Assembly (NCBI GenBank): GCA_021730945.1
Contig: JAKFYH010000040.1
Location: 1 to 64,000 of the forward strand
Source: Acidobacteriota bacterium
Lineage (GTDB): Bacteria > Acidobacteriota > Vicinamibacteria > Vicinamibacterales > UBA2999
Direction of reading: 5' to 3'
DNA: 64,000 nt
The translations under genes and the position numbers were made by a program. The stretch's first letter is position 1; the number at the start of each line of letters is the position of its first letter. Shown piece by piece: positions 1 to 64,000 of the stretch. Under the pieces are notes generated by a model that saw nothing but the letters and a program-made list of their open reading frames with translations, had not been told where the DNA came from and ran no database searches.

Positions 1-27
1 CACCAGCCCTACCAGCCCCACCAGCCC
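1..27. repeat. 9-bp tandem repeat, three units, at window edge
   Basis: Three units of CACCAGCCC or TACCAGCCC lie directly before the stop codon of the minus-strand sulfur-carrier fusion gene. The array may continue outside the window. Confidence 0.6.
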
Positions 28-29
28 TA

Positions 30-1475
30 CTAATACTTCGCCTGGCTTGGATCAACCTGATCGATCCAACCCAGGATGCCGCCGGTCAGGTTACGGACGT
101 TCGTAAACCCTTTAGAACGAAGGAGTTCCTGCGCCTTGGCGCTGCGCACTCCCGACTTGCACTGCGACACGATGGTCGCGTGCGGATCGAGCTCGACATA
201 GCGCTTGGGCAGGTCTCCCAACGGGATCAGGATCGAACCAGGAATCCGGTTGATCTGATACTCCTGTGGCTCTCGCACGTCCAGCACCACCACCTGGTCG
301 CCGCGGTCCAGTTCGACCTTCAGCTCTCGCGACGTGAGCGCGTCGGCAACCGTCACCGGCGCCTGGGCCGCGGCCACCTGGTGAGGCGCCACGCCGCAAA
401 ACTGCTCGTAGTCGATCAGCCGGGTCACCGTGGGATGGGTGCCGCACACCGGACAATCGGCATCCTTGCGCAGCTTCAATTCACGAAAGCGCATGCGCAG
501 CGCGTCGTAGATCATGAAGCGCCCGATCAGCCCCTCGCCGATTCCCAGGATCAACTTGATGGTCTCGGTCGCCTGGATGACTCCGATGATGCCGGGCAGC
601 ACGCCGAACACGCCGCCTTCCGCGCAGCTCGGCACCAGCCCGGGCGGCGGCGGTTCCGGATAGAGGCAGCGATAGCACGGGCCGTCCTTGGTCGCAAAGA
701 CCGACGCCTGCCCTTCGAAGCGAAAAATGCTGCCGTAGGCGTTGGGCTTGCCGCTCAGCACGCACGCGTCGTTCACCAGGTAGCGGGTCGGGAAGTTGTC
801 GGTGCCGTCAAGAATCACGTCGTACGGCGCAAACAGCCGCATCGCGTTCTCGGAGCTGAGCGCGGCATCGTAGGTCTCGACATGCACGTTGGGGTTGAGC
901 GCATTCAGCCGATCCTTCGCCGAATCGAGCTTGGGCCGGCCGACATCCGGCGTGCCATGCAACAACTGCCGCTGCAGGTTGCTGAAGTCGACGACGTCGA
1001 AGTCGACGATGCCGATGGTGCCGACCCCGGCGGCGGCGAGGTACATCGCCGCCGGCGAACCCAGGCCGCCGGCGCCGATGCACAACACCTTGGCGGCCTT
1101 GAGCCTGCGCTGCCCCTCGACGCCGACCTCGGGCATGATCAGGTGACGGCTGTAGCGCTTGATCTCGTCGCCCGACAGTTCGGGCAGCACGTCGGCGGCA
1201 GTACTGCCACCCGCCACCGACGGGATGATGCTCACCGTGTCGCCGGCCTTCACCGGTGTCTGCTCCTTCTGCAGATAGCGGATGTCATCGTCATTGAGAT
1301 AGACATTGACGAAGCTGCGCAGCTTGCCGTCGGCGGCATAAAGGTGCTGCTTGAGGCCGGCGTGACGGGTGATCAGGTTCTGCAGCAGTTCGCCGACCGT
1401 GGCGCCGTTCACCTCGACGGTGTCGAGCTTGTCGGTGAACGGGCGGAGCGGGGTTGGAATGAGGATTTTGATCAT
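30..1475 (-). CDS. Sulfur-carrier / E1-like activating enzyme / rhodanese fusion (CysO-MoeZ type)
   Basis: Three domains make a complete sulfur-transfer module in one 481-residue chain. Residues 1-90 are a ThiS/MoaD/CysO-like beta-grasp carrier ending in Gly89-Gly90, but the chain continues with Ser91 instead of stopping. Residues about 100-365 are a ThiF/MoeB adenylating domain with the nucleotide loop GAGGLG (134-139), the conserved thiol Cys294 in PSCAEGGV, and two zinc pairs, Cys267/Cys270 and Cys341/Cys344. Residues about 374-478 are a rhodanese domain with active loop CKSGVR (Cys439). Normally the carrier is separate and its free diglycine tail is adenylated and thiocarboxylated, so this carrier probably has to be cut free, plausibly by the JAMM protease encoded just upstream. 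The gene is last in a cysM-mec operon, which points to cysteine synthesis. Thiamin or molybdopterin supply is a weaker alternative. Confidence 0.9.
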   Translation of the reverse strand: MIKILIPTPLRPFTDKLDTVEVNGATVGELLQNLITRHAGLKQHLYAADGKLRSFVNVYLNDDDIRYLQKEQTPVKAGDTVSIIPSVAGGSTAADVLPELSGDEIKRYSRHLIMPEVGVEGQRRLKAAKVLCIGAGGLGSPAAMYLAAAGVGTIGIVDFDVVDFSNLQRQLLHGTPDVGRPKLDSAKDRLNALNPNVHVETYDAALSSENAMRLFAPYDVILDGTDNFPTRYLVNDACVLSGKPNAYGSIFRFEGQASVFATKDGPCYRCLYPEPPPPGLVPSCAEGGVFGVLPGIIGVIQATETIKLILGIGEGLIGRFMIYDALRMRFRELKLRKDADCPVCGTHPTVTRLIDYEQFCGVAPHQVAAAQAPVTVADALTSRELKVELDRGDQVVVLDVREPQEYQINRIPGSILIPLGDLPKRYVELDPHATIVSQCKSGVRSAKAQELLRSKGFTNVRNLTGGILGWIDQVDPSQAKY

Positions 1476-1476
1476 G

Positions 1477-1508
1477 ATTTGGTGATTTGGTGCGTTGGTG
1501 GTTTGGTG
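1477..1508. repeat. 8-bp tandem repeat replacing the ribosome-binding region
   Basis: Four imperfect 8-bp units (ATTTGGTG, ATTTGGTG, CGTTGGTG, GTTTGGTG on the plus strand) begin one base before the ATG of the sulfur-carrier fusion. On the coding strand the leader is CACCAAA-like and has no Shine-Dalgarno sequence. Confidence 0.65.
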
Positions 1509-1535
1509 ATGTGGGCTGCGGAATATGGTGATGGG

Positions 1536-1952
1536 TCAAACGGTGATGTGGACTGGCTCCTCATCGAACGCCGAACGATCGGCCTTCAGGCGCCACGAGG
1601 TGAGCAGCTTGTCTTGGCCGGCCATGATCGACACGATCACGTACGAGAACGACGGCCATGCGTGGTCGAGATCGTACTGCGACGGCCGCGCCGGGTGATC
1701 GGGATGCGAGTGGTAGAAGCCGAGCAGGTCAAGCCCGGTTGCGCGCGCCCGCTGCTCGGCCCCGCGATAGTCGTCTGGCCTCACCAGGAAGCGCCGGCGC
1801 GGGCCCTCTTCGGTAGTGTTCGCCAGCGGATACGCTTCGTGCACCGCGCCGTCGCGGCCGAGCAGGGCGCCGCAGCACTCGTGCGGAAAGGTCTCGCGCC
1901 CGTGGGCGCGAATGGCGGCGTCGGCCAATGGCCGCAAGGTGAGCCCGTCCAT
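1536..1952 (-). CDS. mec: JAMM/MPN+ metalloprotease, Mec family
   Basis: This 138-residue zinc protease carries the full JAMM signature: Glu25 in HECCG, then His81-Ser-His83-Pro, Ser91 and Asp94. In Mycobacterium the homologue Mec removes cysteine from the C-terminus of the carrier CysO after CysM has built it there; related JAMM enzymes trim residues after a diglycine. Here the gene lies between cysM, whose stop codon it overlaps by one base (TGATG), and the carrier-E1-rhodanese fusion. It could therefore both release finished cysteine and cut the fusion after Gly90. The first role follows from the family. The second is inference. The length is typical of the stand-alone bacterial family, with no added domains. 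Confidence 0.9.
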   Translation of the reverse strand: MDGLTLRPLADAAIRAHGRETFPHECCGALLGRDGAVHEAYPLANTTEEGPRRRFLVRPDDYRGAEQRARATGLDLLGFYHSHPDHPARPSQYDLDHAWPSFSYVIVSIMAGQDKLLTSWRLKADRSAFDEEPVHITV

Positions 1953-2905
1953 CAGTTGGTCCCGCAGATCGAGGCGCCTTCGGGGGGATTCTCCCAGAAC
2001 CGCTCCGACAAGTAGCGTTCGCCGCCATCACAAAACACCACCACGACCACCGCGCCCGATCGGGCCACCTTGAGGGCACCGGCCAGGTTGGCGCCGCTTG
2101 AAATCCCAACCAGCAATCCTTCTTCCTGCGCCAGGCGCCGCGTCATCTCGTAGGCCTCTTCGGTGCCCACCCGCACGTCCTCGTCGGCAAGTGACGCATC
2201 GTAGATGCCGGGCACGATGGCCGACTCCATATGCTTCAAACCCTCGAGCCCATGCAGCGGCGAATCTGGCTGCACCGAGGCCAGGACAATCTTCGGGTTG
2301 AACTCGCGCAAGCGCCGTCCGGTGCCCATGAACGTGCCGCTGGTGCCCAGCCCGGCGACAAAATGCGTGAGCCGCGCGCCGGCCTGCGCGATGATCTCCG
2401 GGCCCGTCGTGTCGTAGTGCGCCTGCCAGTTGAACGGGTTGTTGTACTGATCGGCGTAGAAATAGCGCTCGGGTGACGCGTCGTTCATTTGCTGCGCGGT
2501 GCGAATGGCGCCGTCAGAGCCTTCGAGAGGATTGGTAAAGATCAGCTCCGCGCCATAGGCGCGCAGAATGCGCTTGCGTTCCGGCGTCACGTTCTCCGGC
2601 ACGCACAAGGTGACGCGATAGCCGAGCGAGGCGCCGATCATCGCGTAGGCAATGCCGGTGTTGCCCGACGTGGCATCGAGGATGGTCCTGCCCGGCACGA
2701 GGGCTCCGGACGCGATGCCCTCCTGCACCATCCGCAGCGCAGGACGATCCTTCACGGACCCGCCGGGGTTCTGCCACTCTGCCTTGGCATACAACTCCAC
2801 CCCGGGCACGTCGCGCTCGATTCGGCGCAGGCGGACGAGCGCCGTCTCGCCGACCAGGTCGACGATCGACATGCTGGATTCACTCGCGCCGTTGGGATTC
2901 ACCAT
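1952..2905 (-). CDS. cysM: PLP-dependent cysteine synthase, CysM type
   Basis: Fold-type II PLP enzyme of 317 residues that makes cysteine from O-acetylserine or O-phosphoserine. The PLP lysine is Lys52 in PGGSVKDR, and the substrate loop is TSGNTG (79-84). Linkage to a JAMM protease and a ubiquitin-like carrier suggests that the sulfur donor is carrier thiocarboxylate rather than free sulfide, as shown for mycobacterial CysM with CysO. It is the first gene of the operon, and its stop overlaps the mec start. The chosen ATG gives a short extra N-terminus (MVNPNGASESS); Met12 is an alternative start. Neither has a good Shine-Dalgarno sequence. An AATTGG-TCT-CCAATT palindrome lies just upstream. 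Confidence 0.88.
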   Translation of the reverse strand: MVNPNGASESSMSIVDLVGETALVRLRRIERDVPGVELYAKAEWQNPGGSVKDRPALRMVQEGIASGALVPGRTILDATSGNTGIAYAMIGASLGYRVTLCVPENVTPERKRILRAYGAELIFTNPLEGSDGAIRTAQQMNDASPERYFYADQYNNPFNWQAHYDTTGPEIIAQAGARLTHFVAGLGTSGTFMGTGRRLREFNPKIVLASVQPDSPLHGLEGLKHMESAIVPGIYDASLADEDVRVGTEEAYEMTRRLAQEEGLLVGISSGANLAGALKVARSGAVVVVVFCDGGERYLSERFWENPPEGASICGTN

Positions 2906-2914
2906 GTCCGACTT

Positions 2915-2929
2915 AATTGGTCTCCAATT
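2915..2929. promoter_or_regulatory. Candidate operator palindrome before cysM
   Basis: AATTGG and CCAATT form perfect 6-bp arms around a 3-base centre, 10 bases upstream of the cysM start. This is the right place for a repressor site controlling the sulfur-transfer operon. No matching regulator gene is nearby, and the binding protein is unknown. Confidence 0.35.
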
Positions 2930-3054
2930 GTAGTTCAGGCGGGCACCGTCTTCGGCCGCCTCAGAGACCTGTTCGCGCCCGGACGAAGGTCACGCCTTGA
3001 GCGTGAGATGACGATGACCGCCGTTCAGATACGGGCCGTGCCGGCGTGCAACCG

Positions 3055-3855
3055 TCAGGTCGACCCGTCATCCGAATAGACGACGCGGAAGCCGATGCTG
3101 TAGGCGTAGGTGTCTGGCGGCACCTTGTGGCGGTGCGCGCAGCGCAACTGGTCGACGTCATGCGACACCCACGAGCCGCCGCGCACGACGCGCAGCAGGC
3201 CGCTGCCGGGACCCCGCGGATTGCGGTTCTCGCCGTTGCGATAAGCGTCGGCACGATACCAGTCCGCCACCCATTGCCAGACGTTGCCCGCCATGTCGTA
3301 GAGCTGCATGGCATTGGGCGGATAGCACCCGACCGGGCGCGTGCCGCGATGCCGCTTCAACGCCGGGTCGGGCAGGAAGTTGGCGCACGAGGCGTCGACA
3401 TCGTCGCCCCACGGATAGCGGGCGCTCTCGCGCCCGCCGCGCGCCGCGCGTTCCCACTCGGCCTCGGTCGGCAGCCGCACGAGGCGCCCCACCCGTCCGC
3501 TCAGCCAGCGGCAATAGGCCGTGGCGTCGGCGTGGGTGATGAGGGTGACGGGGTGGCGCGCCCGGTCGCGCGGCGGATCGCCGCCACGCCACGCGTACGG
3601 GGCCGCCAACTCGCGAAACGCCGATTCCTGCGAAGACGTCACGACCAGGGGCAGGTCGCGGATGGTGGGCGGCGCGTAACCAGCCTCGCGCGTGAACTCG
3701 GCGTATTGCTCAACTGTGATCGGGTGGATCGACGCATAGAACGCGTCCACGTGGACGGGATGCGAAGGGCGTTCGTCGTCGGCGCCGTCGTCCGATCCCA
3801 TGGAAAACTCGCCGGCCGGGACGCGAACGAAGCGCGGGATAGGGTCGTCGCGCAT
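3055..3855 (-). CDS. SUMF1/FGE-sulfatase domain protein without catalytic cysteines
   Basis: The 266-residue protein is almost entirely one formylglycine-generating-enzyme-like domain. It has the usual landmarks: VPAGEFSMGSDD near the N-terminus, LPTEAEWERAARGG, NVWQWVADWY and VVRGGSW near the C-terminus. True FGEs have two active cysteines shortly after GGS. Here the segment reads GGSWVSHDVDQLRCAHR, so those cysteines are missing and only the later RCA cysteine remains. It is therefore probably not a sulfatase activator, and no sulfatase gene is nearby. Related cofactor-free SUMF1 domains serve as binding or iron-dependent oxygenase modules. The start ATG at 3855 lies 33 bases from a divergent aminotransferase gene. 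Function unknown. Confidence 0.8.
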   Translation of the reverse strand: MRDDPIPRFVRVPAGEFSMGSDDGADDERPSHPVHVDAFYASIHPITVEQYAEFTREAGYAPPTIRDLPLVVTSSQESAFRELAAPYAWRGGDPPRDRARHPVTLITHADATAYCRWLSGRVGRLVRLPTEAEWERAARGGRESARYPWGDDVDASCANFLPDPALKRHRGTRPVGCYPPNAMQLYDMAGNVWQWVADWYRADAYRNGENRNPRGPGSGLLRVVRGGSWVSHDVDQLRCAHRHKVPPDTYAYSIGFRVVYSDDGST

Positions 3856-3888
3856 CCTTGAGTCTGGAGAAAGTATAAACTGCCGGGC

Positions 3889-5046
3889 ATGCGCCTTGAA
3901 CAATTCGACATGGAACGGATGCAGTCCACCTACGAGAACCTGGTGGAATTCAACCTGTCGGAAAGCGGCGTCCGGCCGCTGTCCGCCCGGGAGCTGGTCG
4001 AGGACGCCGAGGGCCTCGACGGCCTGCTGGACCAGCCGCTGGTCTACTCCCAGTCCAACGGCACGGTCGAACTGCGGACCGCCATTGCCGCCCTGTATCC
4101 GGGCGCCGGCGTGGATCACGTCGAAGTCACTAACGGCGGTTCCGAGGCGAACTTCATCACCACCTTCCGCCTGATTGAGCCGGGCGACGAGGTGGTCATG
4201 CTGGTCCCCAACTACATGCAGACATGGGGACTGGCTCGGGCGTTCGGCGCAACGGTGCGGGAATGGCGGCTGGTCGAGGATCGCGCCGCCGGCCGGTGGC
4301 GCGTGGATCTCGCCGCGCTCGAGGCCCTGGTCAACCCGAAGACGCGCTTGATTGTGATCTGTAACCCTAACAACCCGACCGGCGCGCGATTGACCGCGGC
4401 CGACCTGGACGGCATTGCCCGCGTGGCCGATCGCCACGGCGCCTGGATCCTGTCGGACGAGGTCTATCGCGGCGCCGAGATCGACGGCCAGGAGACGGCG
4501 TCGATGTGGGGCCGGTCGGAACGGGCGATCATTACCAGCGGGCTGTCGAAGGCATACGGGCTGCCGGGGCTGCACATCGGCTGGATCGTCGCGCCGCCGC
4601 CGCTGGTCGCGGCGTTCTGGTCGTACCACGACTATGTGACGATTGCGCCTGGCGCCCTGAACGATCGCCTGGCGCGGGTGGCGCTGGCGCCGGCGCGGCG
4701 CGCGCGCCTGCTCGCCCGCACGCAGACCATCCTGCGCACCAACCTGCCGCTGATCGAAGCCTGGCTGCGCGAGGCCGGCGGCTTCGAATGGATCGCGCCG
4801 GAGGCCGGCGCCATCGTCTATGTGCGCTACGGCCACGCCATCAACTCGACGGCGCTGGCTCACCGGGTGCGCGAGGAGAAGAGCGTGCTGATCGTGCCGG
4901 GCGATCACTTCGGCATGGACGGCTACCTGCGGCTTGGGTTCGGTGAGCCGCCGGCCTACAACCATACCGGCCTGGAACGGCTGCGCGAGGTCCTGGCCTC
5001 GCTGCCGGCCGGGCCGACCACGCCACGCACGCCATCGTTCGCATGA
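3889..5046 (+). CDS. PLP-dependent aminotransferase, class I/II
   Basis: Fold-type I aminotransferase of 385 residues. The PLP lysine is Lys221 in SGLSKAYGLPG, and CNPNNPTG and LSDEVYRG are the usual cofactor-contact motifs. The short N-terminal arm and the YSQSNGTVELRTAI segment are typical of the aspartate or capreomycidine-synthase-like branch, but substrate cannot be read from the sequence. The stop overlaps the start of the following homoserine-dehydrogenase-like gene by four bases (ATGA), so the two are translationally coupled. A role in aspartate-family or related amino-acid metabolism is plausible. The last residues (PAGPTTPRTPSFA) are a low-complexity tail. The gene diverges from the SUMF1-domain gene. 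Confidence 0.85.
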   Translation: MRLEQFDMERMQSTYENLVEFNLSESGVRPLSARELVEDAEGLDGLLDQPLVYSQSNGTVELRTAIAALYPGAGVDHVEVTNGGSEANFITTFRLIEPGDEVVMLVPNYMQTWGLARAFGATVREWRLVEDRAAGRWRVDLAALEALVNPKTRLIVICNPNNPTGARLTAADLDGIARVADRHGAWILSDEVYRGAEIDGQETASMWGRSERAIITSGLSKAYGLPGLHIGWIVAPPPLVAAFWSYHDYVTIAPGALNDRLARVALAPARRARLLARTQTILRTNLPLIEAWLREAGGFEWIAPEAGAIVYVRYGHAINSTALAHRVREEKSVLIVPGDHFGMDGYLRLGFGEPPAYNHTGLERLREVLASLPAGPTTPRTPSFA

Positions 5047-6107
5047 GCCAGCCTGAACTGCCGCTCGTCCTGATTGGGTTCGGCAACGTCGCGCGGCGCT
5101 TCCTGCGCCTGCTCGACGAGAGTGCCGAGCGGCTCGACTTCACGTGGCGGGTGGTCGGCCTGTCGACCCGGCACCACGGCTCGGTGATCGACACGGCGGG
5201 GATCGACGTCGCCCGTGCAATCGCGCTGGTCGAGAGCAACCAGTCGCTCGATCGGCTCGAGTCGGAACCGCGCGAACGCAGCGGCATCGATGTCATCCGC
5301 CAGGTGACCGACGCCATGGCCGACGAGGCGAGCGACGGCCGGCTGGTGTGCGTCGAGACCACCGTGCTCGACATCGATCGCGGCGAGCCCGCGGTGTCGC
5401 ACGTGCGCGCGGCGCTCGAAGGCCAGGCCCACGTGATCACCGCCAACAAGGGCCCGGCCGCGTTCGCGTATCACGAGCTCGAGGCGCTGGCCGAGTCGGT
5501 CGACCGCATCTTCTTCTTCGAGGGCGCGGTGATGGATGGCGTCCCGGTCTTCAACCTGGTGCGCGAGACCATGCCGGCGATCGCGATCGACGGCTTCCGC
5601 GGCGTCATCAACAGCACCTGCAACTTCATTCTCTCGGAACTGGAGCGCGGCAAGGAGTTCGACGTCGCGCTGGCCGAAATGCAGGCGCGGGGCATTGCCG
5701 AAGCCGACCCGTCGCTCGATGTCGATGGCTGGGACGCGGCGGCGAAGACCGCGGCGCTGGTCAACGTGCTGATGGGCAGCGCCATGACGCCGCATCACGT
5801 GGTCCGCTCGGGGATCCGCGACGTCACCGGCCTCGACGTGCGCGATGCGATCGCGCGCAACCGGCGCATCCGGCTGGTCGCCTCGGCGAGCCGGCAGGGC
5901 GGCAAGGTGCGCGCCCGGGTCGAACCGGAAGTGCTCGAGCGCAGCGATCCGCTGGCCAACCTGGAGGACGTCGAGAACGCGCTGTACCTCAACACCGACC
6001 TGCTCGGCCAGGTCGGCATCGTCCAGCGCACCGGCAGCCTGACCCAAACCGCCTACGCGCTGCTGAGCGACCTCGCGCGGATTTCGCAACGCCTTCGTGA
6101 CATCTAG
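5043..6107 (+). CDS. Homoserine dehydrogenase family protein lacking an ACT domain
   Basis: NAD(P)-dependent oxidoreductase of 354 residues that would interconvert aspartate semialdehyde and homoserine. Seen: the nucleotide-binding motif LIGFGNVARRF at the N-terminus, ITANKGP in mid-chain, and the family signature from INSTCNFIL through DPSLDVDGWDAAAK. There is no C-terminal ACT domain, so threonine feedback through ACT is not expected. It overlaps the aminotransferase stop by four bases and is followed nine bases later by a family III CoA-transferase. That pairing is not the usual thrA/thrB/thrC arrangement, so it may act in a side pathway. Catalytic activity is likely because the signature Lys and Asp residues are present. 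Confidence 0.82.
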   Translation: MSQPELPLVLIGFGNVARRFLRLLDESAERLDFTWRVVGLSTRHHGSVIDTAGIDVARAIALVESNQSLDRLESEPRERSGIDVIRQVTDAMADEASDGRLVCVETTVLDIDRGEPAVSHVRAALEGQAHVITANKGPAAFAYHELEALAESVDRIFFFEGAVMDGVPVFNLVRETMPAIAIDGFRGVINSTCNFILSELERGKEFDVALAEMQARGIAEADPSLDVDGWDAAAKTAALVNVLMGSAMTPHHVVRSGIRDVTGLDVRDAIARNRRIRLVASASRQGGKVRARVEPEVLERSDPLANLEDVENALYLNTDLLGQVGIVQRTGSLTQTAYALLSDLARISQRLRDI

Positions 6108-6116
6108 TGGAGCGAC

Positions 6117-7304
6117 ATGCCCGGACCTCTGACAGGCTTTACTGTTCTGGATCTCACCCGTGTGCTGTCGGGACCGTACTGCACGATGGTGCTGGGCGAC
6201 CTCGGCGCGCGGGTCATCAAGGTGGAACAACCGGGCAAGGGCGACGACACCCGGCACTGGGGCCCGCCGTTTATCGGCGAGGAGAGCGCGTATTTCCTGA
6301 GCATCAACCGCAACAAGGAAAGCATCACCCTCGACTACAAGCCGGCCGCGGGACGCGCGGTGCTCGCCAAGCTGATCGCCACCGCCGACGTGATGGTCGA
6401 GAACTTCCGCCCCGGCACGCTGGAGCGGGCCGGCTTTGGCTGGGAAGCCGTGCACGCGCAGTGGCCACGCCTGGTCTACGCGTCGATCTCCGGATATGGC
6501 CAGAGCGGGCCGCGCCGCGATGAGGCCGGCTACGATGCAGTCATGCAGGCCGAGGGCGGCCTGATGAGCGTGACCGGCGAGGCCGACCGACCCGGTTACC
6601 GCCTGGGCGTGGCGATCACCGACATGGTGGCCGGGCTCTATTGCGCGCAGGGCGTAACCGCGGCGCTGCTGGCGCGTGAGCGCTCGGGCGAGGGACAACG
6701 GGTCGACATCGGCATGCTCGATACCACGGCCGCGCTGCTCACCTACCAGGCCGCCAACTGGTTTGCCACCGGCCAGACGCCGCAGCGCAAGGGCAATCGC
6801 CACGCCACCATCGCGCCCTACGAAACCTTCACCACCGCCGACGGTGAGATCGTGATCGCGGTCGGCAACGACGAGATCTGGAAACGCTTCTGCCCGGCGG
6901 CGGGCCTGCCCGAGTTGGCCGCCAATCCGCGGTTCGCCACCAACCGCGATCGGATGGCCCACTACGACGAGATGCGTCCGCCCATCGATCGCGTATTCCG
7001 GACCGCCACCAGCGCCGAGTGGATCGCCCGGCTGAACGCGGCCGGGGTGCCCAACGGCGAGGTGCGCGACATCGGCCAGATGTTGAACGACCCGCAACTG
7101 GCGGCGCGCGAGATGGTGCAGACGCTGATGCACCCGACGGTCGGCGCCACCCGCGTGGTTGGGGCGCCAATCAAGATGTCGGCGACACCGGCCAGCCTGC
7201 GCTCGGCGCCTCCGGTGCTCGGCCAGCATACCGACGCCGTGCTGGCCGCACTGGGCTACTCGGCCGCCGAGATCGCCGGCCTGCGTGACACGCGGGTGGT
7301 CTGA
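6117..7304 (+). CDS. CaiB/BaiF family III CoA-transferase
   Basis: The 395-residue protein moves CoA between carboxylic acids. It opens with GFTVLDLTRVLSGPYCTMVLGDLG-like residues typical of the family and has the catalytic aspartate Asp140 in AGYDAVMQAEGG. VENFRPG (residues 95-101) is another family landmark. Length is normal. It is the third gene of the plus-strand operon, nine bases after the homoserine-dehydrogenase-like gene, and is followed by a small hypothetical gene 21 bases later. The CoA donor and acceptor cannot be predicted. Proximity to an aminotransferase and a dehydrogenase suggests amino-acid-derived carboxylates, which is inference. Confidence 0.88.
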   Translation: MPGPLTGFTVLDLTRVLSGPYCTMVLGDLGARVIKVEQPGKGDDTRHWGPPFIGEESAYFLSINRNKESITLDYKPAAGRAVLAKLIATADVMVENFRPGTLERAGFGWEAVHAQWPRLVYASISGYGQSGPRRDEAGYDAVMQAEGGLMSVTGEADRPGYRLGVAITDMVAGLYCAQGVTAALLARERSGEGQRVDIGMLDTTAALLTYQAANWFATGQTPQRKGNRHATIAPYETFTTADGEIVIAVGNDEIWKRFCPAAGLPELAANPRFATNRDRMAHYDEMRPPIDRVFRTATSAEWIARLNAAGVPNGEVRDIGQMLNDPQLAAREMVQTLMHPTVGATRVVGAPIKMSATPASLRSAPPVLGQHTDAVLAALGYSAAEIAGLRDTRVV

Positions 7305-7325
7305 TTAAGCAGTAAGATCAGAACA

Positions 7326-7754
7326 ATGGCTGATGTGGCGGTGGTACGCAAGCGGGTGAAGACTGCCATCGAGCAGGCACGGCGGGATCAGGCGGAACGC
7401 CGCGGACGGGTGAGCGAGGCGACCAGGGCCTACGACACGTTCCTCGACCTAACCGCGATCCCGGTCTTCAAGATGTTCGCGAATATCCTGAAGTCCGAGG
7501 GCCTTCACTTCGAGGTGATGACGCCGGCCGGCGGCGTGCGCCTGCAGTCAGAGCGGCAGCGCGACGACCGGATCGAAATGGAACTCGACACCACCGCGGA
7601 TCCGCCGCATCCGCTCGTGACGATTACCCGCGTGCGCGGCAGCCGGGTCGTGCAGTCGGATCGCTACCTCAAGAGCAGCCTGCCGCTGGAGCAGTTGGGC
7701 GAAGACGATGTGATTGAGATGCTGCTGGAAGAACTGCGGCCCTGGCTGGTCTAG
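7326..7754 (+). CDS. Hypothetical protein, 142 residues
   Basis: No family recognised. The chain is soluble, with no signal peptide or membrane segment. It starts with a charged helix (residues about 5-35, rich in Arg, Glu and Ala), continues with a helix around FLDLTAIPVFKMFANIL, and then shows alternating beta-like stretches such as GVRLQSER, IEMELDTT, LVTITRVRGSRVV. It ends in an acidic helix (DDVIEMLLEELRPWLV). The codon pattern matches the neighbours, and the gene starts 21 bases after the CoA-transferase, so it is probably real and co-transcribed. It converges with the minus-strand PilT-like gene 13 bases away. Function unknown. Confidence 0.65.
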   Translation: MADVAVVRKRVKTAIEQARRDQAERRGRVSEATRAYDTFLDLTAIPVFKMFANILKSEGLHFEVMTPAGGVRLQSERQRDDRIEMELDTTADPPHPLVTITRVRGSRVVQSDRYLKSSLPLEQLGEDDVIEMLLEELRPWLV

Positions 7755-7767
7755 CCACCGGCGCCCG

Positions 7768-10122
7768 CTAGGCGAGCCGCTCGACCGCGCTGGTATCAAT
7801 GCCTTCGCGCTTCAGCGCGCTCAGCAGGCGCTCGCGATCCGGCGACTTGCGGAACGCTTCGCGCACATCGACCACGCCCGATTGCACCAACCCGGCCAGC
7901 GCGTCCGCCAGCGGCACCATGCCGTGCTTGCGGCCGCCCTCCAGGGCCACCGCCAGTTGACCGGGCACACCGTCGCTGATCACGCGGGTCACCACCGCGG
8001 TCGCCAGCAACACTTCGCGCGCCGAGACCCGGCCGCCACCGGCCTTCTTCAACAACACCTGCGCCACCGCGCCGCGGAACGATTCCGCCATCGCCGTCTG
8101 CACCCCAGCGCGCTGGTCGGCCGGCGCCATCTCGATAAAGCGCTCGACCGCTTCGGTGGTCGACGGCGCCGTGATCGAGACAAACACCAGCGCCTCCGAG
8201 GCCGCCTGCAGCAACAGCGGCACGAGTGGCGCAGAAGCCAGGTCGTCCACGACCAGGACGTCGGGATCTTCGCGCAGGGCCGCGCGCGCCGCGCTCAGCG
8301 CCTCGTCGGCGCCGCCGCGAATTTCGCGCTGGCTGACGATGGCAGTGCGATTGTCATGGACCAGGCGAATCTGGCGTTCGAGGGTGACGACATACTCGGC
8401 ACGTTGACGATTGACCAGGTCGACGAGCGCCGAGACCAACGTCGACTTGCCGGAGCCGTGGGCGCCGGCCACCAGCACCAGGCCCTGCGACTCGGTGGCG
8501 AGCGCCTGCACTTCGCGCGACAGGCCCAGTTGCTCGGCCGTGGCGGTCCGGGTGGCAATCATGCGGAACACCACGCCCGGCCCGCGGTGATCGGTAAACG
8601 TGATGCAACGGACTCCGCCCAGATCCGGGAACTCGGTAATCCACTCCGTCGCATCACCACGGCCGACAGCCTCCTGCTCGGCCTCGGGCACGATCTCCAT
8701 CACCGCCGCCTGCACGTCGGAGCGGCTCATGACCGCCTCGCCCTCGAGCAGGCGCACGTCGCCTTCAACCCGAATTGAGGGGCGGCTGTCAGAGATCACG
8801 AACAATGCCGACGCCGCGCGCGCCGACGCCTCCCGCAACAGCCGCTCGATGCTCGACACGTGCAGCGCGGCCATGCGCGGCGGTGGCATCTCGGCGCGTA
8901 GCGGGCGCGCCAACTGCAGAACCGGCGCCCGCTCGGGTGGCGCCGCCGGTTCGCCGGCTGAACTGTCCGCAGCCACTTCCAATGCCGGAGTCTCGGCGGC
9001 GAGCAGCGGTTCCGACTCAATCGGATTCTCGATCGGCGACTCGGCCACCATGACCGGTGGCGCCTCCTCGACCGGGATCGCCTCTTCCGCCACCATCAAC
9101 GGCGCCTCTTCAGCCAGCGGAGCCGGATCCTCGGCCACAGCCTCCAGTTCCGCCGGCGTGCTGACAGCCAAAGAGATCGGCGGAATCGGTTGCTCGACGA
9201 GCGGCTCGGCGGCCGCATCGGGCAGGAGCAGATCGTCCCACTCCCCTGCCGTGGCCACGTCCTCTGAGACCATCAACGGTGCCGGTTCGGGCGCATCTTC
9301 GATCGGCGCCTCGGCCACGACCGGAGCCGGCCATTCGTCGACCACCAGCGGCGCTTCGATCACAACGGGCAAGGTTTCGGCAACCGCCGTCAATGGTTCA
9401 TCCATGACCGGCGCGGGCGGCTCAGCCATCGCCGCCCAGTCTTCCAGCGGCTGCTCCACCACCGGCTCGGCGGCGACCGGCTCGGCGGCCATCGCCTCGG
9501 CCTCAACGGCTGCGAACTCGTGAACCGGCGTGGGCTCGACTGCAGAAACCGACTCGGGCCACTCGGCCGCGACCGGCTCGGGCACTTCGGCGACGACGGG
9601 CTCGGGCACTTCGGCCACGACCGGCTCTTGGTCGGGCACCTCGGCCGCCACGAACTCGGGCACTTCGGCCACGAGAGGCTCGGACTCGGGCACTTCGGCA
9701 ATGACGGGCTCCGCCGGCGGCGCGGCCACGACCGGATCGGGTTCGGGCGCGACCGCCGCAGCGACCGGCTCCGGCAGCACCGCGGCAGGCAAGATGGGAG
9801 CGGCGACAGCCGGCACGCGCCGGCGGCGGCGAATTTCGATCCAGATGTCGTCGCCCCCGCGCGCGGCGACGACGGTAAAGACGTCGGAGTCGCGGGACGG
9901 CAGGCGATGCTCGACCGCCCCGAACTCCTCCAGCGAACTCTGCGCCGTCGACGGCAACAACTGCTGCAGCATGCCGACCATCGCATCGACGGTCAGGATC
10001 TGCGTCGACAGGTCCAGCGTGCCGGCGCCCACCACCACATAGGGTTTCTCACCGACGTGCATCACCAGCGCGTCGCCATCGGCGCGAATCATCGCGGTGA
10101 GGAGGGATTCAACCAGTGCCAC
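7768..10122 (-). CDS. PilT-like secretion/pilus ATPase with a long Glu/Pro/Val-rich insert
   Basis: About 784 residues. Residues 1-95 look like a duplicated PilT N-terminal domain (ESLLTAMIRADGDALVMHV). Residues about 100-405 are a low-complexity stretch of VAEVPEP/VVAEAP repeats, very rich in Glu, Pro, Val and Ala. After that a second PilT N-domain and the ATPase follow, with Walker A GAHGSGKS (Lys559). The Walker B region reads REDPDVLVVDDLAS where PilT has a GE(M/L)RD-type motif, so the usual catalytic Glu is replaced by Asp. PilT powers pilus retraction; this protein may regulate a pilus-like machine or be a weak ATPase. I chose the GTG at 10122 because an upstream ATG at 10221 would translate a tandem repeat. 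No other pilus genes are in the window. Confidence 0.75.
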   Translation of the reverse strand: MALVESLLTAMIRADGDALVMHVGEKPYVVVGAGTLDLSTQILTVDAMVGMLQQLLPSTAQSSLEEFGAVEHRLPSRDSDVFTVVAARGGDDIWIEIRRRRRVPAVAAPILPAAVLPEPVAAAVAPEPDPVVAAPPAEPVIAEVPESEPLVAEVPEFVAAEVPDQEPVVAEVPEPVVAEVPEPVAAEWPESVSAVEPTPVHEFAAVEAEAMAAEPVAAEPVVEQPLEDWAAMAEPPAPVMDEPLTAVAETLPVVIEAPLVVDEWPAPVVAEAPIEDAPEPAPLMVSEDVATAGEWDDLLLPDAAAEPLVEQPIPPISLAVSTPAELEAVAEDPAPLAEEAPLMVAEEAIPVEEAPPVMVAESPIENPIESEPLLAAETPALEVAADSSAGEPAAPPERAPVLQLARPLRAEMPPPRMAALHVSSIERLLREASARAASALFVISDSRPSIRVEGDVRLLEGEAVMSRSDVQAAVMEIVPEAEQEAVGRGDATEWITEFPDLGGVRCITFTDHRGPGVVFRMIATRTATAEQLGLSREVQALATESQGLVLVAGAHGSGKSTLVSALVDLVNRQRAEYVVTLERQIRLVHDNRTAIVSQREIRGGADEALSAARAALREDPDVLVVDDLASAPLVPLLLQAASEALVFVSITAPSTTEAVERFIEMAPADQRAGVQTAMAESFRGAVAQVLLKKAGGGRVSAREVLLATAVVTRVISDGVPGQLAVALEGGRKHGMVPLADALAGLVQSGVVDVREAFRKSPDRERLLSALKREGIDTSAVERLA

Positions 10123-10144
10123 GGGAATCAACTTGCCAGTTTCG

Positions 10145-10219
10145 GTGCCTAGGGTGCGTACGGTGCCAAGGGTGCCACAGTGTGTTGGTGCCAAAGTGCC
10201 GCAAGGTGCACGGCAGTGC
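10145..10219. repeat. Imperfect 8-9-bp GGTGCC tandem repeat
   Basis: About nine degenerate copies of GGTGCC(A/T/G)N occupy the gap between the methyltransferase stop and the PilT-like start. They translate into a GTLGTVRTLGT-like peptide if the longer PilT-like start is assumed, which argues against that start. Confidence 0.5.
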
Positions 10220-10234
10220 ACACTTCGTGCACCT
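10204..10234. other. Inverted repeat AGGTGCAC / GTGCACCT
   Basis: Perfect 8-bp arms (10204-10211 and 10227-10234) enclose a 15-base centre. It lies in the gap downstream of the menG-like gene and may form an RNA hairpin there. No T-run follows, so it is not a clear intrinsic terminator. Confidence 0.35.
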
Positions 10235-10271
10235 CGATCACTTAGTTCATCGGCCCGGGCCGGCGTGAACG

Positions 10272-10979
10272 TTAACGCGGGCGTTCGGCCAGGTGCAGCG
10301 ACATCAGGCCGAACAGCAGCGGGATTACCCGAACCTTGATGAATCCGCGGTCAGCCAAACGCGCGGCGACTCCGGCCGCCCCCGGGTAACGCCGGATCGA
10401 CGCCGGGATATAGCGATAGGTGTCGGGGTCGCGGTGCAGCAGCCACCCGAGGGCGCCGCCGACCAGGGTGAGATAGCCCAGGTAGACCGCCCGCAGCAGG
10501 GCCGGCTGCGGACGATTGAAGTCGAGCGAGAGCAGCCGTCCGCCTGGCTTGAGCACGCGCGCCATCTCGTCGATGGCGAGATCAAGGTCCGGCACATTGC
10601 GCAGGCCGTAGCCGGTCGTCACCAGGTCGAACTGCCGAGCCGTGAAGGGCAACCGGGTCATGTCGCCGGCGGTCCACGCCACGGCCTGCGACTTGCCCGC
10701 CGCCAGTTGCAGCATGCGGGTCGTGATGTCGAGTCCGACCACGCGGGCGCCCTGCGCCGCCGCCGCCAGGGCCAGGTCGCCGGTGCCGCAGGCCAGGTCG
10801 AGCGCCCGCTCACCCGGCCGCACTTGCGCGAGATCGATCAAGCGCCGCTTCCACCGCGCATCCTGGCCGTACGACAGCACCGCGGTAATCAGATCGTAGC
10901 GGTCGGCGATGGTGGCAAACAGCGCGCGCACATGGGCGCGCTTGCGATCGGGGGTGTCGAACGCCGAGTCGAGCGACAT
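10272..10979 (-). CDS. MenG/UbiE-type quinone methyltransferase
   Basis: SAM-dependent C-methyltransferase of 235 residues that would methylate demethylmenaquinone (or a ubiquinone precursor) at the end of quinone synthesis. Motif I is LDLACGTGDLAL, followed by the acidic VVGLDIT strand, and the UbiE-type GYGLRNVPDLDLAIDEMARVLKPGG block is clear. The start ATG at 10979 overlaps the stop of the FeoB membrane gene by one base (TGATG), so its expression is coupled to the iron operon. The functional link between the two is not obvious; a respiratory connection is inference. Menaquinone rather than ubiquinone is more likely if the host is an acidobacterium. Confidence 0.85.
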   Translation of the reverse strand: MSLDSAFDTPDRKRAHVRALFATIADRYDLITAVLSYGQDARWKRRLIDLAQVRPGERALDLACGTGDLALAAAAQGARVVGLDITTRMLQLAAGKSQAVAWTAGDMTRLPFTARQFDLVTTGYGLRNVPDLDLAIDEMARVLKPGGRLLSLDFNRPQPALLRAVYLGYLTLVGGALGWLLHRDPDTYRYIPASIRRYPGAAGVAARLADRGFIKVRVIPLLFGLMSLHLAERPR

Positions 10980-12379
10980 CAGAATCCCAGGAACCCGCGC
11001 GCGAATGCGGCCGTCAGGATCGTGACGATGAAGCCCAGGGCCAAGGGCAGCACGGCGCCGATCGTCGTCCACCGCACGCTGAGCGTCTCCTTGTAGATGG
11101 TGATGATGGTGGTGGCGCACGGGTTGTGCAGCAGCGAGAACAACATCAGGTTGACCGCCGTCAGCACCGTCCAGCCGTGTTGGTCGACCAGCAGCGACCG
11201 CAGCGCATCCATCGACTGGAGGTCGGTCATCATGCCCTGCGACATGTAGACCATCAGCATCGTCGGCACCACGATCTCGTTGGCGGGAATGGCGATGATG
11301 TAGGCCAGCAGGATGACGCCATCGAGGCCCATCGCCCACCCGAGCGGATCGAGAAAGCTGGCCGTGCGGGTGGCCAGGCTGACGCCGCCGGGCGAGATGT
11401 TGGCGAGCAGCCAGATCACGGCGCCGGCCGGCGCCGCGGTGAGGATGGCCCGCCACAGCACGAACAGCGTGCGATCGATCAGCGAGGTGTAGAGAATGCG
11501 CGCCATCGCGGGCCGGCGGTAGGGCGGCAACTCGAGGGTGAAGGCCGAGGCCTCGCCCCGCAGTACGGTCCGCGACAACGCCCACGAGACCACCAGCGTA
11601 AACAGCACGCCGACCAGCACGATGCCGACCACCGAGCCGGCCGCCACCAGCGACGCCACCGCCGGCGAGAACGACGCCGCCACGAACACCGTGGCCAGCA
11701 TGATCAGCGTCGGGAAGCGCCCGTTGCAGGGCACAAAGTTGTTGGTGAGAATCGCGACCAGGCGCTCACGCGGCGAGTCGATCACGCGGGTGGCAATCAC
11801 GCCGGCGGCGTTGCAGCCAAAGCCCATTGCCATCGACAGCGCCTGCTTGCCGTGCGCACCGGCCCGCTTGAACAGGTAGTCGAGGTTGAAGGCCACGCGC
11901 GGCAGGTAGCCGAGGTCTTCAAGAATGGTGAACAACGGGAAGAAGATCGCCATGGGCGGCAGCATCACGCTGACCACCCACGCCAGGCCTCGATACACCC
12001 CGTGCCACAGGAATCCGGTCAGCCACCACGGCGCCCCCAGTTGCGTGAACCAGCCTGCGGCGACATCCTCGAACCAGAAGAAACCGGCCGCCAGCATTTG
12101 CGACGGCACGTTGGCCCCGACGATGGTGAGCCAGAAGACGACCGCCAGGATGCCCAGCATCAGCGGCAGGCCCAGCAGCCGCGAGGTGACGATGCGGTCG
12201 ATGCGCTGATCGAGTTCGAGCGGATGCGATCCGGCGTCGTGCACGGCGCGCCTGGTGATGCGCTCGACCTCGCCGTAGAGCGACGTCACGACTTCCTCGC
12301 GAAAACCCGCCTCGAGCGAACGCCGGAGCGCCGCCGCTTCGCGGACGATCTCGCCGGCGGTCACCGCGGCCTCGCTCAT
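10979..12379 (-). CDS. feoB: FeoB membrane (Gate/core) domain, separate gene
   Basis: This 466-residue protein is the C-terminal half of the ferrous iron transporter FeoB without the GTPase. It has a cytosolic helical start (residues 1-60, equivalent to the GDI/linker) and then about eight membrane helices with the two FeoB Gate motifs, visible as AMGFGCNAAGV and NNFVPCNGRFP. The cysteines in these motifs are candidate iron ligands. The ATG lies inside the stop of the GTPase gene (four-base overlap ATGA at 12376-12379), so the halves are translationally coupled and presumably assemble into one transporter. This is not a pseudogene: both halves have starts, stops and intact motifs. Confidence 0.9.
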   Translation of the reverse strand: MSEAAVTAGEIVREAAALRRSLEAGFREEVVTSLYGEVERITRRAVHDAGSHPLELDQRIDRIVTSRLLGLPLMLGILAVVFWLTIVGANVPSQMLAAGFFWFEDVAAGWFTQLGAPWWLTGFLWHGVYRGLAWVVSVMLPPMAIFFPLFTILEDLGYLPRVAFNLDYLFKRAGAHGKQALSMAMGFGCNAAGVIATRVIDSPRERLVAILTNNFVPCNGRFPTLIMLATVFVAASFSPAVASLVAAGSVVGIVLVGVLFTLVVSWALSRTVLRGEASAFTLELPPYRRPAMARILYTSLIDRTLFVLWRAILTAAPAGAVIWLLANISPGGVSLATRTASFLDPLGWAMGLDGVILLAYIIAIPANEIVVPTMLMVYMSQGMMTDLQSMDALRSLLVDQHGWTVLTAVNLMLFSLLHNPCATTIITIYKETLSVRWTTIGAVLPLALGFIVTILTAAFARGFLGF

Positions 12380-13194
12380 TGGGCGCCCTGCAGCGCAATC
12401 TTGCGGCTGAAGCGCGCATCCGGGGCCTGCTGGCGCGCCACCAGTTCGGCGAGCCGGCCACTGGCCAGCGCCTCCTCGACCGGCACGTCGCCATCGAGCA
12501 ACCGGATCGCAATCCAGCGCGCGTTCGGCACCCCCGGCGCCGCGGCCTCAATCATCGGCACCAGCTTGCTGACGGCATGCTCGAATGCCGGCGTGCCTTT
12601 CGACCGCAGGGGCTGGGTGACGGTTTCACCCGACGCCACCGCCGCCACTTCGCCAAGCAGCGCCATCATGTTTTCGCCGGTGCGGGCCACCACGGGAATG
12701 GCCGGCACGCCGAGGTCGCGCGACAAGCTGCGGGTATCGACCTCGATGCCGCGGCGCTTCGCTTCGTCCATCAGGTTCACGGCCACCACCACCCGGTCGG
12801 TAATCTCGAGCACCTGCAGCACGAGGTAGAGATTGCGCTCGAGTGCGCTCGCATCAACCATCACCACCGTGCAGTCGGGCCGGCCGAACAGGATGAAGTT
12901 GCGTGCCACCTCCTCGTCGTCCGAGGTCGACAGCAGCGAGTAGGTGCCGGGCAGGTCGACCAGCTTGTAGCGGACGCCGCCAAACTGAAAGGCGCCCTCC
13001 GCGCGGGTCACCGTTTTGCCTGGCCAGTTGCCGGTGTGCTGGCGCAAGCCGGTCAGCGCATTGAAGAGCGTCGACTTGCCGGTGTTGGGATTGCCGGCCA
13101 GCGCGACGACGCGGTCGACCTCGCCGACGGCGGCCCCCAGCTGCGCCATCTCGGCGTGGACCGGGCAGGCTTCGCAGTTATGTTCAACACTCAT
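12376..13194 (-). CDS. feoB: FeoB GTPase domain, separate gene
   Basis: G-protein half of split FeoB, 272 residues. G1 is GNPNTGKS (34-41), G3 is DLPGTYS, G4 is NLMDEA and a G5-like ARTGEN is present, so nucleotide binding should be intact. A short leader with Cys7 and Cys10 (NCEACPVH) precedes the G domain and could bind metal. After the G domain a helical region (about 190-270) matches the FeoB GDI segment. FeoB imports Fe2+ across the inner membrane; GTP binding gates the pore. The gene lies 18 bases after the DtxR-FeoA fusion and overlaps the membrane-domain gene by four bases, giving regulator/FeoA - GTPase - pore in one operon. Confidence 0.9.
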   Translation of the reverse strand: MSVEHNCEACPVHAEMAQLGAAVGEVDRVVALAGNPNTGKSTLFNALTGLRQHTGNWPGKTVTRAEGAFQFGGVRYKLVDLPGTYSLLSTSDDEEVARNFILFGRPDCTVVMVDASALERNLYLVLQVLEITDRVVVAVNLMDEAKRRGIEVDTRSLSRDLGVPAIPVVARTGENMMALLGEVAAVASGETVTQPLRSKGTPAFEHAVSKLVPMIEAAAPGVPNARWIAIRLLDGDVPVEEALASGRLAELVARQQAPDARFSRKIALQGAQ

Positions 13195-13212
13195 GATGTT
13201 CCTCGGTGCCGG

Positions 13213-14235
13213 TCAGGCCAGCCGCCGGACCAGCACCCGATCGGACTGTTCGCGCCTGAGCGCGATGGTGGTGCCACGCAGCCGATAGGCGCGCGGATCC
13301 CCCGCAAACGTCGCCAGGTCGCTGCGGATGCGCGCACCCGGCGTGAAACCAAGATCGAGCAGCCGTCGCCGAGCGAAGCCGCGGAAGGCGGGGTCGAGCG
13401 CGACCACTTCCGCCGACTCGCCCGTCACCAGGCCACTGAGCGGAATCACATCGGCCGGCCACGCTGCCGGCGCAGGCTGCGCTTCCACCGCGGCCACGTG
13501 CACGTTGGCGGCGACCATCGGCGCCAGGCGGTACTCGTTCTCGCCGTCGCTCAGCACCACGCGCGTAGGCGAGCGATCGATGACGCGCACGATCTGGCCG
13601 AGACGAAGGCCTTCGGCCGACAACTGCGCGTAGGCCAGCGGCGGCTCATCCTCGAGATGCACGATGCGGCCGGGCACCGACGGCGGCCAGGCGCCGAGCG
13701 GCGTCCCGGGTGAGGTCGGGACCTGCCCGTCGGCGGTCGGGATGGGATCGCCGTGCGGATCGAGTTCGGGATGGCCCATCGACGCCGACAGGCGATCGAG
13801 CTGCGCCTTCGACAGCGAGTGCTCGGCGCGCTCGGCTTGCTCGTGCACCCGATCGATCGGCACGCCGAGCTCGTCGGCCAGGTACAGCTCCCACAAGCGA
13901 TGCGCCCGCAGGACATGCAGGGCCACACGCTCGCCGTCAGGCGTCAATTGGAACAGCGCGCCTTCGGACCGTACGAGCCCGTCGCGCTCGAGGTGTTGCG
14001 TGAGGGCCATCAACTGGCGGTCGCTCACCCGCAGCACGCCTTGCAGGGAGGCAAACGAAGCCGCGTGGCCCTCGGTGGCCTGCCGGAGCAAGTGCTTGAG
14101 GGCGTTCTCGGTGCGCTCCCGCGTCAGCGTGAGCCGATACCGCCGCAGTTGTGCCGCCAACCCGTGGGTCGGCATCACGACGATCAATACGACGACGAGG
14201 ATGATGAGAAAGGTCGTCACATTTTGATTATTCAA
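13213..14235 (-). CDS. Membrane-anchored DtxR/MntR-like regulator fused to FeoA
   Basis: 340 residues in an unusual order. Residues 5-25 are a single hydrophobic helix (FLIILVVVLIVVM). Residues about 40-110 are a winged helix (VLRVSDRQLMALTQHLERDG). Residues 110-165 are a DtxR dimerisation/metal region with HRLWELYL, RVHEQAERAEH and DPHGDPIPTADG, shared with the soluble paralogue next door. An SH3-like segment follows, and residues about 262-340 are a complete FeoA domain (RRLLDLGFTPGARI). It may sense iron at the membrane, repress its own operon and also supply the FeoA subunit for FeoB. The start is TTG at 14235, inside a palindrome; an in-frame GTG five codons later is an alternative. Confidence 0.85.
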   Translation of the reverse strand: MNNQNVTTFLIILVVVLIVVMPTHGLAAQLRRYRLTLTRERTENALKHLLRQATEGHAASFASLQGVLRVSDRQLMALTQHLERDGLVRSEGALFQLTPDGERVALHVLRAHRLWELYLADELGVPIDRVHEQAERAEHSLSKAQLDRLSASMGHPELDPHGDPIPTADGQVPTSPGTPLGAWPPSVPGRIVHLEDEPPLAYAQLSAEGLRLGQIVRVIDRSPTRVVLSDGENEYRLAPMVAANVHVAAVEAQPAPAAWPADVIPLSGLVTGESAEVVALDPAFRGFARRRLLDLGFTPGARIRSDLATFAGDPRAYRLRGTTIALRREQSDRVLVRRLA

Positions 14236-14238
14236 AAT
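14221..14238. promoter_or_regulatory. Candidate metalloregulator operator, ATTTTGA-TTAT-TCAAAAT
   Basis: Perfect 7-bp arms around four bases cover the TTG start of the DtxR-FeoA gene and lie 70 bases upstream of the divergent dtxR-like gene. It is AT-rich in a GC-rich genome, as expected for an MntR/DtxR-type site that could switch off both directions. The regulator identity is inferred from position. Confidence 0.5.
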
Positions 14239-14307
14239 TACATCACGGCGGCATACGAAAAGTCAACTTGCCCGTCCGGTGAAGTTTGGTAACATGCTGA
14301 AAAATCG

Positions 14308-14976
14308 ATGCTTCCGTCCAGCACAGTCGAAAACTATCTCAAGGCAATCTACGTCGGCGAGATGCATCTGGCCGACGGTCAGACGCTCGTGCCGATGGGC
14401 CAACTGGCCGGCGCGCTGGGCATTGCGCCGGGCACCGCCACCACCATGGTCAAGGCGCTCTTCGAGTCAGGCCTGGTGGTCTACGAGCCCTACAACGGCG
14501 TGCGGCTCACTGCCGCCGGACAAAAACTGGCGGCGCGGGTGCTGCGCCGGCACCGGCTGATCGAACTGTTCCTCGTGCAGGTCATCGGCATGAACTGGGA
14601 CGAGGTCCACGACGATGCAGAGCAGATGGAGCACGTGGTGTCGGACCGCTTCATCGAACGCATCGACGAGATGCTGGGCCAGCCGGAAGTCGACCCGCAC
14701 GGCGATCCCATTCCCACGGCCGACGGCCGGCTGCCGCACCGCGCGCTCGAAACACTGCTGACCTGCCCGCTGCACACGCCCGTCACCGTGGCGCGGGTGA
14801 CCGATCAGGATGCGGCGTTCCTGCGGTTCATCGAAAGCAACAACCTCAAGCCGGGCCAGACCATCGAGGTCGAAGCGCGCGACGAAGTGTCAGACAGCGT
14901 GCGGCTCAAGGGCCACAACGACGAGCGCATGACCATTGGCGCGCGGGCGGCCTCGAAATTGCTGGTTACCGGATAA
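14308..14976 (+). CDS. DtxR/MntR family metal-dependent repressor
   Basis: Soluble 222-residue regulator with the full three-part layout: winged helix (residues 1-70, ALGIAPGTATTMVKALFESG), dimerisation and metal-binding helices (75-140, RRHRLIELFLV, EVHDDAEQMEHVVSD, LGQPEVDPHGDPIP) and a C-terminal SH3-like domain (145-222). Such proteins bind Fe2+ or Mn2+ and then block uptake genes. It is divergent from the membrane DtxR-FeoA/feoB operon, with a palindrome between them, so it probably controls that operon and perhaps itself. Fe versus Mn cannot be decided from sequence; linkage to feoB favours iron. The 3' end overlaps the convergent phosphatase gene by 11 bases. Confidence 0.9.
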   Translation: MLPSSTVENYLKAIYVGEMHLADGQTLVPMGQLAGALGIAPGTATTMVKALFESGLVVYEPYNGVRLTAAGQKLAARVLRRHRLIELFLVQVIGMNWDEVHDDAEQMEHVVSDRFIERIDEMLGQPEVDPHGDPIPTADGRLPHRALETLLTCPLHTPVTVARVTDQDAAFLRFIESNNLKPGQTIEVEARDEVSDSVRLKGHNDERMTIGARAASKLLVTG

Positions 14977-15610
14977 GGTCCAGCACCGCCGATAGCTCGC
15001 GCGGGTGATCGATGGCAAACGGCGTGGCCGGCGGGTGGTCGCCGAACTTCACCGCGCCAAACCCATAGCGCGCAAACACGAACGGACAGCCGGCGGCCGA
15101 AGCCGCGTGCGCGTCGGCCGGTGAATCCCCGACCAGGACGATCGCGTTGTCCGGCGCCAGCGCGCGCAGCGCGTTCAGGCCGGCCGGATCGGGCTTGCGT
15201 CCGTATTCGCCGTCGCCGCCGATGATGCGCTGAAAGAAGCCGCGTAGCCCGAGCGCCTCCAGTAAACCGATCGCCGGTCCGAGCGGCTTGTTGGTCAACA
15301 CCGCCAGCGGGCCGCGCCGCATCGCGCGCGCCAGCTCCTCACGGATGCCCGGATACGCGACGGTGTGATCCATCAGCCGCCGGTCGTAGATCTTCATGAA
15401 GCGCGCGAGGGCGTCCGGCGTCTCGGGGTCGAGCCCCGACTGCGTCAGCGCGCGCCGCACCAGCACCGGCGCGCCATCACCGACCATCGTCACGACCTGC
15501 GACACCGGCAGCGGCGGGGCGCCATAGCCCTGCACCAGTTCGCTCGCCGCTTCGCCGAGGTCGCGCGCCGAATCAATCAACGTCCCGTCCAAATCAAAGG
15601 CTATGATCAC
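14966..15610 (-). CDS. HAD-family phosphatase, phosphoglycolate phosphatase-like
   Basis: Haloacid-dehalogenase hydrolase of 214 residues. Motif I is FDLDGTLID (nucleophile Asp6), motif II is LAVLTNKP, and the motif III/IV region is GRKPDPAGL with VGDSPADAHAA. The cap inserted after motif I is the helical C1 type, as in Gph, which removes 2-phosphoglycolate. Other small phosphate esters are possible substrates. The start codon is GTG at 15610, within an inverted repeat (CTATGATC / GATCATAG at 15601-15626) shared with the divergent queC leader. It overlaps the convergent dtxR-like gene by 11 bases at its 3' end. Confidence 0.85.
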   Translation of the reverse strand: MIIAFDLDGTLIDSARDLGEAASELVQGYGAPPLPVSQVVTMVGDGAPVLVRRALTQSGLDPETPDALARFMKIYDRRLMDHTVAYPGIREELARAMRRGPLAVLTNKPLGPAIGLLEALGLRGFFQRIIGGDGEYGRKPDPAGLNALRALAPDNAIVLVGDSPADAHAASAAGCPFVFARYGFGAVKFGDHPPATPFAIDHPRELSAVLDLIR

Positions 15611-15626
15611 GAGGCTTCGATCATAG
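15601..15626. promoter_or_regulatory. Inverted repeat CTATGATC-N10-GATCATAG between gph-like and queC
   Basis: Perfect 8-bp arms lie in the very short divergent gap and cover the GTG start of the phosphatase gene. The repeat could be a shared operator. Because the first arm encodes conserved residues of the phosphatase N-terminus, chance is also possible. Confidence 0.3.
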
Positions 15627-15631
15627 TTCCT

Positions 15632-16318
15632 ATGAAGACGCTGGTCCTGTTGTCAGGCGGGCTTGATAGCGCGGTCCTCGCCGCGCACGAGGCCCAATCC
15701 ACCACGGTGCTGCCGGTCTACGTCAGCGCCGGGCTCGCCTGGGAGTCCGGCGAACGCGCGATGGTCGAGCGCCTGCTGCTCGCGCCGGTGTTTCGCGGCA
15801 AGATGTTGCCGCTGGCGGAAGTGTCGTTCACCATGCGCGACGTCTACCCGCCCGGCCACTGGGCCATTCGCGGGGTCCCGCCGGCCTACGACACACCCGA
15901 CGAGGACGTCTACTTGACCGGCCGCAACCTGGGGCTGCTGAGCAAGGCCGCCGTGGTGGCGGTGCGCCACCAGGTGCACCGCATCGCGCTCGGGCCATTG
16001 GCCGGCAACCCGTTTCCCGACGCTCGCCCTGAGTTTTTTTCGGCGATGGAAACAGCCCTGTCACTGGGCCTGGATCACGCCATCGCCATCGCGACGCCGT
16101 TCCTGGAGTGGGAGAAGGACCGGGTTATCCGGCGCGGCGTCGAATTGCAGGTCCCGCTCGAACTCACCCTCTCGTGCATGAATCCCGCCGGCACCGATTC
16201 AGAGGGAATGCCGGTGCACTGCGGGCTCTGCAGCAAGTGCCGGGAACGCCGCGACGGATTTGCCGCCGCCGGCGCCGCCGACCCCAGCGTTTACGCCAAC
16301 CCCTCGCCGCGCCGCTAG
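15632..16318 (+). CDS. queC: 7-cyano-7-deazaguanine synthase (QueC)
   Basis: ATP-dependent enzyme that turns 7-carboxy-7-deazaguanine into preQ0, the precursor of tRNA queuosine. The PP-loop is SGGLDS at residues 8-13, and the zinc site is Cys182, Cys197, Cys200 and Cys203 (the last three in HCGLCSKCRERR). GRNLGLLSKAA matches the family's RN motif. The length of 228 residues is typical. The ATG at 15632 is chosen because upstream sequence in frame is antisense to the divergent phosphatase gene. No queD, queE or folE is nearby, so the rest of the pathway must be elsewhere, or preQ0 may serve another use. It converges with the lipoprotein gene 13 bases away. Confidence 0.9.
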   Translation: MKTLVLLSGGLDSAVLAAHEAQSTTVLPVYVSAGLAWESGERAMVERLLLAPVFRGKMLPLAEVSFTMRDVYPPGHWAIRGVPPAYDTPDEDVYLTGRNLGLLSKAAVVAVRHQVHRIALGPLAGNPFPDARPEFFSAMETALSLGLDHAIAIATPFLEWEKDRVIRRGVELQVPLELTLSCMNPAGTDSEGMPVHCGLCSKCRERRDGFAAAGAADPSVYANPSPRR

Positions 16319-16331
16319 GGTCGCACCAGCG

Positions 16332-17273
16332 CTAGTGCTCGATGCGGATGGTGCCGTCGCCGGTCCTGACCTTCAGTGTCTTGCCGCCATCGCCCATCCG
16401 CGTCCGCAGGACGCGGCGGCGGTCGCGCCGCTCATCGCTGTCCTCACCGCGCCGCCGCTCGTCGCGCTCGTCGTCCAGTTGCGGATGCGAGGAGCGCACC
16501 GTGCCGTCGCTGGTTTCGGCGTCGAGTTCGGCGTTGAACGGCGAGGGCAGCGTCAGCGTGACGCTGCCATCACCGGTGGTGAGCTCCCAGTGATCGGCCA
16601 TCACGCTGCCGGCGTCAATCTGCGCCCTAACCGAACCGTCGCCGGTCTTGAGGCGCAGGGCCGACGGACTGCCCTCGAAGCCGATGCTGCCATCGTCGGT
16701 CTCCAGGTCGAGCCTGCCGCTGACCTTGTCAAGCCGGATCGAGCCGTCGCCCGAGCGCACCTGCACCTCGCCAGACAGCCGGCTCGCGGTGACGCTGCCG
16801 TCCACGGTCGTGAGCTGAATCTTGCCGTCGACGGCCTCGGCGCGAATGGAGCCGTCGCCGCTGCGGGCGACGATGTTGCTCTGGCGCGGCACCACCACGC
16901 GCAGCCGCGCGGTCGGCGAGACGTGCACGCCAATGGTGACGCCACCGAACTCGCGGCGCGAAGGCCCGGTCACCTTCAACACGATCTGATCACCCTGCTG
17001 GGTGGCCTCGACCTTGATCTCGTCGAGCAGCGACTGTTCCATCGCCCGCTTCTCGATTTCGACTTCCACTTCCGGCTTGTCCCACGAGTGAATTTCGATG
17101 GCGCCGTCGAAGGTGTCAAGGTTGATGGTGGCCTGGCCGGTGACGGTGAACGCCTTGGTTTCGCGGGCCGACAGCCCTTCGGTATTGAGGTTGACCTCGC
17201 ACCCCGCCAGCAGCACCGACGCGAGCAGCCACGCGCCCGCAACGGGCAGTGAGCGATGGTTCGTGAGCCTCAT
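16332..17273 (-). CDS. Lipoprotein with DUF4097-like beta-repeat domain
   Basis: Secreted 313-residue protein with an N-terminal lipoprotein signal (hydrophobic stretch ending LLASVLLAGC, Cys25 the lipidation site). The mature part is a right-handed-beta-solenoid-like region built from short repeats containing SGDGSIR, TDDGSI, TGDGSV and related strings, each predicted to form a strand and turn, as in DUF4097 and other adhesin-like proteins. A charged linker (DDERDERRRGEDSDERRDRRR) comes before the last repeat. The start ATG at 17273 has GAGGTG close upstream. It is the last gene of the nagA-ROK run and may be exposed at the envelope. Exact function unknown. Confidence 0.78.
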   Translation of the reverse strand: MRLTNHRSLPVAGAWLLASVLLAGCEVNLNTEGLSARETKAFTVTGQATINLDTFDGAIEIHSWDKPEVEVEIEKRAMEQSLLDEIKVEATQQGDQIVLKVTGPSRREFGGVTIGVHVSPTARLRVVVPRQSNIVARSGDGSIRAEAVDGKIQLTTVDGSVTASRLSGEVQVRSGDGSIRLDKVSGRLDLETDDGSIGFEGSPSALRLKTGDGSVRAQIDAGSVMADHWELTTGDGSVTLTLPSPFNAELDAETSDGTVRSSHPQLDDERDERRRGEDSDERRDRRRVLRTRMGDGGKTLKVRTGDGTIRIEH

Positions 17274-17301
17274 GAGCACCTCAGGCAGATAGACGAACGG
17301 G

Positions 17302-18495
17302 TCACCGTTCGTGTTCCCAGGCCGCAATTCCACCGAGATAGGTCTGGCGGACGCGAAGGCCGGCGCCGAGCACGACCAGGTCGGCGGTGCGGCCCGCGGC
17401 AATTTCCCCCGCATCGTCCAGGCCCAGCGCCGCAGCCGGCGTGGTGGAACACATGCGGGCGGCGTCGGGCAGTGACACGCCCACCTGCTCGACCAGCAAC
17501 CTGAACGCGGCATCCATGGTCAGGATGCTCCCTGCCAGCGTGCCGTCGGCCAGCACGGCACTGCGGTCGGTCACGATGATTTCCTGCTCGCCGAGCCGCG
17601 CCCGCGCGCCCACCGGCAGGCCGGCGCCGGAGGTGCCATCGGTGATCGCCATCATGCGGCGGGCGGATTTCTGGCGAACGGCGAGCGCGACCAGCGCGGG
17701 ATGGACATGGAATCCATCGCAAATAATCTCGGCGGCGACCGCATCGGACTCGAGGACGGCGCCGGCCACGCCCGGCGAGCGCGAAGTGATCGACGACATC
17801 CGATTGAACAGGTGCGTCGCGTGACAGGCGCCGGCGGCAATCGCCGCGCGGGCCTCGTCATAGCTCGCCCCGCTGTGGCCGATCGACACGCGATGCCCCG
17901 CCGCGGTGAGCGCGCGAACCAGGTCGAGGCCGCCGGGAAGTTCCGGCGCCAGCGTGATGATGCCGGCCGCCGGCCGGTGATCGGCAATCACGCTGAGAAT
18001 CTCGGCCGCACCGTAGTCCCCGGGGTCCGCCGCCGTGGCCGGCGGCGGGAGGCGGAGGCAGCGTCGCGGCTGCGCGCCGTTCCAGTCGGGGTTGATGAAG
18101 TTGCTTTCCAGGTGCGCCGGCAACACCCGCGCCGACTTGAGCGGCCGCTCCGAGGCGGCCGTGGCCACGGAGGTCAAAAACGCCGCCAGCGTGCCCGGGT
18201 CGCACGCCACTGACGTCGGACAGAATCCGGTCACGCCAAACCGCGGCAGGCGACTCGCCACCTCGGCGACAGCGGTGCCGCCATCGAGCACGTCGAAGCC
18301 GGCCACGCCGTGAACGTGCACATCGATGAAGCCGGGGACGATCAGGTGGCCGGCGCAATCAATGCGGGTGGCACCGGCCGGGCCGTCAACGACGCGGGAT
18401 TCGATCGCCGCGATGCGGCCATGTTCGATGATCAGCGTGCCCCGCTCGACGACGCGGTCCGGCAGGACCAGGCCGGCGCCGGCCAGGACCATCAT
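17302..18495 (-). CDS. nagA: N-acetylglucosamine-6-phosphate deacetylase
   Basis: Amidohydrolase of 397 residues that removes acetate from GlcNAc-6-phosphate in amino-sugar recycling. Seen: PGFIDVHVHG metal motif near residue 60, LPAHLESNFIN, SIGHSGASYDEA, HLFNRMSSI and ICDGFHVHP, and the catalytic aspartate in ITDGTSGAG, all in NagA order. The ATG at 18495 overlaps the stop of the upstream ROK gene by four bases. The coupling suggests that kinase-like protein and deacetylase act on the same sugar, although the ROK partner looks degenerate. nagB and a sugar transporter are not in the window. Confidence 0.92.
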   Translation of the reverse strand: MMVLAGAGLVLPDRVVERGTLIIEHGRIAAIESRVVDGPAGATRIDCAGHLIVPGFIDVHVHGVAGFDVLDGGTAVAEVASRLPRFGVTGFCPTSVACDPGTLAAFLTSVATAASERPLKSARVLPAHLESNFINPDWNGAQPRRCLRLPPPATAADPGDYGAAEILSVIADHRPAAGIITLAPELPGGLDLVRALTAAGHRVSIGHSGASYDEARAAIAAGACHATHLFNRMSSITSRSPGVAGAVLESDAVAAEIICDGFHVHPALVALAVRQKSARRMMAITDGTSGAGLPVGARARLGEQEIIVTDRSAVLADGTLAGSILTMDAAFRLLVEQVGVSLPDAARMCSTTPAAALGLDDAGEIAAGRTADLVVLGAGLRVRQTYLGGIAAWEHER

Positions 18496-19394
18496 GGACG
18501 CGGCCGGGCCGCCGCGCGGGCCGCGCCGAGGGCGACGGCGTTGGCGCCGAGCGTCGACAGCACGATGCGCACCCGTTCCGTCTGTGCCGGCCGCAAGCGG
18601 CGGGCGCACTCGAGTCGAATCGCCTCGAGCATCATGTCCCCCGACTCGGCCAGCGTGCCGCCGAGAACAATCGCTTCCGGATCGAGCATGGTGGCCAGGT
18701 TGGCCACGGCCATGCCGACGTACTTCGCGGTATCGCGCACCACCGAGATACACACGCCGTCGCCGACGCGGGCGCCCTGGAAGACGTCGGCGGCGGTCAG
18801 CCGCGACAGGTCGCCGCCGACGTGGTCGGCCACCGCGGAGCGGTCGCCCGACTTGATGCGCCAGACCAGCCGCCGGACGATGCCGGCGGCGGCCACCTCC
18901 GCTTCAAGGCCACCGTAGCGCCGATAGTCTTCCCGCTCGACCGGGTTGAGGGCCAGCCAGCTGATTGAGCCGGCCAGGCCGTGCGCGCCGAACCACGGTT
19001 CGCCGTTCAGAATCACTCCGGCGGTGACGTGCTCGCCGATGCCGCAGGTGATGACCTGCTGCAGGCCTTGGGCGGCGCCGCACCAGTGTTCGGCAATCGC
19101 CGCCGCCGCGCCGGCGCCGATCGGCCGCGCTTCGGCGGTGCCGGGGGCGACGCCAGATAGGGCCGCGGCAATTTCCGGCGGCACCGGCTCACCCATTTGC
19201 GGCAGCGCCACGGCCACCGCCGACACTTTCCCGGCCTCGGCAATGGCGCGGCGGGCGGCGTCTCGCACTGCATCGGCCAGGCGCGGGGGGGACGGCGGCA
19301 GCTCGCCGCGCGAGCGGATCTGGCCGAGGGCGTCGACCACCGCCAGGCGGGCGACCCGGTCTGAAAGATCGATGCCGAGTGTCAGGTCAGACAT
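18492..19394 (-). CDS. ROK-family protein, probably not an active kinase
   Basis: The 300-residue protein keeps the ROK fold: N-terminal phosphate loop LGIDLSDRVARLAVVD, glycine-rich GIGEHVTAGVILNGEPWFG and C-terminal MLDPEAIVLGGTLAES. Two hallmarks are lost. The catalytic ND(A/G) motif expected after residue 90 is replaced by PIGAGAAAAIAEHW, and the zinc-binding CxCGxxGCxE motif by a cysteine-free stretch (LALNPVEREDYRRYGG). ROK members are sugar kinases or repressors; this one has no N-terminal helix-turn-helix and may be a sugar sensor or a dead kinase. It is coupled to nagA by a four-base overlap and overlaps the PIN-like gene by eight bases. Confidence 0.75.
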   Translation of the reverse strand: MSDLTLGIDLSDRVARLAVVDALGQIRSRGELPPSPPRLADAVRDAARRAIAEAGKVSAVAVALPQMGEPVPPEIAAALSGVAPGTAEARPIGAGAAAAIAEHWCGAAQGLQQVITCGIGEHVTAGVILNGEPWFGAHGLAGSISWLALNPVEREDYRRYGGLEAEVAAAGIVRRLVWRIKSGDRSAVADHVGGDLSRLTAADVFQGARVGDGVCISVVRDTAKYVGMAVANLATMLDPEAIVLGGTLAESGDMMLEAIRLECARRLRPAQTERVRIVLSTLGANAVALGAARAAARPRP

Positions 19395-19803
19395 GCTCTG
19401 GTTGCCAATCTGGGTGCGCGTGCAGCTTGCGTCCATCAAGCGGCAGCGGCGCGTTAACGAAGAGGTGTTGGTGGAACCGGGTCAACAGTTGCATCAATCC
19501 GCGTTGGTCGGGCGCCGCCATCACGATCACGCCGGCTCCGTGCGCCGGCGGAAACTGGGAGTCATCCAGGTAGTCACGATCGAGCGTGATCAAGGTCCGC
19601 TGCAACTGCCGCGCCAGCCGGTAGTGCTCGGTGTCGCGCGCCCGCCGCAAGTCGGGATGGTCAAGCACGAACAGGACGTCCCAGCGCAGTTGGTCGCGCA
19701 TGAACCGCACCACGCCCGACGGGACATTGGCGTCGGCGTAGACACGCGGACGGTTCCTAACCGCATCGGCAACCGGGCCCAGTTCCGACCACAGTGTCCC
19801 CAT
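19387..19803 (-). CDS. DUF5615 PIN-like protein
   Basis: 138 residues resembling the DUF5615/Mut7-C PIN-like fold. The acidic motif YADANVPSGVVRFMRD near the N-terminus and TLITLDRDYLDD in the middle are the family's conserved metal-ligand segments. Some relatives are the toxin halves of toxin-antitoxin pairs with DUF433, but no such small partner is adjacent here, so it may be an orphan nuclease-like domain. It sits between the deoxyhypusine-synthase-like gene (10 bases upstream) and the ROK gene (eight-base overlap), and its codon use matches them. Confidence 0.72.
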   Translation of the reverse strand: MGTLWSELGPVADAVRNRPRVYADANVPSGVVRFMRDQLRWDVLFVLDHPDLRRARDTEHYRLARQLQRTLITLDRDYLDDSQFPPAHGAGVIVMAAPDQRGLMQLLTRFHQHLFVNAPLPLDGRKLHAHPDWQPEHV

Positions 19804-19813
19804 AGTCCAGTCG

Positions 19814-20944
19814 TCAGGCGTTGGCTTTCCCGCGCTTCTTGATCTGCCGCCGCGCTTCCCGCTCGAGAGCCTTGACCAGGGCCGGGCGCTTGGCCAGCAG
19901 GTCCTTGCGCGGACGGCGGCCGTTCTTATGGCCCACCGCGTATTCGCAAAACAGCGGGAAAGCGATGGTCGAATCCGCGTAAACCACGGCCGTGTCGGGC
20001 AGGACGCTGGGATTGACCTTGCCCCAGCTCACCGCCTCGGCCGGCGTGGCACCTGACAAGCCGCCCCAGACCACCGAGTCGGTGGTGATCTGGATGAAGT
20101 AATCGTTGCCACCCTTGAGGATGCCGTAAACCTCCCAGAGCGTCGGCTGGCCCTGGAGATAGAAGTTCTTCGGCGAGCCGCCGCCCAGGATCACGCAGCC
20201 GTTCTTCTCGGCGGCGCGGATGATGGCGCACACCTCATTGACGTCCTTGTTGGGATCGACCTGCAAGGTGCTGCGGTTGATCAACTCGTGGTAGGCGATG
20301 TTCATGCCGATCGAACTGTCGCCGGGCGACGAGGTGTAGATCGGGACGCCGCACTTGGCCGCCGCGGCGACCAGCGAGTACTTGGCGCAGCCGGGCCGGA
20401 CCTTCAGCAGGTGGCGGCCGAGCGCCTCGTGCAGTTCGGCCGACGACACCGGGCCCTCGAGCCGGCTGGCCACCAGGAACTCGCGGATGAAGCTGTCGGT
20501 GTCGAGCAGCACCTGCGCCGGGAACAACACGTCGTAGATGCGAATCACGCCTTCCTCGTAGAGCACGCGGTCGTCGACGAACGGTGAGCCGCGGCGCAAC
20601 GTGAAGTTCAGCGCATAGTGGAGATCGTGATAGAGGTTGGCGCCGGTGCTGATGATGAAGTCGATCAACCCGCGCTCCATCAACTCGATCACGCAGCCGC
20701 CCAGGCCGGCCGGGGTCATGGCGCCGGCGATGGTCAGGGCGATGGTCGTGTTGTTCTGCCGGGCGAGCATCTTGTCGCCGTAAATCCGGCAGGCTTCGCC
20801 CAGCCGCGCCCCGTTGAAGGCCTGGAAGCCATCGTCGATCAGGGTGCGCACGGCGGCACTGCCCTTGGGACGGTAGTAGCGAATCGGCTTGCCCTTGAGA
20901 AACGACTTGGGACCCTTGGGGGCGCCCGGGGATCGGTACGGCAT
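19814..20944 (-). CDS. Deoxyhypusine synthase family protein
   Basis: NAD-dependent deoxyhypusine synthase homologue, 376 residues. Conserved blocks include TIAGAMTPAGLGG, IISTGANLYHDLHYAL, VPIYTSSPGDSSIG, VILGGGSPKNF and the active-site lysine segment PAEAVSWGKVNP. In eukaryotes and archaea this enzyme adds aminobutyl from spermidine to a lysine of eIF5A. Bacteria have EF-P instead, so bacterial relatives are thought to act on free polyamines (homospermidine-synthase-like or related). No polyamine gene is adjacent. The ATG at 20944 gives the family start; the gene diverges from the sigma-54 activator. The active-site Lys is present, so activity is likely. The substrate is unknown. Confidence 0.85.
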   Translation of the reverse strand: MPYRSPGAPKGPKSFLKGKPIRYYRPKGSAAVRTLIDDGFQAFNGARLGEACRIYGDKMLARQNNTTIALTIAGAMTPAGLGGCVIELMERGLIDFIISTGANLYHDLHYALNFTLRRGSPFVDDRVLYEEGVIRIYDVLFPAQVLLDTDSFIREFLVASRLEGPVSSAELHEALGRHLLKVRPGCAKYSLVAAAAKCGVPIYTSSPGDSSIGMNIAYHELINRSTLQVDPNKDVNEVCAIIRAAEKNGCVILGGGSPKNFYLQGQPTLWEVYGILKGGNDYFIQITTDSVVWGGLSGATPAEAVSWGKVNPSVLPDTAVVYADSTIAFPLFCEYAVGHKNGRRPRKDLLAKRPALVKALEREARRQIKKRGKANA

Positions 20945-21066
20945 CGCTTCTAGGGTATTCCAGAATCTCGCGGTCCGCGGCCCCGGTTTGAGGCATCGCC
21001 GCTGGCTTTGGGGTAGCATCTGGTCTGTGCAACAGGACGATTGCCGCCAACCGGCCGGGGTGTGGC

Positions 21067-22419
21067 GTGGATGACCTGACGTTCGCGGCGCGCCGTCACA
21101 GCGCCGGGACGGGCGGCCACCGCGCCGAGCCGCCCGATATCGAGGCCCGCTTCAAGAACCTGGTCCAGTCGCCACTGCGCGCCGGCATCCTGCGCTTCCT
21201 GTCGGCGCGCCCGGACGAGACGTTCGACACCGAGCTCATCATGCAGACGTTCGGCCGCATGCGGCAGGACGTCGACAACTGCATCCGTGAACTGGTCGAG
21301 TTCGGCGTCGTCCGCAAGCATGCGGGCGACCCGGCCGCCTACGGCAGCATGCGGCCCGAGAATGAACCGGTCGCCCAGCTGCTGGACGTCTTCCTGGAAG
21401 GCCGCGCCAACCTCGGCATCGAGGAAGCCTCGCCGTCGGTGCAACGCTTCCGCGAAATGATCGGCCGCGACGAGAAGATGCTGGCGATCTTCGAGTGGAT
21501 CCGCACCGCCGCCAAGTCGGACATCTCGGTGCTGATCCTCGGCCCGACCGGGGCCGGCAAGGAAGTGGTCGCGCGCATGATCCACGAGCTGTCGCGGCGC
21601 GGCCCGGAAAATTTCCAGGCCGTCAACTGCGCGGCACTGCCCGATAGCCTGTTCGAGTCGGAAATCTTCGGCTACGAAAAGGGCGCGTTCACGGGTGCGC
21701 ACGACCGCAAGCAGGGCCGCCTCGAAATGGCCAACGGCGGCACCCTCTTTCTCGACGAAGTCGGCGACATGTCGCTGATGGCGCAAGCCAAGCTGCTGCG
21801 GGTGCTCGAGGAACGCCGGTTCGAACGGCTCGGCGGCAACAAGTCGATCCACGTCGACTTCCGCCTGATCTCGGCGACCAACCGCCCGCTCGACATGTTC
21901 GTGCGCGAAAGCCGCTTCCGCGAGGACCTCTACTACCGCATCAACGCCTTCGCCATCCGCCTGCCGTCGTTGCGCGAACGCGCCGTCGACATCCCGGTGC
22001 TGGCCAATCGCTTCCTCGCCCGCTACTGCGCCGCCAACGGGCTGCCACTCGACGCCAAGCAGTTCTCGCCAGAGTCGCAAGACCTGCTGGCCTCGTACCA
22101 CTGGCCGGGGAACATCCGCGAACTGGAAAGCACCGTGTCGCGCGCCGCGCTGTCCGCCCCAGGGCGATCGATTCGCGCCGCCGACATCGAGTTCCTGCAC
22201 GGCCACGCCATGCCGCGCCCGGAGGAGAACTCGAACCGCCTGCCCACGCTGCGCGACTCTGAACGTGCCCACATCATTCGCGTGCTTGAAGCCACCGAAT
22301 GGAACAAGCTCGAAGCCGCCAAGGTGCTCGACATCAGCCGCGGCACGTTGTACCGGAAGATTGATGAATACGGACTCGAACCATCGGCCGGCGCGGGACG
22401 GAGACGTGGACGAGGCTAG
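21067..22419 (+). CDS. Sigma-54-dependent activator with N-terminal winged-helix-like sensor region
   Basis: Enhancer-binding protein of 450 residues without a receiver domain. Residues about 28-95 look like a winged helix (LRAGILRFLSARPDETFDTELI ... VVRKHAG). The AAA+ domain spans about 125-350, with Walker A GPTGAGKE (159-166) and the sigma-54 contact loop GAFTGA (196-201). The C-terminus has a Fis-type helix-turn-helix (AAKVLDISRGTLYRKIDEYG). It would remodel sigma-54 RNA polymerase at target promoters; signal and targets are unknown. The start is GTG at 21067, since no in-frame ATG fits. An HD-GYP/GGDEF gene follows after 331 bases, so control of a c-di-GMP or motility programme is a plausible inference. 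Confidence 0.88.
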   Translation: MDDLTFAARRHSAGTGGHRAEPPDIEARFKNLVQSPLRAGILRFLSARPDETFDTELIMQTFGRMRQDVDNCIRELVEFGVVRKHAGDPAAYGSMRPENEPVAQLLDVFLEGRANLGIEEASPSVQRFREMIGRDEKMLAIFEWIRTAAKSDISVLILGPTGAGKEVVARMIHELSRRGPENFQAVNCAALPDSLFESEIFGYEKGAFTGAHDRKQGRLEMANGGTLFLDEVGDMSLMAQAKLLRVLEERRFERLGGNKSIHVDFRLISATNRPLDMFVRESRFREDLYYRINAFAIRLPSLRERAVDIPVLANRFLARYCAANGLPLDAKQFSPESQDLLASYHWPGNIRELESTVSRAALSAPGRSIRAADIEFLHGHAMPRPEENSNRLPTLRDSERAHIIRVLEATEWNKLEAAKVLDISRGTLYRKIDEYGLEPSAGAGRRRGRG

Positions 22420-22750
22420 ATGCCCAGCGACGCCTCACGAATGTCTTTAATGTCGCTTAGAGTCATATTAATTCTGGGTCGTCGGTACGATTTGCACGAA
22501 ATAAACCGGCCAAATAAGCCAGCTAACTGTATGTAAACAATGGCATTAGAGACTGGCGACCTGGCCGGGATGCGGCTTCGGTCCTAATTTGCGCTTGTCA
22601 TATGACTTTATGGTCGTGTATGCTCCGTTCGTCGTGAACACACTACGCGCCCCCAAGCCATCCGCTCACTCAATTCGAGGCTCGATTCGGCCAGCTGCGG
22701 CGGCCATTCGGGCCAAGGCGGTTTGGGGTTCATAAGAAGACTCAGCGCAC
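22420..22750. other. Intergenic region, AT-richer than surroundings, no gene seen
   Basis: 331 bases between the sigma-54 activator and the HD-GYP gene. It is visibly AT-richer than its flanks near 22440-22620. I see no ORF with coding character, no tRNA and no recognisable riboswitch. One promoter-like pair is listed separately. Confidence 0.5.
22595..22624 (+). promoter_or_regulatory. Candidate sigma-70 promoter TTGTCA-N18-TATGCT
   Basis: A -35-like TTGTCA (22595-22600) and a -10-like TATGCT (22619-22624) are separated by 18 bases in the AT-rich stretch, about 127 bases before the HD-GYP/GGDEF start. The match is fair, not perfect. Confidence 0.35.
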
Positions 22751-25276
22751 ATGCGCTCCTTACCGCTTCCGGCACGGATTTACATCGGCGCCACCGTGGC
22801 TTTCGGCGCCTTGCTGGTAGTGTCGCTCGGCCCAAGAGCCACCTTTGCCAGCCCGATTCTCTTCTCCGCCCTGCTCCTGACCTCGGCAATCACCTCCGCG
22901 TTCAAGGTCAGCTTGCCGCTGGCCAAGAGCGGCTCGACCATGTCGGTCTCCTACGCGGTCGACTTCGCCACCCTGCTGCTGCTCGGCCCCAACGAAACGA
23001 TGATCGTCGCGGTCATCAGCGCATGGAGCCAGTGCACCTTCCGCATGAAGGTGAAGAATCCGCTCTATCGCACGCTGTTCAGCATGGCCTGCCTGGCCAT
23101 CACGGTGCAGGGCGCCGGCTTCGCCTATCTGGCGCTCGGCGGCGTGCCCGGTACGCTGGCCCACGACGTCCCCGGCCTGGCCAAGCCGCTGGTTGCCGCC
23201 GCGACCACCTACTTCGTCTTCAATACCTGTCTGATCGCCGTCGCCGTGGCGTTGGCCACCCGCCAGGGGTTCGTCACGGTCTGGAACCAGAACTTCCTGT
23301 GGAGCGCTCCCAGCTACTTTGTCGGCGCCGGCGCGGCCGCGATCGCGACCTGGGCAGTCATGACGTCCGGCGTCTGGATGGCCTTGCTGGCCGCCGCGCC
23401 GCTCTACCTCACCTATCGCACCTACAAGGTCTATCTCGGCCGCATCGACGATGAGCGCCGGCACGTCGAGGAGATGGCCGATCTTCACCTGGCCACCATC
23501 GAGGCCCTGGCGCTGGCCATCGACGCCAAGGATCAGACCGCGCAGTCGCATATTCGCCGCGTGCAGGTCTACGCGACGGGTATCGCCCGCGGTCTCGGCA
23601 TGTCCGACACCGAGATCCAGGGCGTGAAGACCGCGGCGCTGCTGCACGACATCGGCAAGCTGGCAGTGCCTGAGCACATTCTCTCGAAGCCGGGTCCGCT
23701 GACCCAGGAAGAGTTCCAGAAGATCCGCGTCCACCCGCAGGTCGGCGCCGAGATCATCAGCGCCGTGCCGTTCCCGTATCCGGTCGCGCCACTCATCCTC
23801 AGCCACCATGAGCGGTGGGACGGCAAGGGCTATCCGCAGGGTCTCAAGGGCGAGGAGATCCCGCTCGGCGCGCGCATCCTGTCGGTGGTTGATTATTTCG
23901 ACGCGCTGACCTCGGACCGGCCCTATCACAAGGCCATGACGCACGAAGCCGCGCTCGCCCTGCTCCAGCAGGAAGCGGGCCGCGCGCTTGACCCCACCGT
24001 GGTCGCCATGTTCATCAAGATGGAAGCCGAAATGGCCGCCGCGGCCGGCACGATCGACACCGCGACACCGCGGCGGCTGTCGCTCGAACCCACCAACGAG
24101 CGCGGGCGCCCGGCCGTCGGATTCCAGCCCGAATCGGCCAAGAGCAGCACCGTCTTCGAGGACATCGCCCTCGCGCATCGCGAAATCTACGCGCTCTACG
24201 AAATTGCCCAGACCATGGGCACCAGCCTAGGTGTCGCCGACACCATGGCGCTGATTTCGTCCAAGCTGTCGAACCTGGTGCCGTTCTCGACCTGCTCGCT
24301 GTTCCTGTTCGATGAGGAAGTGGACACCTTGCGGTGCCGCTTCGCCACCGGCGTCGAGGCCGAGGCCATCGGCTCCATGTCGGTGCTGGCCGGCCAGGGC
24401 CTCACCGGCTGGGTCGCGCGCAACCGGCGGCCGCTGGTCAACGCCCGCCCGAGCGCGGAATTCGAAGCCGCCGGCCTGACCGGGGTGGCAACCACGCTGC
24501 AGTCGGCGCTGGTCGCGCCGCTGGTGTTCAGCGATCGCTTCATCGGCACGCTATCGGTCTATTCGACCCAGGCCGATTTCTACACCGACGACCACCGCCG
24601 CCTGCTCGACCGCGTGAGCGAACAGGCCTCCGCCGTTATTCACAACTCGATCGTCTTCGAGCAAACCCAGGAAGACTCACTGACCGATCCGCTCACCGGC
24701 CTGCCAAACACGCGATTCATGTTCATGCACCTGACCCGCGAACTGGCGCGCGCCGAGCGCCTGAAGGCCGAAGTGGCGCTGCTGGTCATGGACCTCGACA
24801 GCTTCAAGGAAATCAACGACAGCCACGGCCACCATGTCGGCGACCGCGCCCTGCGCGAGGTCGCCACCGTCCTGCGATCCGCGATCCGGCCCTACGACAT
24901 CTGCGTGCGTTATGCCGGCGACGAATTCATCGTCGTGCTGTCGGGCTGTGGCGCCGAAGAGGCCGACCGCAAGCGGCTGGAATTGCAGCGGACCGTCGAC
25001 GATCTGCTGTTCGAAGCGCGGCCGGGCCGGCGGTTGCCGCTCGCCATCAGCATCGGCGCCGCCATCTACCCGCAGGACGGCGACAGCTACGAAGCGCTGC
25101 TGGCCACGGCCGACAGCCGCATGTATCGCGACAAGTCGCGCCGCAAGCAGCGCATCCAGGTGCAGCCGGCCGCCACCGGCACCGACGGGTTGCCGGCCGT
25201 GAGCGTGCCGCTGCCGCCGGTGGTCGCCGAAATCACCGACATCGACATTCAACGGGCGGGCTTCGGAGTACTGTAA
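22751..25276 (+). CDS. Membrane HD-GYP / GAF / GGDEF c-di-GMP protein
   Basis: 841 residues combining synthesis and breakdown modules for cyclic di-GMP. Residues 1-225 hold about seven hydrophobic helices (a MASE-like membrane sensor). Residues about 240-430 are an HD-GYP phosphodiesterase, with His299-Asp300 in LLHDIGKL and His352 through the GYP motif 360-362. Residues about 474-640 are a GAF sensor. Residues about 645-810 are a GGDEF cyclase with the active loop written AGDEF (722-726), which still has the essential Gly-Asp-Glu-Phe. Both catalytic sites look intact, so membrane and GAF signals may decide which one dominates. The tail (PAATGTDGLPAVSVPLPPVV) is disordered. The next gene begins six bases after the stop. 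Confidence 0.9.
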   Translation: MRSLPLPARIYIGATVAFGALLVVSLGPRATFASPILFSALLLTSAITSAFKVSLPLAKSGSTMSVSYAVDFATLLLLGPNETMIVAVISAWSQCTFRMKVKNPLYRTLFSMACLAITVQGAGFAYLALGGVPGTLAHDVPGLAKPLVAAATTYFVFNTCLIAVAVALATRQGFVTVWNQNFLWSAPSYFVGAGAAAIATWAVMTSGVWMALLAAAPLYLTYRTYKVYLGRIDDERRHVEEMADLHLATIEALALAIDAKDQTAQSHIRRVQVYATGIARGLGMSDTEIQGVKTAALLHDIGKLAVPEHILSKPGPLTQEEFQKIRVHPQVGAEIISAVPFPYPVAPLILSHHERWDGKGYPQGLKGEEIPLGARILSVVDYFDALTSDRPYHKAMTHEAALALLQQEAGRALDPTVVAMFIKMEAEMAAAAGTIDTATPRRLSLEPTNERGRPAVGFQPESAKSSTVFEDIALAHREIYALYEIAQTMGTSLGVADTMALISSKLSNLVPFSTCSLFLFDEEVDTLRCRFATGVEAEAIGSMSVLAGQGLTGWVARNRRPLVNARPSAEFEAAGLTGVATTLQSALVAPLVFSDRFIGTLSVYSTQADFYTDDHRRLLDRVSEQASAVIHNSIVFEQTQEDSLTDPLTGLPNTRFMFMHLTRELARAERLKAEVALLVMDLDSFKEINDSHGHHVGDRALREVATVLRSAIRPYDICVRYAGDEFIVVLSGCGAEEADRKRLELQRTVDDLLFEARPGRRLPLAISIGAAIYPQDGDSYEALLATADSRMYRDKSRRKQRIQVQPAATGTDGLPAVSVPLPPVVAEITDIDIQRAGFGVL

Positions 25277-25282
25277 GAGGCG

Positions 25283-25987
25283 GTGTCCCCGACCGCCTTT
25301 ACCGTGCGCGAAGTCGTCCACGCGACGCCCCGCACCCGCATCATCCGCCTCGACGCCGGCCCCGTGCCGCTGCCGTTCGCGGCCGGCCAGGCCGTCATGG
25401 TCGGCCTGCACGACTCACCCTTACGCAAGCCGTACTCGATCGCCTCCGCCCCGTGGGAAGTGGCCAGGACCGGCGTCCTGCAACTGTTGCTGCAGATCGA
25501 CGACAGCGGCGGGTTGGACCCGCACCTGGAATTGGCCACGCCCGGGACGCTGCTCGATGTCGACGGCCCCTTCGGCTCATTCGCGCTGCCGCCGGGCGCC
25601 ACCGCACAGCCGCTGCTGTTTGTCGCGGGCGGGACCGGCATCGCGCCGCTGCGATCAATCCTGATGGAACAATTGTCCGGGCCCACGACGACGCCCATTG
25701 CGATCGTGCATAGCGCTCGATCGCCGGAGGCGTTTGCGTTTCGCGCGGAGTTGGATGCGCTGCAGGCGGCGGGACGGATCCAGGCCTATTTCACCGTCAC
25801 CCGCGACGAAGGCGGCGCCTGGCCGGGCCGCCGCGGCCGGATCGACCGGGAACTGTTGCGGCTGGCGCTGCCGTCACCCGCGGCGCTCTGCCTGATCTGC
25901 GGCCCGCCGCAATTGATCCACGACACCCGTGAATGGCTGCACATGCTCGGCGTGCCGGATGCGCGAATCCTGACCGAGCAGTACTAG
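25283..25987 (+). CDS. Ferredoxin-NADP-reductase-like FAD/NAD(P) oxidoreductase
   Basis: 234-residue flavoprotein of the FNR family. The FAD motif is RKPYSIASAP (RxYS), and the NAD(P) motif is VAGGTGIAPLRS followed by ICGPPQLI near the end. There is no iron-sulfur domain, so it needs a separate electron acceptor or donor. Start is GTG at 25283, only six bases after the HD-GYP/GGDEF stop, so the two are probably co-transcribed. The biological connection between a c-di-GMP enzyme and a reductase is unclear. It converges with fabI ten bases downstream. Partner unknown. Confidence 0.85.
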   Translation: MSPTAFTVREVVHATPRTRIIRLDAGPVPLPFAAGQAVMVGLHDSPLRKPYSIASAPWEVARTGVLQLLLQIDDSGGLDPHLELATPGTLLDVDGPFGSFALPPGATAQPLLFVAGGTGIAPLRSILMEQLSGPTTTPIAIVHSARSPEAFAFRAELDALQAAGRIQAYFTVTRDEGGAWPGRRGRIDRELLRLALPSPAALCLICGPPQLIHDTREWLHMLGVPDARILTEQY

Positions 25988-25997
25988 CCGGCCGGGA

Positions 25998-26770
<773 letters not shown>

Positions 26771-26771
<1 letters not shown>

Positions 26772-27529
26772 CAGCGATTCTTTTTCCCGCCACGGCGGCG
26801 GCGACCGCCTCCATGACCTTGACCTTGACCTTGTCCCTGGCCCTGGCCTTGTCCCTGACCCTGGCCTTGACGGCCGTCGCCCTGCCCCCCCTGCCCACCG
26901 CCGTGCTCGCGGAAGCGCATCGGGCCGAGGTTGTCTTGGCTGCCGCCGCCGGCTGGCCGCCGGCGTCCGCGGAACTTGCCGCCGCCCCCGGAATGGCGTT
27001 GGGCGCCACCGTTGTTGCGGCCGCGATTGTTGAGCGATTGGATGGTGAATTCGGGAAGGGCGCGGGGAGCGGGAGTGGCGCCTTCAAGTCTGGGGAACGT
27101 GGCCCGTATCAGCGAGCGCCGGAAGCCACCTTCTCGATCTTGATCGGTTTCCTCGGTGGATGGTGGCGGCGCGTCGGATGACTGCGCGGCCATCTCCGGA
27201 GCCGGCTCAAGTACCGGTGACGCTGCGGTGGCCGGCGCCACAGGCTCGGCCGGCAGGCCGGGCGGTGATAACGGCGGCGGAGATTGAGGACGCGGGGTCG
27301 GCCCCTGCATCCCGTCGAGCACTTGGGTGAAGAGGGCGGGCGGCTGGGTCTTGCGCCTGGGCGCGGGGACCTTGGCCTGCCTGTATTCGTGCTCGGCGTC
27401 GCAACTGGCGCAACGCGTTCGCTGAATCTCCTCGTCTACCATGGCCACGACGGCGTGGTCGGTAATGCGGCGCTCGCGCGGACAATAATCGTCCAGCACG
27501 TCGCCGGGCCGAAACCGGCGGTCTTGCAT
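26771..27529 (-). CDS. Hypothetical protein with zinc-ribbon-like N-terminus and Gly-Gln repeat tail
   Basis: 252 residues in three parts. Residues 1-55 form a compact conserved-looking region with DDYCPRERRITDHAVV and a CASC pair (RTRCASCDAEHEY), suggesting a zinc-bound knuckle. Residues about 60-150 are Pro/Ala-rich and disordered. The tail is Arg/Gly-rich, with about nine consecutive Gly-Gln pairs and a final RRRRGGKKNR, like RGG-type RNA-binding tails. The ATG at 27529 is preceded by a GGGGGAG ribosome site; a longer in-frame start lacks one. It is coupled to fabI by a one-base overlap. An RNA- or ribosome-associated role is a guess from composition. I do not recognise the family. Confidence 0.65.
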
Positions 27530-27611
27530 GCAACTCCCCCGAAAACCCGATCGGCTTCCCGCCAAGCCGCGTCGGTACTAGTCTTCTACTGCTTCGAACC
27601 GTTGGTCCACG

Positions 27612-27635
27612 GGCCGCGAACACGAGAGAGCGGCC
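27612..27635. other. GGCCGC / GCGGCC hairpin in the argH downstream gap
   Basis: 6-bp GC arms with a 12-base loop lie between the argH stop and the start of the Gly/Gln-rich gene. No T-run follows on either strand, so it is at best a weak structural element. Confidence 0.25.
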
Positions 27636-27707
27636 GAGGGTCGTGTTGAGTGCGGGAAGCGCCTGTTCAGGTCGGTAGACCGGAAGGCGCAGGGCACCCG
27701 GAATATA

Positions 27708-29096
27708 TCAGAGGCCAGTGCCACGGGCAAGCCAGCTTCGCAGATCGGCCAAAGCAGCGGCCACCGCGGCCGGGTGAGTCGACTGTGGGGTCTTGCGGGC
27801 CCGGACCGAGGCGGCTGCCGTCACGTGGTCCCTGACATCGTCGCCAAACAACTCGCTCGCCTGCCGCCATTCGGCCAGCGACAGGGCCTCGAAGTCGCGC
27901 CCGGAGGCGAGCAACTGGCGCACCATCGCGCCCACGACTTCGTGGGACTGGCGAAACGGCATACCGCGCGACACCAGGTAGTCGGCGACGTCGGTGGCCA
28001 GCAGCAGTCCTGCAGCCGCCTTCCCGGTACGCGCGGGATGCAGGCCGAGCTTGCCAATCACGGCGGCGGTGGCGTCGAGCGACACGGCGAGCGTGTCTTC
28101 GGAGTCAAACAGCGGCTCCTTGTCTTCCTGCAAATCCTTGTTGTAACCGGTGGGCAACCCCTTCATGGTGATCAGGAAGCCGGTGAGGTGGCCAATCACC
28201 CGGCCCGCCTTGCCCCGGACCAGTTCCAACGGATCGGGGTTCTTCTTCTGCGGCATCATGCTGCTGCCGGTGGCAGACGAGTCGGCCAGTTCGAAGAACC
28301 CGAACTCTTCACCGGTCATCAGGATGAAGTCCTCGGCGATCCGCGACAGGTGCACCATCGACAGCGAGACCGCGTGCAGGAAACTCACGGCAAAGTCACG
28401 ATCGGACGAGGCGTCCATGCTGTTGGCCACCACGCGCGTGAATCCGAGCCGCGCGGCCAACGCGGCGGTGTCGACCGCGTAGCCGGTGCCGGCGATCGCA
28501 CCCGACCCGAGCGGCAGCGCATTGGCCTCGTCGCGGGCAATCTCGAGACGATGGTGGTCGCGCCGCAAGGCCGCCGCGTGACTCAGCAGGAAATGGGACA
28601 CCAGGACCGGCATGGCGCGCCGCATGTGGGTGTACGACGGCATGAGCGCGTCGCCCGCACGCTCAGCCTGGTCGGCAAACGCCGTGATGGTCGCGCGCAG
28701 TTTCTGCTGCAGTAGCGGAATGCGGCGGCGGAGATACAAACGCATATCCAGCGACACTTGCTCGTTGCGTGACCGGCCGGTGTGCAGGCGCCGGCCGGCA
28801 TCCCCCACCCGGGCCACCAGTTGCCGCTCGACGAAGCTATGCACATCTTCGTCGTCGCCGTTGACCCACGCCGGATCGCTGCGGCCCTGGTCGAGAATCG
28901 CCGCCAGGGCATCGCCGATCGCCTTGGCGTCGGCGGCGTCGAGCACGCCGGCTTTGGCCAGCGCATCCGCCCACGCCAGGCTGCCGGTGACATCGTCTTC
29001 GAAGAGCCGGCGATCGAATGGAAAGGAGACGCCGAAGTCAAACGCCGCCGGGTCGGGAGCGGAATCGAAACGGCCGGACCATAGATGCTGAGACAT
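27708..29096 (-). CDS. argH: Argininosuccinate lyase
   Basis: Last enzyme of arginine synthesis, splitting argininosuccinate into arginine and fumarate; cytoplasmic homotetramer. The family signature GSSMMPQKKNPDPLE is intact, including the catalytic serine loop, and TGRSRNEQVSLDMRL and SYTHMRRAMPVLVSH are both present. Length of 462 residues is normal. It is the last gene of the minus-strand argR-argG-argH operon. Between argG and argH lies a 7-bp tandem array, which leaves little conventional ribosome-binding sequence. The partner enzymes up to citrulline are encoded in the divergent operon. Confidence 0.95.
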   Translation of the reverse strand: MSQHLWSGRFDSAPDPAAFDFGVSFPFDRRLFEDDVTGSLAWADALAKAGVLDAADAKAIGDALAAILDQGRSDPAWVNGDDEDVHSFVERQLVARVGDAGRRLHTGRSRNEQVSLDMRLYLRRRIPLLQQKLRATITAFADQAERAGDALMPSYTHMRRAMPVLVSHFLLSHAAALRRDHHRLEIARDEANALPLGSGAIAGTGYAVDTAALAARLGFTRVVANSMDASSDRDFAVSFLHAVSLSMVHLSRIAEDFILMTGEEFGFFELADSSATGSSMMPQKKNPDPLELVRGKAGRVIGHLTGFLITMKGLPTGYNKDLQEDKEPLFDSEDTLAVSLDATAAVIGKLGLHPARTGKAAAGLLLATDVADYLVSRGMPFRQSHEVVGAMVRQLLASGRDFEALSLAEWRQASELFGDDVRDHVTAAASVRARKTPQSTHPAAVAAALADLRSWLARGTGL

Positions 29097-29107
29097 AACT
29101 GGAACTT

Positions 29108-29171
29108 GAGAGTTGAAAGTTGAAAGTTGAAAGTTGAAAGTTGAAAGTTGAACGTTGAACGTTGAACGTTA
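29108..29171. repeat. 7-bp tandem repeat (AGTTGAA type) between argG and argH
   Basis: About nine imperfect 7-bp units fill the 72-base gap: first AGTTGAA copies, then CGTTGAA copies. The plus-strand unit has no similarity to the arrays elsewhere in the window. It ends at the argG stop codon. Confidence 0.75.
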
Positions 29172-30218
29172 CGGGTTCACATGGCGGCCGACGACGCGGC
29201 AGTCGCCTTTGAATAGCTTGACACGAACCGTGCCCGACATCGTGGCCTGGGTGGTTGAGACATACGCGTCGAGGCCCGACCGCAGGCCGTCGAACCACTC
29301 GCCGCGGTCGAGCACGCCAGCATAGGCCGCCGCCACTGACGGCGCAAATCGGCCCACGCTGGCCGGCAAGATGAGGCGAGCCAGGTCGCGTCGGGCCAGG
29401 TGAAGAACAGAGGCCGCCGGCGCCTCGTGCAAGACGCGCAGCGAACTGCCGTCGCCGCGGCGCTTCACCCGGTCGAAGCGGCCGACACCGTGTTCGCCGG
29501 CAATGGTGGACAGGCTCTCGACCAACTCCGACGGCCCCATGGCGAGGCCGTTGATGGCGGTCGGCCGGCCGCGTTCGAACGTGATCTCGACCACCGCGGG
29601 ACTGGCCGGTGCCTGGAGCTGGCTGCGCGTGATCAGGCAGGCGGACTCCGGGACCTCGACCGCGAGGTCGTCGGCCGGACGGCCCACCGTGCGCCCCCAT
29701 ACGTTGTCGTCCACGCGGCCGGCCAACGGCGCCGGCACGGCAATCCCGAGCCGTTCGGCGTACTCGGCCGCTTGCGGCAAGGCGAGGTAATCGGCGCAAC
29801 TGACCACGTCGAGCGATCGGTCGAGCGCGCGCAGAGGCTGATTGAGCCGCACGCGGTCGCGCCCGGCCGAGCCGTGCGCCACAATCGTCGCCCCTTCGAT
29901 ATTGGCCAGCTCCACCAGCTTCTGCGCGATCAGCGGGCGGGAGATCGCCGTCGCCATGGGATAGAACCCCTCGGTCAGCGCGTCGGCCGCCAATACCGGC
30001 CACACGTAGTCACGTACGAACTCGTCCCGGGTGTCGAGCACGTGCGCGCGCGCCGCACCGGCCGCCAGGGCGCGGTCGCGGATCTCGGCAAGATCAGTGG
30101 ACTGCCCGAGATCCACGATCACCGCCACCACGTCGACGCCATGACGGTCGGCCAGGAACGGAATGGCGACCGACGACCGCCATCCTCCCGAATAAGCGAG
30201 CACAATTGGCTTACTCAC
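29169..30218 (-). CDS. argG: Divergent argininosuccinate synthase-like protein
   Basis: Position between argR and argH, PP-loop start VLAYSGG and overall alignment support ArgG, which joins citrulline and aspartate using ATP. Yet it departs from the family. The ATP loop reads SGGWRSS instead of SGGLDTS (residues 10-16). The aspartate/citrulline segment reads AHGSAGRDRVRLN instead of the usual HGCTGKGNDQVRFE type. The protein has 349 residues rather than about 400, apparently lacking the C-terminal oligomerisation helix. It may be a divergent active branch or a paralogue with another substrate. Start is GTG at 30218, overlapping the argR stop by four bases. Confidence 0.78.
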   Translation of the reverse strand: MSKPIVLAYSGGWRSSVAIPFLADRHGVDVVAVIVDLGQSTDLAEIRDRALAAGAARAHVLDTRDEFVRDYVWPVLAADALTEGFYPMATAISRPLIAQKLVELANIEGATIVAHGSAGRDRVRLNQPLRALDRSLDVVSCADYLALPQAAEYAERLGIAVPAPLAGRVDDNVWGRTVGRPADDLAVEVPESACLITRSQLQAPASPAVVEITFERGRPTAINGLAMGPSELVESLSTIAGEHGVGRFDRVKRRGDGSSLRVLHEAPAASVLHLARRDLARLILPASVGRFAPSVAAAYAGVLDRGEWFDGLRSGLDAYVSTTQATMSGTVRVKLFKGDCRVVGRHVNP

Positions 30219-30664
30219 CGGGCCAGCTCCTTCAGCCGCGTCACGACCATCAGCGCCGTCCTGGCATCACGCGCAATGATCAGGATGGTGTCATCACCGG
30301 CCAGGGTGCCCACCACTTCCGGCATCCGCAGCCGATCGATCGCCAGGCCAAGCAGTTGCGCCTGGCCCGCGCCCGTGCGGAGCACGATCAGCTGTTGCAC
30401 CGGCTCGATGCTGATGAGGTATTCCGTGAGGGCCTTGGCCAGCGCGCCAAGCGCGGTGGTCTGCGGGGCCTCCTCGATTGACGCCGGCTGGTAGGCGCCA
30501 TCAGAGGACCGCTTGAGTAGTCCCAACTCCTTGATGTCGCGCGAGAGCGTGGCCTGAGTCACCACAAAGCCGCGCCCGGCCAGGTGCTGACGCAACTGTT
30601 CCTGGCTGCGCACGGCTTCGTGCTCGACGACCTCGAGAATGGCGGAGAGGCGCTGGGATTTCAT
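30215..30664 (-). CDS. argR: Arginine repressor
   Basis: 149-residue hexameric regulator that binds ARG boxes when arginine is present. The N-terminal winged helix (RSQEQLRQHLAGRGFVVTQATLSRDIKELG) holds the ArgR SR recognition motif, and the C-terminal domain has GTLAGDDTILIIAR, with the arginine-contact Asp pair. ATG at 30664 is chosen; an upstream GTG at 30694 would add ten residues and lies within the palindromic region. It is first in argR-argG-argH, divergent from argC. Palindromes between the two operons are likely its own operators, giving feedback on both directions. Confidence 0.93.
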   Translation of the reverse strand: MKSQRLSAILEVVEHEAVRSQEQLRQHLAGRGFVVTQATLSRDIKELGLLKRSSDGAYQPASIEEAPQTTALGALAKALTEYLISIEPVQQLIVLRTGAGQAQLLGLAIDRLRMPEVVGTLAGDDTILIIARDARTALMVVTRLKELAR

Positions 30665-30679
30665 ACTTATACGTTCGAG

Positions 30680-30693
30680 TGAATCAGTATACA
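30680..30693. promoter_or_regulatory. ARG-box-like site TGAATCAGTATACA
   Basis: Matches the TGAAT-N4-ATTCA core of known ARG boxes with one mismatch (ATACA for ATTCA). It is 16 bases upstream of the argR ATG and would let ArgR repress its own operon. Confidence 0.5.
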
Positions 30694-30724
30694 CAATGAA
30701 CGCAGAAACTCCTGCAAAACAAGG

Positions 30725-30753
30725 TTGACAGGCATGAATACTCTATGTATAAG
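30725..30753 (+). promoter_or_regulatory. argC promoter TTGACA-N17-TATAAG
   Basis: A perfect -35 (30725-30730) and a near-consensus -10 (30748-30753) with ideal 17-base spacing face argC, leaving a leader of about 55 bases. The ARG-box-like palindrome covers the spacer and the -10. Confidence 0.75.
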
Positions 30754-30758
30754 TATTC
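30736..30758. promoter_or_regulatory. Operator palindrome GAATACT-N9-AGTATTC over the argC -10
   Basis: Perfect 7-bp arms lie between argR and argC, and the first arm is part of CATGAATA, which resembles the Bacillus ARG box. Overlap with the promoter means bound ArgR would block polymerase. Confidence 0.6.
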
Positions 30759-30811
30759 CTCTGGCCGCATAGCTTTTCAGCGCGCCATGAGGAACAGGGC
30801 GAGCGAGTCAG

Positions 30812-31849
30812 ATGGACGCACAGGTGGTGAACGAGACCGAAGGAGGCCAGCAAGGTCGTCTTTCGCCGGTACGGGCCGCAGTCATTGGCGCCACCGGCTT
30901 CGCCGGCCAGGAGTTGATCCGCCTGCTCTCGCGTCACCCCCGGGCGGCCATTGCCATCGCCACCGGTTCTCAGGCCAGCAGCGCGCCGCGTCACCTCCCG
31001 GCGCTGGCCCGCATCTGGGACGGAACCGTGGTGCCGCTCGAGGCGGGACAGATCGACGCCGACGTCGCCTTCCTCGCGCTGCCGGAAGCCGCCTCGGCCG
31101 GGCTGGCCCCGGCGCTCGTTAAGTCCGGCATGCGCGTGATCGATCTGTCGGGTGCGTTCCGGCTGCGCGACGCGGCGGCGCGGACGAAGTGGTACCCGGC
31201 GACCAGTTCCATGCCGGACGGCGTGGCGTACGGCCTCACCGAGTTCGAGTTCGAGGCCATTCGCGCCGCCAGGCTGCTCTCAAATCCAGGGTGCTATCCG
31301 ACCGCCTCGCTGTTGGGACTCTTGCCGCTGCAACGAGCGGGGCTGCTGTTGCCAGGCGCCGAGATCGTGATCGACGCCAAGTCGGGCATCTCCGGTGCCG
31401 GTAAGGCGCCGTCGGATCGCACGCATTTTTCTGAGAACCACGGCAGCGTGGCCGCGTACAACCCGTTCGGCCATCGTCACGTTCCGGAGATGGAGCAGGC
31501 GCTCGGCCGGAGCGTGACCTTCGTGCCCCACCTGGTGCCACTCGACCGCGGCATCCTGTCGAGCCTCTACACGCGGCTGGTGCCGGGCACAACCCCGGCG
31601 GCCGTCACCGCGGCCTTCGCGCGGGCCTACGCCGATGCGCCGTTCGTACGGCTGACCGGCGATGCGCTCCCGGAGATCAAGCACGTCGCGCACACGAATT
31701 TCTGCGACCTCGGCTGGAAGGTGGACGAGGCTACCGGCCGGGTGTTCGTGGTCAGCGTCATCGACAACCTGGTCAAGGGCGCGGCCGGACAGGCGATCCA
31801 GAATTTCAACGTCATGTTCGGTTTCGATCAGAAGACGGGTCTGCTGTGA
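30812..31849 (+). CDS. argC: N-acetyl-gamma-glutamyl-phosphate reductase
   Basis: NADPH-dependent third step of arginine synthesis. The nucleotide-binding motif is VIGATGFAGQELIRLLSRHP, and the catalytic cysteine is Cys161 in SNPGCYPTAS; AHTNFCDLGW near the end is also conserved. Length 345 is normal for the type 1 enzyme. The ATG at 30812 gives about 19 extra residues before the fold and has only a weak ribosome site; a good AAGGAGG lies inside the coding region after it, with no start codon behind it in frame. It is the first gene of the plus-strand arg operon, with a four-base overlap into argB. Confidence 0.94.
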   Translation: MDAQVVNETEGGQQGRLSPVRAAVIGATGFAGQELIRLLSRHPRAAIAIATGSQASSAPRHLPALARIWDGTVVPLEAGQIDADVAFLALPEAASAGLAPALVKSGMRVIDLSGAFRLRDAAARTKWYPATSSMPDGVAYGLTEFEFEAIRAARLLSNPGCYPTASLLGLLPLQRAGLLLPGAEIVIDAKSGISGAGKAPSDRTHFSENHGSVAAYNPFGHRHVPEMEQALGRSVTFVPHLVPLDRGILSSLYTRLVPGTTPAAVTAAFARAYADAPFVRLTGDALPEIKHVAHTNFCDLGWKVDEATGRVFVVSVIDNLVKGAAGQAIQNFNVMFGFDQKTGLL

Positions 31850-32655
31850 AACGGCCCGTCGTATTGAAGCTCGGCGGCGAATTGCTCGAGAGCCCGGATC
31901 GGCTGGCTGCCCTGGGCAAGGTGATCAAGCAGGCCGCCAGGAAGCGGCCCCTGATCGTCGTCCACGGCGGCGGACGCGAAATCGACGCCGCCCTCGCGCA
32001 GGTCGGCATCCCCAAGCGCCAGGTCGACGGCCTGCGCGTGACCGATCCGGAAACGCTCGAGATTGTCGTGTCGGTCCTCGCCGGGTCGATCAACACGCGG
32101 TTCGTGGCCGCGATTAACGCCGCGGGTGGCCGCGCGATCGGCCTGACTGGCGCGGACGCCGGCGTCGCGCCGGTGAAGAAGGCGGCCTTGCACAAGGCCA
32201 CCAGCGGCGACACGGTCGATCTGGGAATGGTGGGCACGCCGGTCACGGCCGCGGCCGCGCCGGAGCTATTGGCCGTGCTGTGCGCCGCCGGATTCGTGCC
32301 GGTGATCGCCTGCGTCAGTGCATCGAAGGAAGGACTCTTGTTCAACGTGAACGCCGACACGCTCGCCGGCAGCCTGGCCGCGCGAGTGAAAGCCAAGCGG
32401 CTGGTGATTGCCGGCGCGACCGCCGGCGTCCTCGACAAGCGCGGGCAGACCATCCCGCGGCTGAACAAGACCCATATCGCCAAGCTCGTGACCTCGGGCA
32501 CCGCCAACGCCGGAATGGTCGCGAAACTCACCGCGTGCGAGGCCGCCCTCGCCGGCGCCAGCAGTGTCGTCATCATCGACGGCCGCGATGCCCGCACCAT
32601 TGCCAAGGCCGTCGCGCTGGAGAAGACCAGCGCCACTTCCAGGATTGTGAAGTAA
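31846..32655 (+). CDS. argB: Acetylglutamate kinase
   Basis: Second step of arginine synthesis, phosphorylating N-acetylglutamate; amino-acid-kinase fold of 269 residues. The motifs VLKLGGELLE, VHGGGREID and AAGGRAIGLTGADAG are intact, and the C-terminal LVTSGTANAGMVAKL segment contains the ATP-contact Lys. The N-terminal extra helix found in arginine-inhibited forms is absent, so direct feedback inhibition is less likely. Start is GTG at 31846, overlapping the argC stop by four bases. Its stop is two bases before the argD start. Confidence 0.94.
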   Translation: MKRPVVLKLGGELLESPDRLAALGKVIKQAARKRPLIVVHGGGREIDAALAQVGIPKRQVDGLRVTDPETLEIVVSVLAGSINTRFVAAINAAGGRAIGLTGADAGVAPVKKAALHKATSGDTVDLGMVGTPVTAAAAPELLAVLCAAGFVPVIACVSASKEGLLFNVNADTLAGSLAARVKAKRLVIAGATAGVLDKRGQTIPRLNKTHIAKLVTSGTANAGMVAKLTACEAALAGASSVVIIDGRDARTIAKAVALEKTSATSRIVK

Positions 32656-32657
32656 CC

Positions 32658-33875
32658 GTGAGCGTCAACGCCCAGGCCGTCACCGCGCTCGAAGCGCGCC
32701 ACGTGCTGCAAACCTATAAGCGCCAGCCCGTCGTGTTCGTTCGCGGCGAGGGCACGCGCCTGTTCGATGCCGACGGCCGCCCGTACCTGGACTTTATCTC
32801 CGGCATCGGTGTGGTGGTGCTCGGCCACGCCCATCCTGGACTGGCCGCGGTGATCGCCGAGCAGGCCAAGACGCTCGTCCACACCTCGAACCTGTACTAC
32901 CACCCGCTGCAGGGACAGCTGGCTGCCCGGCTGGCCGAACTGTCCGGATTGCAGCGATCGTTCTTCTGCAACAGCGGCACGGAGGCGGTGGAGGCGTGCC
33001 TCAAGTTCGCCCGCCGCTACTGGTATTCACAGGGCGTCAAGGACCGGACCGGCTACGTCGCCCTCGACCACGGCTTCTCGGGCCGGACCATGGGCGCGTT
33101 GTCGGTGACCGCCAATGCCCACTATCGTGACCCGTTTGGTCCGCTCATTCCCGGCGTCACGTTTGTCTCGCCCGACGACATCGCCGGGCTCGAGGCTGCC
33201 GTTACCGAATCGACCGCTGCCGTCATCGCCGAACCGATTCAGGGTGAAGGCGGCGTCCGCCCCCTGTCGCCGGAGTTCGCCGCCGCGATCGCGCGCGTCA
33301 CCAGGAAGACCGGCACGCTGCTCATCGCCGACGAAATTCAGTGCGGGTTGGGCCGCACCGGCCGGCCGTTCCACTACCAGTCGCTGGGATGGACGCCTGA
33401 CCTCGTGACGGTGGGCAAGGCCATCGGCTCGGGCATCCCGATCGGCGCGGCGCTGGTCGCCGAGCATGTCGCCGGGCAGATCTTCGCCGGCGATCATGGC
33501 ACCACCTACGGCGGCAACCTGCTCTCCACCCGCGCGGCGCTCTACGTGCTGGAGCAACTGGCCGCGCTGGCGCCTCACATCAGCGAGACCGGCGCACTGT
33601 TCGAACAGCAGTTGCTGGACCTGCAGCGCAAGCATCCGGTGGTCACCGCTGTGCGCGGCGCCGGGTTGATGCGCGGCCTGGAATTGTCGGTGGATGCGCA
33701 ACCGGTCGCCGCCGCGGCGCTCGAAGCGGGGTTGCTGGTGAACCGCACGGCGGAGCGCGTGGTCAGGATGCTGCCGCCGCTCACCGTCTCGGCCAGCGAG
33801 ATTGCTGAGGCCATCGCCATTCTCGACAGCGCCTTGGTCGCGGTTGCGGCATCGACGGTCGAGGTGAAGGCGTGA
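32658..33875 (+). CDS. argD: Acetylornithine aminotransferase
   Basis: Class III PLP aminotransferase of 405 residues, fourth step of arginine synthesis and perhaps also acting in lysine synthesis. The PLP lysine is Lys254 in VTVGKAIGSGIPIGA, FCNSGTEAVEACLKFAR holds the phosphate site, and LLIADEIQCGLGRTG carries the cofactor aspartate. The GTG at 32658 is used because earlier in-frame sequence is argB read in another frame. It overlaps the GNAT gene by four bases at its end (GTGA). Confidence 0.94.
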   Translation: MSVNAQAVTALEARHVLQTYKRQPVVFVRGEGTRLFDADGRPYLDFISGIGVVVLGHAHPGLAAVIAEQAKTLVHTSNLYYHPLQGQLAARLAELSGLQRSFFCNSGTEAVEACLKFARRYWYSQGVKDRTGYVALDHGFSGRTMGALSVTANAHYRDPFGPLIPGVTFVSPDDIAGLEAAVTESTAAVIAEPIQGEGGVRPLSPEFAAAIARVTRKTGTLLIADEIQCGLGRTGRPFHYQSLGWTPDLVTVGKAIGSGIPIGAALVAEHVAGQIFAGDHGTTYGGNLLSTRAALYVLEQLAALAPHISETGALFEQQLLDLQRKHPVVTAVRGAGLMRGLELSVDAQPVAAAALEAGLLVNRTAERVVRMLPPLTVSASEIAEAIAILDSALVAVAASTVEVKA

Positions 33876-34462
33876 CGATGCGCATTGTGGTCGATAACGG
33901 CCCGGGAAAGGGCCGGCGTGGCGCGGCCGGCAAGCGCACCCGGACGGCCCCGTCAGTGGCGCTCAGGCCGGCGGCCGCGGCCGACGCGCCGGCGCTGCAT
34001 GCGTTGATCGCCGCGCACCTGGAAGAGGGCCGGTTGTTGCCGCGCACCCTGAGTGAACTGGCCGATCACGCCCATCGCTTCACGGTCGCCGTGCAGGACG
34101 AGCAGATCGTCGGCTGCGCCGAGCTGGCGCCATTGTCGGGCGCCATCGCCGAAGTTCGCTCGCTGGTTGTCAGTCGCGAGGCCCGCCACTCGGGATTGGG
34201 ACAGCGAATGGTGGAGGAACTGGGACGGCGGGCGCGCCGCGAGGGGTTCGCGCGCCTGTGCGCGTTCGCCCACGACCCCCGGTTCTTTGTCCGGTTGGGT
34301 TTCTCGATCGTGCCGCACACCTGGGTGCCCGAGAAAATCTCGCACGACTGCCACTCCTGTCCGCTGTTCCGCAATTGCGGGCAGTACGCCATCGTCCTCG
34401 ACCTGGAACGGGCCCAGGCCGGCGCAGCGGCCGGCACCGCCCTGGTGAACCGTCATGGCTGA
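33872..34462 (+). CDS. argA: N-acetylglutamate synthase, short GNAT type
   Basis: GNAT acetyltransferase of 196 residues (or 194 from the ATG at 33878) that makes N-acetylglutamate, the first pathway step. The acetyl-CoA site is in VRSLVVSREARHSGLGQRMVEEL. The C-terminus carries HDCHSCPLFRNCGQYA, a cysteine cluster typical of stand-alone short ArgA proteins. It has no amino-acid-kinase domain, unlike E. coli ArgA. It sits between argD and argJ, overlapping argJ by eight bases, which strongly supports this role. The N-terminal 30 residues are Arg/Gly-rich and disordered. Confidence 0.85.
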   Translation: MTMRIVVDNGPGKGRRGAAGKRTRTAPSVALRPAAAADAPALHALIAAHLEEGRLLPRTLSELADHAHRFTVAVQDEQIVGCAELAPLSGAIAEVRSLVVSREARHSGLGQRMVEELGRRARREGFARLCAFAHDPRFFVRLGFSIVPHTWVPEKISHDCHSCPLFRNCGQYAIVLDLERAQAGAAAGTALVNRHG

Positions 34463-35666
34463 GCTGCACGTGATTGCCGGCGGGATCACCGCACCGGCCG
34501 GCTTCCGCGCCAGCGGCCTGCACTGCGGCATCAAGGCGAGCGGCAAGCCTGACCTGGCGCTGGTCGTGAGTGATGCGCCGGCGCAGGCCGCCGGGGTCTT
34601 CACGCTCAACCTGGCCAAGGCGGCACCGCTCGTCGTCTGCGAAGAGCACCTGGCCGCCACCGGTGGGCGCGCCCACGCCATCATCACCAACAGCGGATGC
34701 GCCAATGCCTGCACCGGACCTCAGGGCATGGCCGACGCACGGGAGATGGCGGCACTGACGGCAGCGGCGATCGGCTGTGACGCCCGGCAGGTCCTGGTCG
34801 CCTCGACCGGCGTGATCGGCGTCAACCTGAAGATGGACAAGCTGCGGGCCGGCATCCCACAGGCCGCCGCCGCGCTCAGTGCCGATGGCGGCGCCGACGC
34901 CGCCCGAGGAATCATGACCACCGACCCGTTCCCCAAGGAGTACGCGGTCGAAGTGCGCACCGACATCGGCACCTTCCGGGTCGGCGGCATGGCCAAGGGC
35001 TCGGGCATGATCGAACCGCGCATGGCCACCATGCTCGGGTACCTGACGACCGATGCGACGGTCGATCCGGTCACGCTCGCGCGCGCGGTGTCAGACGCCT
35101 CGCGCTTCACCTTCAATGCGATCACCGTCGACGGCGAGCCGTCGACCAACGACTGCGTCCTCGCACTGGCCAACGGCGCCAGCGGCGTCGAGATTACCGA
35201 GGATCTGTACCCGGTCCTGTTCGAGGCGTTCCGGACGGTGGCCCACGCGCTGGCGATCGGCATCGTGCGCGGCGGTGAAGGCGCCACCAAGCTGATTGCC
35301 ATCACCGCCGCCGGCGCGGCTTCCGACGCCGATGCCTGGATGGCGGCGCGGGCCATTGCCAACTCGCCGCTGGTCAAGACCGCGGTTCACGGCGGCGACC
35401 CCAACTGGGGCCGGCTGGTGGCGGCCGCCGGACGCTCGGGCGCGGCGTTCGTGCTCGACCATGCGCGGGTCCAGATTGGCTCGCTGGTGTTATTCGAGGA
35501 CGGACGGCCGTTCGATGAACGGGCGCCGCAGGCGGCTGAGTACCTGGCCGGCACGGACCTGGCGATCGAGGTCAATCTCGGCACGGGTGGTTCACACACC
35601 GCAACCGTATGGACGTGTGACCTGTCGGCCGAGTACGTAAGAATCAACGCCGAGTACCGTACCTGA
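34455..35666 (+). CDS. argJ: Glutamate N-acetyltransferase (ornithine acetyltransferase)
   Basis: 403-residue enzyme that moves the acetyl group from acetylornithine to glutamate, closing the cyclic arginine pathway. It is made as a precursor that cuts itself; the motif KGSGMIEPRMATMLGY is present, with the expected nucleophile Thr192. TNSGCANACTG and ITVDGEPSTNDCVL are also conserved. Since a separate argA is present, this may be the mono-functional type or may also make acetylglutamate from acetyl-CoA. It starts with ATG inside the argA end and is followed by a hairpin before argF. Confidence 0.94.
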   Translation: MAELHVIAGGITAPAGFRASGLHCGIKASGKPDLALVVSDAPAQAAGVFTLNLAKAAPLVVCEEHLAATGGRAHAIITNSGCANACTGPQGMADAREMAALTAAAIGCDARQVLVASTGVIGVNLKMDKLRAGIPQAAAALSADGGADAARGIMTTDPFPKEYAVEVRTDIGTFRVGGMAKGSGMIEPRMATMLGYLTTDATVDPVTLARAVSDASRFTFNAITVDGEPSTNDCVLALANGASGVEITEDLYPVLFEAFRTVAHALAIGIVRGGEGATKLIAITAAGAASDADAWMAARAIANSPLVKTAVHGGDPNWGRLVAAAGRSGAAFVLDHARVQIGSLVLFEDGRPFDERAPQAAEYLAGTDLAIEVNLGTGGSHTATVWTCDLSAEYVRINAEYRT

Positions 35667-35671
35667 ATTCA

Positions 35672-35727
35672 ACAGGAGCCCAGGAGGTAAGGAGTTAATT
35701 CTTTCTCCTGATCTTCTGGCCTCCTGT
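35672..35727 (+). promoter_or_regulatory. Long imperfect hairpin between argJ and argF
   Basis: Two 23-base arms (35672-35694 and 35705-35727) pair at 19 Watson-Crick and two G-U positions around a 10-base AT-rich loop. There is no T-run, so it is not an intrinsic terminator. The left arm contains AGGAGG- and AAGGAG-like runs. It may stabilise the upstream message or modulate argF translation. Confidence 0.6.
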
Positions 35728-35742
35728 CTTGTAAGGACAGCC

Positions 35743-36666
35743 GTGCAGAATTTCCTGTCAATTCTTGATCTCGATCCCGATCGCCTGGCGACGGTGCTGG
35801 AACTGGCGGCCAAGCTGAAGCGCGAACGGGTCAAGGGCATGAAAGCGCCGACCGCGGGCGCCCTCAACGGCAAGCATGTCGGACTGCTGTTCGAGAAGCC
35901 ATCGCTGCGCACGCGGGTCACCATGACCATCGGCGTCCGCGAACTGGGCGGCGACATCGTCGAGATCCCCGCCGACGTCATGCACGCCGACCGCGAACCC
36001 ATCCAGGATGTCGCCCGCAACCTCGAGCGCTGGGTCGACGCCGTCGTCATTCGCACGTTCGCGCAGGAGCGCCTGTCGCAGATCGCCGAAATCACGCCGA
36101 AGCTCCACGTCATCAACGCGCTCAGTAACGAAGAGCATCCCTGCCAGGCGCTGGCGGACATGCAGACGCTGGCGGAAAAGTGGAGCTCGTTCGCGGGCCG
36201 GCGGATCGCATTTGTCGGCGACGGCAATAACGTCTGCACCTCACTGGTCCATGTGGCGATGATGCTCGGAATGGCTGTGCACGTGGCGACACCGAAGGGC
36301 TACGAGCTGCCAGACGAGGTGGTCGACCAGGCGGCAGCGGTCTCGCAGAAGGGCGCCGGCCTGACCGAGTTCACCGACGTCAAGGCGGCCGTGCGCGACG
36401 TGGACGCGGTCTATACCGACGTCTGGACGTCGATGGGCCAGGAAGTGGAATACGCCGACCGCAAGAAGACCTTTCAGCGCTACCAGGTCAACGAGAACCT
36501 GATGGCGCTGGCCAAGCCGGGCGCGCTCTTCATGCACTGCCTGCCCGCCCATCGCGGCGAGGAGGTTACAGACGAGGTGATCGAGTCCCCGATCTCGGTG
36601 GTCTTCGACCAGGCGGAGAACCGCCTGCACGCGCAAAAGGCCCTGCTGCTGATGATGCTGGCCTAG
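35743..36666 (+). CDS. argF: Ornithine carbamoyltransferase
   Basis: 307-residue trimeric enzyme forming citrulline from ornithine and carbamoyl phosphate. The carbamoyl-phosphate loop is EKPSLRTRV. DVWTSMGQE is the ornithine-side loop and MHCLPAHRGEEV holds the catalytic cysteine. These fit ordinary OTCase rather than acetylornithine carbamoyltransferase. Start is GTG at 35743 with AAGGA eight bases upstream, and a strong hairpin lies between argJ and this start. It ends the plus-strand arg operon and converges with the S9 peptidase gene five bases away. Confidence 0.93.
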   Translation: MQNFLSILDLDPDRLATVLELAAKLKRERVKGMKAPTAGALNGKHVGLLFEKPSLRTRVTMTIGVRELGGDIVEIPADVMHADREPIQDVARNLERWVDAVVIRTFAQERLSQIAEITPKLHVINALSNEEHPCQALADMQTLAEKWSSFAGRRIAFVGDGNNVCTSLVHVAMMLGMAVHVATPKGYELPDEVVDQAAAVSQKGAGLTEFTDVKAAVRDVDAVYTDVWTSMGQEVEYADRKKTFQRYQVNENLMALAKPGALFMHCLPAHRGEEVTDEVIESPISVVFDQAENRLHAQKALLLMMLA

Positions 36667-36671
36667 GCGGT

Positions 36672-38900
36672 TTACTGCTGAGTGCCGGCCGGCCTGGACT
36701 TGTCCTTCAGGTACTTGTCGTACCAGCCTACGATCCGTTGCTCGAAGTCGATGCTCTCGGCCACGCTGTTCGGCGGCCGGTGGCCGCCATTGACATAGCG
36801 CACCCACTCCACTTCCTTGCCGAGACGGCGCAGCGCGTAGTACAGCTCGCGCGACTGGTTGGCCGGCACGTTGGGGTCCTGGTCGCCGCTGATCGTCAAG
36901 AGCGGCGTCGTGACGCGGTCGAGCCGGAAGATCGCGGACTGCTCGATGTAGCGTTCCGGAAATTCCCACAGCGTGCCGCCGATGCGATCCTGACTCTTCT
37001 CCGGGGCATGGGTGTTGCGCACGCCCAGCCGCTCGCTGTCGGTGTAGAAGCTCACCATGTTGACCTTGCCCGACACGTTGATTGCCGCCTTGAAGCGGTT
37101 CGTCTCGGTCAGCAGCAACACGGTGGCATAGCCGCCGTAGCTGGTGCCGTGCACGCCGAGCCGATCGGCATCGGCAATGCCCATGTCGATCAGCTTGTTG
37201 GCCGCGGCGGTCACGCCCTTGGCCCACGACTCACCCGGCCGGCCGACCACCAGGTTCACCGACGGGTGAAACACCGCGTAGCCCTGCCCGGCCAGGAAAG
37301 CCGCACGGCCATTGAAGCCGTTGTCAAAGAACGTCTCGTAGATCTCGAACACGGTCGGGTACTGCTTGCCCTTTTCGTAGCCAACCGGGTAACGAAGCAC
37401 GCCGTACAGCACCTTTCCGTCAGCGTCCCGGTATGAGACCAGCTCTGACGCCGGCAGCGCCTTGGCCGACAGCCACGGATTGAGGTCGGTCAGCTTGCGA
37501 ATGTTCGTGAACGATGCATCGGCGGCAAACATCTCGGCCGGCCGCGTGCCGTCGGACTTCTGGAACACCACCGTGCTGCCGTCGCGTGACTGGCGGAAAC
37601 CCTGGTAGACACCGTGGTCGCGCATCAACGGGGTCAGTGTCTTCGTCGCCAGATCGAGCCGCGACAGGCCGCGCTCCCAGCGGTCGGGCTCTCCGTACTG
37701 CACCAACAGGGCGTCGCCGGCCGGCGTCCAGTCCACGACCGTGAGCTTGGGGTTCTTGTCCTCGTTCTTGTCGTCGAGCGTCAGCACGCGCTCGCGTGCG
37801 CCGTCGGCCACCTGCGCGACGTACCACCCTTTCTTGCTGGTCAGCAGCAGCCGTGAGCCATCACGGGAAAACGAGGTCACGGCAAAACTCTCCACCTCGT
37901 CTTCGGCAGGCGGCTTGGCGGCCGGGTCGGGTTTCGGCTTTGGCGTCAGCGACCGCGGCTTGGCGTCGGTGAGACCCTGCACGAATACCTCGCCCTTGTC
38001 AGCGTAGGCCAGCATGCGGCGATCGTCCGACCAGCGCGGCTGCGTGGTCCGCAGGGTCTTGGCGTCGAGCACGGTGCGGGCGGCGCCGCCAAGGGCCATG
38101 GTCCGCACGGCATTGTCGGTACCGCCGATCACGTCGTAGCTGGTCTTCTCGGTGCTGTCTTCCAACCAGGTCACCGACATGCCATCGCGCGAGAACTGGT
38201 AATTGGTGATGGCGGCCGGGGCGAGCACGGCCACCTTGGTCCCGTTGACGGGATCGATCTGGGCCAACGCGCGGCGGCGGTTGGCGCGATTCATCGCATC
38301 CCAGTCAAGAAACGGCGCCGACGTCTGCACCACCACCGGTCCGGATACCAGCCGCTTGAACGCGGCGTTGGCGGTCTTGTCATCCTCGGGATCCCGCAGC
38401 GCGACCAGCAGCTTCGTGCCATCAGGGGTCCACGAGAGATCCGAATTTGCCGCCACCTCCGCACCGGCCGACTGCGGCACTCGGGTGAGGCGCTTGCCGG
38501 CGACTTCGTAGACCCACACCGTCGTCATCGGCAGGCCGGCGGCGGTTTCCGCCGCCGTCAGCACCGCCAGCTTCGCACCGTCCCGCGAAAAGGCGGCGGT
38601 GCGGACGTTCATCAGACCGGCGCCCACGCGGTCGGCGGCGCCGGTGCCGGTGTCGATCACCTGCACCTCCATCATGGTCGGCGCGAAAAAGGCAGGGTCA
38701 CCATAGCGGCGGTGATCGGTCTCGGCATTGTCGAACAGCCGCCGGGTGCCGACTGCCACCCGCCGGCCGTCGTCACTGAGATCGAGCACCGAGGCCGTGG
38801 TCACTTTGAGGATGTCCTCGGCCGAGATCGGCGCGCCAGACTGGGCCGCCGGCGACGAGAGAGCGAACGTGACAAGGACGAGCGTGACCAGTCTCTTCAT
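36672..38900 (-). CDS. Secreted S9 family peptidase (prolyl oligopeptidase-like)
   Basis: 742 residues with a signal peptide (MKRLVTLVLVTFALSSPAAQ). The N-terminal two thirds are beta-propeller-like repeats (SWTPDGTKLLV, SFSRDGSRLLL), and the C-terminal third is an alpha/beta hydrolase. The nucleophile is Ser587 in HGTSYGGYA, the likely acid lies in SGDQDPNVP, and the histidine in NGGHRPP. It should cleave short peptides in the periplasm or outside. It begins four bases after the stop of the unknown secreted protein, so the two are probably one operon. Fourteen other S9-like landmarks were not checked in detail. Confidence 0.9.
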   Translation of the reverse strand: MKRLVTLVLVTFALSSPAAQSGAPISAEDILKVTTASVLDLSDDGRRVAVGTRRLFDNAETDHRRYGDPAFFAPTMMEVQVIDTGTGAADRVGAGLMNVRTAAFSRDGAKLAVLTAAETAAGLPMTTVWVYEVAGKRLTRVPQSAGAEVAANSDLSWTPDGTKLLVALRDPEDDKTANAAFKRLVSGPVVVQTSAPFLDWDAMNRANRRRALAQIDPVNGTKVAVLAPAAITNYQFSRDGMSVTWLEDSTEKTSYDVIGGTDNAVRTMALGGAARTVLDAKTLRTTQPRWSDDRRMLAYADKGEVFVQGLTDAKPRSLTPKPKPDPAAKPPAEDEVESFAVTSFSRDGSRLLLTSKKGWYVAQVADGARERVLTLDDKNEDKNPKLTVVDWTPAGDALLVQYGEPDRWERGLSRLDLATKTLTPLMRDHGVYQGFRQSRDGSTVVFQKSDGTRPAEMFAADASFTNIRKLTDLNPWLSAKALPASELVSYRDADGKVLYGVLRYPVGYEKGKQYPTVFEIYETFFDNGFNGRAAFLAGQGYAVFHPSVNLVVGRPGESWAKGVTAAANKLIDMGIADADRLGVHGTSYGGYATVLLLTETNRFKAAINVSGKVNMVSFYTDSERLGVRNTHAPEKSQDRIGGTLWEFPERYIEQSAIFRLDRVTTPLLTISGDQDPNVPANQSRELYYALRRLGKEVEWVRYVNGGHRPPNSVAESIDFEQRIVGWYDKYLKDKSRPAGTQQ

Positions 38901-38904
38901 GAAA

Positions 38905-40167
38905 CTACTCCTTCACCCGGCGGGCGCGGATCAATACCTGGATGTCATCGTTACGCGCGTTCGCAAAGTACAGCCGTTGACGGCCATCCGCATCCTGGGA
39001 AATGGCGGCAGGGATCGAACTGGCGGTGACCGTCCAGCCGGCGGGCAGTACGACGGCGTTGCGCGGACGACCGAAGGCGCGATCCCAGACCAGCTCATCG
39101 CCGTCGAGCAGGTAGCGGCCCGGATCGGTGTAGGTCTCGGTGATTCTGAGGCGCACCGACTGGCCCGCTTTCACCACCGGAAACGAGATGACGACGACCT
39201 GGGTCAGGTCGGCCACCGGTTCGCCGGCATCGAGCCCGCGCCGTTTGAGGTCGGCGCCGGTCAGGGTCTCGACCTTCAGGGTCGCGCCGGTGTCGAGCAG
39301 GACCGCCGACGGGTTCGACACGGTGCTGCCCGCGCGCACCACGTTGAAGTAGTGGCCGACGCCGGGACGCGACTCGGTGTAATCGTGGTACAGACTGAAC
39401 GAATGCGTGGCAGGGTCGTTGGGAAAGTAGACGATCTCGCGGTCCTGGTGCGCGCGATCCGACAGCCTGGCCGCTTGAGAGGCCAGGCTGGCCGTGGCAG
39501 CGGCGCCACGCGCGGTGGGCAACATCGGCGTAAGGGCCGGCAGCCCTGGCTTCGCCCGAATTACCAGCGGTGCCGCAGCGGCGCTGGTGTTCATGAACGT
39601 AATCATGATGCGGCCGTCCGCCGTGACCATCACTTGCGACGGCACGTTGCAGCTGATCAGCCGATAGCCCGCGGGCAGGACCACCGCGTTGCGCCGAATG
39701 CCCAGTGAGCGGTCAAAGACGATGGTGTCGCCATCGCGGAAGTAGCTCTTCGCGTCCAGGTAGGTCTTGTCGATCAGGACGCGCGCCTCCCCGCCCTTGG
39801 GCACCGGCCGGGCCAGATGGACCTTCAGCCATTCGGTTTCCAGGTCGGCAGCCGGGTGGCCCTCGGCGCGCGCTTGCGCGCCGCTCACCACCTCCCATTT
39901 GAGCGGCTGCCCCGTCATCATGTCGGTGACATGCTCGTCGGTCGCGACACTGCCGCGGCGAATGGCGTTGAAGAAGAACGGCGCGCCGGCGGTCGTCGCC
40001 GTCACTTCATAGAGGATGCGAAACTTGGCGGTACCGGGCGCGAGCAGTTCGTAGCGGGTGTAGTCGTCTTCCTGCGTTTGACGCGGAGGGGACTGCGCCA
40101 ACACCGATGACGCGGACAGTAGAAGTACCAGGGCCGCAGATGACACAGATGACGCAGAGTTCCTCAC
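38905..40167 (-). CDS. Secreted protein of unknown function; 5' end inside tandem array
   Basis: About 420 residues. From the GTG at 40167 the chain begins as a clear signal peptide (hydrophobic AALVLLLSASSVLA, cleaved before Gln). The mature part has two similar halves: each contains a strand-rich block ending in RNAVVLPAGY/W and DRSLGIRR or DRAFGRPRN, so it is an internal duplication of about 200 residues. I do not recognise the family. Its first 13 codons are one copy of the 39-bp unit, which is repeated 11 more times upstream. Because 39 is divisible by three, the frame stays open to an ATG at 40638, an alternative start. It probably works with the S9 peptidase four bases downstream. Confidence 0.7.
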   Translation of the reverse strand: MRNSASSVSSAALVLLLSASSVLAQSPPRQTQEDDYTRYELLAPGTAKFRILYEVTATTAGAPFFFNAIRRGSVATDEHVTDMMTGQPLKWEVVSGAQARAEGHPAADLETEWLKVHLARPVPKGGEARVLIDKTYLDAKSYFRDGDTIVFDRSLGIRRNAVVLPAGYRLISCNVPSQVMVTADGRIMITFMNTSAAAAPLVIRAKPGLPALTPMLPTARGAAATASLASQAARLSDRAHQDREIVYFPNDPATHSFSLYHDYTESRPGVGHYFNVVRAGSTVSNPSAVLLDTGATLKVETLTGADLKRRGLDAGEPVADLTQVVVISFPVVKAGQSVRLRITETYTDPGRYLLDGDELVWDRAFGRPRNAVVLPAGWTVTASSIPAAISQDADGRQRLYFANARNDDIQVLIRARRVKE

Positions 40168-40608
40168 CAGGGCCGCAGATGACACAGATGACGCAGAGTT
40201 CCTCACCAGGGCCGCAGATGACGCAGATGACGCAGAGTTCTTCACCAGGGCCGCAGATGACGCAGATGACGCAGAGTTCCTCGCCAGGGCCGCAGATGAC
40301 GCAGATGACGCAGAGTTCCTCGCCAGGGCCGCAGATGACGCAGATGACGCAGAGTTCTTCACCAGGGCCGCAGATGACGCAGATGACGCAGAGTTCTTCA
40401 CCAGGGCCGCAGATGACGCAGATGACGCAGAGTTCCTCGCCAGGGCCGCAGATGACGCAGATGACGCAGAGTTCTTCACCAGGGCCGCAGATGACGCAGA
40501 TGACGCAGAGTTGTTCGCCAGGGCCGCAGATGACGCAGATGACGCAGAGTTGTTCGCCAGGGCCGCAGATGACGCAGATGACGCAGAGTTGTTCACCAGG
40601 GCCGCAGT
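40128..40608. repeat. 39-bp tandem array, 12 full units plus partial
   Basis: Units start every 39 bases with CCAGGGCCGCAGATGAC and differ at a few positions (first two have GATGACACAG, the others GATGACGCAG; last three have TTGTTC). A 13-base partial unit ends the array at 40608. No unique spacers separate the units, so this is not CRISPR. Copy number may vary among strains. Confidence 0.95.
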
Positions 40609-40677
40609 TGGCAGCATTGACGCAGGGCTTGAAGCCATGGGCGAATCATATCGCGGCGAACGGCCGTGGCGATTAGG

Positions 40678-41832
40678 TCAGGCGGCGCGGTTCTGCTCAA
40701 TGGGCACGGGCTCGTTCCGACGGCGACGCCACGCCGCAAGCCGCCGCCACGAGAGCGCCAGGCCGGTGTAGACCAGCACGACGGCGCCGGCCGAGACCGC
40801 GCCGGCTACGGTCTGGCCGGCCACTCCGTAATACTCGCCGGTGTGGGCAAACCGCAGCCACGAGCGGGCGCGCCGGCCCGGACCCAAGTCGGAGAACGCC
40901 TCCACCCTGATCACGGCGGTAGTCGCACGGCTGATGGTGAGCGACTCGCGAAGGTGCGGCTGGCCGCCGGAGCCCTCGTCGACGGTGAGGACCAACGGCA
41001 GATCCGCAGCCGGCAGCCGCACGGTGATCGTGCGCCACCCCGGTGCCTGCTCCTGGGCGCGTTGCCAGGCCGCGTTCAATCCGGTGGACGAGACCGGCCC
41101 TGGGCGTGCCGGACGAGCGGGAGCCGCAACGGGTGCGGGCGGATTGTCGCCGGCGAGTCGGTAGACCAGCCTGCTGGCCCACGGATAGGAAATCGGGACG
41201 GCCCCAGCGACCACGATGGCAAGCGGCACGGCCGACCAGAAGCCGATCACGTGGTGCCAGTTGAAGTCGCGCGCCTTGGTGGACCTCGCGGTGCGAAACC
41301 AAAGCACATGCTTGAACTGCACCCAGGTCATGACCCGTGGCAGCCACAGGTAGACTCCGCTCAGGACGAGGAAGAGGAAACCAAGGTTCGCGGCGCCGGT
41401 CACGGCCTTGCCCGTGGGCCGGTTCACGCCGTCCAGCGCCAGGAATCGATGCCACGCCGTCATGGTACGGAAGAAGTTGCGCAGGCCGGACGGCGGCTCG
41501 CCGATAATCGCGGCTGTATACGGGTCGACCAGCAGCGGCGGAGCGGCGTCAAGCGTCACGGTGGCCGGCGCGTCGAAGCGCGACCGCAGGATCAGGCCGG
41601 TCGGTGCCGCCCCCGGCTGGGCGTCGGCCACTTTCGCCAGCAGCGTCTCTGGCGGAAGGGGCCGGGCGTCAACCGAGGACGGCGCCGTCCAGGCGCGGCG
41701 GTCCGCCCACTCGAGCATTTGCTTCTCGTAGGTGAGCGCCACGCCGGTCACTGACATGATGAGGACAACGAGGCCGGCAGCGACGCCGACAATCAGGTGC
41801 ATCCAGAAGATGAGCGGGCGAAGGGTTTTCAT
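40678..41832 (-). CDS. PepSY-associated transmembrane protein
   Basis: 384-residue inner-membrane protein with four expected helices: residues about 9-33 (FWMHLIVGVAAGLVVLIMSVTG), 145-170, 195-220 and 330-360. The large periplasmic loops have PepSY-like segments, one with LLVDPYTAAIIGEPPSG. PepSY-TM (PiuB/DUF2271-type) proteins are often linked to iron or siderophore-dependent reductases. A palindrome shared with the FTR1 permease gene lies 12 bases before the ATG. That strengthens an iron link. The C-terminus is basic (RRLAAWRRRRNE). Confidence 0.85.
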   Translation of the reverse strand: MKTLRPLIFWMHLIVGVAAGLVVLIMSVTGVALTYEKQMLEWADRRAWTAPSSVDARPLPPETLLAKVADAQPGAAPTGLILRSRFDAPATVTLDAAPPLLVDPYTAAIIGEPPSGLRNFFRTMTAWHRFLALDGVNRPTGKAVTGAANLGFLFLVLSGVYLWLPRVMTWVQFKHVLWFRTARSTKARDFNWHHVIGFWSAVPLAIVVAGAVPISYPWASRLVYRLAGDNPPAPVAAPARPARPGPVSSTGLNAAWQRAQEQAPGWRTITVRLPAADLPLVLTVDEGSGGQPHLRESLTISRATTAVIRVEAFSDLGPGRRARSWLRFAHTGEYYGVAGQTVAGAVSAGAVVLVYTGLALSWRRLAAWRRRRNEPVPIEQNRAA

Positions 41833-41843
41833 GACGGTCCAAT

Positions 41844-41862
41844 CTTGAGACTGTTTCTCAAG
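41844..41862. promoter_or_regulatory. Fur-box-like palindrome CTTGAGA-CTGTT-TCTCAAG
   Basis: Perfect 7-bp arms lie just upstream of the PepSY gene. The core TTGAGA-N5-TCTCAA is identical to the palindrome before the FTR1 gene at 63217-63233, and the layout resembles the 7-1-7 TGAGAAT-N-ATTCTCA Fur box. A third imperfect match overlaps the pxpA start (41910-41924). Confidence 0.6.
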
Positions 41863-41908
41863 TTCGGAATCAGCTTATTGCCGACTAAAATGGTCGGTCA
41901 AGGACAAA

Positions 41909-42685
41909 ATGAGAATCGATCTCAATTGTGACCTCGGGGAGTCATTCGGACCGTGGCCGATGGGCCAGGACGCCGCCCTCATGGCCAGCATTTCCTCGGC
42001 CAATGTGGCGTGCGGCTTCCATGCCGGCGACCCCGGGGCCATGCGGACCACCGTGACCCTGGCGAGGGCCGCCGGCGTGGCCATCGGCGCCCATCCCGGC
42101 TTCCCCGACCTCGTGGGCTTCGGCCGGCGTGAGTTGAAGGCGACGCCCCAGGAGGTCGAGGACCTCGTGCTGTACCAGGTGGCCGCGCTTGCCGGCATCG
42201 CCGGCGCGCAGGGAGTGCGGCTCCAACACGTCAAGCCCCACGGCGCGCTCTACAACATGGCGTGTCGCGATCGATCGCTCGCCGATGCTATCGCCCGCGC
42301 GGTGGCGGCGTTCGACCGGACGCTGATCCTGTTTGGCTTGCCGGCGTCCGAACTGCTGGCGGCCGGTGTGGCGGCCGGACTGCCAGTGGCCAGCGAAGTG
42401 TTCGCGGATCGCGCCTACGAAGCCGACGGGTCGCTTGCAGGGCGCGCCAAGCCCGGCAGCGTGATTCACGACCCGGCTGCGGTCGTCGCCCGCGCCGTCG
42501 GAATGGTGCGCGACCACCAGGTCGTGGCCATCGACGGGTCGGTGATCGCGCTCGACGCCGACACCATTTGCCTGCACGGTGACACGTCCGGCGCCGCCGA
42601 CCTCGCGCGCGCGGTGCGCGCCGGGCTTGAATCCGCAGGGATCAGGGTCGGCAGCCTGGACAGCCGCGAATTTCACGCCGATTGA
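41909..42685 (+). CDS. pxpA: LamB/YcsF family protein (5-oxoprolinase subunit A)
   Basis: 258 residues, TIM-barrel-like LamB/YcsF fold. The conserved N-terminal IDLNCDLGE, ANVACGFHAGDP, GAHPGFPD and HVKPHGALYN motifs contain the catalytic and metal-site Asp, Glu and His. PxpA works with PxpB and PxpC in ATP-dependent 5-oxoproline cleavage. Neither partner is adjacent, so it either joins partners encoded elsewhere or works alone. The gene diverges from the PepSY gene. It ends in front of a 27-bp repeat array. Confidence 0.9.
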   Translation: MRIDLNCDLGESFGPWPMGQDAALMASISSANVACGFHAGDPGAMRTTVTLARAAGVAIGAHPGFPDLVGFGRRELKATPQEVEDLVLYQVAALAGIAGAQGVRLQHVKPHGALYNMACRDRSLADAIARAVAAFDRTLILFGLPASELLAAGVAAGLPVASEVFADRAYEADGSLAGRAKPGSVIHDPAAVVARAVGMVRDHQVVAIDGSVIALDADTICLHGDTSGAADLARAVRAGLESAGIRVGSLDSREFHAD

Positions 42686-42709
42686 AGACCGATAGTTCGT
42701 ATTGAGTCG

Positions 42710-42788
42710 GCGGCCGCGAGAATCCGCACCGAAGGCGGCTGTGAGAATCTGTGCGCAATCTGCGGCTGTGAGAATCTACACCCAATCT
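42710..42788. repeat. 27-bp tandem repeat, three units plus partial
   Basis: The first unit is degenerate (25 bp, 42710-42734). The second and third are 27 bp and share GCGGCTGTGAGAATCT. A partial copy continues from 42789. The array lies between the convergent pxpA and MacB-type permease genes. Confidence 0.7.
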
Positions 42789-42811
42789 GCGGCTGGTTTT
42801 GTCTGCGGCCG

Positions 42812-44050
42812 TCACTCGTAGCGCATCGCGTCGACCGGCTCCAGGGCCGCCGCCTTCATCGCCGGATACCAGCCAAACACCAGGCCGACGGCAAACGACA
42901 CGACAAAGCCCAGCCCGATTGCCGCCACCGAGACGTGAGTACTCCAGCCGGCATACGCCGAAATGCCGGCCGCGATCGCGGCACCGGCTGCAATGCCGAC
43001 CATGCCTCCACCCACCGTCATCAGCAGCGTCTCGACCAGGAACTGCATGGTCACGTCCCGGCGGGTGGCGCCGGCCATGCGCCGCACCCCGATCTCGCGG
43101 GTGCGTTCCACCACCGATGTCAACATGATGTTCATGATGCCGATGCCGCCCACCAGCAGCGCCAGCGCGGCCACGCTGCCCACGACCACGCTGAATGTCC
43201 GTTGCGTGCGGTAGCGCTGGGCCAGCAGTTCGCGCGGCACCACGATCGAAAACTCATCGGCATCGCGAGTCTGCAACAGCAACCGCCGCAACACGCCGGC
43301 GAGCGCCTCCGACTGCGTGCCATCATCGATCTGGATCCACACCTCGTCCACCGGCTGGTTGGGGGCGACCACCAGGGTATGGCCGGTCAGCGTCGGCAGC
43401 GGGACGAATGCGGCGCGGTTGATGTTGTGCCAGCCCATGCTGCGGCCGGGCTGTGGGTCGGCACCCTGTTCGCGAAGCACGCCGATCACGCGATAGTGAT
43501 CGGCTGCCAGGGTCAGCGACTCGCCCAGTGGATCGCGAAAGCCGAACAACTGCCGGGCCAGGCCGGCGCCCAGCACGGCGACCCGCGCCACCGCGGCCTC
43601 GTCGGTCTCGGAAATGAAGCGGCCGCGGGCCAGGCCGAGCCGCAGGATCTGCTGGAACGGCGGGGTGATTCCCATTACTTGCCCGGTCAGCGATTGTTCG
43701 CCGCGTCCGACCTTCAGGTATCGCGACACCACCGGCGACCCGAGGCGCGCGGTCGGGACCATCGCCACCGCCCGTCCGGCATCGGCGGCACTCAGGCTGC
43801 GTCGCATGGTGCCGCGCGCGTTCAGGCCGCCGGCACTCTGCGCAACCAGGTTGTCCAGACCAAGCGCATCCACTTGTGCCAGCGCCTCGCGCGCCGCGCC
43901 TTCACTGACCGACATCATGGCGATGACCGCCGCCACGCCCAGCACGACGCCGGTCACACTGAGCGCCGTGCGCAGCCGGTAGCGGCCGAGCGCTTCGGTC
44001 GCAATCCGCAAGTACTCGGACAGCTCAGCGAGGTTGAAGGGCATCGCCAC
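42812..44050 (-). CDS. MacB-type ABC permease without ATPase domain
   Basis: 412 residues. Four membrane helices: one near the N-terminus (residues about 24-48, TALSVTGVVLGVAAVIAMMSV), then a large periplasmic domain, then three near the C-terminus (about 280-400), the MacB/FtsX layout. NIMLTSVVERTREIGVRRMAGA is the typical coupling-helix segment that touches an ATPase. No nucleotide-binding domain is fused and none is encoded nearby. The start overlaps the MacA-type adaptor gene by 26 bases; ATG at 44044 is an alternative. It should move substrate through the adaptor and the TolC channel encoded just upstream. Confidence 0.88.
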   Translation of the reverse strand: MAMPFNLAELSEYLRIATEALGRYRLRTALSVTGVVLGVAAVIAMMSVSEGAAREALAQVDALGLDNLVAQSAGGLNARGTMRRSLSAADAGRAVAMVPTARLGSPVVSRYLKVGRGEQSLTGQVMGITPPFQQILRLGLARGRFISETDEAAVARVAVLGAGLARQLFGFRDPLGESLTLAADHYRVIGVLREQGADPQPGRSMGWHNINRAAFVPLPTLTGHTLVVAPNQPVDEVWIQIDDGTQSEALAGVLRRLLLQTRDADEFSIVVPRELLAQRYRTQRTFSVVVGSVAALALLVGGIGIMNIMLTSVVERTREIGVRRMAGATRRDVTMQFLVETLLMTVGGGMVGIAAGAAIAAGISAYAGWSTHVSVAAIGLGFVVSFAVGLVFGWYPAMKAAALEPVDAMRYE

Positions 44051-45422
44051 GCGCCGGCGCCGGAGCCGGCACCCGCGTCCCGGGTTCGGTCAGCCTGACA
44101 CGGTCGCCTTCGCGCAGGCCGCTCGTGACTTCGGCCACGCGATCGTTGGACTCGCCGATCGCCACCACGCGCACCTCAGTTCCGGCTGTGGTGTCCAGGT
44201 AGACGACGCGGTGGCCGTCCTTGTTGAAGATCGCGGTGACCGGTACCAGTAACACGCCCTGGCGCGACCCGACCGTCACATCGGCGCGAATGGTCATCTC
44301 GGGCCGCAGTTCGGCGGTGGTGGCATCGAGGGCAATCACCAGATCGAAACGCTTGTCGTCAAACGGCCGGGCCGCCGATGCGCTGGCGAGGGCGCCGACC
44401 CGGGCCACCGTTCCGGTCAGCCTCAAGTCGGGAAACGCCTCGACCCGCACGGCGGCCGGCTGGCCTGGCGCGACGCGATGCACCTCGGCCTCCCCCACCG
44501 ATGCCTCCACCAGCATGCGGTTCACCTCCGGGATGGTGACAATGCCCTGGGTCGCGAACACCCGATCGCCCACCCGCAGCTTGCGGCGGGGGTTCGCGTT
44601 CAGGAATTCCTCATAGACCACCATGCCGGGCCCGCGCGCGCGAATGGTGCAGCCATCGACCAGCCGCGCCAGCAGCTCGACTCGCAACTCCGTCTCGTGC
44701 ACGCGCGTCCGGGCGTGCCCCAACTGCGACGCCTTCTGCGACAGCTGCAGCGCTGCGCGCTTCTGCTCGCGCGGGTGGGACAACTGCACGACGATGTCGG
44801 TGCGTTTGCGGGCGAGCGCCAGCTCGTCTTCGGCCTGATCGAGCTGGTCGCTGGTGCGCGCCAGTTCATCGCGGGTGATGAAACCCTTGTCGAGCAGCGG
44901 CCGCAGACTCGCGTACTCCTCGCGCAGCCGCTCGGTCTTCTTCTCGGCACGCAGCAGCGTCGTGCGCGCCTCTTCCACCGTCAGCGCCCCTTCGCCTTCA
45001 GAGACCGCTTTCACTTCGGCGCCGGCCTCGTCCCACTCGCCTTCAGCGACCTGCAGATCGATCTGCGCCTGGCGCAAGTCCTGGCGGGCTCGCGTCAGCT
45101 CAATCTCGAGATCGGTGGTGTCGAGCCGGGCCAGCAGGTCGCCGGCCTGAACCTTGCTGCCCTCGGCGGCGAGCTCGCGAATCTCGACATCGCGGCCGGG
45201 GATGGGCGATCGATAGGTGATCGACTGGATCGGCTTGAGCGTCCCGCTCGAGGTCAGGGTGGCGGTGAGGTCGCCGCGCGTCACGGTCGCCACCAGGCCG
45301 TCGGCGGCCGGCCGGCCTTGCCACCACCATGCCGTCGCCGCCACGGCCAGCACCAGGGCCGCGACCCGGGCCGCCCGCGGAAGATTCCCCGCCGTTCGCA
45401 CGATGTCGCCGACGCTCTTCAC
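44025..45422 (-). CDS. MacA/HlyD-type periplasmic adaptor
   Basis: 465 residues, anchored by one N-terminal helix (ALVLAVAATAWWW). A barrel-sandwich hybrid segment (GRDVEIRELAAEGSKVQAGDLLARLD), a long paired coiled coil (residues about 105-265) and beta-barrel and membrane-proximal parts follow, as in MacA. Adaptor hexamers bridge an inner-membrane pump and TolC. Start is GTG at 45422, overlapping the TolC-like stop by four bases. The coiled coil is longer than in many RND adaptors, supporting the ABC-type branch. Confidence 0.9.
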   Translation of the reverse strand: MKSVGDIVRTAGNLPRAARVAALVLAVAATAWWWQGRPAADGLVATVTRGDLTATLTSSGTLKPIQSITYRSPIPGRDVEIRELAAEGSKVQAGDLLARLDTTDLEIELTRARQDLRQAQIDLQVAEGEWDEAGAEVKAVSEGEGALTVEEARTTLLRAEKKTERLREEYASLRPLLDKGFITRDELARTSDQLDQAEDELALARKRTDIVVQLSHPREQKRAALQLSQKASQLGHARTRVHETELRVELLARLVDGCTIRARGPGMVVYEEFLNANPRRKLRVGDRVFATQGIVTIPEVNRMLVEASVGEAEVHRVAPGQPAAVRVEAFPDLRLTGTVARVGALASASAARPFDDKRFDLVIALDATTAELRPEMTIRADVTVGSRQGVLLVPVTAIFNKDGHRVVYLDTTAGTEVRVVAIGESNDRVAEVTSGLREGDRVRLTEPGTRVPAPAPARGDALQPR

Positions 45423-46879
45423 TGTGGCCGATTAGACGTCATCAGCACCGCCGCCGTCGAGTCGGCGACGTCGGTGCGGGGATTGAACACGCCGAGCACG
45501 GCGCGTAATCGTAATTGGGCCACCGCCGAGTCGGCCAGTGCCTGGATGCGGCGCCCCTCCGCGGCCAGAAGCCCGCTTTCGGCGGTGACGACATCGAGGT
45601 TGTTGGAGAGGCCGGTCTGGTAGCGAAGCTCGGCCACCTCCACTTCGCGGCGGCTGATTTCGACGCTGGTCTCGGCCGACAGCACCCCTCGCACCAGCCG
45701 GTCCCGTTCGCGCACGGCCTGCTTCACGTCGTCGGCAATCTGGCGTTCGAGTGTCGAGACTTCCCGGCGGCGGCGATCACGGTCGAGCATCGCCGACTGG
45801 TTCTCGACCTGTTGCGCCGTCCGATCGACCGGCATCGCGATCGTGAAGAAGGTCGCAAACTGGTAGCCGTCGACGCCAAAGCTGTTGCGAAACGAGTGGG
45901 CGGTCTCGCGGCGGGTCAGCGCCAGATTCACGTCCACTTGCGGCAACAACTGGTTGCGGGTGAATCGAATCTGGTGTTCGGCGTCGTCCCGCATGGCGAT
46001 GCGGCTTTGCAGGTCGAGCCGATTGGCCAGCGCCAGGCTGGTGGCCTGCGCGATGTCGATCGGAGCGGTCGCCGGGCGCGGAATTTCGGCGGCCACGTCG
46101 ATCCGATCGGCGGTGGTGCGCCCCATCAGGAAGGTGAGGCGGTCGCGTGCCTCCTCGACGCCCGATTGCGAGTCGAAGAACTGGATCTCGGCCTGGGCCA
46201 CCAACTGCTGCGATCGCAGCACGTCGAGCTGTGACACCAATCCGGCGTCGAGCTTGGCCTCTGATGCGTCACGCAGCCGGCGCGCCCGCTCCAGTGACTG
46301 GCGGGCCACTTCCACGTAAGTCTGCTGCGACACCACGCGGTAATAGGCGGCGGCCACGTCGACGGCCACCTGCTGCTCGGCCATCACCTGCTGGCGATCG
46401 GCGTCGGCCCGGCGCATCTCGGCGCTCGTCAGCGATCGCCGGGAGACACTGCGGCCAAATCCACGCAGCAGCGGCTGCGTGAGGGTCAACGTGGTATCGG
46501 CGTTGTAGAACAGCAGGTCGCCGCCGGATTGCCCGGGAATCTGCGCCGAGACAGTTCCGGCCGACACCCGCATCTCGGTGCCGGTGACCAGGCGCTGCGT
46601 GACATCGACCCGGTAGGTCTGGCTGCTCACATCGGTGCTGCCAAACGACCCGAAGATATTGGGCGTGACCTTGGGCCTGAAGGTGTTGCGGGCCAGCCGC
46701 AGTCCCAGGTCGGCCTGGGCGATGGTGTCGGCCTGGTTCACCAGCCGCTCGTTTCGGGCCAGGGCCTCGTCAACGGCCTGGGCCAGCGTGGTCACCTGCG
46801 CGAAGGCCGGCGAGGCCGGCAGCAGGACGCAGAACACCCACACTGCGGGATGGGGAAATCGAGTCGACCATTGCCTCAC
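45419..46879 (-). CDS. TolC-like outer-membrane efflux protein
   Basis: 486 residues with a signal peptide ending LLPASPAFA. Two OEP repeats with long helices (LAQAVDEALARNERL to about 250, then 255-450) form the trimeric channel-tunnel. It is the first gene of the TolC-adaptor-permease operon, all overlapping by 4-26 bases. It would carry the exported molecule through the outer membrane. The C-terminal tail (STAAVLMTSNRPQ) is low complexity. The export substrate is unknown. Confidence 0.9.
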   Translation of the reverse strand: MRQWSTRFPHPAVWVFCVLLPASPAFAQVTTLAQAVDEALARNERLVNQADTIAQADLGLRLARNTFRPKVTPNIFGSFGSTDVSSQTYRVDVTQRLVTGTEMRVSAGTVSAQIPGQSGGDLLFYNADTTLTLTQPLLRGFGRSVSRRSLTSAEMRRADADRQQVMAEQQVAVDVAAAYYRVVSQQTYVEVARQSLERARRLRDASEAKLDAGLVSQLDVLRSQQLVAQAEIQFFDSQSGVEEARDRLTFLMGRTTADRIDVAAEIPRPATAPIDIAQATSLALANRLDLQSRIAMRDDAEHQIRFTRNQLLPQVDVNLALTRRETAHSFRNSFGVDGYQFATFFTIAMPVDRTAQQVENQSAMLDRDRRRREVSTLERQIADDVKQAVRERDRLVRGVLSAETSVEISRREVEVAELRYQTGLSNNLDVVTAESGLLAAEGRRIQALADSAVAQLRLRAVLGVFNPRTDVADSTAAVLMTSNRPQ

Positions 46880-46942
46880 AATGCCTTCCAGTCTGCCGCG
46901 ATGGTTCAGCCGGCGCCCGTCGGCGGGCGTCGTCCCGGGCGG

Positions 46943-48004
46943 TCAGCGCAGCGTAACCGAAAACGTCCCGGCGGCGGTTTCGCGAACAATACCGCCGCGG
47001 CCGCCAATGGTCTCGCTCCGCTCGTCGAAGACCAGGGTCCCGGTGATCACGCCTCCCGAGAGCACGCCCTGGAACGACAGCAGCCGGGTGGCGGTCACGC
47101 TCTGGCTGGGGTCGAAGTCCGCTGGCCGGGTCTCGGTTTGCTGGTCGCGAAACCCGAGTGACTGCGGCGTGCCGGTGATGGCGAAACTGTTGCTGAACAT
47201 GTCGGTATGCGTCGGGCCATCGCAGGTCTGCGAACTGACGGCATCGGTGCCGGAGATCTCGCCGCGGCCGCTCACGCTCGTGGCCGACTGCGCGTCGAGG
47301 TTGATCTTCATCGTACCGGTGATCGTGCGCGTGATGACGCAGGTGAAGCCGCCGACGACCGTGCTGACAATCTGGCCGGTGAGCGGCCCGCTGAACGCGC
47401 TCTTGGCCGGTTCCTCGTCCTTCCTCACGACCTGCGTGGCAACCAGGGCGCCGCCGCCCACCGCGGCGCCGACCACGCCAAGGGTGGTGGCCGACAGCCC
47501 GCCGCCGCCAGCCACGCCGCCGCCGGCCGCACCTGACGCGCCACCGGTGCCCCCACCAGCGGTGCCGGCGGAGCCGCCGCTGCTGGCGGCGCTGGCGGCC
47601 TGGGCCGCGGCCTGCGCGGCCGTCAGCACGTTGGTCTGCGCGATGGTGGCCGTGGCCACCTGTCCCTGGAAGGCCGCCTGCACCTGGATCTGAAACGCGC
47701 CGGCGGCCGACGGAGTGAGACCGGTCACTGCCGCCTGCCCGGCGGCGTTGGTGGCGACGGTCAGCGTCGAGGCGCCACCAAACGACGCCGCCTTGCCGCC
47801 CTCGATTGAAAACGTCACCAACGCGCCCGGCACCGGCAGGTTGTTACGATCGCGCACTTCGACCAGCGGCCGGACCGCCGTCTTCTGCTGGATGATGTTG
47901 ACGCCGTCCTCGCCCTCGATCACGACGATGCGCAGGCCGGCGGTCTGGGCGGCGGCGGTCACGGCCCAGGCGGCCAGCACGAGAGTAATCGTCCGAATGG
48001 TCAT
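46943..48004 (-). CDS. Secreted Ig-like/Gly-rich protein, third gene of kinase-caspase operon
   Basis: 353 residues with a signal peptide (MTIRTITLVLAAWAVTAAAQ). Residues about 22-115 form a bacterial Ig-like (Big/invasin) domain: VRDRNNLPVPGALVTFSIEGG and TNAAGQAAVTG are typical. Residues about 125-185 are Ala, Gly and Ser-rich, ending in a hydrophobic glycine-zipper-like helix (TTLGVVGAAVGGGALVATQVV), a possible membrane segment. The remaining 165 residues form a beta-rich domain with a disulfide candidate pair. ATG at 48004 overlaps the caspase gene stop by four bases. It could be an effector or substrate of the protease next door, which is inference only. Confidence 0.72.
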   Translation of the reverse strand: MTIRTITLVLAAWAVTAAAQTAGLRIVVIEGEDGVNIIQQKTAVRPLVEVRDRNNLPVPGALVTFSIEGGKAASFGGASTLTVATNAAGQAAVTGLTPSAAGAFQIQVQAAFQGQVATATIAQTNVLTAAQAAAQAASAASSGGSAGTAGGGTGGASGAAGGGVAGGGGLSATTLGVVGAAVGGGALVATQVVRKDEEPAKSAFSGPLTGQIVSTVVGGFTCVITRTITGTMKINLDAQSATSVSGRGEISGTDAVSSQTCDGPTHTDMFSNSFAITGTPQSLGFRDQQTETRPADFDPSQSVTATRLLSFQGVLSGGVITGTLVFDERSETIGGRGGIVRETAAGTFSVTLR

Positions 48005-50154
48005 GGCCGGCATCCGCTGCGAGGAAGGATCGCGTCGATCTGCCCGACGTAGTTGCGGGCATTTCTCGACTCGTCCAGGTGTGGGTTGATGGTGAGCATC
48101 TTCGCGTAGCTGGCCCGCGCATCGGCCAGGTAGCTGCAAGCCTGCCGGGCATTGTAGAGATCGCGGTTGACGTTACCGAGCAGGAAGTGCGCGATCGGAT
48201 CCCTGGGGGCATGGCTGAGTGCGCGCTTGCAGTAGTCGCGCGCCTTGAGGGGATTGCCCACCTTCTGTTCCGACAGGCACAACCCCAGGAATCCGGCGCT
48301 GCGCAGGCTGTCATACGCGCCCTGGCGATCGGCATGGCGACGATCGCCAACGCCAAGGCCGATGAAGTGAAAGGCCAGGCGCGAACCGAGCCCGGTCGAA
48401 AAGTTCGTCAAGTCGAGAAAGGAGCGGTAGTTCGTCCGGGCGTCGGCGTAGAGGCCAATTTGGCGGAGGGGGTCGGTGCTCTCAGCGGCAAGGTGCCGCA
48501 TCGCATCGGCCTTCCACAGGTGCGCCTGCGCGTTTGACGGCTTGATCTGGATGGCGCGGTCGGCGTTCTCCACCGCCCTGCCCCACGCCGCCTTGTCCCA
48601 ATACGCGCGAGCCAGCATGGAAAAGGCCTGGTCGTCATCGGCATCGAGCCGAAGGGCCTCGGTCAGTTCGCGAATGGCCGCATCCGGGTCGCCTTGTTCA
48701 ATCAGGACCGCGGCGCACTCGATGCGCGAGTCGACGTGCGTGGGGTCGATGGCGATCGCCCGGCGAAAAAACCCCACCGCTTCGTCGTGGCGCAGGAGCA
48801 GCTGGTTGACCTGGCCGAGGTGGTAGGCAGCCACGCTGAAATCGGGATCGATCGCCAGCGCCTGCTGGAACAACGCCGCTGCCTGCTTGAGATCGGACTC
48901 GCTCTGACGCCGTTCGACCGGCACCAGGTTCATCAGGCTGAGCGCGGAGCGCCGGGTGAAGAGCAGTTTCTCGCCCTGATCGTTCAGGGCCTGCGCCGGC
49001 TTCTTGATCTGGCGCACGTATCGAATCCGCACGGTCACCGCGACTTCCTGGCCGGGGGCGATCATGACCTCCTGGCGGTCGGGCTCGTAGCCTTCGCGCG
49101 CGCCGCGGAATTCGTGGAGGCCGGCCGGCAGGCTCGGGAGCACGAGCGGCTTGGATTTCGAGAGGCGGCCAATCAGCGCACCATCCACATAGAGATCGAC
49201 GTCGTCCATGTTGGTCTCGACCACGGCGGTGCCGAGCATCGACGGCGCCCTGGCGCCCTCGGCGCTGCAGCCGCTGCCCACGCCGAGCAGCATGTCGGGC
49301 TCGTAGTCACCGCGCGCGGTGGGAGTCTGCGACAACTGGCGGTCGCGGGCGTAGCGGCGGACGTTGGACCGGACGTACTCGATCAGTTCGTCCGCGGTGA
49401 TTCGCCCGTCGCACGGGTCGGAGTCGGCATAGCCGCGAAACGCCTGCACCAGGAAGTAGGTGAAGAACCCATAGCCGGTGGACAGGTTGGGATCTTCAAA
49501 ACTCTGTTCGCGTTCGGTGGTGGCGGTCAGAGTCAGGAAGCTGGTCGGCAGCGCGCTGAACTGCCGCTCGAGCGCTTCGTTGGTGGTCTCGGCGTTGATC
49601 TTTCCCGAGTGACACGCATCGGTCAGCAACACCTTCCAGTTGGCGCTCACCCGGTTGGCGAGGACCTCGCCGAGCCGCGACATCGGATACGCGGTGGCCT
49701 CCAGGCGATTGGGATCGACGTCCCAGGGAGCGAGGTAGCCCTTGCCATCCTGCACGAAGCCGTGGCCGGCAAAATACACCACCACGCGGTCGGCCGGCTG
49801 CGCGACCGATGGCAGCCACTCCTCCAGTTCGCGCCGGACGTTCGCCAGGGTCGCGTCTGGGCCCTTGAGGAAGTGGACGTTCTCGGCCGGGAAGGCTCCG
49901 CCCTCGTGGTTGATGAGGACGCGATACATCGCGTCAGCATCGCTCTCGGGGAACTGAAGTTGCTTTGAGGCATCAAGGTGCTGGTACTGGCCGACGCCGA
50001 CAATCACCGCGTATCCGCGCGGGATTCCATCGCGGACCGGCGCCGGCTTGGCGGGCACCAGGATCAGATCGCGAGGCGCCTGCGGCGCCGGGGACGTCCC
50101 CTGCGCCGCCGCCACGGTCGCCGACACGAGCAGGACGAAGAGCGCCCGGATCAT
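48001..50154 (-). CDS. Secreted caspase-like protease with PEGA and TPR repeats
   Basis: 717 residues. After a signal peptide (MIRALFVLLVSATVAAAQ), residues about 45-280 are a C14 caspase-like domain. The catalytic dyad is intact: His131 in YFAGHGF and Cys181 in LLTDACHSGK. A PEGA domain follows (about 310-380, DVDLYVDGALIGRL, LPAGLHEFRGAREGYEPDRQEV), then four or five TPRs (about 415-600), ending with a helical repeat tail. Caspase-like proteins in bacteria cut after Arg, Lys or Asp and are linked to stress and signalling. The start overlaps the kinase gene stop by four bases. The signal peptide places it outside the cytoplasm. Confidence 0.88.
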   Translation of the reverse strand: MIRALFVLLVSATVAAAQGTSPAPQAPRDLILVPAKPAPVRDGIPRGYAVIVGVGQYQHLDASKQLQFPESDADAMYRVLINHEGGAFPAENVHFLKGPDATLANVRRELEEWLPSVAQPADRVVVYFAGHGFVQDGKGYLAPWDVDPNRLEATAYPMSRLGEVLANRVSANWKVLLTDACHSGKINAETTNEALERQFSALPTSFLTLTATTEREQSFEDPNLSTGYGFFTYFLVQAFRGYADSDPCDGRITADELIEYVRSNVRRYARDRQLSQTPTARGDYEPDMLLGVGSGCSAEGARAPSMLGTAVVETNMDDVDLYVDGALIGRLSKSKPLVLPSLPAGLHEFRGAREGYEPDRQEVMIAPGQEVAVTVRIRYVRQIKKPAQALNDQGEKLLFTRRSALSLMNLVPVERRQSESDLKQAAALFQQALAIDPDFSVAAYHLGQVNQLLLRHDEAVGFFRRAIAIDPTHVDSRIECAAVLIEQGDPDAAIRELTEALRLDADDDQAFSMLARAYWDKAAWGRAVENADRAIQIKPSNAQAHLWKADAMRHLAAESTDPLRQIGLYADARTNYRSFLDLTNFSTGLGSRLAFHFIGLGVGDRRHADRQGAYDSLRSAGFLGLCLSEQKVGNPLKARDYCKRALSHAPRDPIAHFLLGNVNRDLYNARQACSYLADARASYAKMLTINPHLDESRNARNYVGQIDAILPRSGCRP

Positions 50155-51950
50155 TGGTGGTTCAAGCTGATGGTGGCGGTCACGGCCTTGCCGACCTCGG
50201 CCCGGTTGACGACATAAGTGGCCTGCCTCACGCCGGGCTTGCCGCCGCTCGACTGATCCTTGGTGAAGATCAGGTCGCGCGAGCGAACACTTTGCTGCAG
50301 GTCCTGGACGACCGATGCCGTCAGCGTTTCCGCCCTGGTCACCGGGCGGGCAAAGCCGGGCAGCTGGCTGAGCGGCTCGCGGCTCAGGAACACGAACAGG
50401 TGTTCGGTCCCGACCTGGTCGTCGAACTGGAACCAGCCGCCATCGGAAGGCACATCGTACTGCTCGAGCGGCGCAATCTGGTTACGTCCGCCGTTGATCT
50501 GGGCGCTTGGGAACAGGACCGCCCAATTGCCGCTCGTCCCCTGCATCGCGACATAAAGATAGCCGGCGATGTTCGACTCGAACGAGAGTTTCAGCTTGTC
50601 GCCGGATCGAAAAATGGCGCCGGCGTCCACGTCCACTTCGGCCCCGTCCGGCCGCTGCTGAATCAAGCGGTAGCGCAGACCGGCGGGCGCCCCGGCAGCG
50701 GTATTCGAAAACAGTTGCTGGGCGGTCAATGGCGAAGCCGCGCCCGGCGCGACAATCGGCAGCGCTCGCGCCGGGGCTTCTGGCACCCTGGCCGTATCCG
50801 TGGCAGCCGGCGCCGTGTCAGTTGGCACCGGGGCCGCAGGAACCACCGCCGGTGATGCCAGCGTCGATGGCGGAGCGGCCGCGGTCGAGGCCTCTGCCGC
50901 GTTGGGCGCGGCTGCGCGTTCCAGATCCGAGGCCGGCCAACCGACAACCAGGGCGGTCACCACGACGGCGGCCACGCCGCTTGCCCACCACAGCGTTCGC
51001 GATCCTCGCGCGGTCGAATCAAGCAGCGAGGCGGCCGGCGGTGCCGCGGTCAGCGGTTCCGGGAGAACCACGGTCGGGTCGCCGGCGCGCGACTCGATGC
51101 TGGAAATCCGGGCGCGCGACTGATCGAGAAACCGCAACAGCGCGCCGCGCATGTCGTCGGCCGACTGAAAGCGGTCGCCAGGCGCCTTCGCCATGGCCCG
51201 CGACACGATGCCCTCGATCTCCGGCAGCAGCCGGCTCATGTCGGTATCCATCGGCGCCGGCGTTTCCTGGATCACCTTGAGGATGACCGACGAGATGCTG
51301 CTGTTGTCGGGCTCGAAGGGACGGCGTCCCGACAGCATCTCGTAGGCCATCACCCCGGTCGAGTAGATGTCAGTGCGGCGATCGATTGTCTCGCCCTTCA
51401 ACTGCTCGGGCGAGGCATAGTGCGGCGTGCCCAGGACGTTGCCCGACGCCGTGAGCGTGTCGGCCTGCAGCATGCGGGCGAGGCCAAAGTCGACCAGTTT
51501 GACCGAGCCATCGGACTGAATATGGATGTTGCTGGGCTTGATGTCCCGATGCACCACCTCAAGGGCGTGCGCATGGTGCAGCGCCTCGAGGACCTGCGCC
51601 AGGATGGTGATCTTGGCCTCGAACGCGAGGTGGTTGCGTTCGAGAACCTGCGAGAGGTTCTCGCCCTGCAGGTACTCCATCGCAATATAGACGACGCCCT
51701 CGATCTGCCCCGCTTCGTAGACGGTAACGATGTTGCGGTGCGAGAGGCGCGCGCACGCCTGCGCCTCGCGCATCAGCCGGTCGAGATATTCGGGACGATC
51801 GATGTCAGGCCGGACCGTCTTGACGGCCACGATGCGCTGCAAAGTCGGGTCGAAGGCCTTGTAGACCTCGCCCATACCTCCACGTCCGAGCAGCGCCTCC
51901 ACGCGGAAGCGGCCGATGTGTTCTGGCAACGGGATCGATCGCATGCCCAT
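50151..51950 (-). CDS. Transmembrane Ser/Thr protein kinase with C-terminal DUF4384
   Basis: 599 residues, Hanks-type. Residues 13-275 are the kinase: glycine loop GRGGMGEVY, ATP lysine Lys44, HRDIKPSN (Asp136 catalytic) and DFG Asp154. The activation loop has GTPHYASPEQ. A single helix (320-338) crosses the membrane, a Pro/Ala-rich linker follows, and the outside part (about 430-560) is DUF4384, often found near caspase-like proteins. The kinase side is cytoplasmic and DUF4384 is periplasmic. A GAGG ribosome site precedes the ATG at 51950. It is first in an overlapping kinase-caspase-Ig operon. Confidence 0.9.
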   Translation of the reverse strand: MGMRSIPLPEHIGRFRVEALLGRGGMGEVYKAFDPTLQRIVAVKTVRPDIDRPEYLDRLMREAQACARLSHRNIVTVYEAGQIEGVVYIAMEYLQGENLSQVLERNHLAFEAKITILAQVLEALHHAHALEVVHRDIKPSNIHIQSDGSVKLVDFGLARMLQADTLTASGNVLGTPHYASPEQLKGETIDRRTDIYSTGVMAYEMLSGRRPFEPDNSSISSVILKVIQETPAPMDTDMSRLLPEIEGIVSRAMAKAPGDRFQSADDMRGALLRFLDQSRARISSIESRAGDPTVVLPEPLTAAPPAASLLDSTARGSRTLWWASGVAAVVVTALVVGWPASDLERAAAPNAAEASTAAAPPSTLASPAVVPAAPVPTDTAPAATDTARVPEAPARALPIVAPGAASPLTAQQLFSNTAAGAPAGLRYRLIQQRPDGAEVDVDAGAIFRSGDKLKLSFESNIAGYLYVAMQGTSGNWAVLFPSAQINGGRNQIAPLEQYDVPSDGGWFQFDDQVGTEHLFVFLSREPLSQLPGFARPVTRAETLTASVVQDLQQSVRSRDLIFTKDQSSGGKPGVRQATYVVNRAEVGKAVTATISLNHQ

Positions 51951-52432
51951 AAGGACCTCGAAATAAGCCTTTCCGACTTAGACAGGACGATCTTCGTAAC
52001 GCAACATCGTCTTGTTCAACGCGGGCACTTTGATGGTCAACGAGTGCTCACGAAGTGACTACAGAAGACATATCAAGGGCAGTGCCGAGGTGATTTGGGC
52101 CGGTTTTCGCAGAAAATGCCCTTCGGCTCGACACGCGACTTACAAAATTGGCGAGCCGATCACAATCCTCGCACTGACTGAGTGGGAGTGTAGCGGAAAG
52201 TCGCCGGGAAAGACTAAGGGCGGCGGCCCATTGCTGAACCGCCGCCCAAAAGTTGCCGCCAACCTGGCTCCCCCCAGCTACTGCGGCACTCGCACCGCAG
52301 TAAACAGACTGGCGACAGCCACCGTCAATCCAAAGTCCGTGCCGGGCGAATTCCGGCCGTTTTCCCCGGAATCTGCCGGGCCGGAGCGCCGGGAGGCCAA
52401 CAGGATTGTTGGCACAATCACGAATCTTGCCG
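51951..52432. other. Intergenic region, no gene seen
   Basis: 482 bases between the kinase and the DGQHR genes, both on the minus strand. I see no credible coding frame and no RNA gene. Contents: a GC-rich hairpin (listed) and probably the kinase promoter, but no clear -35/-10 pair. Confidence 0.5.
52218..52247 (-). terminator. Hairpin GGGCGGCGG / CCGCCGCCC, weak terminator candidate
   Basis: Perfect 9-bp GC arms with a 12-base loop lie about 190 bases beyond the DGQHR stop. On the minus strand it is followed by TTAGTCTTTCC, a poor T-run. Confidence 0.3.
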
Positions 52433-53569
52433 TTAGCCGGCGGCACCTTCCGGGTACTGCAGGGCGAGTCGCAGTTCCTTGGTGAGGTTGTCGACGGTCG
52501 TGCCCTGACGCTTCCATGCGCCATCGGTTTCGAAACGAAGCGCGCCGATGCGGCGGCCCCACGGCGAAATGACCCGGCCAATCGCGCGGAAATCGGTGCG
52601 GTCGGCATGCTGCTGGTCGATCTTCTGGAGCACATCGGGCGCCACGCGGATGAACGCGCGCAAGGCGGTGGCCGACTTGATGCTGTACTTGCGGCCGTTC
52701 CAGGCCGACTCGAAGATGCTGGCGATCTGCTTGAGGTAATTCACGAAGAACTTTTTTGACTCTTCGCGGAACTCGGCGCTCTTGCGAGCCCCGCCGAGCG
52801 CGGCCTCGTCGGAGAAGAGCTTCTTCAGTTCCTGCGCCAGCGGCGCCTGGCCGACCCGGCCCTTGCCGACGCCGAGCAGCTTAATCTCGCCGTAGAGCGG
52901 CGACTCGTCGCGGTCGTTGAGGGCGCGGACCACGTCGTGAGCGGCCGCCAGTGACTCGTCACGATAGAGTTGGCGGCCCGAGAGCGACACCAGGTGCGAT
53001 GCGTTCAGACGCGTGTGCTTCGCGTTGATGGTGACAAACATCTGGACGATGTGATCTTCGGGGACGCGGTCGAAGATGATGGCCGGCACGGTGAACGGCT
53101 CGTCGCCAAATCGATCGATGTCGGCATGCAGCGCCAGCAGCCGGTGCTGCCCGTCAATGGCGCGGAGAATGCCTTCCCGTTCCGGCACCTTGAGACGGCC
53201 GACGGTTGATCCGCTCTCGACCGGCTCGAAACTGAGCTTCTCATCGCACGAGATGATCACGGCGCCGGGGATCGACGGCAGGTCGCGAGCCTGCCGGCAC
53301 TGCTCGTAGTACTGGACCAGCTCGTCGATTTTCTTGCGGATGATCTGGCGCTGGTACGCCTTCTCATTCGAGGCGATGCGGCGTTCGAGCAGGTCCCAAT
53401 TGATCTTGGACTGGGCGCCCTTTTTCTTGCCACGCACCCCCGCTTGCGCCTGATCCTGGTAGCTCAGCACCTCGAAACGCACGAGCTTGTCGATATCGCT
53501 GGCCGTGAGGGAGGCCTGATAAAATTGCACGCCGAACTGCTGCATCCGGATAGCGGCTACGCTGATCAT
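52433..53569 (-). CDS. DGQHR-domain protein (DndB-like family)
   Basis: 378 residues. The family landmark IDGQHRL is present in the middle (AIDGQHRLLALHADI), with the N-terminal FYQASLTASDIDKLVRFE stretch typical of DGQHR proteins. DndB regulates DNA phosphorothioation and restriction, and related DGQHR proteins occur in other defence and mobile settings. No dnd, ssp or restriction gene is in the window, so this is an orphan. The ATG at 53569 fits the family start better than a longer one at 53674. GC content and codon use look slightly lower than neighbours around the start, hinting at transfer. Function unknown. Confidence 0.78.
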   Translation of the reverse strand: MISVAAIRMQQFGVQFYQASLTASDIDKLVRFEVLSYQDQAQAGVRGKKKGAQSKINWDLLERRIASNEKAYQRQIIRKKIDELVQYYEQCRQARDLPSIPGAVIISCDEKLSFEPVESGSTVGRLKVPEREGILRAIDGQHRLLALHADIDRFGDEPFTVPAIIFDRVPEDHIVQMFVTINAKHTRLNASHLVSLSGRQLYRDESLAAAHDVVRALNDRDESPLYGEIKLLGVGKGRVGQAPLAQELKKLFSDEAALGGARKSAEFREESKKFFVNYLKQIASIFESAWNGRKYSIKSATALRAFIRVAPDVLQKIDQQHADRTDFRAIGRVISPWGRRIGALRFETDGAWKRQGTTVDNLTKELRLALQYPEGAAG

Positions 53570-53706
53570 AAGAGTCTGTCCAAAGAGGCAGATTCTATAA
53601 TCGCCTCTGCGCTCGCTCAATGGCTTTTGCCCGATTTCGTGTCGGCAACGACCATGATACAACCAAATTTTCACCGCAAGTCACTGAATTAGAAGGGTTT
53701 ATAGAA

Positions 53707-56499
53707 ATGATCACCCTGGCACGCCGAAATTTGATTTTCGCCTTTCTAATCCTCTTCGCGGTGGCGTTTGGCGACGCCGCCCAAGGCCGGCAGGGCAAAC
53801 CCGCCCCCGCCAGAAACGACCAGGATTTCGCGGAATTCGTGAAAAAGGCCACCACCCGGCCCGAATTCCTGTCGCCCCTGGTCGATCACCTGCCAGTCAG
53901 GGCCGGAGTGCCCACTCCAAAGGACATCCTGGGGTATCACATAGGCACTGAGAAGAAGCTGACGTATGTCGCCGACCAGCAGCGCTACTTCCGGGCGCTC
54001 GAGAAGGCAATTCCCGGACGATTCCGGACCGAAGTGGTGGCCAGGACCGAGGAAGGCCGCGACATCATGGTCGTGTACGTCTCGTCGGAGGCCAACCTCA
54101 AGAACCTGGAGGCCAATCGGCAGAACACGCGGCGGCTGGCGGATCCCCGCGGCCTGACCGAGGCGCAGGCGCAGCAACTGGTGGCCACGACCAAGCCGCA
54201 CTACCACATCAGCGCCGGCCTCCACAGCGGCGAGACCAATCCGCCCGAAGCCGTCATGGAACTGGCCTACCGCCTCGCCGTGAGTGAGGAACCGTACATT
54301 CAGCAGATTCGCGACAACGTCATCGTCAGCATCACCGGCGCCACCGATGTCGATGGCCGCGACCGCTACGTCGACTGGTACTATGCCTACAAGGTCGACG
54401 AGCTCTACGACGGTGGTGAAAACTACGGCGGCCCGCCGTATTGGGGCAAGTACGTCTTCCACGACAACAACCGCGACATCAACTACGGCGTTGATTCACT
54501 CCGGGCTCACCTGACCTGGTACTTGAACTGGGTGCCGCCGATCTGGCACGACCTCCACGAAGCCCAGACACTCCTGTACACGTTCAGCGGCCAGCCGCCG
54601 CAGAATGCGAATCTCGATCCGATTCTCTACGCCGAGCTGCCGTTCTTCGCCAACTACGAGGTCAACAAGCTGACCGGCTACGGCATGCCTGGGGTCTGGC
54701 ACTTCGGGTTTGTCGACATGTGGTCGCCGGGCTACCTGGGATTTGCCGCCGCCAATCACAACGGCATGTTGCGCATGTACGAGATTTTCAACCAGGGCGG
54801 CGCCAACACGAAGAAAGCGCGGATCTCAGGCGGCCAGACCACGCGGCAGTGGTACCGGCCCAATCCAATGCCGGCGGGCGAAGTCGACTGGTCGATCCGC
54901 AACTCGATCAACTACGCGCAGACCGGCGTGCTCACCGCGCTCGAACTGACGTCGAAGTTCCCGGCGATGGTGGTCGAGAACTACTACAAGAAATCGGCGA
55001 ACGCCGTGAAGCGCGGGAGCGACAAGCCGCCACACGCGTTTGTGCTCGCCGCCGGACAACGCGATCAATCGCAGGTGGACCGGGTGGCGAATCTGCTGCG
55101 CCGCCAGGCGATCGAAGTGCATCGGGCGACCGCGGAGATCAAGGTCAAGGACGGCAGCTTCCCCGCCGGGTCGTACCTCGTGAAGCTGAACCAGCCCTAC
55201 GGCCCACTGGCCAAGACCCTGCTCGAAAAGCAGACCTACCCGGATCCGGCGCTCACCACCTACGACGACAGCGCGTGGACGATGGGGATGGCCAACAACA
55301 TCGACGTGAAGACCATTGAGGACAAGTCGATCCTTGAGACACCGGCCACCCTGCTCTCGGCCGACGCCGTGACGCCCGGCGCCGTCAGTGGCTCAGGCCC
55401 CATGACAGTGGTGAAGCACAACGGGTCGCTCAACCTGATCACATTGCGCTACCGGCTGAAGGACGTCGCGGTCAAGGGCGCCAAGACCGCCTTCAAGATC
55501 GGCGACGTGGAATATCCGGCGGGCTCGTTCATCATCGAGTCGGCGAGCGAGCGCGTGCGCGCGGAAGTGGCGTCGCTGGGCCTGGTCGCGACCGCGGTGA
55601 CCGCCGTTCCCAGTGTCGAAACCAGCGATGTCGACCTGCCGCGCATCGCGATGTACACCACCTGGGCCAATACCGAGAAGGTTGGCTGGGTGCGGCTGGC
55701 GTTTGACCGCTGGGAAATTCCGTTCGATCTGATCCACAAGGACCACGTGCAGGCCGGCGCCAACCTCCGCGCCAAGTACGACGTCATCGTGATGCCTCAC
55801 CAGACGCAAAACGGCAAGTCGATCGTGTACGAGCAGCCCAAGTTGTCGAAGCCGCTGCCCTACAAGAAAGACGATCGGTTCAAGTCGATGGGCTTCTACG
55901 CCGAGACCGACGACGTGCGCGGCGGCATGGGCCTGGCCGGGGCGGCCGAGTTCCAGAAGTTCGTCGACGCCGGGGGCGTGCTGATGACGATGGGCGTCGC
56001 CAGCTATTTCCCGGCCGAGTTCGGCCTGGCCAAGGGCGTCGATGCCCAGAGCCCGGCGCCGGGCTTCTATGCGCCCGGACCCTACGTGAACAGCGAGATC
56101 TTGCTGCCGGCCCACCCGCTGATGTTCGGCTACCCGCAGAAGACTCTGCCCGTCCGCTACGCCGGTGGTCCGCTGCTGCAGGCGGGACCGCCCGCCGGAT
56201 TCGAGCAGTTTGCCGGGTCGTCGCCGGATCGCCCGCAGGTGATTGCGCGCTTCACCGGCGGCGATGCCGGCGTGTTGAGCGGCTTGATGCGCAACCCCGA
56301 TCAGACCCGCAACCGGCCGATGATCGTCGACGCGCCGTCGGGCAAGGGCCGCGTCATCCTGTTCGCCAACAACCCGATCTATCGCTGGCAGACCTTCGGC
56401 GAACACGGCATGGTGTTCAACGGACTGCTGTTCTGGAACGACCTGCCGGCGCCTGGAGATGGGGCAAAGCCGGCGGCGACCGCGCCAGGCCGACCGTAA
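53707..56499 (+). CDS. Secreted M14-family zinc carboxypeptidase-like protein
   Basis: 930 residues with a signal peptide (residues 1-27). The M14 domain occupies roughly 70-430; the first zinc pair is His173-x2-Glu176 in GLHSGETNPPE. After it, WDTHEA-like features appear as DLHEAQTLL (His-Glu). The remaining 500 residues form a beta-rich and Rossmann-like C-terminal extension, containing a glutamine-amidotransferase-like or DUF-type segment ending in IVDAPSGKGRVILFANNP. Such large M14 proteins are common in Acidobacteriota and Gemmatimonadota. A ribosome site AGAAGGG lies ten bases before the ATG. Peptide substrate unknown. Confidence 0.88.
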   Translation: MITLARRNLIFAFLILFAVAFGDAAQGRQGKPAPARNDQDFAEFVKKATTRPEFLSPLVDHLPVRAGVPTPKDILGYHIGTEKKLTYVADQQRYFRALEKAIPGRFRTEVVARTEEGRDIMVVYVSSEANLKNLEANRQNTRRLADPRGLTEAQAQQLVATTKPHYHISAGLHSGETNPPEAVMELAYRLAVSEEPYIQQIRDNVIVSITGATDVDGRDRYVDWYYAYKVDELYDGGENYGGPPYWGKYVFHDNNRDINYGVDSLRAHLTWYLNWVPPIWHDLHEAQTLLYTFSGQPPQNANLDPILYAELPFFANYEVNKLTGYGMPGVWHFGFVDMWSPGYLGFAAANHNGMLRMYEIFNQGGANTKKARISGGQTTRQWYRPNPMPAGEVDWSIRNSINYAQTGVLTALELTSKFPAMVVENYYKKSANAVKRGSDKPPHAFVLAAGQRDQSQVDRVANLLRRQAIEVHRATAEIKVKDGSFPAGSYLVKLNQPYGPLAKTLLEKQTYPDPALTTYDDSAWTMGMANNIDVKTIEDKSILETPATLLSADAVTPGAVSGSGPMTVVKHNGSLNLITLRYRLKDVAVKGAKTAFKIGDVEYPAGSFIIESASERVRAEVASLGLVATAVTAVPSVETSDVDLPRIAMYTTWANTEKVGWVRLAFDRWEIPFDLIHKDHVQAGANLRAKYDVIVMPHQTQNGKSIVYEQPKLSKPLPYKKDDRFKSMGFYAETDDVRGGMGLAGAAEFQKFVDAGGVLMTMGVASYFPAEFGLAKGVDAQSPAPGFYAPGPYVNSEILLPAHPLMFGYPQKTLPVRYAGGPLLQAGPPAGFEQFAGSSPDRPQVIARFTGGDAGVLSGLMRNPDQTRNRPMIVDAPSGKGRVILFANNPIYRWQTFGEHGMVFNGLLFWNDLPAPGDGAKPAATAPGRP

Positions 56500-56513
56500 T
56501 CCGGGGCTCGGCG

Positions 56514-57062
56514 CTAGCGATGATCGGCGCCGAGATACTCGCGCATCAGCGCGGCGTTGCGCTCGTTGGCCTTGAACCAGACGTCGGCCAGGATGCCGAC
56601 GAACGGAATGGCACCAAGCACCAGGTCGACAGCCACGTTCGAAAGCATCCGGGAGACCAGTGACGCGGGTGGGCCGTAGCGCAACATGCGGGCCACCAGC
56701 GTCAATGACACTGCCGTGCCGGCCAGGTCGCCCACGACCGGCACCAGGCCGAGCACGGCGTCGAGACCGACCTTGCCGATGATCGGCAGCGTCACGGCGC
56801 TATCCATCAGCCGGGCCAGCCGATCGATGTGGACGGCGAAGAAGCGGTTGGCCTCGTCCAGGGGAATGCCGGTGGCGTAGGCGTAGTTGGCCAGGTGCGT
56901 GAACGTGCGGGCCCCGGCGGCGCCCACCCGCCGGTCCACCTCGCGGGCCAGCCGTTCCGCCACGCGGATGAACAACCACCGCGCCACGAAATAGCCCACG
57001 ACGCCAACGATGGCGATCACGACGAACGCCGCCGACAGCCACCAGAACAGGGTCTCGAGCAC
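56514..57062 (-). CDS. DUF4112 membrane protein
   Basis: 182 residues. The N-terminal helix (FWWLSAAFVVIAIVGVVGYFVARW) anchors it. Then a helical stretch with a DUF4112 core: MDSAVTLPIIGKVGLDAVLGLVPVVGD, followed by VAVDLVLGAIPFVGILADVWFKANERN. DUF4112 is common in bacteria and has no known biochemical role. It is a single gene between the M14 gene (convergent, 14 bases) and the M24 peptidase (79 bases upstream), with no evident partner. Confidence 0.88.
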   Translation of the reverse strand: MLETLFWWLSAAFVVIAIVGVVGYFVARWLFIRVAERLAREVDRRVGAAGARTFTHLANYAYATGIPLDEANRFFAVHIDRLARLMDSAVTLPIIGKVGLDAVLGLVPVVGDLAGTAVSLTLVARMLRYGPPASLVSRMLSNVAVDLVLGAIPFVGILADVWFKANERNAALMREYLGADHR

Positions 57063-57141
57063 CTGGCTCGATTATCCGCTTACTGCCGCCGCACGGTCAG
57101 GTAAACCTCGCCGGCGAGTGCCGGCGGGGTGACGCCCGCGG

Positions 57142-58443
57142 CTACTTGATCACCAGCAGCCGATAGTTGGCCGGATGCAGGAACTGGATGCCCGCATCGG
57201 TCAGGATCGCATCGTCTTCGATCGGAATCCGCAGCTTGGCGCCGCTCCATTCGGCGATCGGCGAGTAGGCGAAGTATTCGAACGAGAACATGTGCTGCGC
57301 GTGCATGACAAAGGTGCTCTGAAACGGCTGCCAGGTGGTCAGCGAGGGACCGATATCGTGGCCGGTGTTGCCGACCGGATGGAACCCGTAGGTAACATCG
57401 GTCTTGTCGTCCTGGTTCGGCCGGTTGAACTCGATCACGCCGAATCCGGCGGCCTTGAGCGCGGCGTCCATGTTCTTCATGGTCTCGTCGGCGCGGACCC
57501 CGACCTTGATCGCCTTCTTGATGACGGCGCGCACCGAGATCGCCTTGTCGAAGGCCGCCTGGATGCTCTTGGGCGGCGCCAGCTCGCCCGGTTTCAGCAC
57601 ATACGCGACCCGCTTCACATCGGTGCCGAAGTTCATCAACTGGACACCCCAGTCGATCATCATCACGTCGCCGGGCTGAATGATCCGGTTGGAGGAGGTG
57701 GCGACGATGCCGGCCGGTCCGGTGACATAGACCGACGGCATGTCGAACTCGGAGCCGAGCGCGCGATCGAGCAGGCGATCCTGCATCCACCACGCGACCT
57801 CCTCGAGCGTGGTCTTGCCCGGCGTGATCACTTCATTCGACAGCGCGCGCTCGGCGAGCTGGATGGCAATGCCGGCGGCCTCGCCGAAGGCCACGATCTC
57901 GGCGGCGACGCGATGCGATCGAAAGTCGGCGACGAGTTTCTCGGCCGTCACCAGCCGCGAGGCGTAGGGCTCGCCCAGCGACTTCTTGAGCTGGGCATGC
58001 ATGGTGACCGACAAGCCGTCGGCCGGGCCAATCTGCTCGGACATGTTGACGCCGATGCGCCGGGGATCGCGGGCCTTGACGTACTCGGCCAACGTCGCCG
58101 CCGGAGCCAGGGTGTCGTAGGCGCCCGATTCGGCGAGCAGGTAGCCGCTCGGGCCGAGCGCGGCCCGTTCGATGCGATCGCCACCACGGTCGGTAAACAC
58201 GTAGTAGCCGATGCCGGTCACGTACCCGCGGCCGAGGTCTTTCCAGAGCGGATCGTAGTGATTCTCTTTGACGGCCACGATCCACATATCGATGCCGTTG
58301 TCGCGCATCGCGCGTGGCAGCACCTGCTCGAACTTGTCGAGCCGGATCTGGCGCTCCATTTCCCAGCGGCGGCGGGCCTCCTGCGCGAAGGCCGGCAGCG
58401 AGAGCGACAACGCCAGGACAGTGGTCAGCAGCAACTTCATCAA
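57142..58443 (-). CDS. Secreted M24-family metallopeptidase (Xaa-Pro aminopeptidase-like)
   Basis: 433 residues with a signal peptide (MMKLLLTTVLALSLSLPAFA). The N-terminal domain is creatinase-like (residues 25-190). The C-terminal pita-bread domain has five metal ligands in order: Asp in MIDWGVQ, Asp in FGTDVKRV, His in NTGHDIGPS, Glu in FSFEYFA and Glu in IPIEDDAIL. It should remove N-terminal residues before proline in the periplasm. It starts divergently from the DUF5916 gene, 107 bases apart, so the two may share a control region. The DUF4112 gene follows on the same strand. Confidence 0.88.
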   Translation of the reverse strand: MMKLLLTTVLALSLSLPAFAQEARRRWEMERQIRLDKFEQVLPRAMRDNGIDMWIVAVKENHYDPLWKDLGRGYVTGIGYYVFTDRGGDRIERAALGPSGYLLAESGAYDTLAPAATLAEYVKARDPRRIGVNMSEQIGPADGLSVTMHAQLKKSLGEPYASRLVTAEKLVADFRSHRVAAEIVAFGEAAGIAIQLAERALSNEVITPGKTTLEEVAWWMQDRLLDRALGSEFDMPSVYVTGPAGIVATSSNRIIQPGDVMMIDWGVQLMNFGTDVKRVAYVLKPGELAPPKSIQAAFDKAISVRAVIKKAIKVGVRADETMKNMDAALKAAGFGVIEFNRPNQDDKTDVTYGFHPVGNTGHDIGPSLTTWQPFQSTFVMHAQHMFSFEYFAYSPIAEWSGAKLRIPIEDDAILTDAGIQFLHPANYRLLVIK

Positions 58444-58550
58444 GAACCCCTCTTATAGTGGTGGCTGGCCTTTTACAAATCGTTACATGCGCAGGCGCGG
58501 TTCCGGGAGACGATACACGGTTTCGAAATCCTTTACCCAGACTACCGCCC

Positions 58551-60794
58551 ATGACCCTGATGACGCCACTGGTTCGCCCGTTCACCTGCCTGTTGTTCGC
58601 GCTCTCGACCGTCGGCGCGGCGGCGCAGTCCCCGCCGACCGCCACGATTGACTACGAAACCGCCCGCCGGGATCGCCGCCTGCCGGCGACCCGGGCGCAA
58701 GGGCCGATCACGCTCGATGGCCGGCTGGACGAGGCATCGTGGGCGGGGGCGCCGCTGGCGAAGGACTTCGTGCAGAACGATCCGCGCGAAGGAGCTCCCG
58801 CGACCTACGACACCGAGGTGCGGCTGCTCTACGACGACCGCGCGCTCTACATCGGCGTGTTTGCCAGGGATCCCGAGCCAGGCCTGATCATGGTCAACGA
58901 GCTGCGCAAGGACTTCAATACCGGTTCGGCCGACGGCTTCCAGGTCGTGATCGACACGTTTCACGACGAGCGCAACGGCTACCAGTTCGCGATCAACCCG
59001 ATGGGCGCGAAGTGGGACGCGCAGATGTCGAATGAAGGCCGCGACAACAACGCCAACTGGGACGGCATCTGGGACGTCGGCACCCTGATCGGTGATGACG
59101 GTTGGTACGCCGAAATCGAGATTCCATTCAAGACGCTGAAGTTTGGTCCCGAGGCGATGCAGACCTGGGGCATCAACTTCCAGCGCCGGCTGCGGCGCCG
59201 CAACGAAAACAGCTACTGGTCGCCGCTGCGCCGCATTCACCAACTGTCACGGGTGTCGATGGCGGGTGCGATCGAGGGCCTGCAGGGCCTCAGGCCCGGC
59301 GCCAACATTCGCGTCAAGCCCTACGCCCTGGCCAACTTCAACAAGCTGGCCGGCGTGAACGTCGACAAGGATTACGACGCGGGATTCGACGTGAAGTACG
59401 GCGTGACCTCGGGCCTGACCTGGGACTTCACCGTCAACACCGACTTCTCGCAGGTGGAGGCCGACGAGCAGCAGGTCAACCTGACCCGGTTCAGCCTGTT
59501 CTTCCCGGAGAAGCGTGACTTCTTCCTGGAGAACTCCGGCGTGTTCCAGTTCGGCGCCGGCAACACCGGCGGTGGCGGCGGCGCCAACGGCGGGCGCCAG
59601 AACGCGTCGCAGGACATGATCTTCTTCTTCAGCCGGCAGATTGGCCTGTCGTCAACCGGCGACGCCATTCCGCTGCTGGCCGGTTCGCGCCTGACCGGCC
59701 GGGTGGGCGGCTGGTCGCTGGGCGCGCTGAACATCCAGCAGCGCGAGAAGGACCGCAGTCCCTCGACCAACTTCACGGCGCTGCGGCTGCGGCGCGACAT
59801 CCTCGCCAACTCTGACCTCGGGGTGATGATGCTCAACAAGGATCCGCAGGGCGCCGATCACAATCGCGCGTTTGGCGCCGACGCCAACTTCCGGTTCTTC
59901 CGCGACCTGACGCTGAACTTCGCGGCCGCCAAGAGCGCGACGCCGCAAGCGCGGGTGCCGGGCACCGGCGACGACTGGTACTCGAAGAGCAGTTTCGGCT
60001 ACCGCGGCAACTTCTGGGAGACCCGCGGCGCCTACCAGACGATCGGTTCGCGCTTCAACGACGAGATGGGATTCGTGCCGCGGCTTGGTGTCGACAACAG
60101 CGAGTTCTACCTCGGCACCCACATCCGGCCGAAGCGCTTCCAGGGCTGGCTGCGCGAGACGTTTCCGCACTTCCAGATCGAGAACTTCAGCAAGCGCGGC
60201 GGCGGCGGCCTGGAATCGCGCTACATGGACTGGCACTGGCCGGTCACGCTGCAGAACAGCACCTTCATCGAAATCGGCACCAACCCCAATGTCGAGGTGA
60301 TCGAGGACCGCTTCGCGATCAACAGCCGGCGCGGCATCTTCGTGGCGCCCGGCCGCTACGAGTTCAAGGAGCACTTCATCCTCGCCAATTCGAACAGCGC
60401 GGCGCCGTTCTCGATGAACCTGCGCTACGGCATTGGAGATTTTTATGACGGCTACCGCCGCAACTACACCGTCGGCGGCACCTACCGGATGAACCAGCAC
60501 TTGAACCTGTCACTGAGCGATCAGATCAACGACATCGACCTGTCGTCGGGCTCGTATGTGACCCACCTGCTCACCGGGCGGGTGAATTTCTACTTCAGCA
60601 CCAAGGTGTTCGTGAACGCGCTGGTGCAGTACAACACCGACACCAACCAGTGGAGTTCAAACGTTCGCCTAGACATCATCCATCGCCCGCTGAGCGACCT
60701 CTACCTCGTCTACAACGAGCGGCACGACTCGCGCAGCGGCGCGCTGATCAGCCGCGCGGTGATTGCGAAGATGACGTATCTGTTTGCGTTCTGA
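58551..60794 (+). CDS. Secreted DUF5916 protein with CBM9-like N-terminus
   Basis: 747 residues: signal peptide (residues 1-25), a CBM9-like sugar-binding-type beta domain at about 45-215 (ITLDGRLDEASWAGAPL ... ALYIGVF ... WYAEIEIPFKTLKF), and a DUF5916 region to the end. That region has alternating strands ending in an aromatic residue (KMTYLFAF), the pattern of an outer-membrane beta-barrel. VDIGTNPNVEVIED-type strands support this. It may bind polysaccharide at the surface. The ATG at 58551 has no ribosome site; Met4 is an alternative. A Gly-rich, mobile loop (TGGGGGANGG) lies near 345. Substrate unknown. Confidence 0.82.
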   Translation: MTLMTPLVRPFTCLLFALSTVGAAAQSPPTATIDYETARRDRRLPATRAQGPITLDGRLDEASWAGAPLAKDFVQNDPREGAPATYDTEVRLLYDDRALYIGVFARDPEPGLIMVNELRKDFNTGSADGFQVVIDTFHDERNGYQFAINPMGAKWDAQMSNEGRDNNANWDGIWDVGTLIGDDGWYAEIEIPFKTLKFGPEAMQTWGINFQRRLRRRNENSYWSPLRRIHQLSRVSMAGAIEGLQGLRPGANIRVKPYALANFNKLAGVNVDKDYDAGFDVKYGVTSGLTWDFTVNTDFSQVEADEQQVNLTRFSLFFPEKRDFFLENSGVFQFGAGNTGGGGGANGGRQNASQDMIFFFSRQIGLSSTGDAIPLLAGSRLTGRVGGWSLGALNIQQREKDRSPSTNFTALRLRRDILANSDLGVMMLNKDPQGADHNRAFGADANFRFFRDLTLNFAAAKSATPQARVPGTGDDWYSKSSFGYRGNFWETRGAYQTIGSRFNDEMGFVPRLGVDNSEFYLGTHIRPKRFQGWLRETFPHFQIENFSKRGGGGLESRYMDWHWPVTLQNSTFIEIGTNPNVEVIEDRFAINSRRGIFVAPGRYEFKEHFILANSNSAAPFSMNLRYGIGDFYDGYRRNYTVGGTYRMNQHLNLSLSDQINDIDLSSGSYVTHLLTGRVNFYFSTKVFVNALVQYNTDTNQWSSNVRLDIIHRPLSDLYLVYNERHDSRSGALISRAVIAKMTYLFAF

Positions 60795-60795
60795 C

Positions 60796-60885
60796 GGGAG
60801 GGCACTTCTGGTCGGGAGGGCACTTCTGGTCGGGAGGGCACTTCTGGTCGGGAGGGCACTTCTGGTCGGGAGGGCACTCTTGGTC
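60796..60885. repeat. 18-bp tandem array, five units, between convergent genes
   Basis: Five units of GGGAGGGCACTTCTGGTC (the last with CTCTTGG) start two bases after the DUF5916 stop and end five bases before the stop of the membrane protein gene. It lies exactly in the gap, and neither reading frame is disturbed. Confidence 0.95.
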
Positions 60886-60889
60886 GGGA

Positions 60890-61996
60890 CTACTTCAGGA
60901 CCGGGGCGAAGATGCGGAGCGGGCCGGTGAGGGTGACGCCAGTCATCAGCCGGTCCTTCCACCGCACCAGGACGTAGAGGAGCAGGCAGAGCACCAGCGT
61001 GGCCGTGAGGGCGGCCTCGAGCGGCAGGGCCCGCCGCAATGGCCGGCCGAGCACGCCGTAGACCATCTCGACGTGGACCCAATAGACAAACAGCGACGAC
61101 CGTCCGAGCGTGGCGGTGACCCGCCCCGGCGTGTCGATCGAGAAGAGGCGCGGAAAGCCGGCGCGCATGAACCCGTGAAAGTGATCGACGCCACGCGCGA
61201 TCGGCAGCATCGCCGTGCAGATGCCCAGGCGGATGAAGAAGAACGTCGGGGAGCTGGTCCAGAAATTGGCGACCGGATAGAGCGACGGCTGGAACGACGC
61301 CAGGTAGCCCAGGCCAATGCCGGCCAGGCCACCGATGGCCAGGCCCTGTTGCAGCCGCCGCTCTTGCAGCCGTGATCGCGCCGCGTCGACCAGTTCTCCG
61401 GCAATGCCGCCGGCCAGCACGAAGCCGGCCCAGGGGAACAGCGCGAAGTTGGTGCGGCCAGCCACCGGCCGCAGGTAGGCCTCGATCGGATCGGGCAGCA
61501 ACGCCAGCAACCCGGCCTCACGTACCAACGGGGTGGTCATGGCGACGGCGATGGTGGCCGCTGCCAGCCAGCCGATCCGGACGATCCGGGATTCCGACAC
61601 CCGCCAGAGCAGCGCCGTGGCCATCATGGCCACTCCCATCACGTTGAGGATGTCGACCTTGAGGAAATTGATCCAGGCTCCCCATCCGAGCACCTGCGAC
61701 TGCAGGCGAAACAGGAACGCCAGGCCAAACACCTGAGCGCCACGCTGAAACGCGAGCCACGCCGCACCGGTATGGCCCATGCCCATGGCCCGCCTGGCGG
61801 CCGCCATCGACAGCGTCAGGCCGGCCAGAAACAGGAACAGCGGCGCCGCCAGCCCGGAGACAAACACCGTCACCATGTACAGCGGGCGCTCGCGATCACC
61901 CGCCTGCGTCCATGCGTCGCTGACGTGCGCCAGCACCATGACGATCACGGCGACGCCGCGCAGCCAGTCGAGGTAGACCTTGCGATCCGCGGTCAG
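60890..61996 (-). CDS. DUF1624/acyltransferase-like membrane protein, probable CTG start
   Basis: 368 residues if translation begins at CTG 61996; a start at the ATG 61948 would remove YLDWLRGVAVIV, which is conserved in the family. GAGG lies seven bases before that CTG, and the CTG overlaps the OsmC stop (CTGA). About nine to ten membrane helices follow, typical of the heparan-alpha-glucosaminide N-acetyltransferase-like DUF1624 family, which transfers acyl groups to periplasmic sugars. The histidine in AHVSDAW is the usual acceptor-side residue. The gene ends at the 18-bp array and is last in an FTR1-OsmC-acyltransferase run. Confidence 0.78.
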   Translation of the reverse strand: MTADRKVYLDWLRGVAVIVMVLAHVSDAWTQAGDRERPLYMVTVFVSGLAAPLFLFLAGLTLSMAAARRAMGMGHTGAAWLAFQRGAQVFGLAFLFRLQSQVLGWGAWINFLKVDILNVMGVAMMATALLWRVSESRIVRIGWLAAATIAVAMTTPLVREAGLLALLPDPIEAYLRPVAGRTNFALFPWAGFVLAGGIAGELVDAARSRLQERRLQQGLAIGGLAGIGLGYLASFQPSLYPVANFWTSSPTFFFIRLGICTAMLPIARGVDHFHGFMRAGFPRLFSIDTPGRVTATLGRSSLFVYWVHVEMVYGVLGRPLRRALPLEAALTATLVLCLLLYVLVRWKDRLMTGVTLTGPLRIFAPVLK

Positions 61997-62397
61997 GGCC
62001 GGACCTCGAACGAGGTTTCAAACGAGAGGTCCTGGCGCAGCGAGTGCCACACCGAGCAGTACTTGTCGCGCGACAACTGGATGGCGCGCTCCATGACGTG
62101 GTCCGGCACGGTCCCGGCAATGGTGAAGTGAAGCGTGAAGCCGACAAACCGCCGCGGCGGCTCCTCCCGGCGTTGTCCAACGATGGTGGCTTCGAGGGCG
62201 GTGAAGGCATGACGGCCCTTGGTCACGATGTCGGCGACGTCGATCGCCATGCAGCCGGCCAGGGCCAGGGCCACCGCCTGGACCGGCGACGGACCGGCCG
62301 CCCCGTCGCTGTCGAGAATCGTTTCGGTGGCGCCAGCACGGGCCGCAAAGCGGAGGTCACCCTGCCAGGTCAGTGTCGCGGTAATCGGCGGCTTCAC
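61993..62397 (-). CDS. OsmC-family peroxide-protection protein
   Basis: 134 residues with the two OsmC cysteines: Cys49 in ALAGCMAIDV and Cys114 in DKYCSVWHSL. Peroxidatic and resolving cysteines reduce organic peroxides. Length is normal. It lies 18 bases after the FTR1 permease gene and overlaps the probable start of the acyltransferase-like gene by four bases. Iron uptake next to a peroxide-detoxifying enzyme is sensible, because iron plus peroxide causes damage; this functional link is inference. Confidence 0.9.
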   Translation of the reverse strand: MKPPITATLTWQGDLRFAARAGATETILDSDGAAGPSPVQAVALALAGCMAIDVADIVTKGRHAFTALEATIVGQRREEPPRRFVGFTLHFTIAGTVPDHVMERAIQLSRDKYCSVWHSLRQDLSFETSFEVRP

Positions 62398-62415
62398 GCC
62401 AAGCAGTATAGGGGG

Positions 62416-63201
62416 TCAGGCGGCCCGGCCGGAGGCCTCGGGACGCGCCGGCGGCCGGCCGACCCCGGTCGCCATCGCGAAGAGCAGCCAGCCGAGAGGC
62501 ACGGCGACCAGTGCGTAGGTGAGGTACTGGCCGTAGATGCCCTCGGGGCCGTAAGGCTCGGTGGCCCAGTGCAACGCTTCACTGCCGGGAAACACATTGG
62601 CCTCGGTCAGTTCGTGGAAGCCGTAAATCAACAGCTGCGCCACGAACACCATGAGAAAAACCGCCGTGACCTGGAAGAAGAGCGCCAGGTTCACGCGGTG
62701 GCCATAACGCGACCACAGTGCGGCCACGCCGGCCGCACTGAGCGTGCCAGCGACCGCGCCGCCCAGGATCGACATGGTCTGAACCTGGGTCAGCAGCGTC
62801 CCCATAAGCAAGGCGGTTTCCATGCCCTCGCGCGAGATCATCAGCAGCGTAAACAGGAAGACGCCCAGCCATGCCGCCGTGCCGGTCTTGCCGGCCGAGG
62901 CGCGTAACTGCCCCTCGATCTCGCTCTTGATCTTTTTCGCAGTGCGCCACATGTGCACGGTCAGGGTGGCGACCGACACCGCCGCCGCCAGCGCCAACAC
63001 GCCTTCCCAGAGCGCCTGATTGGACGCCTGCTGAAAGAGATAGGCCGCACCGATGCTCAGCAGCACCGACAGGGCGATGCCCCAATGCACGGCAGGAATC
63101 AGTTCCCGCCGGCCGCTCTTGCGCAGATACGCCAGGCTGATGGCAATGATGAGGAAGGCCTCGAGGCCTTCGCGCAGGGTGATCACGAATGCTTGCAACA
63201 T
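62416..63201 (-). CDS. FTR1-family iron permease
   Basis: 261 residues with about seven membrane helices. Two iron-binding REGxE motifs are present: Arg10-Glu11-Gly-Leu-Glu14 in the first helix and Arg124-Glu125-Gly-Met-Glu128 in the fourth. FTR1 proteins move iron that has been oxidised on the outer side, but no multicopper oxidase or EfeO/B gene is here. A Fur-box-like palindrome lies 16 bases upstream of the ATG. The run continues to osmC and the acyltransferase-like gene, so the operon may be iron-controlled. Confidence 0.9.
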   Translation of the reverse strand: MLQAFVITLREGLEAFLIIAISLAYLRKSGRRELIPAVHWGIALSVLLSIGAAYLFQQASNQALWEGVLALAAAVSVATLTVHMWRTAKKIKSEIEGQLRASAGKTGTAAWLGVFLFTLLMISREGMETALLMGTLLTQVQTMSILGGAVAGTLSAAGVAALWSRYGHRVNLALFFQVTAVFLMVFVAQLLIYGFHELTEANVFPGSEALHWATEPYGPEGIYGQYLTYALVAVPLGWLLFAMATGVGRPPARPEASGRAA

Positions 63202-63216
63202 ACGAAGGAACTCATC

Positions 63217-63233
63217 TTGAGATTAAATCTCAA
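63217..63233. promoter_or_regulatory. Fur-box-like palindrome TTGAGATT-A-AATCTCAA
   Basis: Perfect 8-bp arms around one base, 16 bases upstream of the FTR1 permease start. The core matches the palindrome before the PepSY gene (41845-41861): TTGAGA-N5-TCTCAA. The form fits a 7-1-7 Fur-type site (TGAGATT-A-AATCTCA). Confidence 0.7.
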
Positions 63234-63299
63234 TTCGAGATCACAGCATATGCGACCGGAGCGATCGGCGGCAACCCAGTTGCCTTCAGGCCGGGTCGT

Positions 63300-63335
63300 A
63301 TGCTAAATAACCAGCAGGTGCGGTATTTTTAGCAT
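63300..63335. promoter_or_regulatory. Inverted repeat ATGCTAAA-N20-TTTAGCAT before blaI
   Basis: Perfect 8-bp arms (63300-63307 and 63328-63335) flank 20 bases, and the second arm runs into the BlaI ATG at 63334. BlaI-type repressors bind palindromes near their own start, so this is a good autoregulation candidate. The motif differs from the classic TACA/TGTA site. Confidence 0.45.
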
Positions 63336-63711
63336 GACAACCACGGACCCCCTCTCCCGACGCGAGCGCCAGATCCTCGACATCCTCTATGCCAGGGGGG
63401 CGGCCACGGTCGCTGACGTCCAGGCAGCCCTGCCCGATCCCCCGAGCTACTCGGCGGTGCGAGCGCTGCTACGCATCCTCGAAGAAAAGGGGCACGCGCG
63501 CCACGAAGCCCAGGGCACCCGCTACCTCTACCTGCCCATGGTGCCCAGGGAGCGCGCCCGCAACTCTGCGCTCAGCCGCATCGTCAAAACGTTCTTCGAA
63601 GGTTCGGCGGCGCAGGCCGCCGCCGCCCTCGTGGACTCGGGGTCGCTCTCGGACGATGAACTGGCGAAGCTGTCGACCTTGATCGAACGCGCGCGAAAAG
63701 AGGGACGTTGA
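63334..63711 (+). CDS. blaI: BlaI/MecI/CopY-family repressor
   Basis: 125 residues, winged helix (SRRERQILDILYARGAATVADVQAAL and SYSAVRALLRILEEKGHARHE) plus a C-terminal dimerisation helix region (SGSLSDDELAKLSTLIERARKEG). In the BlaI/BlaR1 system the repressor is cleaved when the membrane sensor BlaR1 detects a beta-lactam or other envelope signal. The stop overlaps the BlaR1 start by one base (TGATG). Inverted repeat upstream. The regulated target is not in the window. Confidence 0.9.
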   Translation: MTTTDPLSRRERQILDILYARGAATVADVQAALPDPPSYSAVRALLRILEEKGHARHEAQGTRYLYLPMVPRERARNSALSRIVKTFFEGSAAQAAAALVDSGSLSDDELAKLSTLIERARKEGR

Positions 63712-64000
63712 TGGACCTGGAAATCATCGCCCGGACGTCGGCCCTGCTCGCCATGGCGGCGGGCTTGTCATGGCTGCTCCGCACGGCAACACCCGCCACT
63801 CGTCATCTGGTCTGGCACCTGGCCATTGTGCTGGCCGTGTTGACGCCACTGCTCGCGCCCCTCGCGCCTCCCATCAGCGTGCCCATGGTGCGTACGGCGC
63901 CTGAAGTGCGTACGGCGTCGGTTGACTCATCTGCGAACGATGAGGCTCCAGCGCGCCGTAGTCTGGGCACCAGCCCCCTTGGCACCGTGGGCACTCCAGG
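63711..64000 (+). CDS. blaR1: BlaR1-type M56 membrane protease, 5' part only (runs off window)
   Basis: The first 96 codons are visible. Two hydrophobic helices (residues about 8-22 and 32-50, LVWHLAIVLAVLTPLLAPL) are typical of the BlaR1/MecR1 N-terminus; the M56 zinc protease motif HExxH and any sensor domain would be beyond the edge. The sequence after residue 55 is low complexity, with two GTGCGTACGGCG copies. The ATG overlaps the blaI stop by one base. Partial because of the window end, not truncation by mutation. Confidence 0.8.
   Translation, partial: MDLEIIARTSALLAMAAGLSWLLRTATPATRHLVWHLAIVLAVLTPLLAPLAPPISVPMVRTAPEVRTASVDSSANDEAPARRSLGTSPLGTVGTP

Follow-up and report, generated by a model that had tools for sequence, protein, structure and literature searches.

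A sulfur carrier fused to its E1 and a rhodanese in an Acidobacteriota bacterium, and the association of blocked carrier diglycines with JAMM proteases

Our analysis of a 64,000-nucleotide stretch of DNA from an Acidobacteriota bacterium (the window) showed that a CysO-like sulfur carrier, an E1-like adenylating enzyme and a rhodanese are encoded there as one chain in which the diglycine of the carrier is internal, and that sulfur carriers with a blocked diglycine are linked to the presence of a JAMM protease in the genomes of two phyla. The fusion is a real and well-conserved feature that the original prediction had read correctly in outline. We consider it probable that the protein is a precursor, cut after Gly90 by the adjacent JAMM, loaded with sulfur through its E1–rhodanese part, used by CysM and relieved of its cysteine by the JAMM. 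The features on which this reading is built are as follows.

30..1475, minus strand: carrier–E1–rhodanese fusion, 481 aa (open reading frame; Pfam ThiS, ThiF and Rhodanese; alignment to 29 fused homologues from the phylum)
1206..1475, minus strand: CysO-like beta-grasp sulfur carrier domain, residues 1–90 (Pfam ThiS; nearest solved chains 4n6e_B and 3dwg_C)
1206..1211, minus strand: codons of the internal diglycine Gly89-Gly90, with the predicted cut after Gly90 (sequence; kept in 64 of 64 fused loci)
1182..1205, minus strand: linker, residues 91–98, Ser91 first (Ser91 codon 1203–1205; length and sequence variable among homologues)
447..1154, minus strand: E1-like adenylating domain of the ThiF/MoeB type, residues 108–343 (Pfam ThiF)
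60..329, minus strand: rhodanese domain, residues 383–472 (Pfam Rhodanese; Cys439 invariant)
1536..1952, minus strand: JAMM/Prok-JAB metalloprotease, Mec-like, 138 aa (open reading frame; Pfam Prok-JAB; nearest solved chain 2kcq_A)
1952..2905, minus strand: CysM-type cysteine synthase, 317 aa (open reading frame; Pfam PALP; PDB search)

Pfam divided the single chain into ThiS (residues 4–90), ThiF (108–343) and Rhodanese (383–472), and together with the sequence it confirmed that Gly89-Gly90 is internal; the carrier part does not end in Gly-Gly as a gene, as Ser91 and the E1 domain come after Gly90. The window begins at the end of the contig, and the region downstream of the fusion gene lies beyond that edge. 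Alignment of 30 sequences showed that Cys267, Cys270, Cys284, Cys341 and Cys344 of the E1 part and Cys439 of the rhodanese are invariant, and that the diglycine was kept in 30/30 sequences while the linker drifted. A PDB search with the carrier domain gave 4n6e_B as the best match and 3dwg_C as the second, the latter match ending at the last residue of 3dwg_C; we take both chains to be CysO proteins, 3dwg_C being the mycobacterial one. The E1–rhodanese part has the domain architecture of MoeZ in Pfam, and the fusion scored 523.7 bits against the MoeZ model (curated cut-off 647), the top model being MoeB at 548.5 bits (cut-off 633). An AlphaFold2 model of the fusion, built on a shallow alignment of 30 sequences, had a mean pLDDT of 82.7 and a pTM of 0.59, with the carrier, E1 and rhodanese mostly confident and the relative placement of the domains unreliable. 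Residues 86–90 had pLDDT values below 50 in this model, and the diglycine stretch is probably flexible, as expected of a site accessible to a protease.

Gene mapping on the minus strand gave the order cysM-like gene (2905 to 1952), JAMM gene (1952 to 1536) and fusion gene (1475 to 30), with the stop codon of the cysM-like gene overlapping the JAMM start codon by one base. The JAMM protein scored 88.5 bits against the Prok-JAB model, and its open frame, Pfam assignment and motif positions (Glu25, His81-Ser-His83-Pro, Ser91 and Asp94, at the expected spacing) bear out the claim that the neighbouring gene carries a full Glu-HSHP-Ser-Asp motif. CysM/O-acetylserine sulfhydrylase B chains ranked above the mycobacterial chain as the best PDB matches of the CysM-type protein. 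The CysO-like carrier, the linked CysM-type synthase and the full-motif JAMM all support the proposed setting of a CysO/CysM/Mec-like cysteine pathway. The span 30–1952 covered by the original prediction takes in the fusion and the JAMM gene, and cysM lies just outside it.

Matches to the fusion at E up to 1e-40 were present in 237 of the 297 genomes of the phylum Acidobacteriota. A total of 121 loci were read, comprising the window and 120 loci picked by hand from the match list, mostly from the top down; 64 were fused and 57 unfused, a proportion that is not the frequency of the fusion in the phylum because of how the loci were picked. All 64 fused loci kept the diglycine, followed by Ala in 25, Ser in 22, Thr in 11 and Val in 6, with linker lengths ranging from 6 to 32 residues. 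A full-motif JAMM gene on the same strand within 500 bp accompanied 57 of these loci, L070 among them with the JAMM in the same frame, and a CysM-like gene was found somewhere in the stretch in 53. Among the seven fused loci with no local JAMM, six belonged to genomes that hold one elsewhere (76–95 bits), giving a JAMM in 63/64 fused genomes; the seventh, genome G140, had only a Prok-JAB match of 20.5 bits, and its locus sits on a contig of 3,752 bases, one of 650 listed for that genome. The JAMM neighbour, whose routine absence from homologues had been named as part of the grounds for refutation, was thus the rule, and the search that had been proposed for other internal-diglycine carrier–ThiF fusions with an adjacent JAMM was successful. 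Chance adjacency of the two genes was rejected on the same count of 57/64 loci.

The description of the arrangement as unusual for prokaryotes was not supported, as the fusion is common among the Acidobacteriota loci read and was also found in Gemmatimonadota, Thermoplasmata archaea, Verrucomicrobia, Elusimicrobia, a Myxococcales genome, Pseudomonas and others (named records, mostly metagenome assemblies). Variants of the architecture included locus L070, where JAMM, carrier, E1 and rhodanese form one open frame of 619 aa, and locus L199, where the order is carrier, rhodanese, E1. In a FastTree phylogeny of 197 E1–rhodanese sequences the fused or unfused state required 25 changes, at least 10 of them forced by starred branches, and 15 changes when only rows with a carrier were considered; three entries were called fused by eye, namely L316 and L344, whose divergent carriers were missed by the carrier model, and L354, which is split in two frames. 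Fused and unfused forms therefore interchange often on the E1 tree.

Among the 57 unfused loci, a same-strand carrier gene lay no more than 500 bp away in 35, and 22 had no such gene. Every separate carrier of the Acidobacteriota set with a JAMM gene in the stretch was capped (32/32), with 1–25 residues after a diglycine that was conserved in these split forms as in the fused ones. The three separate carriers with no JAMM in the stretch comprised two capped members (L101 and L150) and one exposed (L135), and in the genome of L101 a JAMM gene lies some 6 kb away from the carrier. In the loci from named records, which partly overlap the Acidobacteriota set, JAMM-containing stretches held 17 separate carriers, of which 14 were capped, the exposed ones being L310, L353 and L359. 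Second, exposed carriers were present in the stretches of fused loci L074, L077 and L123. Because split relatives beside a JAMM gene are capped too, blocking of the diglycine is not a side effect of fusion; diglycines at these Acidobacteriota loci usually carry a tail, of which the E1 is one form.

Caps at the JAMM/E1 loci were rich in cysteine (37 of 187 residues, in 19 of 32 caps). The corresponding counts were 8/137 residues and 6/27 caps for the remaining carriers, and 3/837 residues for the linkers of fused forms; related genomes weigh on these counts. A Gly-Gly-Cys end would be equal to the product-bound carrier, and a single reaction would both mature such a carrier and release the product.

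A role of JAMM as the cutter predicts that, in any carrier family, diglycines short of the C-terminus occur only in genomes with a JAMM, and this was tested on 110 ThiS-family carriers of Acidobacteriota read at the C-terminus among the matches listed, very few of them from E1 loci. The first 70 comprised 27 loci from the carrier search, the three of the window genome and 40 more of those listed, chosen at a stage when JAMM status had yet to be read; for the later 40, of which 24 came from JAMM-free genomes, the choice was made knowing JAMM status but blind to the C-terminus. Loci L188 and L191 (fused E1 loci, counted elsewhere) and the two carriers of genome G101 (weak JAMM match, both exposed) were left out. 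A genome was scored as JAMM-positive when its Prok-JAB match reached 60 bits or more, a threshold set after the gap in scores had been seen, and as JAMM-free where there was no match at E up to 1e-9 (Acidobacteriota) or none above 27 bits (Pseudomonadota).

Among the matches listed, the 70 carriers from 44 JAMM-positive Acidobacteriota genomes included 27 exposed, 27 with a short cap and 16 fused to a following domain, whereas all 38 carriers from 32 JAMM-free genomes were exposed. Capped or fused carriers thus made up 43/70 with a strong JAMM versus 0/38 without (Fisher p 9e-12), and the difference was maintained, among the same listed matches, when counted by genome (29/44 versus 0/32; p 3e-10) and by family (14/23 versus 0/17; p 4e-5). 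The partners of the 16 fused carriers were confirmed as MoaE in 10/10 tested and ThiG in 3/3 tested, and one was a carrier–rhodanese–E1 chain; the MoaE- or ThiG-like fusions L280 and L238 in this phylum and L419 in Pseudomonadota were classed without Pfam.

The same distribution was observed in Pseudomonadota, where 28 carriers were read in 16 genomes around a Pseudomonas, while eight listed places came with no locus to read (one in the centre genome, G299, and seven in the other genomes, four of these in JAMM-free ones). Blocked carriers amounted to 8/16 in JAMM-positive and 0/12 in JAMM-free genomes, and all eight JAMM-positive genomes held a capped or fused carrier. These were four ThiS-ThiG-like fusions (3/3 tested confirmed) and four short caps, each of the latter a single Cys. 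The link between blocked diglycines and JAMM is mostly in trans, because 41/43 blocked carriers in Acidobacteriota and 8/8 in Pseudomonadota (49/51 among the carriers read) are located apart from the JAMM gene, judging by contig or coordinate; only L199 and L225 adjoin one. In 14 named genomes chosen regardless of JAMM, 8 of the 30 carriers read were non-exposed, and every one of these came from the 13 that had a JAMM match. The association of JAMM with blocked diglycines is correlational, and its main caveat is that related genomes are not independent, though the pattern persists when families are counted and recurs in a second phylum.

The rule is one-way, because JAMM genomes also hold exposed carriers (27/70 among the matches listed, including the three of the window genome and the CysO-like carriers of L185–L187). 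The apparently new element is the rule, simple and falsifiable, that a JAMM is required wherever the diglycine is blocked; no statement of it was found in the literature searched, with most subscription journals outside its reach.

In the precursor model the uncut fusion would be inactive. Because E1 adenylation needs a free C-terminal carboxylate, the uncut protein would be unable to form a thiocarboxylate at Gly90, and this chemistry and the internal diglycine together support the earlier claim that Gly90 becomes exposed only if the carrier is cut. Cleavage after Gly90 by the adjacent JAMM would yield a mature CysO-like carrier ending in Gly-Gly and an E1–rhodanese enzyme of the MoeZ type. 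The E1 would adenylate the exposed glycine and the rhodanese persulfide would convert the adenylate to a thiocarboxylate, from which CysM would take the sulfur to form carrier-bound cysteine. The same JAMM would finally cut the Gly–Cys bond, releasing cysteine and recycling the carrier, so that one and the same cleavage, after the diglycine, would serve both to mature the carrier and to release the product. The cut itself, the cutting enzyme and the cysteine pathway are the parts of this model that we infer.

A JAMM cut after Gly90 is predicted as very likely, because capped and fused diglycines were read only in strong-JAMM genomes, and this distribution, with the linkage of the two genes, favours the JAMM as the cutter that had been proposed. 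JAMM need not be the sole cutter, however, because MoaX is processed in Mycobacterium smegmatis by a protease that its authors could not name (PMC4326299), nor does the diglycine motif alone fix the cut site, because HvJAMM1 is reported to cut linear SAMP1 fusions with no need for a diglycine (PMC8832034). The MoaX case lends some weight to an alternative in which another protease cuts after Gly90 and JAMM only releases cysteine from carrier–cysteine, as do loci L054, L058, L062 and L123, where no JAMM is next door even though the upstream side is well covered. The genomes of these four loci nevertheless hold a JAMM elsewhere, and among the carriers read, blocked carriers of the thiamine and molybdenum cofactor (Moco) types, whose pathways lack a carrier–cysteine step, also occurred only in JAMM genomes; we regard this alternative as unlikely.

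It is also conceivable, at a lower probability, that the fusion acts uncut, with the carrier as a vestigial or fixed regulatory domain and sulfur transferred through other carriers in trans. A fixed fusion would hold the carrier close to its own E1, and the genome does have three other carriers, all with exposed diglycines. These adjoin MoaE, an oxidoreductase-like gene (read as an aldehyde oxidoreductase) and, for the ThiS carrier, ThiG, and thus none is an evident stand-in for CysO. The retention of the diglycine throughout the fused loci and the aligned sequences beside a drifting linker, and the interchange of fused and split forms on the tree, likewise argue against an uncut role, which we consider quite improbable.

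Slightly less credible still is a ubiquitin-like protein-modifying system, in which the carrier would be conjugated to proteins and JAMM would be mainly a deconjugase. Archaeal SAMP1 and HvJAMM1 form such a reversible modification system (PMC4443979), and the fusion scored 55 bits against the SAMP1 model, slightly below its cut-off of 60. The CysM gene in 53/64 fused loci and the rhodanese in the same chain point instead to sulfur transfer, and the E1–E2 models of PADLOC match the E1 part only. Protein modification would be compatible with the precursor model. Judged on the fusion, JAMM and cysM genes, an anti-phage E1–E2 system was set aside as a separate candidate, since the PADLOC match (E up to 1e-10) covered fusion residues 104–275 only; at the same threshold PADLOC gave nothing for the JAMM, and Pfam detected no E2-like domain in these three genes. 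A sequencing or assembly artefact in which two genes were joined by a lost stop has next to no probability and is refuted for the family by the same architecture in 64/121 loci of the phylum and in other groups, although in genome G229 the carrier and E1 do share one frame with a single TGA between them.

The precursor model, which we prefer over these alternatives, has several known counterparts. In the CysO–CysM–Mec–MoeZ cysteine pathway of M. tuberculosis a carrier–cysteine is formed and a JAMM then releases the cysteine (PMC3227635); the window has the same components, namely a CysO-like carrier, a CysM-type synthase, a JAMM and an E1–rhodanese, but the mycobacterial pathway as described there has the carrier and E1 encoded by different genes, with Gly-Gly at the carrier's C-terminus, whereas here the diglycine is internal. 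Operons with ThiS/MoaD, E1-rhodanese, JAB and cysteine synthase genes, including those of Acidobacteria, were listed in 2006 (row 4c; PMC1779556), together with a prediction that JAB proteins cut carriers fused to other proteins; in that row the gene set is the same but the carrier is its own gene, and the prediction is given there without a genome-wide test. Ubl–E1 fusions were also described earlier (PMC2948915). The architecture is the same in the MoaD–MoeBR fusion of archaeal cluster 356.3, reported in 2024 as a possible transfer from Acidobacteria (PMC11237513), which likewise has carrier, E1 and rhodanese in one chain, and the passage on it draws no link to JAMM, cysM or capped split relatives. 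The architecture, the operon type and the idea of cutting are therefore already published, and the fusion is neither rare nor new in kind.

The QbsE carrier is capped. PtmS2 and PtmS3 have one or two residues after Gly-Gly, and the JAMM gene ptmS1 is needed where such capped carriers are used (PMC6006322). These carriers and QbsE resemble the window fusion in having a blocked diglycine and require a JAMM or protease, but their tail is a short cap and they serve secondary metabolism, whereas the tail of the window fusion is an enzyme domain. MoaX of M. tuberculosis is cut between Gly82 and Ser83, and the cut is needed (PMC4326299); DRJAMM cuts the MoaD-MoaE fusion of Deinococcus radiodurans (PMC8832034). 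In both, a carrier and a partner enzyme are linked at an internal diglycine, within Gly-Gly-Ser in MoaX, where the chain must be cut, as in the window fusion, but according to these accounts the partner is the acceptor MoaE, whereas here it is the carrier's own E1. The window and the other 63 fused loci share with these JAMM-processed precursors (MoaX, MoaD-MoaE, QbsE and PtmS) the residues after the diglycine and, in all but G140, a JAMM in the genome.

A wider interpretation, to which we give an even chance, is that JAMM matures all sulfur carriers of a genome (CysO-, MoaD- and ThiS-type) in trans. The presence of JAMM would then lift the constraint that carrier genes end in Gly-Gly, and carriers would be free to gain caps or to fuse to the next gene (E1, MoaE or ThiG). 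Such genomes would depend on JAMM for thiamine, Moco and cysteine, and Gly-Gly-Cys carriers would be born as the carrier–cysteine intermediate, their maturation then being the cycle's first turnover.

Should the rule hold, a single protease would account for scattered fusions (carrier–E1, MoaD-MoaE and ThiS-ThiG) as well as capped carriers, and sequence alone would predict which bacteria are unable to make thiamine, Moco or cysteine without JAMM. The 2006 JAB prediction for fused carriers would become testable by a single gene deletion. The system would also provide a simple bacterial parallel to the processing of ubiquitin precursors, in which a standing protease lets fusion genes evolve repeatedly.

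In the 4.7 Mb genome of the window the fusion was the only E1 of the MoeB/MoeZ type found, in addition to two weaker E1-like matches with less than 30% identity over a fragment. Because no second MoeB/ThiF-type E1 was found in this genome, the freed E1 may also serve the separate MoaD and ThiS carriers in trans.

A single open frame of 619 aa at locus L070 (5537-7393) was found to encode JAMM, carrier, E1 and rhodanese domains together, a chain that is possibly self-processing; a start codon may also lie inside the frame. One chain at locus L199 (319-1761) carried the domains in the order carrier, rhodanese and E1, which differs from carrier–E1–rhodanese and probably represents an independent fusion event, and a JAMM was located 25 bases away from its carrier domain. 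In the Pseudomonas kitaguniensis locus (L354), JAMM, carrier and the start of E1 occupied one frame and the remainder of E1 then continued in a different frame, indicating either a frameshift or two genes. Carrier and E1 were also fused at locus L123, but the rhodanese part had no match there; this fusion adjoined another carrier, whose diglycine is exposed, as well as two cysteine-synthase genes.

Carriers of the Acidobacteriota family f17 (L147, L141, L142, L146 and relatives) possessed cysteine-rich caps, the residues following the diglycine (e.g. CCCCCCL; SACCSCCPLL), with the E1 gene directly after the cap codons. These caps could mimic the carrier–cysteine intermediate or could instead form a stalling stretch that senses cysteine.

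Locus L225 encoded a MoaD-MoaE fusion with 24 bases between its carrier domain and a JAMM gene, and its genome (G009) possessed another JAMM at its own carrier–E1 locus. Additionally, contig 2 of the window's genome (G000) contained a 468-aa frame at about 178354-179223 (L005, L016) with weak matches to E1 and Prok-JAB, which is possibly a member of the E1-JAB systems.
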